From a virus, in IMG/VR virus record IMGVR_UViG_3300044799_000904, positions 1 through 31,494 of that record: a stretch of DNA of 31,494 nucleotides, one strand, 5' to 3'. A program made the translations under genes and the position numbers. Numbering within the stretch: the stretch's first letter is position 1; each line of letters begins with the position of its first letter. Below the pieces are notes generated by a model. That model was not told the origin of the DNA. It saw only the letters and a list, made by a program, of their open reading frames with translations, and made no database searches. Positions 1-31,494 of the stretch are shown one piece after another.

Positions 1-468
1 ATGCGCTCTTGGACGGTCACCGACGTGATCCTCAGGGAGATCCGCGAGCTGGGCGAGGCCATCGTGTGCCTGGACCAGCATCCCAGCCTGATCTCCAAGC
101 CGGCTCTGGGCAACACGTACAACCGGCTCTTCCGGGCAATCCATCCGGGCGAGAACATTGGACTAGTACAGTTGAAGATGGAAGAGGAGAGACATGGCTC
201 GGTCAGCCAGTCCGGGGTGTTTCATGGGCACAATGATGTTCCCCCCCAGGCTGCCTTCAGTGAATCGCACCTCGATACGCTAGGCTTCTGCGTCTGGTTG
301 GCCTTGGCCAAGCGTGAATCTGCGGAGCAGACGGTCCTGCTCATCGATGATATCTTCTCGTCGGTTGATCGCCCAGCGTCAGAAGGCATTCCTCAGGGCT
401 ACCACTTCCCAGCGGGGCACTGGCTCTGCACAATTGCACGGAATCGGCCGAAGCAGCAGCCGGGGTGA
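1..468 (+). pseudogene. Chimeric remnant: HerA-like ATPase piece joined to SMC/ABC-like ATPase piece
   Basis: This open frame joins parts of two different protein families. Residues 1-40 (TDVILREIREL, LDQHPSLIS, PALGNTY) look like the late part of a HerA/DUF87-type ATPase. From about residue 41 the text changes to an SMC/ABC-type ATPase C-terminus: the signature-like SESHLDTLGF, then the Walker B and D-loop run TVLLIDDIFSSVD at about 111-124. After SSVD the sequence loses similarity to any ATPase and soon stops. Neither domain has a Walker A, and neither is full length. The frame begins at base 1, so it may continue upstream. It is the only gene-like piece on the plus strand at this end and lies beyond the last tail gene. 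I read it as a recombination scar of host or defence-type genes at the phage border; it is unlikely to be functional. Confidence 0.55.
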
Positions 469-518
469 AGGGCGCAGGCGAAGGCGTCGTTGCGGGAGTG
501 CTCGCAGGATGAGCTCTG

Positions 519-533
519 AGGGTCGAGGACCCT
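519..533 (-). terminator. Short hairpin just after the last tail gene
   Basis: A 6-bp perfect stem (agggtc / gaccct) with a 3-base loop starts three bases after the stop codon of the final minus-strand tail gene. No U-run follows it, so it is at best a weak or factor-dependent transcript end for the tail operon. Confidence 0.25.
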
Positions 534-535
534 TG

Positions 536-1579
536 TCAGTTGGGCGGGGCGTTGAGTTCAAACTCGACCACCACGCGGGACGAGACGGCCGCCGTGACCC
601 AGCCGATGTCCACGCGGCGGATGAGAAAGTTCTGCGCCGCCCCGTCGAGGATGTTCTGGAGGGCCGCCGTGAGGTTTCCCCCGCTGATCTGTCCGGGAAC
701 CCCCGCCGTCAGCACCACCGAACCGACGGAGGTCGAGTCCCCCGGTCCCGTGCCGCCGGGGCTGGCCCAGGCGGCGCCGGTGTGGGGATTGTATTCGTTC
801 CAGCTTGCCAGCCATTCCCAGTCGATCGGCCGCAGGCAGTGGAACACCTCCACGGTGCAGTCGGTGTCGGCGGTGACCTCCAGGTAGCTGCCGGACAGCG
901 CGGTGGCGTTGACCAGGCCGAGTGGGGGAGATTCGACGCCGCGGAAAACGGCATAGCCGACGTTCCGCAGCTCATCGGTCCCGTTGTTGGCCACCACCTC
1001 GGCGGTCCAGGGCGTGTCGGGCGCGATGGTGAACAGGCCGCTGCACCAATAGATGGGCAGGTCCCATCGGCCTCGACGCACCCACTCCAACGCCTGCCGC
1101 AGCTCGTTGAAGTGCACGGCCCGAATGGCCGTGGCGGCCGGCTGAAGGTTGGGATCCGTCCAGTGGTTTGTACCGTTCAGCTTCTGCACCAGGCCCACTT
1201 CGTCGGGTCCCGGCGGCGTCAAGCCGGAGACCAGTCTTTTGCCTTCATCCCCATCGCTGACCGGCCACAGCCACTCCATACTCGTGGGCGTGGGCGGTTG
1301 GCCGCCTTTCGCGCCGGGCGTGGGGTACAGCACGCTCCCGGTGATCGCGCCGCGCAGGTGGTCGAAGGGCGGCCACAGGGCCGAGTCCAGGGTGCTGTCC
1401 CGCACCGGGGCCTGGGAAAAAAGGTGCGAACTGAAATCCCACGCCGACCAGTACGTCAGGAGGCGCCGACGGTTGATCGCCGCCGCCAGTTCCTCGGCGT
1501 CGCAGAGGCGGACGTGATGCTGCCCGGCGCTCAGGCGGCCGTTGGCGTTGCCGTTGGACCATGCGGGGTTATAGGCCAT
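536..1579 (-). CDS. Distal tail or adsorption protein, uncharacterised
   Basis: This 347-residue protein is the last gene of the tail operon, four bases after its upstream neighbour. I do not recognise a domain. It is rich in Trp, Asn, Gly and Thr, as is common in beta-rich virion proteins: for example WSAWDFSSHLF near residue 45, WTDPNLQPAAT near 137, and a C-terminal Gly/Ser/Thr/Val-rich stretch from about 265. There is no signal peptide or membrane segment. Its place downstream of the tape measure and two other tail genes suggests a baseplate, tail-tip or receptor-contact protein. That role is inferred from position only. Start chosen at the ATG at 1577-1579, which has a GGA-containing leader. 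Confidence 0.6.
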   Translation of the reverse strand: MAYNPAWSNGNANGRLSAGQHHVRLCDAEELAAAINRRRLLTYWSAWDFSSHLFSQAPVRDSTLDSALWPPFDHLRGAITGSVLYPTPGAKGGQPPTPTSMEWLWPVSDGDEGKRLVSGLTPPGPDEVGLVQKLNGTNHWTDPNLQPAATAIRAVHFNELRQALEWVRRGRWDLPIYWCSGLFTIAPDTPWTAEVVANNGTDELRNVGYAVFRGVESPPLGLVNATALSGSYLEVTADTDCTVEVFHCLRPIDWEWLASWNEYNPHTGAAWASPGGTGPGDSTSVGSVVLTAGVPGQISGGNLTAALQNILDGAAQNFLIRRVDIGWVTAAVSSRVVVEFELNAPPN

Positions 1580-1583
1580 GACA

Positions 1584-2402
1584 TCAATCCAGGTACTTGG
1601 CGTAGGCGGGATGGTCGAAGACGTAGCGGGTGGTCGGCGGGTTGCCCGTGTCGGGGATGGCCATGGCCAGGACGATGGTGCCGGTGTTCACCGCCGCCCC
1701 CGGACCCAAGGACAGTTCCGCCAGATTGTGGGCTGTGACTTGCTGGGCGCCGCTCTTATCGGCGAAGCTGCCGGCGCCGGTGCACACCTGCTCCAGGACG
1801 CCGTAGGCCGACCCGCCCAGCGAGCTGACGACCTTGGCGGCAAACATGGTGGTGGTCGGACTTGACTCCTGGATTCCGTTGGCCAGCCTGACCACAGCCC
1901 AGACAGTCCCCGTGCCGCTCTGACGCCACAGGATCGTGGACGATCCTATGCGGCTGGTTTTCAGGCAGGTAGCGTCGCCGTTCTTCACGTCGGCAAGCTG
2001 GAGCGTCGCATCATCCACCTGCACGCGGACGATGCAGACGCCCGATGCAACCGCCTGACCGATTGCGCCAGCCGCTAGTGGCTCCAGCAGTATGACGAAC
2101 CGACCCGTGTGCGAGGATGCGCTTGGCGTGACGCCGCTGAGGGCCGGGCAGTTCTTGAAGGCGTCCAGACCGGCCGCAGGGTCAAAGACCGCTCCGGCTA
2201 CGCCCAGCACGTCGAAGCGGCCGCGGTCGCCGCCTGAGCCGTTGCGAACCAGGACGATCCCGCTGAGCCTTGCGCCGGGCCTGGCGCTCTGGGCCTGGTC
2301 CTGCTGGCGGGCCAGGTAGTCGCGAGCCGCATCGATGAACGTGTTGTACGTTGCGGCCGGGATGACCAACGGATCGCCCGACTTGACCTTCTCAATGCTC
2401 AC
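1584..2402 (-). CDS. Tail-associated structural protein, uncharacterised
   Basis: A protein of about 272 residues in the distal tail block. Three in-frame starts lie close together (GTG 2411, TTG 2405, GTG 2402). I prefer the GTG at 2402 because AGGAG, which overlaps the stop codon of the gene before it, sits 8 bases upstream, whereas it would abut the GTG at 2411. The N-terminus has a helical segment (about residues 18-35), and the rest is Ala/Gly/Val/Thr-rich and probably beta. It has no Cys cluster, signal peptide or membrane segment. It lies 11 bases after the preceding gene and 4 bases before the last tail gene, so it is co-transcribed with both. Role inferred from position: minor tail or tail-tip component. 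Confidence 0.6.
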   Translation of the reverse strand: MSIEKVKSGDPLVIPAATYNTFIDAARDYLARQQDQAQSARPGARLSGIVLVRNGSGGDRGRFDVLGVAGAVFDPAAGLDAFKNCPALSGVTPSASSHTGRFVILLEPLAAGAIGQAVASGVCIVRVQVDDATLQLADVKNGDATCLKTSRIGSSTILWRQSGTGTVWAVVRLANGIQESSPTTTMFAAKVVSSLGGSAYGVLEQVCTGAGSFADKSGAQQVTAHNLAELSLGPGAAVNTGTIVLAMAIPDTGNPPTTRYVFDHPAYAKYLD

Positions 2403-2413
2403 CAAATGCACTC

Positions 2414-3259
2414 CTACGGCGGCGGGATGCTGATGCCGAGCAGGCCGAAGTTGCCCTCCTCGTAGACCTTCTCCACGCAGACGGCCGCGGGACGCTTGAC
2501 GATCATTTTGGCCGAGGCGTCCTCAACGTCCTCGTAGCGGACCCACAGGTACTCCCAGCCCTTCTTGTCGATGCCGCTGATGTCTCCGATGGCGATGCCG
2601 GTGCGGTTGGGATTGGCCGCGAACCGCAAGGTCAGCTCGATGAACTCCGAGGCGGTGGACTCATCGCCGCTGCCGCCCAGGAACAGCAGCTCCCCGGCCG
2701 GGAAGGTGTAGGTGGCCCCGTGAATCCGCACGTAGAAGCCGGTGCTGTTGACCTTGCCGGTCAGCGCCCGCATGTTGGCGACGTAGGTGGGGTTCCAATT
2801 CTCGATCGGCAGCTTGACTCGCAGCGTGAAGTTGAAGGCCGGCGTGACCACGTCCACGCCCTCGACGTTGTCTTGGGTCACGCCGACGGCGCCCTTGAAG
2901 TCGGGGGCCGTCTTGCCTGGCGGGGCGTAGCGGCCAACGGTCGTAATGGACTGCGTGACGTGCTGCGTCGCGCCGGTGGTGTCGAAGCTGAACGCGAACT
3001 CACCCACGGGCGTGGGGGCCTTGGGGCCGTAGTTGACGTAGCCCAGCCAGCGGCCGGGCGAAAGCCACTCCACGCGGCTGGTCTGCTTGTAGCCGTCGCC
3101 GACCTGCTCGGGGGCCTGGTCGTGCAGGGCCGCGGCGGCCTCGGATTCCTCGTCGGTCCCGGTGACCAGGAACTTCTTGACCCCCGTGTTGGCGGAGCTT
3201 TGCTCCTCGCTGACGGTGAATTCGCGGTCTTCGGGCTTTTCGACGACTGTGATCGGCAT
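2414..3259 (-). CDS. Minor tail protein downstream of tape measure
   Basis: A 281-residue protein read directly after the tape measure gene, 9 bases after its stop. The ATG at 3257-3259 has AGGGG about 7 bases upstream. The N-terminal 60 residues are acidic and probably partly disordered (KPEDREFTVSEEQSSAN, DEESEAAAALHDQAPEQ). From about residue 60 it becomes a soluble, aromatic-rich domain (VEWLSPGRWLGYVNYGP, FAFSFDTTGAT, FNFTLRVKLPIENWNP). No named family is recognised. In siphophages the gene after the tape measure usually encodes a distal tail protein that starts the baseplate, so this is a reasonable positional guess and no more. Confidence 0.6.
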   Translation of the reverse strand: MPITVVEKPEDREFTVSEEQSSANTGVKKFLVTGTDEESEAAAALHDQAPEQVGDGYKQTSRVEWLSPGRWLGYVNYGPKAPTPVGEFAFSFDTTGATQHVTQSITTVGRYAPPGKTAPDFKGAVGVTQDNVEGVDVVTPAFNFTLRVKLPIENWNPTYVANMRALTGKVNSTGFYVRIHGATYTFPAGELLFLGGSGDESTASEFIELTLRFAANPNRTGIAIGDISGIDKKGWEYLWVRYEDVEDASAKMIVKRPAAVCVEKVYEEGNFGLLGISIPPP

Positions 3260-3268
3260 GGTCTGCCC

Positions 3269-5335
3269 CTACGTGAAAACCAGCCTGCCGCTTCGCGTGG
3301 CGGCGACCAGCTTGTCCGTGTTCTTGGCCACGGCCTCGGTGGCCTTGGCGGTCCGCTCCATCGGCCCGCCGCCTGCGCCCAGACCGGCCAGGGCTTCTGA
3401 ACTGAACGTGCCGACCACGCTGATGCCGCTCACCCGGTCAGCCACATCGTCCAATGTCATGCTGGCGGTCTTGATGGCAGAGGCAGCTTGCTCGACGGCC
3501 GGTGCGCCGGCCTGGGGCTTCTCGCTAGCCGAGGGTGCCCCCGCGTCCTTGGTGAAGAACTCTGCCCTGGTCTTCTCCCAGTCGGAGGCGATCTGCTCAC
3601 CGAGCTGCCGCATGTGCTCACCCAGCGACGTCTCCAGCGGGCCGATCTGCCGCTCGGCGATCTTGGGAAGCTCCTTGATGGCCGACTGGAAGCCCTCCAG
3701 CAGCCCAGTCCACTGGAAGCTCCAACCTTCGCCCTTGAACAGCCCCGCGACGGCGTGCCAGAGGTTCACCAGGTTCTTCCAGACGTTGCCCGCGAAGGTC
3801 TTGACGCCGTTCCAGATGGTGGCGAACACGTCCCGCCAGTTGTCGGCGAACCAGGCGAGGTAGCCGGGGATGGCCACGGTCAGGAAGTGCTCGGCCTGGT
3901 TGGCGAAGCGGACGATGCCGTACGCCGCGGCCACCAGGGAATACTCCAGAAGCGCCTTCCAGTGCGTGATGGCGAAGGTCAGCGCCGCAAAGGCCGTGAT
4001 CACGGCCTCCTGGAGCCAGTTCAGCACCGGCCCGACGTAGGGCGAGATCGAGGCCCAGGCCGAGACGATCAGGTCCCTGGCGCCTTCGACCAGCGGCTGG
4101 AGCGCCTGCCACAAGGCATCAAAGGCCGTCTGGATGAACTCGGTGAAGGCTGCGACGATAGGCGTGACGTACTGGACTACCGAGTCCCAGGCTGAGGTAA
4201 TTCCCTCAACCGTCGCGGCCAGGATGGGAGATAGGAACTTCCATACCGACTGCCAGGCCGACTTGATGAAGTCCGTTGCGGCCTGGACGGCGGGCATGAT
4301 CGTCTTGCCCAGGCCGGCCATCTTCTCCGCGAAGGTCTGGCCCTCCAATCCTGTGTAGGCCAGCGCCGCCGCAATAGCTGCCAGGCCGCCAACGACCAAC
4401 GCCACGGGGGAGGCGACCAAGCCGATGATGACGGAGACGCCCTTGAGGATGCCTGAGAGAACCCCAATCGCCTGGCCGAAGCCCGCCAAGGCCAACCCTC
4501 CCGCCGTGACCGCCGCAGCGACCTTCAGCACGCCGACCACCAGGCCGCTGTTCGCCTTGAGCCATTGGGCCGTGGCCGCGACAGTCGATGTAAGGCGCAC
4601 GGCCAGGGACTGAAGCACCGGCGCGAGCGTGGAACCGATTGTGGCGGCCGAGTAGCGCAGGACCTTCCACAGGTCGGCCAGGGTGTCGCCGAACGCGTCG
4701 GCCGCCGCGGCGTCCTGTGTGGACATGACGATGCCCAGGCGCTCGGCCTTGGCTTGGTAGGTGTCTAGCGAGGCCGCACCGCCCTCGATCATGGGCAGCA
4801 GCGCCGTGCCGCTCTTGCCGAAGACCTCCATCGCAGCAGCCGCCTTGGCCGTGGGGTCGGCCACCTTGTCCAGCCGGTCGGCGAGCAAGCGGAACTGCTT
4901 CTCAGGCGCCAGGCCCGCCAGGTCACTCACGGTCAGACCCAGTCCGGCCAGGGCCTCCTGGGCGGAGCTGCTACCCTCCGCCGCGGCCGAGATGGCCTTC
5001 TGCATCTTGCGGAGGCCGGTCTCCAGGGACTCCATGTCCGCCCCAGACTGCTCAGCCGCGTACCCAAGGACAGACAGGGCCTCGACCGACACGCCGGTGC
5101 GCTTGGACATGTCCCAGAGCTTGCTGCCCATGTCGGCGAAGCTCTTGGCCACCCCGGCCAGCGGCGCGAGCATGGCCGCACCCAGCCCCATCATCTTCAG
5201 CCCCATGCCCGTGACGGCCGCGCCGAATGCCTTCAGCTTGGCCTGCGCCGCCTTCAGCCCGCGGACGAGCCTGCTGTCGTCGGCGAACAGCTCGACGAAG
5301 GCCTTCCCGGCGCGTATGCCCTTGGCTTCGGCCAT
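3269..5335 (-). CDS. Phage tail tape measure protein
   Basis: At 688 residues this is one of the longest genes of the tail module. It has the typical make-up of a tape measure protein: an Ala/Leu-rich helical N-terminus (LVRGLKAAQAKLKAFG), an early hydrophobic run (MGLGAAMLAPLAGVA, about 47-61), the TP901/PhageMin-type core (MSKRTGVSVEALSVLGYAAEQ and VFGKSGTALLPMIEG), and a long hydrophobic block at about 265-330. The C-terminus carries helical repeats with Trp and an Ala-rich tail. The family sets tail length and is ejected with DNA; 688 residues would imply a rather short tail. The ATG at 5333-5335 is preceded by an AGG-type site. The gene is separated from the tail chaperones by three small membrane-type genes, which is unusual. 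Confidence 0.9.
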   Translation of the reverse strand: MAEAKGIRAGKAFVELFADDSRLVRGLKAAQAKLKAFGAAVTGMGLKMMGLGAAMLAPLAGVAKSFADMGSKLWDMSKRTGVSVEALSVLGYAAEQSGADMESLETGLRKMQKAISAAAEGSSSAQEALAGLGLTVSDLAGLAPEKQFRLLADRLDKVADPTAKAAAAMEVFGKSGTALLPMIEGGAASLDTYQAKAERLGIVMSTQDAAAADAFGDTLADLWKVLRYSAATIGSTLAPVLQSLAVRLTSTVAATAQWLKANSGLVVGVLKVAAAVTAGGLALAGFGQAIGVLSGILKGVSVIIGLVASPVALVVGGLAAIAAALAYTGLEGQTFAEKMAGLGKTIMPAVQAATDFIKSAWQSVWKFLSPILAATVEGITSAWDSVVQYVTPIVAAFTEFIQTAFDALWQALQPLVEGARDLIVSAWASISPYVGPVLNWLQEAVITAFAALTFAITHWKALLEYSLVAAAYGIVRFANQAEHFLTVAIPGYLAWFADNWRDVFATIWNGVKTFAGNVWKNLVNLWHAVAGLFKGEGWSFQWTGLLEGFQSAIKELPKIAERQIGPLETSLGEHMRQLGEQIASDWEKTRAEFFTKDAGAPSASEKPQAGAPAVEQAASAIKTASMTLDDVADRVSGISVVGTFSSEALAGLGAGGGPMERTAKATEAVAKNTDKLVAATRSGRLVFT

Positions 5336-5497
5336 GAATTCACCTGCTTTCCGCCGCTCGCCTCAGCGAGTCGCCGTGGCGATTTGACGCGCCAGGGCGG
5401 CGGCGGTATATTGACAATGTGCTTAGATCGCCCGGTTCTTCCCCGGCCGGGCGAATTGAGGATCAGGTCGTCCCCCCCCACGGCTTGGTCCTTTTTT
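5336..5497. other. Intergenic gap with GC-rich hairpin and homopolymer runs
   Basis: These 162 bases separate the tape measure gene from the small two-helix membrane gene. They include a perfect 7-bp stem (cgcccgg / ccgggcg, 5429-5453) with an 11-base loop, a run of 8 C at 5472-5479, and 7 T from 5492 that run into the stop codon of the membrane gene. No T-run follows the hairpin on either strand, so I do not call a terminator. An AT-rich patch (tatattgacaatgtgc, 5407-5422) is the most promoter-like piece, but no convincing -35/-10 pair is seen. The stretch might adjust expression of the tape measure gene relative to the genes before it. Confidence 0.35.
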
Positions 5498-5692
5498 TCA
5501 CTGCTGTGCCTTGGCGGCCTCGTTGGCGATCCCGGCGCGGATGAAGCACGCCTGAGCCGCGGCCCAGACGGCTGCCAGCAGCGCCACGTTGCCGATCTGC
5601 CCGTCGGCCCAGGCGATCACAGCACCCAACAGACCGATGGCGGCGGTGATGTACGCCTTCTTGCCCTTGAGGAACTCGCGCAGCTTGTTCAT
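5498..5692 (-). CDS. Small two-helix membrane protein, holin-like
   Basis: A 64-residue protein with a basic, charged N-terminus (MNKLREFLKGKKA) and two hydrophobic segments, about residues 14-29 (YITAAIGLLGAVIAWA) and 34-53 (NVALLAAVWAAAQACF), followed by a short polar tail. Size, charge pattern and two-helix topology fit small phage holins, which permeabilise the inner membrane at lysis. It neighbours a putative lipoprotein gene and a gene whose product ends in a hydrophobic helix, together a lysis-like set. No endolysin is recognised in the window, so the lysis role is inference. It could also be a small tail-assembly or superinfection membrane protein. Confidence 0.5.
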   Translation of the reverse strand: MNKLREFLKGKKAYITAAIGLLGAVIAWADGQIGNVALLAAVWAAAQACFIRAGIANEAAKAQQ

Positions 5693-5714
5693 GCGGACCT
5701 CCTTGTCCTTCCGC

Positions 5715-6068
5715 TCAAAGACCCACCAGGCCGGCCAGCACGGAGAGCACGATGGGGGCCAGCCGCAGGAGAAGCTCGTTCTTCAGGTCCTCGCGGACCT
5801 TGTTGTAGTTGGCCACCGACTCCCATCGGGCCGTGTTGGCCTTCACCTTGGCGATGAACTCCTCGTTGCTGAGCTTGCCGTCCAGTTCCGCCACCACGTC
5901 CAGGTCGCCCGCCATCAGCCGCCGCAGGTATTGCCAAGCGTCCTCCTGCGCAAGCTCGAACAGCCGCGGGCCGTACTGGGCGATGAGGGCGCTGGCGGCT
6001 TGTCGCTGGCCCTCGGGGATACGGGCCAGAAGCTCTTGGATGCGTTGATTGAGGTCCGCCATGGTCAT
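5715..6068 (-). CDS. Small protein with C-terminal hydrophobic helix
   Basis: A 117-residue protein, mostly helical and charged, ending in a hydrophobic stretch (RLAPIVLSVLAGLVGL, residues 102-117) that could anchor it in the membrane with the bulk on one side. Two ATG codons lie 6 bases apart (6068 and 6062); GGGG sits about 9 bases before the second, so MADLNQRIQ may be the true start. It overlaps the stop codon of the preceding lipoprotein gene. No known domain is recognised. Lipoprotein, tail-anchored protein and two-helix membrane protein in a row suggest a lysis or envelope-contact cassette, but this is positional inference. Confidence 0.5.
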   Translation of the reverse strand: MTMADLNQRIQELLARIPEGQRQAASALIAQYGPRLFELAQEDAWQYLRRLMAGDLDVVAELDGKLSNEEFIAKVKANTARWESVANYNKVREDLKNELLLRLAPIVLSVLAGLVGL

Positions 6069-6349
6069 TCACCCCTTTCATCAGGGAGCTTGGGACCCCA
6101 GACCAGGTCCTTCCGCGCCGAACGGACGAAGTAGCGCCACTGCTTGAAGTTCTCCGTCAGGTAGGCCTTCTCCCAGGCGGGTGTGTTCGGCTCGGCATCG
6201 GCCCGCTGGGTGGCCTGGTAGGCATCCAGCGTGCTCGTCTCGGCGGCCGTCAGCGCGTCGCCTTTGAGGTACACGTTTCCGCAGCCAGCAACTGTCGAAA
6301 GCGCCAGCAACAGGGCCAACGCGATCAGGATCAGACGTCCGTGTCTCAT
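6065..6349 (-). CDS. Small phage lipoprotein
   Basis: A 94-residue protein with a classic lipoprotein signal: basic start MRHGR, hydrophobic run LILIALALLLALS, and a lipobox ending TVAGC with the acylated Cys at residue 23. The mature part is about 72 residues, polar and aromatic (WEKAYLTENFKQWRYFV). Lipoproteins of this size in phages include outer-membrane spanins (Rz1-like), which fuse the membranes at lysis, and superinfection-exclusion lipoproteins. The neighbouring small membrane genes favour a lysis role, though the mature part lacks the Pro-rich character of Rz1. Its ATG overlaps the stop codon of the tail chaperone frame (ATGA), so translation is probably coupled. A lipoprotein destined for an outer membrane would fit a Gram-negative host. 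Confidence 0.6.
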   Translation of the reverse strand: MRHGRLILIALALLLALSTVAGCGNVYLKGDALTAAETSTLDAYQATQRADAEPNTPAWEKAYLTENFKQWRYFVRSARKDLVWGPKLPDERGE

Positions 6350-6765
6350 AGCTTGGCTCCTTTGTCCAAGAAGGCATGCTTCAGCAGACCGATGTTCTCT
6401 TTGTCCACGACCAGCCGGTCGGCCTTACGCGCCAAGTACGGGTCGAAGTCGGCCGGCTTGAACGACCGCGACTTCTTCGGATCGCGGTGGCAGTTGGCGA
6501 TCAGGGCCATCAGGGCCGACGCTCTAGCCCACTGGCCGCGGCTGCGTGCCTCGGCCATCCATACAAGCTCCCGCAGCGTCAGGGGGCCGGGGGCGACTCC
6601 GACGACCCCGGCAAGCTCGTAACAGAGACGGAGGCAATCCTCTGCCGTAGTTCCTGTTCCAGCGTGTCGCTGTCCAGCCGGTCGCTCGCCGCCGTCAGCG
6701 CGATCGCTTCCAGCTTGGTCAGCTTGCCCAGGGCCTTGGTCAACAGGTCCCTGCGGCCCTTGGGG
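6346..6765 (-). CDS. Tail assembly chaperone T-like extension, probably reached by -1 frameshift
   Basis: This frame follows and overlaps the G-like chaperone gene in the -1 frame. Its protein-like part begins at about 6640 (LRLCYELAGVVGVAPGPLTLREL, here split: LRLCYELAGVV and GPLTLRELVWM) and continues to the stop at 6346 with NCHRDPKKSRSFKPADFDP, text typical of small proteins encoded between tail tube and tape measure. There is no ATG, GTG or TTG in this frame near the beginning of that part; the first ATG is at 6558, inside it. A frameshift at 6765-6771 would append 139 residues to the first 97 of the upstream protein, giving a 236-residue fusion like lambda gpGT. The alternative is separate initiation at the ATG at 6558, which has GGGAG 9 bases upstream and would yield 70 residues. 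Confidence 0.6.
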   Translation of the reverse strand, partial: PQGPQGPVDQGPGQADQAGSDRADGGERPAGQRHAGTGTTAEDCLRLCYELAGVVGVAPGPLTLRELVWMAEARSRGQWARASALMALIANCHRDPKKSRSFKPADFDPYLARKADRLVVDKENIGLLKHAFLDKGAKL

Positions 6766-7055
6766 AAAAAACCCGCCAGCTCCTCCAGGAAGGCCGTAGT
6801 GGCCTGCTCGATCACGTCGCCCGCCATCGAACGGCCGAAGTCCTCGTCGGTCACGTTCTGAGCGTCGGCCTGGGCCTTGCACAGCACGTAGAGGATGTCG
6901 CACAGGAGCACCGGGTCGGTGGCCAGGCGATCCAGGAGCTTGCCCTCGATGGCCTCCAGCAGGTTCACACCCAGGGTGCCCTTGACCCGCTTGATCGCGT
7001 CCACGTTGACAGTGACAGTCCAGGTGCGGCTGGCGTTATCGGTGAACGTTTTCAT
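6579..7055 (-). CDS. Tail assembly chaperone, G-like
   Basis: A 158-residue protein encoded directly after the tail tube gene, with a 4-bp ATGA overlap. This is the position of gpG/gpGT-type chaperones, which hold the tape measure protein during tail assembly. The start codes MKTFTDNASRTW; the N-terminal half has a beta-like segment (TWTVTVNVDAIKRVKG) followed by helices (LLEAIEGKLLDRL, DILYVLCKAQADAQ). The sequence NVTDEDFGRSMAGDVIEQA is common in this group. Codons 96-97 (Phe-Phe) lie on a slippery heptamer. The remaining 60 residues in the zero frame are charged and helical, so the unshifted product also looks like a real protein. Confidence 0.75.
   Translation of the reverse strand: MKTFTDNASRTWTVTVNVDAIKRVKGTLGVNLLEAIEGKLLDRLATDPVLLCDILYVLCKAQADAQNVTDEDFGRSMAGDVIEQATTAFLEELAGFFPKGRRDLLTKALGKLTKLEAIALTAASDRLDSDTLEQELRQRIASVSVTSLPGSSESPPAP
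6765..6771 (-). promoter_or_regulatory. Slippery heptamer T-TTT-TTC for -1 ribosomal frameshift
   Basis: On the minus strand these seven bases read TTTTTTC. In the frame of the chaperone gene starting at 7055 the codons are split exactly as T TTT TTC, the X-XXY-YYZ pattern needed for simultaneous -1 slippage. Slippage moves ribosomes into the frame that stays open to 6346. Lambda and many other tailed phages use a -1 shift between these two genes. I did not work out a downstream pseudoknot or hairpin. Confidence 0.6.
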
Positions 7056-7489
7056 GCCGCCACCTCCACCCACTCATCGAACACGGCCAGCTTGGCCGTG
7101 ACGGAGACCGTGATCGCCTCCTCCAGCGCCTCGTTGCGGCTGAACGAGGTGATGGAGAAGCTGCCCTTGGGGCCTTGAGCGCCGCTGACCGTGCGGGCCT
7201 GGTCCAGCACGGCAAGCTCGATGGTGGTGCCGCCCAGGAAGGCCAACTTGATGGCGTCGAAGCCGGTGTCGCCGGGCTTCCAGACCATCTCGAACTCGGC
7301 CGTGCACTCCCGCAACGTGGGGGCCGTCGCCCGCCAGCCGGAGTTGGCCCGCGTGGTGATGTCCGCCTCGCCGGCCTCCAGGTTCAGCGTCACGTCGCGG
7401 ACGTTCGACATCTCGGTCATGGCCGAGAGTTCCGCCCCGGCCGCTCCCTGATAAATCTTGGCGTCCTTGCCCAATATGAACGTTGGCAT
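7052..7489 (-). CDS. Major tail tube protein
   Basis: A 145-residue protein with the make-up of siphophage tail tube proteins (lambda gpV / TP901-1 type). It starts MPTFILGKDAKIYQG, has the typical VRDVTLNLEAGEADITTR segment (residues about 30-47), then alternating beta strands (AEFEMVWKPGD, SITSFSRNEALEEAITVSVTAKLAVF). This protein polymerises into the inner tail tube around the tape measure. Its ATG has a near-perfect AAGGAGG 7 bases upstream, fitting high expression. The gene is followed by the chaperone gene with an ATGA overlap, the standard order. Confidence 0.85.
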   Translation of the reverse strand: MPTFILGKDAKIYQGAAGAELSAMTEMSNVRDVTLNLEAGEADITTRANSGWRATAPTLRECTAEFEMVWKPGDTGFDAIKLAFLGGTTIELAVLDQARTVSGAQGPKGSFSITSFSRNEALEEAITVSVTAKLAVFDEWVEVAA

Positions 7490-7523
7490 ATCCTTGCCTC
7501 CTTGCCCCGCGCCTGTCGAGGGG

Positions 7524-7949
7524 CTATTTCACGCTGTCCCGCCACATGGCGGGCAGTTTGGGTTTCTCCGCTTCAAAAGCCGGCCCCATGAACGGCCTCG
7601 GCCTGTACGTAGCCACGACCTTCTTGCCTTTCCGGTCAGCCCGGACCGCGCGGCCACCGTATTCCAGAAGTGGTGGTGCCTCTGCCTCACTGCGGAATGG
7701 CGTAGGGCCGATGACGACGGACTTCCGCGTCGGGTCATAGCCGAAGAAGATCAGCCGCCGAAGGTGTCCGGCGTGGCTGCTCGGCGGCTGACCCGGCTGG
7801 CTGACCGCCTTGCGCTTGCGGATACTGTGCTTGGCCGCGGTGCGGACGAAGGCCCCAAACTTGCTCAGCACCTTCCTCGCGGCGCGGTCCACCGCCGACG
7901 CCACGGCCTTGCGGTCGAAGAACATCTGCTTGGTCACCATCCCGATCAT
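7524..7949 (-). CDS. HK97 gp10-like head-tail/tail completion protein
   Basis: A 141-residue basic protein. The N-terminal half is a long basic helix (AVDRAARKVLSKFGAFVRTAAKHSIRKRK is the region; key part RKVLSKFGAFVRTAAK at about 25-40). It is followed by SQPGQPPSSHAGHLRRLIFFGYD and, near the end, LLEYGGRAVR and the RPFMGPAFEAE motif. The helix, the G-P-F/Y loop and the RPFMxPAF end are typical of the HK97 gp10 family (minor tail / neck proteins). Position between the tail terminator-like gene and the tail tube gene agrees. Its start overlaps the stop codon of the preceding gene (ATGA). Confidence 0.75.
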   Translation of the reverse strand: MIGMVTKQMFFDRKAVASAVDRAARKVLSKFGAFVRTAAKHSIRKRKAVSQPGQPPSSHAGHLRRLIFFGYDPTRKSVVIGPTPFRSEAEAPPLLEYGGRAVRADRKGKKVVATYRPRPFMGPAFEAEKPKLPAMWRDSVK

Positions 7950-8371
7950 GCGGTCATCGTCCTCAACGTCACCGTCAGCACGCTTGTGAACTGGCGCAGC
8001 TCGCCCAGGTGCTCTTGCGAGTAGATGGGCGAGTTCTCTGTCTTGACCCAGGCAGCGTCGCCAAAGCGGCCGGTCGAGCGAACGAACTCGGCGATCTCTT
8101 GCACCAGGCCCATCAGGGCGTCGATCTGTGCATTATCTGCTGGGTCCAGTCGCTTCTGCACAGCAACGTCGATCTGCACATCGCTCTGGGCAAACCCGCG
8201 GCCTGCCGTTGTCATCTCCACGCCCTTGGGAACGACGGTGACGTGCAGGCTGTCCATGTCTTTGAGGTCATAGACCGGCAGGTAGGCCCGGCGGGCCGTG
8301 AAGGGCTGGCTGAAGCTGTGGCCGTTGAGCGCGGCCACGACGGCGTCGGCAATGGTGGGGATGTCACTCAT
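7946..8371 (-). CDS. Tail terminator-like protein
   Basis: A 141-residue protein starting MSDIPTIADAVVAALNGHSF, with a central beta-rich part (RRAYLPVYDLKDMDSLHVTVVPKG) and a C-terminal FTSVLTVTLRTM strand. Small alpha/beta proteins of this size between the joining proteins and the gp10-like protein are usually the tail terminator (lambda gpU role), which caps the tube and binds the head. The fold is inferred from gene order and secondary-structure pattern; no sequence motif is decisive. The ATG at 8369-8371 overlaps the preceding stop codon and has GGGGG upstream. Confidence 0.55.
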   Translation of the reverse strand: MSDIPTIADAVVAALNGHSFSQPFTARRAYLPVYDLKDMDSLHVTVVPKGVEMTTAGRGFAQSDVQIDVAVQKRLDPADNAQIDALMGLVQEIAEFVRSTGRFGDAAWVKTENSPIYSQEHLGELRQFTSVLTVTLRTMTA

Positions 8372-9420
8372 GTGCCCACCCCCAATAGCGCCATAGTGCC
8401 GCCACCGTACGTGATCTCCAGGTACGGCACGCAGCCGTTGAGCTCGAAGTAGTGCCCCGCGTCCGGCGGCTCGATGTATGGCCGGTCGTAGTCCTCCTCG
8501 ATCAACCCGACGTCGAAGTCGGCCGTCGCGGCGTAGTGCTCCAGTGGGATGACGGAGGCCCACAAAGTCGGCGGACTGGTGGCCGCAAAGAGATTCATCG
8601 AGGGGCCGTCGCAGACTTCCTGCCATGTTATGAACGCCTCGAACATGCCTCCGCCCATGGTGAACGAGCACCGCATGGTCCGGACATGCTCCGGCTGCTG
8701 CTGCTCGCCCCCGCCGGACCGCTTCACGCAGAGCCGCACCGAGACGGGGGCGGGGAAGGCCGACGTGTTGAACTTAAGCGCGGTCCGCGAGACCGCGTAG
8801 TTGCCGATGTCAAGGATGGCCTGGACTTTTGCGCTTTGGTAGGTCACTTCCAGGTCATTGGGGTCGTCGCGGGCCGTCTCCCAATCGGTGCTGATACTGA
8901 ACAAATGGGCGTACAGACCGCTGGTGACAGTCGGATCGAGGTTGATAGGTCTGCCTTTGGCCAGCGCCTTCTGCTTCGCTTCCGCCAGGTCCAGCGTGAC
9001 GGCGTCGGTGGCGACGGTGCACTTGTCGCGGAACCGCAGCAGCCAGTCGTGGACGAACAAGCCCACGGGCGCGCCGGCGTCTTTGAACCGCCAGCCGCCG
9101 GGTGTCTTCTCCACGCCGTCTGAATGGGCAATGGCGAAGCCTATCGTTGCCGGCGCCTTAGCCGCGTCGAGCACAGGCCCGAACGCCAAGCCCGTCCGCC
9201 TTGACATGATGGCGGCCTTCAGTGCGGCGGGGTCGCTCGGCCGAAGCGCAATGGACTCCTTGCCGAGCCGCACCGTGTAGCTTTCGCTTGCCGGGTCGTG
9301 CTCAACAATGACCGCCTGCTCGATGGGAACAAGCACACCGTCCACATGCACCCATCGCGGGGCAGCATACAGGCGTGTGACGCGCCCGTCGGACTCGGCG
9401 TATGGGCTTACAGGCCTCAC
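8368..9420 (-). CDS. Virion-module protein of unknown function
   Basis: A protein of about 350 residues between the decoration-like protein and the tail terminator-like gene. GAGGA abuts the upstream in-frame GTG (9426) and lies 6 bases before the GTG at 9420, so I choose 9420 (VRPVSPYAESDGRVTRLY). The sequence has no signal peptide or membrane segment. It shows a helical-then-beta pattern, with long soluble beta-like runs (FVHDWLLRFRDKCTVATDAVTL; VQAILDIGNYAVSRTALKF) resembling a domain that binds a ligand or partner on the particle surface. I do not recognise a family. The gene is large for a head-tail joining protein, so a head spike or fibre is possible. Confidence 0.55.
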   Translation of the reverse strand: MRPVSPYAESDGRVTRLYAAPRWVHVDGVLVPIEQAVIVEHDPASESYTVRLGKESIALRPSDPAALKAAIMSRRTGLAFGPVLDAAKAPATIGFAIAHSDGVEKTPGGWRFKDAGAPVGLFVHDWLLRFRDKCTVATDAVTLDLAEAKQKALAKGRPINLDPTVTSGLYAHLFSISTDWETARDDPNDLEVTYQSAKVQAILDIGNYAVSRTALKFNTSAFPAPVSVRLCVKRSGGGEQQQPEHVRTMRCSFTMGGGMFEAFITWQEVCDGPSMNLFAATSPPTLWASVIPLEHYAATADFDVGLIEEDYDRPYIEPPDAGHYFELNGCVPYLEITYGGGTMALLGVGT

Positions 9421-9422
9421 GA

Positions 9423-9821
9423 TCACTCCTCGTAGTAGACCACCGCGCCCGATACCTGCTTGGCCGCGGACAGGTACAGGTTGAGCTTCTTGCCAGCGGC
9501 CGTCTTGAACCAGCAGGCCGACGGGTCGGCCGGCGCGGGCAGGACAAAACCACCATTGGCGGCCAGGGGCATGGGGCCAGACAGGGCTGTTCCACCGGAC
9601 TGGATGTCGCTGTAGACCGTGGCCGTCACGGTGTCGGCGGCCATGAGCAACGTCGCCAACACACAGATGCTCTTTCCAGTCACCGCAGCCACGATCTCGT
9701 TATTACCCGCGGCCGCGACGTTGATGACGGCGCACTTGACTGTCTTGCCGAGGGTGGCGACCAGCAACGCGCCGCCGTCCATTACCTCCACGTCTGCCGA
9801 GTTGAGCCACCGTTTGGCCAC
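9423..9821 (-). CDS. Small capsid-associated or head-fibre-like protein
   Basis: A 132-residue protein starting at a GTG (9819-9821) with AAAGGAG 8 bases upstream. It begins MAKRWLNSADVEVMDGGALL, is Ala/Val/Thr/Gly-rich with several predicted beta strands, and ends AKQVSGAVVYYEE. It has no membrane segment or Cys cluster. The composition is that of a small surface-exposed beta protein, and genes of this kind often lie among head genes as decoration or fibre subunits. The call rests on composition and position and remains tentative. Confidence 0.5.
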   Translation of the reverse strand: MAKRWLNSADVEVMDGGALLVATLGKTVKCAVINVAAAGNNEIVAAVTGKSICVLATLLMAADTVTATVYSDIQSGGTALSGPMPLAANGGFVLPAPADPSACWFKTAAGKKLNLYLSAAKQVSGAVVYYEE

Positions 9822-9822
9822 G

Positions 9823-10077
9823 TCAGGAACTCCTTTCGCCGGCAGCGATACACGGGCGGGAGATCAGCTTGTCATGCACGCTGCGATTGAGCTTCAGCAG
9901 GTCGGCCGTCATGTTCGTCAGGTCGCGGATGGCCTCGGTGTTGGCGGCGATGATGCGGTTGGTGGCCTCCAGCACTGCCAGTAGCCGGCGGATCATCCAG
10001 ATCACCACGCCCAATAGCACCGCCGAGAAGCCCAGGAAGCCGTATTGCACGATGGGTTGGAGCATCCACTGGTCCAT
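9823..10077 (-). CDS. Small membrane protein with coiled tail, BhlA-holin-like
   Basis: An 84-residue protein with one N-terminal transmembrane helix (VQYGFLGFSAVLLGVVIWMI, about residues 10-29) followed by RR and an amphipathic helix of heptad-like character (LLAVLEATNRIIAANTEAIRDLTNMTADLLKLNRSV). This N-anchored helix plus coiled tail recalls BhlA/UviB-type holin-like proteins. If so, it is a second membrane-active candidate besides the one at 5498-5692. The ATG has AGGAG 6 bases upstream. It lies among head genes, so a role in DNA entry or capsid membrane contact cannot be ruled out. Confidence 0.5.
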   Translation of the reverse strand: MDQWMLQPIVQYGFLGFSAVLLGVVIWMIRRLLAVLEATNRIIAANTEAIRDLTNMTADLLKLNRSVHDKLISRPCIAAGERSS

Positions 10078-10080
10078 CTG

Positions 10081-10458
10081 CTACTCCTGGCCGATGAGCT
10101 TCGTGTGAACCCTCAACACCTTGCGGAACGGGTCGCTGTGGCGCCAGCAGTCCTCATTGCCTGGGGCCATCACCTCATACACAAGCACCTGCTGTCTCAC
10201 CGTCTCCTTGATCCTGTCGCCGCGGCGGGGCACGGTCTGGTCGTAGTCCAGTACCAGCCGGTCGGCGGGGATCAGGAAGTCGCGACTCTCGACCCGCTCG
10301 ACCACGCCGTAGCCGGAATCGACCTCAAACACCGTCTTGCCGACAGTGGCCGGGACCTCAACGCACTCATCGTCCCGGCAGTACAGCACAGGTCGCGACA
10401 GGTGCGCCTGGCGCATCCCGTCCAGCCAGCCGGCGGCTTGTTCGAGCAGGTCGGCCAC
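10081..10458 (-). CDS. Head-tail joining/adaptor-like protein
   Basis: A 125-residue protein starting at a GTG (10456-10458) with a weak ribosome site. It reads MADLLEQAAGWLDGMRQAHLS, then a beta-rich part with SRDFLIPADRLVLD and PRRGDRIKETV, and near the end VYEVMAPGNEDCWRHSDPFRKVLRVHTK. The GD-RI / YEVM-PG / WR-SDPFR-LRIHTK pattern matches small head completion proteins encoded after the capsid genes in many siphophages. It probably helps seal the portal vertex or attach the tail. Assigned from pattern memory and position. Confidence 0.55.
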   Translation of the reverse strand: MADLLEQAAGWLDGMRQAHLSRPVLYCRDDECVEVPATVGKTVFEVDSGYGVVERVESRDFLIPADRLVLDYDQTVPRRGDRIKETVRQQVLVYEVMAPGNEDCWRHSDPFRKVLRVHTKLIGQE

Positions 10459-10490
10459 GGTTCGACTCGCTTGGCTCGCTCACCGCAGGC

Positions 10491-10820
10491 CTACTGCGAC
10501 AATCTCACGCGAGCCGTCGCATCCGCGTCGGCCGCTGCCTTGACAGCCTTGCCGATCAGCTTGTTGCCACTGGCGGTGGTGGTGGCCCGCTGGTTGGTGG
10601 CGTCCCAGTAGCAGTTGGCCCCGGCCGCGATAGCCGTGCCGGTGCCCGTGGCCTTGGGAAAGTCAAAGACTCCCGCCACCGCCAGAGCGCCGAGTGTATT
10701 GGCCGCAATGGGCCTTGAGGCCACGCCGACCAGTTCGCCCTGCACGACCACCGCACCGGCCGCCACGTCGCTGGTCGGTGTGTAGTCCACGCTGTTCCCG
10801 TCATGTGCAAACGTTGCCAT
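10491..10820 (-). CDS. DUF2190-type capsid decoration protein
   Basis: A 109-residue protein with the hallmark text of the DUF2190 family: HDGNSVDYTPTSDVAAGAVVVQGE at the start, VGVASRPIAANTLGALAVAGVFDFPK in the middle, then AIAAGANCYWDATNQ and KLIGKAVKAA. These proteins form small beta-rich trimers that stud and stabilise the capsid. The ATG has AGGAG 7 bases upstream. It follows the capsid gene after a 66-base gap that contains a short tandem repeat. Confidence 0.85.
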   Translation of the reverse strand: MATFAHDGNSVDYTPTSDVAAGAVVVQGELVGVASRPIAANTLGALAVAGVFDFPKATGTGTAIAAGANCYWDATNQRATTTASGNKLIGKAVKAAADADATARVRLSQ

Positions 10821-10850
10821 GTCTCATCTCCTGAGGCTGTCCTTGCCATT

Positions 10851-10884
10851 CAATCTGCGATCCGAAATCCGCAATCCGCAATCG
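10851..10884. repeat. Short tandem repeat of aatccgc units between capsid and decoration genes
   Basis: The spacer between the capsid gene stop and the decoration gene holds near-tandem 7-8 base units (aatctgcg, atccg, aaatccgc, aatccgc, aatcgg). Read in one frame it gives the IRNPQSAI pattern that I associate with low-complexity spacers in environmental bacterial genomes. It is not part of either gene. Possible effects on the capsid-to-decoration expression ratio are speculation. Confidence 0.5.
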
Positions 10885-10886
10885 GC

Positions 10887-13055
10887 TTACGCCTCGCCCT
10901 TGCTCTTGATGCCGCCCTTGGGGTCCTGGAGGGCCACGCCGAAGTCGTGATAGCCGCGCATCTGGACGCCCAGCACGTTGAAGTCCGCCTCGGCCGTCTC
11001 GATGGTGGGCGACTCCTGGCCGTTGAGGAAGGCCACCTCGATCACGGGCAGGTCGCCCGGATCGGCCAGCAGGTACCACGCCTTGGCCGAGTTGCCCGTG
11101 TAGCTACTGTTCGCCAGGTAGCGGCTGACCTCGGTGCGGAACTTGCCCTGGTGGGGGTTGGCCACGGGGTACTTGGTGCTGGAGGCGGTGTCGCGGATCT
11201 CCAGGCTCTTGTAGAGCATCGTGCCGATGGCGCTGAGCCCGGTCGGCACCAGCACGATGGCCGGCATGATGCCGATGGGCTTGCCGTCGCTATCGGTCTG
11301 CTCCAGGAACGCCACCTCGGCCTTGGTCAGCCCGTCGATGGACAGGACAGTGTCCGCACCGGCGAAGTAGTTCTTGTTGCCACTGGTGAAGAACGCGGCG
11401 TTGTTCAGGAAGATGGTCCAGAACACGTCGTTGATCTTCAGGCCGCTCCCGCGACCCAGCTTGCGGGGGACCGTGGTGATCGCGCCCAGGTCGTCGTTGA
11501 TGACGTCGCGCCGGTCGATGGCCAGCAGCAGGCCGTAGGTGTCGGCCTTGTTGGTATAGCTCTCGCTACCCAGCGTCCCGTGCTTGAGCTCCCCGCCGGG
11601 GGCGACGATCTCGTACTGGTCCTTGCCGATCAGGCGGTAGCTCGTGACGGTCTTAAAGTCGCTGACATTGCGGACGGCACAGATGTTCCGCCAGGTCCGC
11701 TCGACCGAGAAGAAGCCGTCCAGCAGGAACTTGTTGGCGACGTTGGACAGGATCCCGCCGATGTCCACGGTGGACAGCCCCGCCTGGACGTCGTGGCCGA
11801 AGGCGAAGCGCAGCACAGACCGGCTGTCGCGGAAGTTGCGGCCGTCATAGCCGTTGCCCCAGGCCGCCTCCAGCAGCAGCTCCTGAAGCCCGATGCCGCC
11901 CCGGAACCGCTTGCCGGCTGCCTCCAGCGTCTTCTCGTCATAGAGCTTCTCGGCCTCGGCGATCCGGCCGGTCAGCATGCAGGCGGCCTCCAGGACCGTC
12001 CCGGTCATGGTGTTGTCCGGCACGTGAGCACCCGGGGCCTTGGGCCTGTCGGCCCGCAGCACCTCCAGCTCTGTCCGTGTCACGTCCCAGCCCTGCGAGA
12101 TGGCCTTGGCTGCGATCTCGGCACGCTCGTCCCCGCAGACCTTCCGCACGGCCGCGATCCTCTCCTGCTCAGCCGCCGCCTTGGCCCGCATGTCAGCTGC
12201 GGGATCGGGAGCGATGCCCGCGTCGGCGGCCGGGGCGGAGGCTTGAATCGCAGGTGGACCGGCCTCCGTGCCGGTCGCCACCTGCGCCGTTGCAGCAGGG
12301 GCTTCCTTGCCCTCGTTGCCCTGCACGGCCTTGTCCTGTTTGTCGTTGTTGTTACCGTCCATGATTTCCTTCTCCTTGGCCGAAGCAGCCACACTCGCTG
12401 AAGTGTTGGCGTCGGCTCCAAGATCGACGAATGAGATTTCGCCCAGCGTCGCCTTACGAACAACATTCATGGGCCCCTTGAACTCCCGCCCGTTCACCAG
12501 AACGGTCTGGCTCTCTCGCACGAACTCAAACTGCTCCACCGCCGCCCCGATGCTCACCTGCCAGGGGAAGCCGTTGCGGGCCGAGGCGACGATCTCCTTG
12601 GCCGCGGCCGTGTCCCTCGAGACGACGCCGGCGGCGATCAGCCTGCTGTCCTGGACGCGGATGGAATCGGTGTGCCCCACGCCGCTGGCCATGTCATGGC
12701 CAAAGCGGATGGGCCTGCTCTGTGAAGGAATCGCCAGACCGGCTAGGTCCACAACGACCGGGTACCGCCAGCCGTCGATCCGCATGGGGCCACCGGTGTA
12801 GGCCACCATCGTGAACCGCGGCAGCCCCGGCTTGCCGTCCTGCCCCGTTGCGCCGTCAGCCGACGCCTCAATGGTCAGCGCCCCCGGCTCACTGAAGAAG
12901 TTCAATGCGGCCACGGCTTGAGTCCGAGCCTGACGCTCACAGACCGCCCGGCGCTGGGCGGCGTCCGAGAACTCCTGGACCATCGTCGGGTCAGCCATGC
13001 AGCGCTGGACGAACTCGTCGTGCGTCTCGTTGGACTGTCGTTCAGGCAGCGGCAC
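10887..13055 (-). CDS. Prohead protease-major capsid protein fusion
   Basis: A 722-residue protein joining a maturation protease and an HK97-fold-type capsid. GTG at 13053-13055 is chosen because AGGAGG lies exactly 6 bases upstream; an ATG at 13088 has no such site. Residues about 55-225 are the S78-like protease: RFTMVAYTGGPM, the candidate catalytic His in RFGHDM (about 120), Ser in WQVSIGAAV (about 168), and LGEISFVDLGAD. A Lys/Ala/Pro-rich linker and a coiled helix (AAAEQERIAAVRKVCGDER) follow, probably a scaffold/delta domain. From about 345 to the end is the capsid domain, with the strongly typical IGGILSNVANKFLL, GFFSVERTWRNIC, SDFKTVTSYRLIGK and APGGELKHGTLG. It overlaps the portal gene by 14 bases. 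An internal start is described separately. Confidence 0.85.
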   Translation of the reverse strand: MPLPERQSNETHDEFVQRCMADPTMVQEFSDAAQRRAVCERQARTQAVAALNFFSEPGALTIEASADGATGQDGKPGLPRFTMVAYTGGPMRIDGWRYPVVVDLAGLAIPSQSRPIRFGHDMASGVGHTDSIRVQDSRLIAAGVVSRDTAAAKEIVASARNGFPWQVSIGAAVEQFEFVRESQTVLVNGREFKGPMNVVRKATLGEISFVDLGADANTSASVAASAKEKEIMDGNNNDKQDKAVQGNEGKEAPAATAQVATGTEAGPPAIQASAPAADAGIAPDPAADMRAKAAAEQERIAAVRKVCGDERAEIAAKAISQGWDVTRTELEVLRADRPKAPGAHVPDNTMTGTVLEAACMLTGRIAEAEKLYDEKTLEAAGKRFRGGIGLQELLLEAAWGNGYDGRNFRDSRSVLRFAFGHDVQAGLSTVDIGGILSNVANKFLLDGFFSVERTWRNICAVRNVSDFKTVTSYRLIGKDQYEIVAPGGELKHGTLGSESYTNKADTYGLLLAIDRRDVINDDLGAITTVPRKLGRGSGLKINDVFWTIFLNNAAFFTSGNKNYFAGADTVLSIDGLTKAEVAFLEQTDSDGKPIGIMPAIVLVPTGLSAIGTMLYKSLEIRDTASSTKYPVANPHQGKFRTEVSRYLANSSYTGNSAKAWYLLADPGDLPVIEVAFLNGQESPTIETAEADFNVLGVQMRGYHDFGVALQDPKGGIKSKGEA
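12362..12377 (-). promoter_or_regulatory. Internal ribosome binding site and ATG inside the protease-capsid fusion
   Basis: On the minus strand AAGGAG (12372-12377), followed by AAGGA (12367-12371), precedes an in-frame ATG at 12360-12362 that begins MDGNNND at the junction between the protease domain and the scaffold-like linker. This site is better than that of many true starts here. It would produce a 491-residue protein, the scaffold plus capsid part without protease. Phages need far more capsid than protease, so internal initiation would set that ratio. Confidence 0.55.
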
Positions 13056-14523
13056 TGTCTTCCTCCTCGTCTTCTTGCTTGGCGTCATCGCTGTTCGGTG
13101 CAGTGGGTGCTTGCGGAGCGGGCTGCGCGGTCGCCAGCCCCAGTTCCTTCATCAACGCGACTTCCTTGGCCCGCTGGCGCAGCTCTGTTTCCCAATCCTT
13201 GCCTTGGCGGGCGTACTCAGCCGCCAGCGTCGTGGTGTTGCTGGCCAGGCGTGTGGCCTGGGCGGAGGCCTCCTTGAGAGGGTCCACGTGCTCGTGGCCG
13301 TCCCAGAACCATTGGTGTGAGGGGGCCTCAAGTTCGCCCAGGCCGAAGACCTTCACGGCCTCGGCAAGCCAGGCCTCCAGGACGCGGTCGAGCACCACCG
13401 TTTCGCAGTGGGCCTGTTCCACGCGGATGGACTTGAAGTAGGTCTGGTGATCTAGCCGCCCCGAGGCGTAGTTGTAGCCCGAGCTGTTGCAGGCGGCGAT
13501 GTTGTACGGCATGTTCAGGCAGCGGGCGATCTCGTTGAGGATCTCCTGCTTGAACATGTCGTAGGTGGTCGCCGGCTGCTCGGCCCTGATTTGTGTGGGT
13601 TCCCAGCCCTCCGGGCCGAAGACGGCCATGTTGGGCGAGAACTCCATCTCCGTCATCGGCTCGACCTCGGCAGCCTCCCCGCCGGCCGGGGCGTTGGTCT
13701 TCATGAAGATGGCGATGTTGGCCGCCGATTCCGCCGCCGCGATCACGGCCAAGGTGTACCGGCGTAACTGGGCAAACAGCGGCAGCGCCGGCAGGATGTC
13801 CGGCAGCCCGCGCGACTGCCCCGGCCTGTCGGTCCGGAACCAGTGGATCATGCTCTCGGCCGGGGCGCGGTCGTAGTCGAGGCTGCCTGCTCCGAGCGCA
13901 GCCGACGAGCCCGGGTGTCCTTTGAGTACGTGGTACTCCTTAGGATTGCCGAACTCATCGAAGACAATGCCGTCCGTGACGTTGCCTTCCTTCTTGCCGA
14001 CTGCCAATGTCGGCGTGGCAACTTGGTCGGCCTCAATCAGGCGGATATCCAGCTTGACGGACGAGTCCAGATTGGCGTTGCTGAACAGCAGCGCAAAGGC
14101 CTCCCCATCCTGCGCCCGGGCTTGGCGCATGGTGCGCAGCTTGCCGGGCAGGTCAATCGCCTTGGCCCATGCGGCGAACTCGCGTTCGATGATCTGATTG
14201 GGCGTCGGCTGGTCACCCGCATCGTCCAACCCTTCGCCCAGGAGCATCTGAAGCCTGGGGCCGGTACCGATGACGTCATTGGCCAGCGTCAGCACGATCC
14301 CCTTGGCGTAGCTGTTGTTCGCCACCTCGTAGCGGGCACGATTGCGGAGGATGCGGCGCACTTCCGGCGAAGCGGCGGCGTCGGCTGAGAGATGGTCGGC
14401 GTTGGCCCAGTGCCGGCGGTTGTCCGAGGTGGTCTGCGCCGAGTCGAACTTGGCGCGTACCACGAGCGTCCGAGCGATCACGCCCGTCTGCTTCGACCGC
14501 TTTGAGAAAGGCCACCAACCCAT
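13042..14523 (-). CDS. Phage portal protein, lambda family
   Basis: A 493-residue protein typical of the lambda gpB-type portal family. The N-terminus has a basic start (MGWWPFSKRSKQ) and RRHWANADHLSADAAASPEVRRILRNRARYE, then NNSYAKGIVLTLANDVIGTGPRLQ (about 70-93). Other marks are ARAQDGEAFALLFSN, IRLIEADQVATP and the wing/stem region around VIAAAESAANIAIFM. The sequence NMPYNIAACNSSGYNYASGRLDHQTYF near residue 345-370 is close to the diagnostic portal motif. The protein forms the dodecameric DNA gate and docks the terminase. The acidic C-terminus (DDAKQEDEEEDSAAA) overlaps the start of the protease-capsid gene. Confidence 0.9.
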   Translation of the reverse strand: MGWWPFSKRSKQTGVIARTLVVRAKFDSAQTTSDNRRHWANADHLSADAAASPEVRRILRNRARYEVANNSYAKGIVLTLANDVIGTGPRLQMLLGEGLDDAGDQPTPNQIIEREFAAWAKAIDLPGKLRTMRQARAQDGEAFALLFSNANLDSSVKLDIRLIEADQVATPTLAVGKKEGNVTDGIVFDEFGNPKEYHVLKGHPGSSAALGAGSLDYDRAPAESMIHWFRTDRPGQSRGLPDILPALPLFAQLRRYTLAVIAAAESAANIAIFMKTNAPAGGEAAEVEPMTEMEFSPNMAVFGPEGWEPTQIRAEQPATTYDMFKQEILNEIARCLNMPYNIAACNSSGYNYASGRLDHQTYFKSIRVEQAHCETVVLDRVLEAWLAEAVKVFGLGELEAPSHQWFWDGHEHVDPLKEASAQATRLASNTTTLAAEYARQGKDWETELRQRAKEVALMKELGLATAQPAPQAPTAPNSDDAKQEDEEEDSAAA

Positions 14524-14525
14524 GC

Positions 14526-14723
14526 CTACACCGCTCCAGGCGGCACGACCTTCACGCGAGTCAGCGCCTTGGCCGGATTGCGCCCGGCCGTCTTGTTGGC
14601 CAGGTACTTGTCGGCCTCGATCTGGTCGCGGAGGGCATGCTGCTTCACCCGCACGCCGTCCACCTCGGCCGACTCTGGCCCCTCGGCGTTCTGCTTGATC
14701 GTGTCCTTCAGGTCGTCCGCCAT
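14526..14723 (-). CDS. Small protein in gpW-like position
   Basis: A 65-residue protein, MADDLKDTIKQNAEGPESAEVD then VKQHALRDQIEADKYLANKTA and ending VKVVPPGAV. The SVDG/HxLxDQIEADKYLA pattern and the PPGAV end recur in small proteins encoded just before lambda-type portal genes. It corresponds in place and size to lambda gpW (head completion), though the sequence is not clearly gpW. The ATG has a strong GGGGGAAGGA upstream and directly follows a terminator-type hairpin. Two bases separate its stop from the portal start. Confidence 0.6.
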   Translation of the reverse strand: MADDLKDTIKQNAEGPESAEVDGVRVKQHALRDQIEADKYLANKTAGRNPAKALTRVKVVPPGAV

Positions 14724-14740
14724 GGTTGTCCTTCCCCCAA

Positions 14741-14782
14741 AGAAAAAGCCCGCCGGTCTGCTGTGCACAGACCAGCGGGCTT
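14741..14782 (-). terminator. Intrinsic terminator upstream of the head/tail operon
   Basis: A long stem reads on the minus strand from aagcccgc (14782-14775) to gcgggctt (14753-14746), with a second arm ggtctg/cagacc (one C-A mismatch between) and a 7-base loop, followed directly by TTTTTCT. This is a textbook Rho-independent terminator for minus-strand transcripts, ending the terminase unit. Its base is only some 20 bases before the ATG of the small gpW-position gene. Head and tail expression therefore needs either read-through (antitermination) or a promoter very close by. Confidence 0.8.
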
Positions 14783-14801
14783 CAGCTCGTTCTCCGAGGC
14801 T

Positions 14802-14876
14802 CAGGGCTGGCCAGCCCTGTTCCTTGGGCGATGTTTAATTGTCACGCGGCGCCATCGAATCCACGAACTCGATGGT
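14802..14876. promoter_or_regulatory. Palindrome, inverted repeat and AT-rich patch upstream of the terminator
   Basis: Between the winged-helix-like gene and the terminator lies a perfect 18-bp palindrome (cagggctggccagccctg, 14802-14819), an AT-rich patch (gatgtttaattgtca, 14831-14845), and a 7-bp inverted repeat ccatcga/tcgatgg with a 10-base loop (14853-14876). No consensus promoter can be read with confidence. The perfect palindrome is the size of a dimeric regulator site. The whole 213-base gap has no gene. Confidence 0.4.
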
Positions 14877-14936
14877 GCATCCATTTTCGCACGGGATCAG
14901 AATCGCTCAAAGCGCAATCCCGTTGGATGTCTACCG

Positions 14937-15227
14937 CTAGACATGTACGAGCTGTTTTTCCGCGAAGAACCGCCTCACGGCAGGCATCCTCCGACGGCAT
15001 ATGCCATACATCTTCACGCCGAAGCCGCCCAGATCATCGTTGCCCGTACGGACATGCAGCCCATTCAGGACCTCCGCGACGCGATCCAACGCGCGTCGCA
15101 CCTTGCCTTTGGCCGCTGGGCTGCAGTCGTCCAGCAGCCCTTCGGCCAGTTCGGCCAGCGACAGGCCAATCGGATCGACCGGGAGGTTCTCTAGGACTTC
15201 CAGCTCGAAGTCGTCCAGACGTTCCAT
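14937..15227 (-). CDS. Small winged-helix-like DNA-binding protein
   Basis: A 96-residue protein: MERLDDFELEVLENLPV, then a helix SLAELAEGLLDD, a possible recognition helix AAKGKVRRALDRVAEVL, and a beta-like wing (LHVRTGNDDLGGFGVKMYGI), ending in a basic stretch CRRRMPAVRRFFAEK. This order (helix, helix, helix, wing) fits a winged helix-turn-helix. The ATG has AGGAG 7 bases upstream. It is the last gene before the terminator of the packaging unit, and the palindrome at 14802-14819 nearby is a natural candidate target. Both role and fold are inferred. Confidence 0.5.
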   Translation of the reverse strand: MERLDDFELEVLENLPVDPIGLSLAELAEGLLDDCSPAAKGKVRRALDRVAEVLNGLHVRTGNDDLGGFGVKMYGICRRRMPAVRRFFAEKQLVHV

Positions 15228-15228
15228 G

Positions 15229-15420
15229 TCATTTCTCCTGCTCCACCGTGGTCATCCGTTGCCCACAGTTGCGGCACTCGCGCCGTCGGACGAGCTTGCC
15301 GCCCGAGGTCCGACGCGTGTACACGACGTAGAAGTGCCGGCAGCCGCATCGCCGACACGCTAGGCCGAGCGTGGACGGTTCAGGCGACCAGGACTTCCGC
15401 TGTCCCGCGATCTCGGCCAT
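15229..15420 (-). CDS. NrdR-like zinc-ribbon protein
   Basis: A 63-residue protein consisting almost only of a zinc ribbon: CRRCGCRHFYVVYTRR, then KLVRRRECRNCGQRMTTVE. The C-x2-C...C-x2-C spacing, the TR, the RRRxC and the C-terminal TTVE strongly resemble the N-terminal zinc ribbon of the NrdR repressor; the ATP-cone that completes NrdR is missing. Such stand-alone ribbons occur in phage genomes and probably bind DNA. ATG at 15418-15420 is chosen over the ATG six bases upstream because GGAGG then has an 8-base spacing. It overlaps the terminase stop codon (ATGA). Confidence 0.65.
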   Translation of the reverse strand: MAEIAGQRKSWSPEPSTLGLACRRCGCRHFYVVYTRRTSGGKLVRRRECRNCGQRMTTVEQEK

Positions 15421-17705
15421 CACCATTTCCTCCGCAGGTCTTCCTGCGTATAGCGTTTCCTCTGCCGTTGCGGCGTGCTCTCGCCCGGGGATTTCACGCC
15501 GATCATGCTGGCCGCAGCGGCGCAGCCAACCAGACAGTCGAACCAGTGGTTGTCCGGCCGCGTCGGCCACGGCGACCACTCGCGGACCACGCCGCCGGGG
15601 CCGATGACCTCGACCCACTTCTCCGACCGGGCCACGTGCTCGGCGATCAGTTCGTGCTGGCGCACGTCCTTTGCGAACAGGCTGATGCAGCCTCGGTCGC
15701 CGGCTGCGGTCATCAGCCCTTCATGCACGAACCGCTTCCAGTAGTTCACGTCCACCAGGACGTGCGGGAACTGCCCCGTCTTGCGGACGTTGGGGATGTA
15801 CCAGTAATGCCCGATGGTCTCGCCGGGCCTGCGGGCGTACTCGGCGATGGGCTTACGGCTGGCGCGGATACCCACGCCCTTGGACAGCATCATGACAGCG
15901 CCGCCAGCCTTGTGTTTCACGTCGGCGACGATGCCGGGCTTGTACCCCATGTCCACCAGGAGACGGTCGATCCGCATCAGGCTTCCGCCCCGGCTCCAGT
16001 CCCGGCCCAGATACGCCGAGACGAGCCGCTCCAGCCCCGCGTGAATGGCCCCATCCACGCCCGCGCCGGGGAAGGTCCGTCCCAGCGTCCGCGTGGCGTC
16101 GGCCAGTGTGAACGCCGAGCGGCGCTGCTCGGGGAACGTGCCGTAATCGATGACGTATCCGGTGAACGTCTCCTCCCAGGCGCAGACGGCGTAGAACAGC
16201 AGCCGGTCGTGCACGTCGATGAACATGGTGAGCTTCGTGCAGGCCGGCGGCACCTCGCCGCGCTTGTAGCCGCTCGTCTTCTGGCAGACCTGCTCGACGG
16301 TGAGGACCTGGTCGCTGGTCTGCGGGAGCGCCGGCTCGTTCTGGTACTCGGCGGCGAAGGCCTCCGGGCCGACCTTCAGTTTCAGGTTCATGGCGTGCTG
16401 GAGGGCGCTGATCTCCCCGGACTTTTCGTCGAACCGTTGCGGCCACGCGATCTTCGCCCCCTCGTCCATCGCCGCCTGGCGCTGGCGGTAGAACTCCGTC
16501 GCGGCGGCCTTGCCCTGGCTACGCCGAATCTCCGCGTAATCCTCCCAGAGCTTCTCGTCGGCCGGGAAGGCGCAGACCAGGGCGGTGCACTCGCTGTCCC
16601 ACTCCGGGTACCTCTCCCGGTCCAGCACGGTGTCGGCCAGGTCGCCCTCATACATCTTCGTGCAGGTCATCAACGCGGAGATCTGCTCGCCGGGACCGGC
16701 CATGCCCAGCACGTCGCCATTCAGGAGCTCCAGGCGCTTCCTCGTCTGGTCCACCGAGCGGGCCGACTCCCGCGTCTGCGGGTCGTCCAGGAGCACCAGT
16801 GACGGCCGGATGATCGAGCCGTCCACGCGGCTGTGCTGCTGGCCGCGCATGTTCGCGTCCAGGCTCGTCGTCGTGATGATCGAGCCGCAAGACGGACTGG
16901 CGTCGTAGCCGTCCTGCCGCAGCGCCGCCGGCAGGTCCTCTCCCGAAAAACCCTCGACGGTCGGGAAGACCAGCTTGTTCTGGCCCCAGTGGACGTGCGT
17001 CAGCCGCCCGCGGCAGTGCTGCTGGAGCTGGCGCTTGGAGGAGTTCTCCAGGCACCGCAGCGGATAGACGGCCTCGGGGAAGTCGGCCAGCAACAGCGGG
17101 TTCTCCAGGGCGTGCTTCCTGATCGGCAGCAGCAGCTCCTTGGCGCGGTCGTCGGCGGCCCCGATCAGGCAGACGAACGGCCTGTAGCCGTAGAGTATCG
17201 CCCAAAGCCCCGAGCACCGCGCCAGCGTGGTCTTGCCCGACCCGCGCGGCATGGCAAAGGCGAACAGACCGCCTTCCCGGACGGCCTTCTCGATCTTGGC
17301 GATCACACGAAGATGGTCCTCCGACCACGGCCGGTAGAATGCCGCCGGGAAGTATGTCTCGCAGAACAGCCGAAAGGACGCCCCGCAGTCCTTGCGGCGC
17401 GGATAGTCCTCGACCTCCGGGATCGGGTAGATGTCCTGGCTGGCCTTGGTGGCCGCACGGTTCTTCTCGGCCTGGCGACGGCGGGCCTCGACATAGTCCA
17501 CCTTCACCGGACGGGGCTTGTCCAATTCCCCGACCAGCCACCGGGCGTAGCGGACCAGATGGATGTGCGTGCCGTCCCCGAAGCGGAAGGCCCCGGCGTC
17601 CATCTGGCGGCGCAGGCGCGAGCGGGTCAGCGCCTCGCCCAGCGGAGTGGCGTTGACGAGCTGGAGCAACTCGCTCTGAGTCAGTTGGGTGAGGTCAATC
17701 GCCAT
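15420..17705 (-). CDS. Terminase large subunit with extra N-terminal small-terminase-like domain
   Basis: A 761-residue packaging ATPase/nuclease. The Walker A is at residues 151-160 (AMPRGSGKTT), Walker B near 303-309 (LVLLDDP) with following T-R-E, and the nuclease aspartate at about 497 (MFIDVHD), with a further acidic site later around DMGYKPG. It cuts and pumps phage DNA into the prohead through the portal. Residues 1-62 are an additional domain: LTQSELLQLVN ... DGTHIHLVRYARWL. The same DGT-x3-LV-YA-WL pattern occurs in the 86-residue protein encoded just upstream. The C-terminus is basic (RQRKRYTQEDLRRKW). The gene overlaps its upstream neighbour by 11 bases and the zinc-ribbon gene by one. 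Confidence 0.9.
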   Translation of the reverse strand: MAIDLTQLTQSELLQLVNATPLGEALTRSRLRRQMDAGAFRFGDGTHIHLVRYARWLVGELDKPRPVKVDYVEARRRQAEKNRAATKASQDIYPIPEVEDYPRRKDCGASFRLFCETYFPAAFYRPWSEDHLRVIAKIEKAVREGGLFAFAMPRGSGKTTLARCSGLWAILYGYRPFVCLIGAADDRAKELLLPIRKHALENPLLLADFPEAVYPLRCLENSSKRQLQQHCRGRLTHVHWGQNKLVFPTVEGFSGEDLPAALRQDGYDASPSCGSIITTTSLDANMRGQQHSRVDGSIIRPSLVLLDDPQTRESARSVDQTRKRLELLNGDVLGMAGPGEQISALMTCTKMYEGDLADTVLDRERYPEWDSECTALVCAFPADEKLWEDYAEIRRSQGKAAATEFYRQRQAAMDEGAKIAWPQRFDEKSGEISALQHAMNLKLKVGPEAFAAEYQNEPALPQTSDQVLTVEQVCQKTSGYKRGEVPPACTKLTMFIDVHDRLLFYAVCAWEETFTGYVIDYGTFPEQRRSAFTLADATRTLGRTFPGAGVDGAIHAGLERLVSAYLGRDWSRGGSLMRIDRLLVDMGYKPGIVADVKHKAGGAVMMLSKGVGIRASRKPIAEYARRPGETIGHYWYIPNVRKTGQFPHVLVDVNYWKRFVHEGLMTAAGDRGCISLFAKDVRQHELIAEHVARSEKWVEVIGPGGVVREWSPWPTRPDNHWFDCLVGCAAAASMIGVKSPGESTPQRQRKRYTQEDLRRKW

Positions 17706-17955
17706 CGCTTCCGGCCAGTTGCCTGTTGAGCCAGGCCGCGTAGTTCACCAAGTTGACCGTCCCGTCCGCCGCCGTCGGCGCCCCAGCCGCTAGGTGGCTC
17801 CGCACCTTCTCCTCGCTCACGCTCAGCATCCGCGATAGTTGCTCGGCCGTCAGCGCCGCGGGGTTGGCCGGCCCGACCGCGACGTTGCCGCCGGCGGCGC
17901 CGGAACCCGCTACCGGGGTAGGTACAGGGGTGGAACAATCTTCGCTAGTCGCCAT
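17695..17955 (-). CDS. Small-terminase-like DNA-binding protein
   Basis: An 86-residue protein. The first 35 residues are Pro/Ala/Gly-rich and probably disordered. The rest is a helix-turn-helix-like domain: LTAEQLSRMLSVSEEKVRSHLAAG, then DGTVNLVNYAAWLNRQL. Located directly before the large terminase with an 11-base overlap, it is a good candidate for the small terminase subunit that recognises the packaging site. It resembles the N-terminal domain of the large terminase. It is shorter than usual small terminases (commonly 120-180 residues). The ATG at 17953-17955 has AGGGG upstream. It is the first gene of the packaging unit and is divergent from the plus-strand block. Confidence 0.6.
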   Translation of the reverse strand: MATSEDCSTPVPTPVAGSGAAGGNVAVGPANPAALTAEQLSRMLSVSEEKVRSHLAAGAPTAADGTVNLVNYAAWLNRQLAGSDGD

Positions 17956-18082
17956 AAGTCTTTACCCCTGCGAATCATGCAACATGGCGGAATCTACATG
18001 GATTCCCGGCAATTGCCTTGGCGGGGTGCGGATTCCATGGCCTCATGTGCTCGTGAACATGGGATACGGAAAGGACAGAACG
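17956..18082. promoter_or_regulatory. Divergent promoter/operator region between packaging genes and plus-strand block
   Basis: This 127-base gap lies between divergent genes and should hold promoters for both. It contains an inverted repeat ggaatc-tacatg-gattcc (17989-18006) and a third half-site gattcc at 18031-18036, 30 bases after the second, about three helical turns. Each gattcc is next to a catgg. This looks like an operator for a dimeric regulator, but no clear -35/-10 boxes can be read. The last 16 bases are the ribosome site of the next gene. Confidence 0.4.
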
Positions 18083-18367
18083 ATGAACGCCAAGAACGCA
18101 CGAAGACCCGCCTCCGCCAAGGCTACGGTGGGCAGGCCCAAGACAACCGCCGCGGAGGCCGCCCTCCAGCGGCAGGCGACGGTGAAGTTCCTGATGTCCC
18201 CCGGCCGGTGGGGACGGCCGAAAATCCAGACGCTCGGCTGGAAGCGGCTGGCCGCCATCTACGCCGCGACCGCCCCTGGCAGCGCCGTCCGCAAGACCAT
18301 CAACGCCGAGGCTCGGCGGTGCGGCTACACGCCGCGAACCATCCTGGCCCTCAACGCGGAAGAGTGA
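18083..18367 (+). CDS. Small basic protein of plus-strand block, unknown
   Basis: A 94-residue protein, strongly basic and Ala-rich: MNAKNARRPASAKATVGRPK, then AAEAALQRQATVKFLMSPGRWGRPKIQTLGWKRLAAIYAATAPGSAV. It may be DNA- or RNA-binding. No family is recognised. The ATG at 18083 is preceded by GGAAAGGACAGAACG; the same cassette occurs before the HARE-HTH gene at 19049. Its residues about 12-19 (AKATVGRP) come from a dispersed palindromic repeat that seems to have been built into the gene. It is first in a four-gene plus-strand unit, 3 bases before the next gene. Confidence 0.6.
   Translation: MNAKNARRPASAKATVGRPKTTAAEAALQRQATVKFLMSPGRWGRPKIQTLGWKRLAAIYAATAPGSAVRKTINAEARRCGYTPRTILALNAEE
18110..18132. 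repeat. Dispersed palindromic repeat copy A, inside a gene
   Basis: This 23-base stretch matches 26828-26850 at 19 of 23 positions in the same window orientation. Both are imperfect palindromes built around gcc...ggc. Here it is read in frame as SAKATVGRP. The copies lie in unrelated genes on opposite strands, so common ancestry of the genes cannot explain the match. Confidence 0.55.
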
Positions 18368-18370
18368 ACC

Positions 18371-18655
18371 ATGAAGATCACGCGAATCGACATCGAAGGC
18401 CCCAACGGCACGGCCACCATCACGCGGGAAGGACGGGACATCCGCATCGATGGTCGCTACCTGGTGAAGGCGGTCGAGGCCAAGGACGGACGGACCGCCT
18501 TGGTCAGCGAGGGCTTCCAACTCCTGGGTGACGCCCGCAATGCGGAATACAACCGCACCGTCGCCGGACTCCTTCAGGCCACGCTGGACGGCTACCGCGG
18601 AACCAACGGCGACGTGGCGGACTACCTGCGAGTCATTGAGACATTCGCCGACTGA
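18371..18655 (+). CDS. Small hypothetical protein of plus-strand block
   Basis: A 94-residue protein: MKITRIDIEGPNGTATITREG then DIRIDGRYLVKAVEAKDGRTALVSEGFQLLGD, ending in a helical part (TVAGLLQATLDGYRGTNGDVADYLRVIETF). The N-terminal half looks like a small beta sheet. No family is recognised, and there is no membrane segment or Cys. It starts 3 bases after the previous stop codon, so it is translated from the same message. Confidence 0.6.
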   Translation: MKITRIDIEGPNGTATITREGRDIRIDGRYLVKAVEAKDGRTALVSEGFQLLGDARNAEYNRTVAGLLQATLDGYRGTNGDVADYLRVIETFAD

Positions 18656-18688
18656 CCCATCGGCGAGGACAGAGACAAGGAGAGCACC

Positions 18689-19006
18689 ATGAAGCGAGAA
18701 CGAGCCAAGACCTACGAGGCGACCGTCCGCGGGCAGAAGCGACGGGTGACTATCCCTGACCGGGCGGACGACCACGGCCAGGCCGTGGAGAGCCTTCGCG
18801 ACGCCGCGGCGCTGCTGCGGGGGCTGCGCCTGGACGTGCACTTCCCCGGCTGGGACGAGGTGCACGGGGACGAAGACAGCCGCCAGCACGTCCGCCTGGC
18901 GGTCCAGGCCATCGCGGCCGAGGGCGTCTCGCCGCACGACGCGACGGGCGTCTCGACCGACAGCCTGGCCGAGCTGGTCCAGTACATCGCGGACATCCTG
19001 GAGTAA
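18689..19006 (+). CDS. Small hypothetical protein of plus-strand block
   Basis: A 105-residue acidic protein after a basic start (MKRERAKTYEATVRGQKRRVTI), with a helical middle (QAVESLRDAAALLRGLRLD) and an Asp/Glu/His-rich segment (HFPGWDEVHGDEDSRQHV) that could bind metal. It ends LAELVQYIADILE. A good AAGGAG site lies upstream of the ATG. Not recognised as a known family. The leader of 33 bases carries GGACAGAGACAAGGAGAG, similar to the leaders of the other genes in this block. Confidence 0.6.
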   Translation: MKRERAKTYEATVRGQKRRVTIPDRADDHGQAVESLRDAAALLRGLRLDVHFPGWDEVHGDEDSRQHVRLAVQAIAAEGVSPHDATGVSTDSLAELVQYIADILE

Positions 19007-19048
19007 CCCACCGGCCCCGACCGGGGCCCCAACGGAAAGGACAGAACC

Positions 19049-19852
19049 ATGAAGAAGCAGGACGTACAGATTGGCGCGACCTACCTGGCCAAGGTCTCCG
19101 GCAAGCTGGCCAAGGTCCGCATCGCGAGCGAAAGCCGCCACGGCGGCTGGGACGCGGTGAACGTCGAGACGAAGCGCTCGGTCCGCATCAAGAGTCCCCA
19201 GCGCCTGCGGCGGCTGGTCCAGGCCGCGGCGGGCAGCGGACCCGCGGCCCGGGAGGCTGGCAAGCTCAAGACGACCGAGATCATCGGCAAGGTCTACAGC
19301 ACCAAGATTGGCGGCATCATGTACCCCGTCCGCGTGGACCGCTACGAGGACGGGCTGTGCTTCTGCACGAACCTTCGCAGCGGGTTGACCCACCTGGCCA
19401 AGCGCCAGGACCTCAAGGGTTCCGGCCAGAGCTTCGAGGATTGGCAGGCCGCCGAGGAGCGCCAGCGGGCGGGAGGTGCCACCACCGCCGCCGAGCAGAA
19501 GCCGTCCGACAAGGCCCAGGCCGCACTGAAAGAGGCTGCCAAGGTGACTAGCAAGGTCCTGGGCGTGCCGGTTGGGGTCGTGCAGTTCAAGGCCAAGGCC
19601 GGCGGCAAGGCCGCAAAGACGGAGCGCAAACTGAGCGGCCTGGATGCCGCGGCGCAGGTCCTGGCCCACGCCAAGACGCCCCTGACCGCCGGAGAGATGG
19701 TCCAGCGGATGCTGGAGGGCAAGCTCTGGAAGACCTCCGGGAAGACCCCGGCGGCGACCATCTACGCGGCCATCATCCGCGAGATCGCCACCAAGGGTAA
19801 GGACGCCCGCTTCCGCAAGGTCGCCCGCGGCAAGTTCGAGTTGGCGAAGTAG
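19049..19852 (+). CDS. HARE-HTH domain protein
   Basis: A 267-residue basic protein. The C-terminal 70 residues (LDAAAQVLAHAKTPLTAGEM, KTSGKTPAATIYAAIIREIA, RFRKVARGKFELA) are a HARE-HTH domain, a winged helix found in RNA polymerase delta, restriction enzymes and chromatin proteins and thought to sense DNA modification. The N-terminus has a small beta module (IGATYLAKVSGKLAKVRI), a second one around residues 75-110, and a charged Ala/Lys-rich linker. As the last gene of the plus-strand block, it faces two DNA methyltransferases encoded convergently 9 bases away. A link between modified DNA and this reader-type domain is attractive but inferred. Ribosome site: GGAAAGGACAGAACC. Confidence 0.75.
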   Translation: MKKQDVQIGATYLAKVSGKLAKVRIASESRHGGWDAVNVETKRSVRIKSPQRLRRLVQAAAGSGPAAREAGKLKTTEIIGKVYSTKIGGIMYPVRVDRYEDGLCFCTNLRSGLTHLAKRQDLKGSGQSFEDWQAAEERQRAGGATTAAEQKPSDKAQAALKEAAKVTSKVLGVPVGVVQFKAKAGGKAAKTERKLSGLDAAAQVLAHAKTPLTAGEMVQRMLEGKLWKTSGKTPAATIYAAIIREIATKGKDARFRKVARGKFELAK

Positions 19853-19861
19853 CGCCACCAT

Positions 19862-20683
19862 CTACGATCCCCCAACCACCCCGGCCTGCTCGGCCGGGGT
19901 TCTCTCTCCCGAAGCGTTCGCCGCGACCCTTTCGGCCTTCTTCCCGGTGAACTTCTCCCATCGCTGGACGATCACGTCGCAGTAGAGCGGGTCGATCTCC
20001 ATCAGGAACGCACGGCGGCTGGTCTGCTCGCAGGCGATCAGCGTGCTGCCGGAGCCCCCGAAGAGGTCCAGCACGACCTGTCCAGTCCGCGAGGAGTTGG
20101 TAACGGCACGCGCGACCAGCTCGACGGGCTTCATGGTCGGGTGGTCGTCGCTGACGCGGGGGCGGGCGATCTCCCACACGTCGTCCAGATCCCGCCGGTC
20201 GCAGAACGAGGATTCCCCCTTCGTGTGCCAGCCGTACCAGAGCGGCTCGTACCGGCGGTGGTACTTGCTCCGGCCCAGGACGAAGAGATCCTTGACCCAG
20301 ATCACCGTGGCCGACCAGTGGAACCCGCAGTCACGAAGGACCGCGTCCAGGCGCGGCCACTCCGAGGCGCCGAGGATACAGTACACGTCGCCCGTCACGA
20401 CGGCCGGGACCCGCGTGATCCAGGATTCCAGGAACGCCTGGTACTCCGCCGGGGAGAGATCGTCGTTCTGCAGACCCGGTCGTTGCCGGTGCCTGGGGTT
20501 CGCGTCGCCCCCGATGGCGACGTTCCACGGGGGGTCGGTGAACAGCATGGTCGCCTTCTGGCCCTCCATCAGCGTCGTCAGATCGGCGCCCTTCGTGGAA
20601 TCCCCGCAGAGCAGCCGATGCCGCGATTCCACGGGCGCCTCGAACTGGCTTCCGCATCGCCGGCACAGGCACTGGCGATTCAT
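19862..20683 (-). CDS. DNA methyltransferase, beta class (DPPW), with N-terminal zinc knuckle
   Basis: A 273-residue protein. ATG at 20681-20683 is chosen because GGAGG lies upstream and the ATG overlaps the stop codon of the previous methyltransferase. The N-terminus has CLCRRCGSQF, then HRLLCGDST, the usual entry to phage/ParB-linked methylases. Motif IV is FTDPPWN (near residue 70) and the SAM-binding motif I is LDLFGGSGSTLIA (near 215-227), so the order IV-then-I is of the beta class. It would methylate adenine N6 or cytosine N4 in a sequence not deducible here. It is last of the ParB-methylase-methylase chain. Its coding end contains a hairpin that may act as terminator for the plus-strand genes. 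Confidence 0.85.
   Translation of the reverse strand: MNRQCLCRRCGSQFEAPVESRHRLLCGDSTKGADLTTLMEGQKATMLFTDPPWNVAIGGDANPRHRQRPGLQNDDLSPAEYQAFLESWITRVPAVVTGDVYCILGASEWPRLDAVLRDCGFHWSATVIWVKDLFVLGRSKYHRRYEPLWYGWHTKGESSFCDRRDLDDVWEIARPRVSDDHPTMKPVELVARAVTNSSRTGQVVLDLFGGSGSTLIACEQTSRRAFLMEIDPLYCDVIVQRWEKFTGKKAERVAANASGERTPAEQAGVVGGS
19879..19908 (+). terminator. Hairpin ending the plus-strand block
   Basis: A perfect 8-bp stem ccccggcc/ggccgggg with a 5-base loop begins 26 bases after the stop codon of the HARE-HTH gene and is followed by ttctctctc on the plus strand. It lies inside the last codons of the convergent methyltransferase gene. The T-content is modest, so efficiency is uncertain. Confidence 0.5.
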
Positions 20684-21528
20684 GGCCTTGCCTCCGGCTC
20701 GATTGAACTCGCCGAAATCCGAACGGCCTTCCGGCCGGTGAAGTTCTCCCACCGCTGGACCGCGACATCCACGTAGAGAGGCTCGAGTTCGATCCCGAAG
20801 CACCGCCTTCCGAGCTGCTCGGCCGCGATGAGGGTCGTGCCGGAGCCCAGGAACGGCTCCAGGACCACGGACCCCGGCGGCGTGAAGTGGGTGAGAGCCC
20901 AGATCGCCAGATGGACCGGCATGGTCGCCGCATGCTCTTGGGATGCGATGTTTTCGCCGGAGGCCCCGGGGCCGCCGTAGACGTTGCTCACGGTGCCGTG
21001 GAATTGGGCGGTCTCAATCGCTCGGGATGCCTCCTCGGCCGGCGAGAAGACAACGAGTAGCTCGAACCGGGAGTTCATGACCTTCCGGGCCATGGCGGGC
21101 TGCCCTCCGCCCTTACACCAGACGGCCAGGTCGGCCAAGTGGGTCGCGTTGTCCGCCATCCACCGCAGGACCACCCGCTTGTTCCCGGCGAGGAGCTGGA
21201 TGTTCACCATCAGCACGCGGCAGTGCGCCAGCGCCTGGGTGAAGAAGCCATCCAGGAGCTGGCGGTACTCCTCCGGCGTGCGGCTATCGCTGTCGTGGAT
21301 GTACTTGCTGTCGACCCGGCTGGCATTGCCCCCGAGGGCGTTGTTGCCGGCGTTGTACGGCGGCGACGTGAAGCCCAGATCCGCCTTCTGGCCATTCATC
21401 ACCCGCGCCACGTCGGCCGCGCTAGTACTGTCGCCGCAGAGAACACGATGCCGGGATTGGACCGGGGCATCGAAGGGCTTGCCGCACTTCTTGCAGGTGC
21501 AGGCCTGCCTGTCCGGTAGGCAGGTCAT
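20680..21528 (-). CDS. DNA methyltransferase, beta class (TSPPY), with palindromic insertion in its start
   Basis: A 282-residue methyltransferase. It opens MTC then LPDRQACTC then KKCGKPFDAPVQSRHRVLCGDST. Motif IV is GFTSPPYNAG (near residue 53) and motif I is EPFLGSGTTLIAAEQ (near 238), a beta-class arrangement typical of N4-cytosine or N6-adenine enzymes. The nine residues LPDRQACTC are encoded by a 27-bp insertion that carries a palindrome and splits a C-x-x-C zinc knuckle. The ATG overlaps the ParB-like gene stop codon (ATGA), and its own stop overlaps the next methyltransferase start. It is paralogous in layout to that neighbour but clearly diverged. Confidence 0.85.
   Translation of the reverse strand: MTCLPDRQACTCKKCGKPFDAPVQSRHRVLCGDSTSAADVARVMNGQKADLGFTSPPYNAGNNALGGNASRVDSKYIHDSDSRTPEEYRQLLDGFFTQALAHCRVLMVNIQLLAGNKRVVLRWMADNATHLADLAVWCKGGGQPAMARKVMNSRFELLVVFSPAEEASRAIETAQFHGTVSNVYGGPGASGENIASQEHAATMPVHLAIWALTHFTPPGSVVLEPFLGSGTTLIAAEQLGRRCFGIELEPLYVDVAVQRWENFTGRKAVRISASSIEPEARP
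21493..21525. repeat. 27-bp palindromic insertion flanked by 6-bp direct repeats
   Basis: On the plus strand gcaggt occurs at 21493-21498 and again at 21520-21525, exactly 27 bases apart. Between them lie 21 bases containing the inverted pair cctgcc/ggcagg. Removing one unit leaves the methyltransferase in frame and restores the start MTCKKCGKPF, which matches the architecture of the sister gene (MNRQCLCRRCG). It therefore looks like a recent in-frame insertion with target duplication. Confidence 0.6.
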
Positions 21529-22052
21529 ATCGGGTTCTCTTCGCCGCAGTGCGGGCACTTGACGTAGGCACCGAGCAGCCACAGGTCGCCCGGCTTGGTG
21601 ATGGCCTCATCCGGGAGCATCGGCACCTCGTCGGGATCGGTGAGGCCAGCTTGGACACCCCCGTCCAGCAGCTTGGCCAGTTCCTTCTCGTCGAATCCGA
21701 GCAGGGACAGGTCGAAGTCGGCCGCCTGGAGGTCCTTCAGCTCGATGGGCAACAGCTCGTAGTTCCACTCCGACAGCGTCGCGGTCTGGTTGTCCGCAAG
21801 GCGGTAGGCGCGAACCTGCTCGGGGGAGAGGTCGCGGGCTACGTGGACCGGCACCTTCGCCAGCCCGAGCTTCTTCGCCGCCTTCCACCGCGTGTGGCCG
21901 ACGATGATGACGCCGTCGGGGTCCACCACGATGGGCTGGCGGAAGCCGAACTCCCGCAAACTGGTCGCCACCGCGTCCACGGCCTGGTCATTCTGACGCG
22001 GGTTGCTCTCGTAGGGTCGGATGTCGTCGATGTTCCGCAGCTCGATGTCCAT
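21525..22052 (-). CDS. ParB-like protein linked to DNA methyltransferases
   Basis: A 175-residue protein with a ParB N-terminal domain: LRNIDDIRPYESNPRQND, then EFGFRQPIVVDPDGVIIVGHTRWKAAKKLGL (the GHTRW-A-K box), VPVHVARDLSPEQVRAYRLADNQTA. The C-terminus reads TKPGDLWLLGAYVKCPHCGEENPI. In many phages TKPGDLWLLG leads straight into HRLLCGDST of a fused methyltransferase; here the chain stops and the methylase follows as a separate gene with an ATGA overlap. The terminal C-x2-C could pair with the C-x2-C at the start of the methylase. The ParB fold here probably binds or nicks DNA and guides the methylase; a partition role is unlikely because no ParA is present. GGAG lies 8 bases before the ATG. 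Confidence 0.85.
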   Translation of the reverse strand: MDIELRNIDDIRPYESNPRQNDQAVDAVATSLREFGFRQPIVVDPDGVIIVGHTRWKAAKKLGLAKVPVHVARDLSPEQVRAYRLADNQTATLSEWNYELLPIELKDLQAADFDLSLLGFDEKELAKLLDGGVQAGLTDPDEVPMLPDEAITKPGDLWLLGAYVKCPHCGEENPI

Positions 22053-22053
22053 G

Positions 22054-22260
22054 TCACGTTCTCCAGGGGTTCACGTCGTCGCGTACAGCGCCCGTCGCTG
22101 CTCTCGATATGTCCTTATCCCTGCTGTGCTTGCCGCCGTGTGCGCCGCCGGAACAAACAAAAAGGATGTTCCCGACTGTTCCCGCCGCGGTCTTCCGCAT
22201 GGGTCGCCGGGAAGGAACCATTCGCGCCTTGCCCACCTTGCCCATCTTGATTCCGCTCAT
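22054..22260 (-). CDS. Small basic hypothetical protein
   Basis: A 68-residue, highly basic protein (MSGIKMGKVGKARMVPSRRP, MRKTAAGTVGNILFVCSGG). It lies between the Cys-rich gene, whose stop codon it overlaps (ATGA), and the ParB-like gene, one base away. No domain is recognised. It is kept because its start overlap and the tight packing fit the operon pattern. Composition suggests nucleic-acid binding; the function is unknown. Confidence 0.4.
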   Translation of the reverse strand: MSGIKMGKVGKARMVPSRRPMRKTAAGTVGNILFVCSGGAHGGKHSRDKDISRAATGAVRDDVNPWRT

Positions 22261-22643
22261 ATCAGCACCTCGTCCTCGTCCGGTTGCCCGACCTCTGGTG
22301 CGATCGTCGAACCTGCGCCAACCTGCGCCGCCTGGGGCGCTACCCTTGGCCACAACCACACGTCCTTGCTGATCTGCGGGCCGTGGTAGCACGCGCAGTA
22401 GTGCCATGCGTCGGGCGGCGGGTCGCACTGGCGCTTGCCCGTCGCCCAGACGACCGACGTGCCGCCGATGTACTCCGAGCAGAAGTAGTCCCCGCCGACC
22501 TTGGAGAAGTTGCGGCAGTCCATGCAGCGGCAGTGCTTCAGGACAACCGCGTCCGGGGGCAAAGGCATACTCGGGCGCTGCACCGGCCGCAGAGCGGTGG
22601 GGCCTGCCAGGGCCAGCAACCTGGTGACGTTGGTCAGTCCCAT
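22257..22643 (-). CDS. Cys-rich (zinc-binding) phage protein
   Basis: A 128-residue protein with seven Cys between residues 38 and 85: HCRCMDCRNFSKVGGDYFC, then KRQCDPPPDAWHYCACYHG. This dense Cys/His pattern implies one or two zinc sites. Flanks are Pro/Ala-rich and probably flexible; the C-terminus is acidic (EVGQPDEDEVLI). Small Cys-rich proteins of this kind are often present near phage replication genes, but I know no function. The ATG overlaps the end of the upstream gene by ten bases. Confidence 0.6.
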   Translation of the reverse strand: MGLTNVTRLLALAGPTALRPVQRPSMPLPPDAVVLKHCRCMDCRNFSKVGGDYFCSEYIGGTSVVWATGKRQCDPPPDAWHYCACYHGPQISKDVWLWPRVAPQAAQVGAGSTIAPEVGQPDEDEVLI

Positions 22644-23203
22644 ATCCGCACCCCATAGATGAGCTTCCTGAGCAGGTCGAGCATCTTGCGCGGCGATTCC
22701 CGTAGCGAACGCCAGCGATCCCAGTCCTCTCGGCGTAGCGAGACATCCTCCGGCTTGGCGTGCATGAAGGCGTCCGACTTGGCGATCCGCAGAACCGCCA
22801 GTCTCCAGGAGTCCACCGGATCGTCGGGCGGCAGCGCCAGGCGATCAGCGATGGCGTAGATGTCCTCTTTGCTTACCAGGGACGTCCAGAGCGACATCGC
22901 AGGGTGCCGGCCGCTCAGCGGGGGAGCCTGGGGAGAATCGGAGGTATCCTTAGCCGTATCCAACCTTCGGTTCACACGCGCAGCGCCTGCGCATGTGTGA
23001 AGCTGTGAGGAATTCTCCTTTTTCTCCCTGGAATCTCGCAAGGCGTTGCTATTGCTGGTGCTTGTGCGAGGGAGAATGGCGTTTTGATTCTCCCTGATTC
23101 TCCGCGATTCTCCCTGGCCCAGGGAGGAAAGGGAGAATCGGGAGAATCTTGCGGCCTCCGATTCAGCCCATGCGCGCCAAGATATGTTGCGTACGCGGCT
23201 CAT
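22634..23203 (-). CDS. Replication-region protein whose gene carries an origin-like repeat array
   Basis: A 189-residue protein encoded directly after the primase-helicase with an ATGA overlap. Residues 1-100 are low-complexity, basic and Ser/Arg/Asn-rich (RFSRFSLSSLGQGESRRIRENQN) because they are coded by DNA repeats. Residues about 105-189 are a folded helical domain (SLVSKEDIYAIADRLALPPDDPVDSWRLAVLRIA; EDVSLRREDWDRWRSLRESPRKMLDLLRKL). The arrangement, DNA repeats inside a gene next to replication enzymes, recalls lambda O, where the origin lies within the initiator gene. The protein itself is not recognisably an O-type initiator. It may bind the repeats or interact with the helicase; both are inference. 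Confidence 0.6.
   Translation of the reverse strand: MSRVRNISWRAWAESEAARFSRFSLSSLGQGESRRIRENQNAILPRTSTSNSNALRDSREKKENSSQLHTCAGAARVNRRLDTAKDTSDSPQAPPLSGRHPAMSLWTSLVSKEDIYAIADRLALPPDDPVDSWRLAVLRIAKSDAFMHAKPEDVSLRREDWDRWRSLRESPRKMLDLLRKLIYGVRIWD
22931..23148. repeat. Origin-like array: iterated gggagaatc sites plus large dyad
   Basis: The 8-9 base word gattctcc(c) or its complement occurs about eight times: 22931-22939, 23012-23018 (partial), 23070-23077 (partial), 23086-23094, 23096-23103, 23106-23114, 23131-23139 and 23140-23148. Three same-sense copies are spaced exactly 10 bases apart, one helical turn, then two inverted copies 9 apart. A dyad at 22971-23001 (ttcacac + gcgcag paired with ctgcgc + gtgtgaa, with a 2-base bulge and 3-base loop) sits on the other side of an AT-richer stretch with ttctcctttttctcc. 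Together this resembles an iteron-type replication origin. Confidence 0.55.
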
Positions 23204-25542
23204 CTGATCTCCTGGAGGTGGTACTTAGTGTGGTTGCTCGCGCCGCAGCGACGGATGTACCACGAGCCGACCGGGGTATCGGTGTGACGCGAGAGCATTC
23301 GTCCGAAGGCTACGCTGACCGCCTCCTCGGTCCGCTTGGCGAATATGTGCTGGAAGAAGTTGCAGTCTTTGGCCAGTTGACGAAGCTGCTTAGGATCAGC
23401 TTCTCCGACGCCAAAGGCCTGGTGCCAGGCGCTCACGAACGCCTCCATGTCTTCGCCCCTGCTGTCCGCGCGCTTCCGCCAATCGACTTCATTCGTCCGC
23501 CAGGCTCGCAGGCCGTTGACCTGGAGGATGCCGCCGATGGTCTGCGACCAGTTCTCAAAGCCGCCGAGTCGGTTGGGATGGCTGGGCTTGCCGGCCGCCA
23601 GCCAGTTCTCCACCAGCCCCAGCAGGCACTCCAGGACCAGCCGGCGGCGTTGACGGACATAGGCGCGGATGTCGGGGTGCTGGAAGTCTGTCCGAGCTTC
23701 GGGGTTCGCCGAGGTCGGCTCGATCATGATGGGCACGACGCGCTTGGCGATCTCGCCGGAGGCCTGGACGTTGTTGCCGCTGCCGACGATGGTGAGGTTG
23801 TTGGGTAGCGAGACGTTCCGCGAGAAGCCCAGGATTCTCCCCAGGAAGCACTGGGTCGTCAGCAGGCTGGACAGGGCGGGCGAGTCAATATAGGCGGGCA
23901 GATTGTCCAGGTGCATGAGCGTCTCGCCCTGGAGCAGCATCGCCAGGATGCGCTTCTCGCGCTCCTCCTCGCGGTCGGTGATCTGCATCGAGGGCGTGTC
24001 GCGGCCAGTGATGACGCCGCCAAAGACCTCGTTGACCAGCTTGCTCTTACCGGTCCGCTCCAGCGGCGCGTTGAGCAGGTGCATGGGCCTATTGCCGTCG
24101 ATGGCGGGCGCGACGATGGGCGTGAGCAAGAGGCCGAAGAAGTTCTCCCGGTCTGCCTGTGTCTTGAACGGGAAGTCCACGACCAGATCGTGCAGGACGT
24201 TGTGGATGACTTCGCAGTCAGTCTCGGCCGTCAGCTCGTGGAGGTCGTCCGGCTCGTCGTAGTACAGACCATCGTGCCATCCAGGCTCGACCCGCCGGAA
24301 GCCCGGGCCATAGACCGGGTATGAGACCATCAGGTGCGGGTCGCGAAGGCCGGCGGCGCTGGAGGCGTGGGCGACGACCAGGCCGGCCGAGTCCTTATTG
24401 CAGGCCTGGTACAGCAGCACCTGTTCCTTGGTCTTGCGGCAGGTGACCCACTTGCCGAGCTTGACGTAGCTGTCTACCAGGATGCGCATCCGGTCCGGTG
24501 CGAACTCCACCCATTTGCGCCTTCCCTTCGGGCCGATGATCTCACCGGGGATGAAGTCGCGGCGATAGATGGCGTCCTCAGGCAACCGCGAGAGTACCTC
24601 TTTGGCAAACTGGGCGCTGGACTGCTCGACGTGGTTGCCCTGGTCGTCCTTGTGTGGCCCAGGCGTCAGGATGTAGTCGCCCAGATCGTCGTCGCCATCA
24701 CCAGACGTTGCTGGCAAAGGCTTAAGGTCGACGTGGCGGGGGTGTTGCATGCCGGCTTCCAGTCCCGAGTGGATTGTCGTATCCAGCTCCCGCGGCTGGA
24801 GGCCGACTGACTCGCCTGCGGCCATCAAGGCCTGCTCGACCTCAACGCGGTCCAGGTAGCCGCCGCCGATGAGTGTGCCCAGGCTGAACGCGGCCTTGTT
24901 GAGCGTCTCGTTGCGACTGCCCTCCGTGGCCGTGCAGACGGCGTGCAGCTCCAGCTTCATCGCCGTCTGGGCATAGTGGCGGGCCTTGGCGGGCACGTTG
25001 CCGGTGTGCACAACAGGCGCGGCGGGTGCGGCCTTGGACTCCGGCTTCTCCGGTGCCCGCAGCTGCTCCAGTATGTGCGCCGGTAGCGGGGTGATCTCGA
25101 CATTCCAGGGTTCATGGCCCTCGGCCCAGGTGTAGAGCGCGCCGGTCTCAGGATGCACCGAGCCGGGGAAGACCACCTGGCCGCCGTCGGCCTTGACGTC
25201 GATGTGCGGGCCAAGCCTGCCCGTGGAGTTGCCCAGCGGCGTTCCATTCAGCCGGTAGTAGAAGTGTACGCCATTGCCGCCGGTGTTCACGGTCACGGTG
25301 CGGGGCAGGCCCAGCCCGCTGATATCTGCACCTTGATCGACGTCGATGATGACCACGCCGCTCGCCCTTCCGGTGCGCAGGCCGACGTTGCCTTGGGTGG
25401 CCCAAGCCAGGGCCTCCTGGAGCGTCTCGCGTGGGCGGTCCTGCCAACCCTTCAAGGTCGGCCGCTTGCCGGCCAGGGGCGTAAACGACCAGCCCAGCCC
25501 GTGGCCGTACTCGATGCTCACGGAAAGAAGGTTGTCACTCAT
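23200..25542 (-). CDS. Bifunctional primase-polymerase/helicase
   Basis: A 780-residue replication protein. The N-terminal domain (about 1-165) is a primase-polymerase: LGWSFTPLAGKRPTLKGWQ, VGLRTGRASGVVIIDVD with catalytic Asp pair at 67-69, TGGNGVHFYYR, and HIDVKADGGQVVFPGSVH. A linker and a middle domain follow (PriCT-like around 195-260). The C-terminal half is a P-loop domain with Walker A at 492-501 (APLERTGKSK) and Walker B at about 542-548 (LMHLDNL), as in superfamily 3/D5-like phage helicases. It probably primes and unwinds at the phage origin. ATG at 25540-25542 was chosen since it overlaps the nuclease gene end by 8 bases and begins the conserved domain; upstream sequence in frame is nuclease shadow. 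Confidence 0.85.
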   Translation of the reverse strand: MSDNLLSVSIEYGHGLGWSFTPLAGKRPTLKGWQDRPRETLQEALAWATQGNVGLRTGRASGVVIIDVDQGADISGLGLPRTVTVNTGGNGVHFYYRLNGTPLGNSTGRLGPHIDVKADGGQVVFPGSVHPETGALYTWAEGHEPWNVEITPLPAHILEQLRAPEKPESKAAPAAPVVHTGNVPAKARHYAQTAMKLELHAVCTATEGSRNETLNKAAFSLGTLIGGGYLDRVEVEQALMAAGESVGLQPRELDTTIHSGLEAGMQHPRHVDLKPLPATSGDGDDDLGDYILTPGPHKDDQGNHVEQSSAQFAKEVLSRLPEDAIYRRDFIPGEIIGPKGRRKWVEFAPDRMRILVDSYVKLGKWVTCRKTKEQVLLYQACNKDSAGLVVAHASSAAGLRDPHLMVSYPVYGPGFRRVEPGWHDGLYYDEPDDLHELTAETDCEVIHNVLHDLVVDFPFKTQADRENFFGLLLTPIVAPAIDGNRPMHLLNAPLERTGKSKLVNEVFGGVITGRDTPSMQITDREEEREKRILAMLLQGETLMHLDNLPAYIDSPALSSLLTTQCFLGRILGFSRNVSLPNNLTIVGSGNNVQASGEIAKRVVPIMIEPTSANPEARTDFQHPDIRAYVRQRRRLVLECLLGLVENWLAAGKPSHPNRLGGFENWSQTIGGILQVNGLRAWRTNEVDWRKRADSRGEDMEAFVSAWHQAFGVGEADPKQLRQLAKDCNFFQHIFAKRTEEAVSVAFGRMLSRHTDTPVGSWYIRRCGASNHTKYHLQEIR

Positions 25543-25906
25543 GGGCGTCTGCACCCTCGATTGCCCTCTGTACGTCTTCCACGCCCCACGCCAGGACGTA
25601 GAGGCCGTGGCGCTTTCGGATCTCCTGCTCCATCTGCTTCTGCGATGGTGACTGCCTGCCACCGGTGGCCTTACACTCGACCCCCAGAAAGCGTCCATCG
25701 GGCAGCAGGCCGGTGACGTCCGGCCAACCGGCGGGCAGGCTCTCGCCGAAGAACGCCCCGGCCTTGTAGGCGGCCCCGGCGTCCGTGACGGCAACCAGGC
25801 AGTTGCGGGCGCGGAGGTAGGCGACGACGGCTTTCTGGACGGCCCGCTCGGGCTTGCCTCGCCTGCGGCGCGGAGGGGCGAAGACGTCGGATGTGCGTAG
25901 GCTCAT
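25535..25906 (-). CDS. VRR-NUC-type nuclease
   Basis: A 123-residue nuclease of the PD-(D/E)xK superfamily: RAVQKAVVAYLRARNCLVAVTDAGA, then GWPDVTGLLPDGRFLGVECKA (catalytic Asp, Glu-x-Lys) and SQKQMEQEIRKRHGLYVLA. The VRR-NUC family cleaves branched or flap DNA and is common in phage replication modules as a resolvase-like enzyme. The ATG at 25904-25906 overlaps the stop codon of the gene before it (ATGA), supporting this start over an upstream ATG. The N-terminus is basic (PPRRRRGKPER). Confidence 0.85.
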   Translation of the reverse strand: MSLRTSDVFAPPRRRRGKPERAVQKAVVAYLRARNCLVAVTDAGAAYKAGAFFGESLPAGWPDVTGLLPDGRFLGVECKATGGRQSPSQKQMEQEIRKRHGLYVLAWGVEDVQRAIEGADAHE

Positions 25907-26109
25907 TGTTCGGCCTCCGCGTACTTCCAGCCCGCGTCCCAGCAGTGGGCCTCCTCGCTTCCGGCGCGGTATGGGTTGGCCGGCCTGCCGGCACGGCAAT
26001 CCTTCGCGCCCCTGTAGAAGGCGTGGTAGCGTCGGCCCTCGCGAGCGGCCCTGCGGGCGTCGATCAGGCGGCGCCTAGCCGGGCGAGAGAGGTCAGCCCA
26101 CGTCTGCAT
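25903..26109 (-). CDS. RMF/CrpP-like small protein
   Basis: A 68-residue basic protein: MQTWADLSRPARRRLIDARRAAR, then YHAFYRGAKDCRAGRPANPYRAGSEEAHCWDAGWKY. The pattern A/F-x2-G-x2-D-x3-G-x3-NPY...A-x-WDAGW is that of ribosome modulation factor and its relatives such as CrpP. RMF dimerises ribosomes; what phage homologues do is not established. Here it lies in the replication operon between a zinc-ribbon gene and the nuclease. Alternatively the NPY/WDAGW pattern reflects a convergent small fold. Confidence 0.55.
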   Translation of the reverse strand: MQTWADLSRPARRRLIDARRAAREGRRYHAFYRGAKDCRAGRPANPYRAGSEEAHCWDAGWKYAEAEQ

Positions 26110-26278
26110 AGACTCTTCGCTCCGTCCTTGCCTCTCTGTCCCGTTGCTCCCGTCTCACTTGGCTAATCGGGTCGTCCAAGCGAGGCCGCCAGCCGGGGCC
26201 GTTGTTGTAGTGGCACCAAGGGCAAACCTTTCGGTGCCGCTTGGCCACAAACTCCCGACAGCACGCCTCGCAGGTCAT
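26093..26278 (-). CDS. Small zinc-ribbon protein
   Basis: A 61-residue protein with two C-x2-C pairs: MTCEACCREFVAKRHRKVCPWCHYNN, followed by a charged helix (ISQVRREQRDREARTERRV). This is a minimal zinc finger, probably binding nucleic acid. ATG at 26276-26278 shares a base with the stop codon of the preceding gene (TGATG) and its end overlaps the RMF-like gene by 17 bases. No family name is assigned. Confidence 0.55.
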   Translation of the reverse strand: MTCEACCREFVAKRHRKVCPWCHYNNGPGWRPRLDDPISQVRREQRDREARTERRVYADVG

Positions 26279-26469
26279 CACCGCCCCTTCCTCCGGATGC
26301 AGTCGCGGCACTCCTGGCCGGCGGGTTGCTCGCAGGCGTGGGTGCGGACGCGGTGGATGTGCGCGGCCATGCGGTTCTCATGGCCCGGATGACGATTGCT
26401 GTCGCTGACGGCCCTGCCGGGCGTGCGGTACTGATGACTGCTCAGGACGTCTCTCAGCGAAAGCGCCAT
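26278..26469 (-). CDS. Small His/Arg/Cys protein, unknown
   Basis: A 63-residue protein: MALSLRDVLSSHQYRTPGRAVSDS, then MAAHIHRVRTHACEQPAGQECRDCIRRKG. The C-terminal half has three Cys and several His, a possible zinc site. The ATG at 26467-26469 lies 15 bases downstream of the tRNA-like gene and has a GGAGACGGGT leader. Coupled by TGATG to the zinc-ribbon gene. The function is unknown. Confidence 0.5.
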   Translation of the reverse strand: MALSLRDVLSSHQYRTPGRAVSDSNRHPGHENRMAAHIHRVRTHACEQPAGQECRDCIRRKGR

Positions 26470-26484
26470 ACCCGTCTCCTGCAC

Positions 26485-26557
26485 TGGCGGGCGCCGGAGT
26501 CGAACCGGCGTCGCCGGGGGTAATGAGCCCGCGGCCAACCCATTGCCTGCCACCGCC
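26485..26557 (-). tRNA. tRNA-like gene, CAT anticodon (Met or Ile2), somewhat degenerate
   Basis: The gap between two packed genes holds a 73-base cloverleaf-like element. The T-arm is perfect (gccgg-ttcgact-ccggc) and is followed by gcccgcc and discriminator A in the correct distance. The 5' end ggcggtg pairs with the first five of seven acceptor positions; the last two mismatch. The anticodon loop ctcatta gives CAT, on a stem gcggg/ccccc with one C-C mismatch. The three G-C pairs next to the loop are a feature of initiator tRNAs. D-arm pairing is short and shifted, and position 8 is G, not U. No CCA is encoded. It may be a phage tRNA with odd structure or a decaying copy. Confidence 0.6.
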
Positions 26558-26574
26558 GTGCACTGTCGCGCGTC

Positions 26575-27372
26575 TCAAAACGGGATAATCCTTCCAGGCC
26601 CCTCGTCGCGCATGGTTGCCCAGTCCGCCGGGCTGAGCTGGTCGGGCTGCTTGCCGGGGAAGAGTTCCGCGATGATGCGGAACCACTCCTTCTCGATGGA
26701 CTCCTGGTCCCACTTCTCAGGCGGACAGTGCCTGACGAACTCCTCCCAGGCTGACTCCATCGTGGCCTCGGGGACTGGCGCGGGTTCAGGAGGTGGCGGA
26801 GAAGTTGGCGGCGCCTTGGGCTTGCCCGCCTTCGCCGAGGCTTCGGCGGGTGAAGTTGGTGGAAGCTTGGGTGGGGAGACCGGCTTGGGGGTCGCAGGTT
26901 GTGCCGGCCCGGCCAAGGCGCGGAGCTTGGGGCCCATGCGGTTGGTGATGGCCTTGCGGGCTGGCGGGTCGGCCCTTGTAACGAGGCGGCTGCCTGTGGA
27001 GCCGAGGGGGTTGAGAAACTGGACCTTCAGCCGTGTCTTGCCGCCGTACTCCTCAAAGGCCAGCTTGACCTGCACGGCGTGCTGCGAGAGGTCGGCTTCC
27101 TGGAGCCAGAACGGGTCGCGCCCGTCCCAGCCCAGCGCCGCCTTCAGCGAGTCGATGGTGATCGTGTTGAGCGAGCCGTCCTTCTTCTCCAGGTAGAAGT
27201 AACCGGTGACCTCGAGGCCCTCGGCCGAGCAGTCGGACCACTCGCCCGAGGGCTGGAGTTCCTCGTACAGGCGGAAGTTGACGACGCAGGTGGCCAGCTT
27301 GTTGGGCCCGGTCTCATCGACGCCGACGTCGACGGGGTACGCGTTGAACAGCCCTTCTCGGTTGGGAAGCAT
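26575..27372 (-). CDS. DUF669/SSB-like recombination partner protein
   Basis: A 265-residue protein directly after the Sak4-like ATPase. The N-terminal domain (about 1-130) is beta-rich: YPVDVGVDETGPNKLATCVVNFRLYEE, VTGYFYLEKKDGS, LKAALGWDGRDPFWL, VKLAFEEYGGKTRLKVQFLNPLG. This matches DUF669-type proteins, which accompany phage recombinases and probably bind single-stranded DNA. A Pro/Ala/Lys-rich linker (about 150-205) includes AEASAKAGKP, coded by a dispersed palindromic repeat. The C-terminal segment (SAWEEFVRHCPPEKWDQES ... DWATMRDEGPG) is a small helical domain with Trp. AAGGAG lies 5 bases before the ATG. Confidence 0.65.
   Translation of the reverse strand: MLPNREGLFNAYPVDVGVDETGPNKLATCVVNFRLYEELQPSGEWSDCSAEGLEVTGYFYLEKKDGSLNTITIDSLKAALGWDGRDPFWLQEADLSQHAVQVKLAFEEYGGKTRLKVQFLNPLGSTGSRLVTRADPPARKAITNRMGPKLRALAGPAQPATPKPVSPPKLPPTSPAEASAKAGKPKAPPTSPPPPEPAPVPEATMESAWEEFVRHCPPEKWDQESIEKEWFRIIAELFPGKQPDQLSPADWATMRDEGPGRIIPF
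26828..26850. repeat. Dispersed palindromic repeat copy B, inside a gene
   Basis: This copy matches 18110-18132 at 19 of 23 positions. It contains a 16-base hairpin-forming core (cgccgagg / cttcggcg with one G-T). In the minus-strand gene it codes for PAEASAKAG in a low-complexity linker, where an insertion would be tolerated. Confidence 0.55.
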
Positions 27373-27385
27373 GGGGTCTCCTTGG

Positions 27386-28201
27386 CTAGGCCTTGGCGGC
27401 CAGCAGACGGTTCCAGAGGGTGGTGTCGAACTGAACGAGTTCCAGCGGGTCGGCCAACGTGCGGCTCTTGGCCATGCACCAGGGCATCTCTTGAGGGTAG
27501 ATGGTCCGCGTGCCCTGGCCCTGGGCCTTGCCGTTGTGCTGCTTGGTGCACTCGATGTCGTAGCCGACGTAGAGCAGGTGATCGAGCCACTCGCGGAGGC
27601 GCAGGCGGACGGAGGCCTTGCCGCTGGAGGGGTTCTGGAGCCGCGGTTCCCAGCGGATGTAGTCCTCGCCCCTGGGATTGGGCACGGTGGCCGTGCAGTC
27701 GTGGCAGATCAGGATCACGTGCCGGCCGGCACGGACGTGGGCGTCGAGGTCGCCCAGCAGCGGCAAGAACGTTTCGTAGACGTGCTGCCAGCCCTTGCCG
27801 AAGCCGTAGTCCTCGATGCGGTGGATGACGACGCCGTCCTTCTCGTGGCGGACGTTCTTGAGCGTCCAGTCCAGGGCCAGTTCCTCGGCCTTGGTCGCCG
27901 AGTCAATTACGATGGTGCGGACGTCCTCCCAGCCGCCGGAGTGCAGGGCGTCGCGGATGTCTTGCCAGGAAGCGATCCCGGCCACGCGGCGAACGTCCAG
28001 CTTCCCCAGCGACGGCAGCAAGATCGGCAGGCTGTCGTCCAGGTCGATGACACCCACCGGCCCCGGCGCGGTGGCCGCCAGCGTCGTCTTGCCAATCCCG
28101 CCGGGGCCGAAAAGGCCCACGCGGTGGCCTTGTGGCTCGATCTTGCCGAACGAGACCCGCCGGACAGGCGGGGAGAAGGCCGAACGAGTGGGACTCGTCA
28201 T
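27386..28201 (-). CDS. Sak4/RecA-like phage recombinase ATPase (AAA_24)
   Basis: A 271-residue P-loop ATPase. Walker A is LFGPGGIGKTTLAA (about 30-43), followed by VGVIDLDDSLPILLP and TIVIDSATKAEELALDW as Walker B (about 95-101). FGKGWQHVYETFLPLLGDLD and VILICHDCTATVPNP follow, typical of AAA_24/Sak4-type proteins. These act in phage homologous recombination with an SSB-like partner, here encoded next. ATG overlaps the previous stop codon (ATGA). Confidence 0.85.
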   Translation of the reverse strand: MTSPTRSAFSPPVRRVSFGKIEPQGHRVGLFGPGGIGKTTLAATAPGPVGVIDLDDSLPILLPSLGKLDVRRVAGIASWQDIRDALHSGGWEDVRTIVIDSATKAEELALDWTLKNVRHEKDGVVIHRIEDYGFGKGWQHVYETFLPLLGDLDAHVRAGRHVILICHDCTATVPNPRGEDYIRWEPRLQNPSSGKASVRLRLREWLDHLLYVGYDIECTKQHNGKAQGQGTRTIYPQEMPWCMAKSRTLADPLELVQFDTTLWNRLLAAKA

Positions 28202-28482
28202 GATCGCACCTCCTGTCCCAGCGGCCGAACGACAAAGGCCGCCGAGCCGAACTCCTTGGCAACGAAGGCCGTGAAGATGCCCGCCACGGCCTGCCCCACC
28301 TTGGTGCTGGCGTCGACGATGACGGCACGAAGTGCCTTGTCGACGGAGTACGCGCCGTCCATCCTGACCCGCGCCTGTCCGTACAGGCCTTCCGTCGCCA
28401 GGATGGACAGCAGCAACGTCTCATCGGCCTCATGAAGGTCGACGCCCTCGTCGAACCTGTAGCGATATGCGTCCTCGTTCAT
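28198..28482 (-). CDS. Small hypothetical protein between sigma factor and recombinase
   Basis: A 94-residue protein: MNEDAYRYRFDEGVDLHEADETLLLSILATEGLYGQARVRMDGAYSV is the N-terminal region (acidic, with LLLSILATEGLYG), then KALRAVIVDASTKVGQAVAGIFTAFVAKEFG. It has no membrane segment strong enough to call, although the latter run is hydrophobic. Linked by ATGA overlaps to both neighbours. I recognise no family; its place suggests a role in early gene expression or recombination. Confidence 0.6.
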   Translation of the reverse strand: MNEDAYRYRFDEGVDLHEADETLLLSILATEGLYGQARVRMDGAYSVDKALRAVIVDASTKVGQAVAGIFTAFVAKEFGSAAFVVRPLGQEVRS

Positions 28483-29141
28483 TCGTGGCCCTTTCGATGG
28501 TTGCCTATTGGGTCAGTTATGCTGTCCGCGCGCGAGGCTGTCCGGGCGGGGTCAGATTCCGACAAGGCCCGACTGCCAAAAGTGCCCCGGAGCTCGTCGA
28601 TGGCCTTGCGGACCTGCCGCCGGGACATCCGCAGGTCGCGGGCGATGGAGGCCTCGCAGCCGTCGTTCATGAGCAGTTGGGCGACCTGGCGAAGGCGGGG
28701 CGATAGGCGCTCCAGGGCGTCGGCCAGGTCGATCCGTGCGTCCTGCTGGCGCTGGTCAGGGACGCCCTGCCCGCCGTGGTGCCGGTGGAGGTCGTCCTCC
28801 ACGAGCCGGTCCAGCAGGGAGAGCTCCTCCCCCTCGTTCAGCAGGGCGCTGCCCTCCAGCGACTGGACCTGGAGTCCCGCGCCCCGCTTGAACCGCCCGC
28901 GGCTGCGACACATGATCGCGGCGGCGGTGTCGACCACGACCGTGATGAAGGCGACGACGTGCCCGCGCTTCGGGTCGAACAGGTGGGCCTTCTGGACGAC
29001 GTGGAGCGCGAGTTCCTGCTGGACCTCCTCAAGCTCCACCCCGTGGAACTCCGGCCGGCGAAGGAGCTGGCGGGCCTTGAACTTGATGAGGTTGCTGATG
29101 CAATCCGACGTGAGTGCCGCGCGAACCGTCTCGATGGACAT
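28479..29141 (-). CDS. Sigma-70-family (ECF-like) sigma factor
   Basis: A 220-residue protein. Residues about 1-75 resemble sigma region 2 (LIKFKARQLLRRPEFHGVELEEVQQELALHV and FDPKRGHVVAFITVVVD). Residues about 145-190 are region 4 with a helix-turn-helix: LSPRLRQVAQLLMNDGCEASIARDLRMSRRQVRKAIDELR, shown here as its key part ASIARDLRMSRRQVRKAI. The length and two-region layout fit an ECF-type factor. A phage sigma factor would redirect host RNA polymerase to phage promoters, perhaps the late or replication genes. The start codon is preceded by GGAGG 5 bases upstream, but that site is buried in a perfect hairpin, so translation may be controlled. Confidence 0.8.
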   Translation of the reverse strand: MSIETVRAALTSDCISNLIKFKARQLLRRPEFHGVELEEVQQELALHVVQKAHLFDPKRGHVVAFITVVVDTAAAIMCRSRGRFKRGAGLQVQSLEGSALLNEGEELSLLDRLVEDDLHRHHGGQGVPDQRQQDARIDLADALERLSPRLRQVAQLLMNDGCEASIARDLRMSRRQVRKAIDELRGTFGSRALSESDPARTASRADSITDPIGNHRKGHE

Positions 29142-29348
29142 GGCTGCCTCCGAGAGCCGGAGGCAACTGCCCTGGTGAGATCAGCTCAGACGCGGAAGGG
29201 ACTGTGCGGCGGCGCCCTGCCGCCCGAAAACACAGCCGCGACACTGGCGACTTCCGGGTTCTGGCCTCTCGGCCTCACCCGGCAGCCGCGGTGTCGCGGT
29301 TTTCGCGAGCGGGGATGTGGTTGACCGCCTCATCAGAGGCGGCGTAAC
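29142..29348 (-). promoter_or_regulatory. Hairpin-rich leader of the sigma factor gene
   Basis: This 207-base gap has no gene. It contains four structures. A perfect 7-bp hairpin gcctccg/cggaggc (29146-29164) sequesters the sigma gene's GGAGG. Next is a 6-bp hairpin ggcggc/gccgcc (29208-29224). A large nested fold (29225-29305) has outer arms cgaaaa/ttttcg and ccgcgacac/gtgtcgcgg enclosing ccgggt/acccgg and ggcc/ggcc. A 7-bp hairpin ccgcctc/gaggcgg (29325-29342) follows the stop codon of the upstream gene. It may be a structured 5' leader, a small RNA, or a transcription end plus promoter. Confidence 0.5.
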
Positions 29349-30323
29349 TCATTCAGAATCAGGCGCTTTGGGGTATTGGAGGGGTTTCCTTCCGCTGTCG
29401 CGTCGTTGCGACACGACAGTCCTTCGGACTGATTGACTGTCGGTGATGCGGCAAACCTTCTCGACGCCGCCAAACTTCTTTACGGCGCGCTCCACGGCCC
29501 AACGATTCGTTTCATGGCCCTCGGCGACCAGAGCATCGGCAGCCTTGCGGTACGAACCGTGCTCTGTGTAGGCACGGACGAGGGCCTCCTCGGTCAGGGC
29601 GGTCATCTGGGCTTGGCGGACGATCTGCTTGAGCTTCTTCGAAGGAGTCTCGTGGAGGGTTTCAGCGGCCGACAGGCGCGCGGCCATGTCCGCCTCGTTG
29701 ACGACCGCTGCCATGTCGGTAAGGTCGAGTTCGATCTTTTCGCCATCCAGTGTCGCTATCCGCGACAGCGAGATCACCGCCGGCGCCCTGTTCGACCATA
29801 GGCCTCGCGGGGGGAGCATGTCCGGCACCAGCACAATTGGCCTGCCGACTGGCGGAATCTTCGCGGCAACTGCAGGTCCATCGGGCCAGCCTAGGCCACG
29901 CGCGAGGAATACCTCGCGCTGCGATTCCCGCCAAGGCATCTTACAGAGCTTCCACAGCCGTGCCGGCACGATCTCGTGGCTGCGGCCCTTCGGCATCATC
30001 GTGCTGGCCAAGGCCTTGACCAGGACGGTGAGGTCGACGGTCCATTGCCGCAGGTGGTCGGCTGGCACCTCGACGCGCAGTGCTTCAGGACACCGGACAT
30101 AGAAACGCACCCCGCCGGGGCTCGCGCACGGGATAACCGGCTCGACGTGGCCGCCCTCGCAGCCGGGACAGACCACATGCGTAGCATTCTCCGCAAGCCG
30201 CAGTAGGCCTAACGCACACAGCCGCTCGCCATAGCCTTCCGGCCAGCGGCGCAGATCGGCCGCCGTGAACAGCGGTCGCTCGGACTCCAGGCTCGTCCAG
30301 AACAGCTCCATAGGGTCACGCAT
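29349..30323 (-). CDS. Uncharacterised protein B of a two-gene unit, C-terminal helix-turn-helix
   Basis: A 324-residue protein. The N-terminus (LESERPLFTAADLRRWP, ERLCALGLLRLAENATHVVCPGC) looks like a winged-helix followed by a Cys pair (C52, C55) with later Cys at 66 and 78, a possible zinc site. The middle has ARLWKLCKMPWRESQREVFLARGLGWPDG and VLVPDMLPPRGLW...VISLSRIATLDG, a pattern I have seen in unannotated bacterial proteins. Residues about 245-285 form a helix-turn-helix (EEALVRAYTEHGSYRKAADALVAEG). The C-terminus is basic and Ser-rich. The gene overlaps the upstream gene by 8 bases. Probably DNA-binding; the process is unknown. Confidence 0.65.
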   Translation of the reverse strand: MRDPMELFWTSLESERPLFTAADLRRWPEGYGERLCALGLLRLAENATHVVCPGCEGGHVEPVIPCASPGGVRFYVRCPEALRVEVPADHLRQWTVDLTVLVKALASTMMPKGRSHEIVPARLWKLCKMPWRESQREVFLARGLGWPDGPAVAAKIPPVGRPIVLVPDMLPPRGLWSNRAPAVISLSRIATLDGEKIELDLTDMAAVVNEADMAARLSAAETLHETPSKKLKQIVRQAQMTALTEEALVRAYTEHGSYRKAADALVAEGHETNRWAVERAVKKFGGVEKVCRITDSQSVRRTVVSQRRDSGRKPLQYPKAPDSE

Positions 30324-31494
30324 CGACGATCCTCCAAAGCTTCAGACATCGCTCTCCGATGGCCCGCATGTCGTCCGTCTTGCTCTTGAGGTCGCAGGAG
30401 TTGCGCCCAACGTTGAACATCAGCGTCTTAGGCCTACCGGACCCCTCGTGCATGAAGATCAGGCAGAACCGGGCGTGGATCACCTTCATCTTCGAGATGG
30501 GCAACTGCCCGGCGTTGAGGTACCGCTCGATCATCTGATAGATGTCGCCCCGGTGACCTTCGGGGTCAGCATCCAGAGTCATGCGGCGCCGAGGCGCCCC
30601 GACGATCTCCAGGCGGAGGCTGCGGACCTGAACCTCGGCGATGCGGTCGCCGGGCTCGGTCGGGAGCGGGACACTGCGGTTCGTCAGGTGGTCCAGCTGG
30701 TAGACGGCCTCTGCAGGGTCGGCGGGCTCGATGTCGGCACCAAGGACTGACTTGCAGAACAGCACCTGGAGCGGGTCGATGACCTTCTTGCCTCCCTGGG
30801 CGTATAGCTCGAGCGCCCCGTCGGTGGGTGTATAGGCGAACACGTTGGTGAAGGCGTAGCGGTCGGACCGCTTCTGCATCTGTCCAGCGTCGTCAAAGAT
30901 GATATGGCTGTCGGGGTAGTCATCAAGGTAGGCAAAAAAGTACTCGGTCCCGTTTGCCCGCTGGTAATGCTCGACCGAGCAGTGCTGCCCGCGCATCTGA
31001 GTCGGCCAATAGTACTCCGTCAGGGCGTCGGCCAGCGAGGTCCGAAGCTTCTCGTCGGCGGTGAGCGCCTTCTTGGGCAAGCTGTTACGCTTCACCCAGT
31101 AGCGGCCGGCCGCCAAGGCATCGGCCCGGGCGAACATCGCTGCCTCGTCGAACGCCTCCGGCAGGTTCAGGTACACCCACATCGCCTTGTCGTGTCGGCC
31201 CTCGAGGGCGGCCAGTTCGCTGACACGTTCCGGCGCCCAGCGATGAACCTCATCGACCAGGACGTTCAGGCCGCGCTCGTCGGCCAGCTCGTTGACATCC
31301 TGGAGGATCACCTGCACTTCCAGGCGATCCCGCTCCGGCATCTCCTGCCAGCCCTCGAACACTGGCTCGATGTGGGTCTCGTCCATCTCGTCCCACGGCA
31401 CGTCCTGCAGGACATCCCGCTGAGCAAACAGCTCGCGCAACAGACCGTTGGACACATCCCTCAACACCTTCCGTGGATCAAACTGCCTGGCCAT
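30316..31494 (-). CDS. Uncharacterised protein A of a two-gene unit
   Basis: A 392-residue protein whose ATG is the last three bases of the window, so the start is plausible but upstream sequence is not visible. It reads MARQFDPRKVLRDVSNGLLRELF, then VQVILQDVNELADERGL, HDKAMWVYLNLPEAFDEAAMFARADALAAGRYWVK, YWPTQMRGQHCSVEHYQ, GTEYFFAYLDDYPDSHIIFDD, and near the end FNVGRNSCDLKSKTDDM and IGERCLKLWRI. It is soluble and acidic, without P-loop, signal peptide or membrane segment. I do not recognise a domain. It is translated with protein B (8-base overlap) and should act together with it. A DNA or nucleotide-processing role is only a guess. Confidence 0.65.
   Translation of the reverse strand: MARQFDPRKVLRDVSNGLLRELFAQRDVLQDVPWDEMDETHIEPVFEGWQEMPERDRLEVQVILQDVNELADERGLNVLVDEVHRWAPERVSELAALEGRHDKAMWVYLNLPEAFDEAAMFARADALAAGRYWVKRNSLPKKALTADEKLRTSLADALTEYYWPTQMRGQHCSVEHYQRANGTEYFFAYLDDYPDSHIIFDDAGQMQKRSDRYAFTNVFAYTPTDGALELYAQGGKKVIDPLQVLFCKSVLGADIEPADPAEAVYQLDHLTNRSVPLPTEPGDRIAEVQVRSLRLEIVGAPRRRMTLDADPEGHRGDIYQMIERYLNAGQLPISKMKVIHARFCLIFMHEGSGRPKTLMFNVGRNSCDLKSKTDDMRAIGERCLKLWRIVDA

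Follow-up and report, generated by a model that had tools for sequence, protein, structure and literature searches.

A probable iteron-type replication origin within coding DNA downstream of the fused primase-helicase gene of a tailed phage

The window analyzed here is the entire IMG/VR record, 31,494 bp, and carries the genes of a tailed phage, among them those for terminase, portal, head protease/major head and tape-measure proteins. A cluster of short repeats (iterons) lies in an open reading frame between a gene for a putative replication initiator and a small conserved gene. The genes and domains needed to follow the analysis are listed here by window position.

15420-17705: terminase large subunit gene, in the same gene run as the iteron cluster
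22257-22643, minus strand: small cysteine-rich protein (VLKHCRCMDC...CDPPPDAWHYC...HGPQISKDVW), the conserved next gene after the ORF with the candidate origin
22634-23203, minus strand: 189-aa ORF containing the candidate origin, its start overlapping the initiator stop (ATGA)
23200-25542, minus strand: gene for a fused primase-polymerase/AAA+ helicase-like initiator of about 780 aa, with its ATG at 25542 and its stop at 23200-23202
23203-23457, minus strand: C-terminal winged-helix domain of the initiator (residues 697-781), predicted to read the iterons on the basis of AF2, VIA and co-variation

The gene for the cysteine-rich protein, which is possibly zinc-binding, comes after the origin region in most relatives and is fused as the C-terminal part of the origin ORF in several. 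At 19862-22052 (minus strand) lie the gene for a ParB-like protein and, after it, those for two DNA methyltransferases of the N6/N4 type. The ParB-like protein belongs to the phage ParB/methyltransferase group, encoded beside DNA methylases, and its gene is about 1 kb downstream of the repeats. Upstream of the initiator are genes for a Sak4-like annealing/AAA protein and a sigma-70-like protein (27386-28201 and 28479-29141, minus strand).

The N-terminal domain of the initiator was identified as Prim-Pol PF09250 (Pfam, E 8.6e-27), and the protein also matches DNA polymerase/primase families in PHROG. No helicase model in Pfam matched the initiator; its middle portion contains a Walker A-like motif (LERTGKSKL) and a Walker B-like motif (LMHLDNL), read from the sequence, which suggest a helicase role. 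Residues are numbered from window base 25545. An AF2 model of a 141-aa fragment containing the tail reached a pLDDT of about 91 over fragment residues 61-141, with elements in the order H-H-h-H-E-E, a winged-helix topology; a full-length AF2 model of the initiator was of low confidence and was set aside. Structural alignment with VIA related the tail to winged-helix domains at Z 6-8, a general similarity at the level of the fold only. Foldseek searches with the tail gave nothing significant, the P4 origin-binding domain was absent among the matches listed by Foldseek and VIA, and PDB sequence searches with the tail and the whole protein returned no credible match.

The repeat cluster lies directly after the primase-helicase gene, as an earlier note on this DNA had described, with the start of the ORF that hosts it overlapping the stop of that gene. 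Its elements, from the initiator side onward, are the following.

23140-23148, plus strand: iteron copy, exact GGGAGAATC, outer pair
23131-23139, plus strand: iteron copy, exact GGGAGAATC, outer pair
23106-23114, minus strand: iteron R1, exact
23096-23104, minus strand: iteron R2, one mismatch (CGGAGAATC)
23086-23094, minus strand: iteron R3, exact; R1 to R3 are phased at 10 bp
23070-23078, plus strand: iteron R4, inverted, one mismatch, 16 bp past R3
23020-23028, minus strand: iteron R5, degenerate (GGGAGAAAA), its position kept in relatives
23011-23019, minus strand: iteron R6, degenerate (AGGAGAATT), abutting R5
22971-23001, no strand: core, an imperfect dyad of two alternating purine-pyrimidine tracts (22973-22982 and 22988-22999)
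22931-22939, plus strand: iteron R7, exact, inverted relative to R5 and R6, on the far side of the core

Within 22931-23148 there are five exact copies of GGGAGAATC/GATTCTCCC (22931, 23086, 23106, 23131 and 23140) and two copies with one mismatch (23070 and 23096); the degenerate copies at 23020 and 23011 bring the total to about eight to ten, and one more exact copy is found outside the cluster at 23833. This agrees with the earlier count of about eight copies of gggagaatc/gattctccc in 220 bases, and the described spacing was also recovered, with the copies at 23086, 23096 and 23106 phased at exactly 10 bp and followed by inverted copies at 23131 and 23140, 9 bp apart. The 8-mer GGAGAATC occurs seven times in the window against 0.9 expected, a number reached in none of 100 shuffles, and among 9-mer clusters in the 420 bp past the primase stop the best has eight copies (shuffle mean 3.0, maximum 4). 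When the whole 31.5 kb was scanned for repeated 9-mers, the iteron stretch ranked first among 400-bp stretches. Searches against Rfam gave sub-threshold matches only; the PK-repBA match at 23028-23147 on the minus strand (24.6 bits, cut-off 45) is probably due to chance.

The dyad in the core reads TTCACAC-GCGCA / TGCGC-AT-GTGTGAA. A dyad had been noted here as a 13-bp element; it exists, but is imperfect, with 12 bp and a 2-nt bulge, and its alternating tracts are short (10 and 12 bp). An AT-richer stretch had also been pointed out, and A+T is indeed raised near the iterons, but mildly, at 46-50% compared to about 34% over the window as a whole. The conserved core is GC-rich, and no strong AT-rich unwinding element was found at the origin. 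The cumulative GC skew of the window, one of the proposed checks, has its minimum at 22,817 (range p approximately 0.016, block shuffle), but the relatives are inconsistent: no change is seen at the origin in L006, L007, L008 and L021, and only rough agreement in L004, which makes the skew weak as evidence for an origin.

Homologues of the initiator with 54-76% identity were found in viral contigs (IMG/VR) and in Planctomycetota metagenome-assembled genomes; two of these loci, L015 and L016, lie in contigs of 323 and 152 kb and are therefore probably Planctomycetota prophages. The earlier note had stated that absence of the repeats from close relatives would refute an origin. Clusters are present there: at 14 of the first 15 loci a 9-bp repeat cluster stands directly 3' of the initiator stop, each above 100 of 100 shuffles. 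What is kept is position and geometry, whereas the exact repeat sequence varies. At the exception, L009, ACGAGGTCG iterons follow an inserted ORF, which indicates that the origin can be displaced from the initiator gene. This ORF, of 222 aa, occupies 8176-8842 of L009, between the initiator gene and the iteron cluster (8899-9162). The iteron GGGAGAATC is shared by the window, L003-L005, L007 and L010 (group A), and CAGAGGTTG by L006, L011, L013-L015, L017 and L020 (group B). Other iterons are GGGAGACTC in L044, CGGAGTCTG in L018, TGGAGTCTG in L021, CGGATATTC in L008, CCGAGGTTG in L016 and TATAGGTCG in L012, and more distant loci have CCGCAACCT, CGCAACCTT, CGGAACCTT, TCCTTGCAA, CGCCCAACC and ATTACCATC.

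These different repeats are set in a common layout: three direct copies in steps of 9-10 bp, an inverted copy 13-17 bp past the third, then, about 50 bp further on, a pair of direct copies spaced at 9 bp, the core, and two inverted copies. The window matches this layout, with R5 and R6 degenerate. In the case of L012, the first iteron block is in the opposite orientation. Additional iteron blocks are seen outside the common layout in L005 (8424-8560, before it) and L021 (7746-7790, after it), which suggests block duplication. Some relatives in a more distant subfamily have no iterons downstream of the initiator. A search with exact tandem iteron patterns for orphan clusters or satellites with the same address matched family members only, apart from an unrelated two-copy match in L114.

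The core could be aligned in 18 loci and consists of TTACRCGTGCGCRGGCGC-like sequence followed by alternating purine-pyrimidine DNA, located between the inner iterons. The longest alternating run of the whole locus falls in the core at 15 of 17 loci, reaching 29 bp, and longer core tracts occur in L088 (58 bp), L087 (43 bp) and L111 (31 bp). The 58-bp tract of L088 is perfect and lies 125-182 bases past the initiator stop, between iteron blocks. Alternating runs of at least 18 bp number 11 in 303 kb, nine of them in origins of this family and two elsewhere; the latter are at L055:11068-11085 and L060:4881-4901. Such tracts may be able to adopt the Z-DNA form.

Comparison of iterons with initiator proteins across 20 loci revealed that iteron distance correlates with the distance between tails (the last ~85 residues; r=0.73) and hardly with that between the remaining parts of the protein (0.13). 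The partial Mantel correlation of iteron and tail was 0.74, with none of 5000 permutations reaching it, and after dereplication to 13 loci the correlations were 0.55 for the tail and -0.03 for the body. Association of alignment columns with the iterons rises from 0.02 at residues 600-690 to 0.35 at 761-781, and the top-associated columns (722, 743-745, 749 and 766-773) map to the predicted winged helix, in its recognition helix and its wing. Arg or Gln at residue 743 goes with GGT in the iteron at 18 of 20 loci, compared to GGT at 1 of 11 loci without these residues, the loci not being phylogenetically independent.

Two loci appear as mosaics within this series. In the case of L007, all segments of residues 1-690 are nearer to group B (for example, 0.97 to B and 0.77 to A at residues 346-414), whereas the last 85 residues are nearer to group A and the iterons are those of group A. 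L017 is the reciprocal mosaic; its body is mostly nearer to A, with A and B close near residues 484-552 and 622-690, its tail is nearer to B (0.69 vs 0.39 to A), and its iterons are those of group B. For the body, a tree with either iteron group as a clade is rejected (p-AU 1e-67 and 1e-43), whereas in the tree of the tail group B is a supported clade and group A is not rejected. Outside the iterons, the origin DNA of L007 and L010 displays only a slight lean toward B (0.65 vs 0.59 and 0.54 vs 0.50, respectively), which is not decisive.

Several known replication systems resemble the window to differing degrees. Lambda iterons lie within the initiator gene O itself, and the earlier note had drawn the analogy with lambda. 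Both systems have iterons inside coding DNA, but the analogy is wrong in kind: the iterons of the window are in the ORF that follows the initiator gene, the placement of the origin in SaPIs, pWTY27 and pRN1, and the window's initiator is itself the primase-helicase. Replication of P4 uses a second site, crr, whereas one cluster was found in the window. The P4 alpha protein, as cited in PMC4234260, combines priming, unwinding and iteron binding in one polypeptide whose C-terminal domain is a winged helix. A single polypeptide for all three roles is also what is proposed for the initiator here, which differs in having the Prim-Pol domain PF09250 where alpha has a TOPRIM primase. ORF904 of pRN1 has a primpol, an SF3 and a winged-helix domain, and a stem-loop origin without iterons lies directly downstream of its gene (PMC4234260). 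The window shares with it Prim-Pol, helicase (in the window by motif only), a C-terminal winged helix (in the window predicted) and the placement of the candidate origin immediately downstream, but has iterons, and pairing in its core is not selected beyond alternation. SaPI Rep and SCCmec Cch2 are self-loading initiator helicases in which the C-terminal domain binds to iterons placed just past the gene (PMC7581432); they share with the window the iterons directly 3' of an initiator helicase gene and differ in belonging to Firmicute satellites and cassettes.

The closest comparison is with the Streptomyces plasmid pWTY27, whose RepA binds GTGGGAAC iterons directly downstream of its own gene; the locus requires repA, repB (a primpol) and the iteron region, and replication is bidirectional (PMC3583192). 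RepA and the initiator are homologous in both helicase and tail (hhalign E 3e-24 and 1.5e-12; approximately 28% identity), and the pWTY27 iterons were recovered at the same place in the plasmid's own sequence (L070). Like the window, pWTY27 has a primpol adjacent to the helicase, iterons of both orientations just past the helicase gene, and short alternating tracts in the middle of the origin. It differs in being a plasmid, in its iteron (GTGGGAAC), in having a non-coding origin, and in that RepB primpol and RepA helicase are separate proteins, whereas the window has one fused ORF. Clusters are also present in pCM32, a Streptomyces NBC_01335 plasmid, an Azospirillum plasmid and a Methanosarcinales virus. 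The working mode closest to that of the window is that of pWTY27, SaPI and P4, an iteron origin with its own initiator; the origin is not of the lambda type, not P4 by membership and not strictly of the pRN1 type.

The cluster combines multiple short repeats, fixed spacing and an adjacent initiator gene, as expected of an iteron origin. We interpret it as the probable replication origin of the phage, with the fused primpol/helicase upstream as initiator and its winged-helix tail binding GGGAGAATC, at a probability of roughly 0.87. Both origin activity and, in the window phage, iteron binding by the tail are predicted from sequence, the latter also by analogy with the homologue. An iteron-type origin inside a coding gene, as first suggested in the earlier note, remains the best-supported reading, as the geometry recurs, the tail co-varies with the iterons and the homologue binds iterons.

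Other readings of the same DNA can be set against this one. That the repeats are a coding repeat under protein-level selection, or a chance low-complexity stretch, might be argued from the frame over the origin, which is open in nearly all relatives and is not broken by 9-bp units. The low-complexity part of the 189-aa ORF coincides with the iterons, a separate conserved domain (SLWTSLVSKEDIYAIADRL...) extends from about 22897 down, and searches with the protein found no relatives in phages or viral contigs. (The extra domain, at about 22634-22897 between the origin and the cysteine-rich gene, is shared by the window, L004 and L005 and lacking in L003.) Differences within group A are spread over codon positions 1/2/3 as 44/34/39 in the origin part, compared to 21/12/44 in the next domain, a pattern which agrees in groups A and B but is weaker in B. 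Substitutions in the origin part are thus blind to codon position, which argues that the constraint there is on DNA rather than on protein, as had been supposed. Furthermore, the encoded peptide is wholly different between relatives (RIREN vs AEVAEV), iteron copies occur on both strands, and in L008 the cluster has no spanning frame at all, its first copy overlapping the initiator stop codon. Protein-level selection or chance is accordingly given next to no weight. A more serious proposal, though still an unlikely one, is that the dyad is the true initiation element and the repeats are accessory, an arrangement put forward for pRN1 and phage BIP-1; the stem-loop of pRN1 lies directly downstream of the ORF904 gene, and its authors suggest the same for phages (PMC4234260). 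The window core does contain a dyad, and core folding is somewhat better than in mononucleotide shuffles in several loci. Against shuffles that preserve alternation, however, the pairing energy has a mean z of -0.07 over 18 tracts, so that alternation, and not a hairpin, is the property kept; a hairpin as the selected core feature was ruled out by this comparison. The iterons, moreover, are multi-copy, fixed in geometry and co-vary with a DNA-binding domain.

That co-variation could itself be a product of linkage, with tail DNA and iterons moving as one recombining block and another protein reading the iterons. Tail-coding DNA adjoins the iterons, as block exchange requires, and block recombination alone would yield part of the co-variation. 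However, the tails of L007 and L010 are only about 54-60% identical to those of group A, yet have identical iterons and the wing motif GxSNHx(K/R)Y in common; single iteron changes go with single tail lineages (L018/L021, L044 and L016); and the homologous RepA of pWTY27 binds the iterons downstream of its own gene. Linkage as the whole explanation is therefore rather improbable. The repeats might also be an operator or a centromere-like site, serving in autoregulation of the early operon or, by way of the ParB-like protein encoded nearby, in partition; iterons often serve in copy control as well, and the ParB-like gene is only about 1 kb away. This is somewhat harder still to maintain, since that protein is of the phage group encoded beside methylases, the variable partner of the repeats is the winged-helix-bearing initiator tail, and a site 3' of the initiator gene is no promoter position. 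Repeat clusters mark packaging (pac/cos) sites in some phages, and the large-subunit terminase gene belongs to the same gene run, so that the repeats could be read by a terminase subunit. The terminase gene is over 5 kb away, the repeats invariably accompany the initiator, and a homologous arrangement is found on the plasmids pWTY27, pCM32 and Streptomyces NBC_01335, which leaves packaging a very slim chance.

For the preferred reading, an iteron origin with its own initiator, the following course of events is proposed. The C-terminal winged helix of the initiator would bind the 9-bp iterons GGGAGAATC, and with R1-R4 and R5-R6 on one side of the core and R7 on the other, in opposite orientations, two initiator oligomers would be loaded. 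Strand opening or restructuring would start at the alternating purine-pyrimidine core (22971-23001), and the same initiator polypeptides would then unwind and prime. The core would be the constant part, and iteron and winged helix an exchangeable lock-and-key by which the origins of related phages are kept separate. As a general and still speculative model, origins of this family may be modular, with a constant Z-DNA-prone core, rather than an AT-rich element, opened by the helicase, and a co-evolving iteron and tail as exchangeable address.

An initiator helicase with an iteron origin downstream is an already known kind of system. What is new is a single phage family in which the same enzyme body is combined with at least ten iteron sequences in a fixed layout, with tails changing in step; also new are the two reciprocal mosaics (L007 and L017) within this series and the alternating core. 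The matched series of iterons and tails makes the evolution of origin specificity and recognition by winged helices directly testable. A conserved GC-rich alternating core of up to 58 bp, with no obvious AT-rich element, likewise makes it testable whether Z-DNA-prone sequence has a part in initiation. The layout is also a simple signature by which origins can be located in Prim-Pol plasmids and in phages of Planctomycetota that are uncultured. If the modular model is true, the at least ten natural iteron types with their matching tails would constitute a readable code of protein-DNA recognition, and left-handed DNA would play a positive part when replication is initiated.
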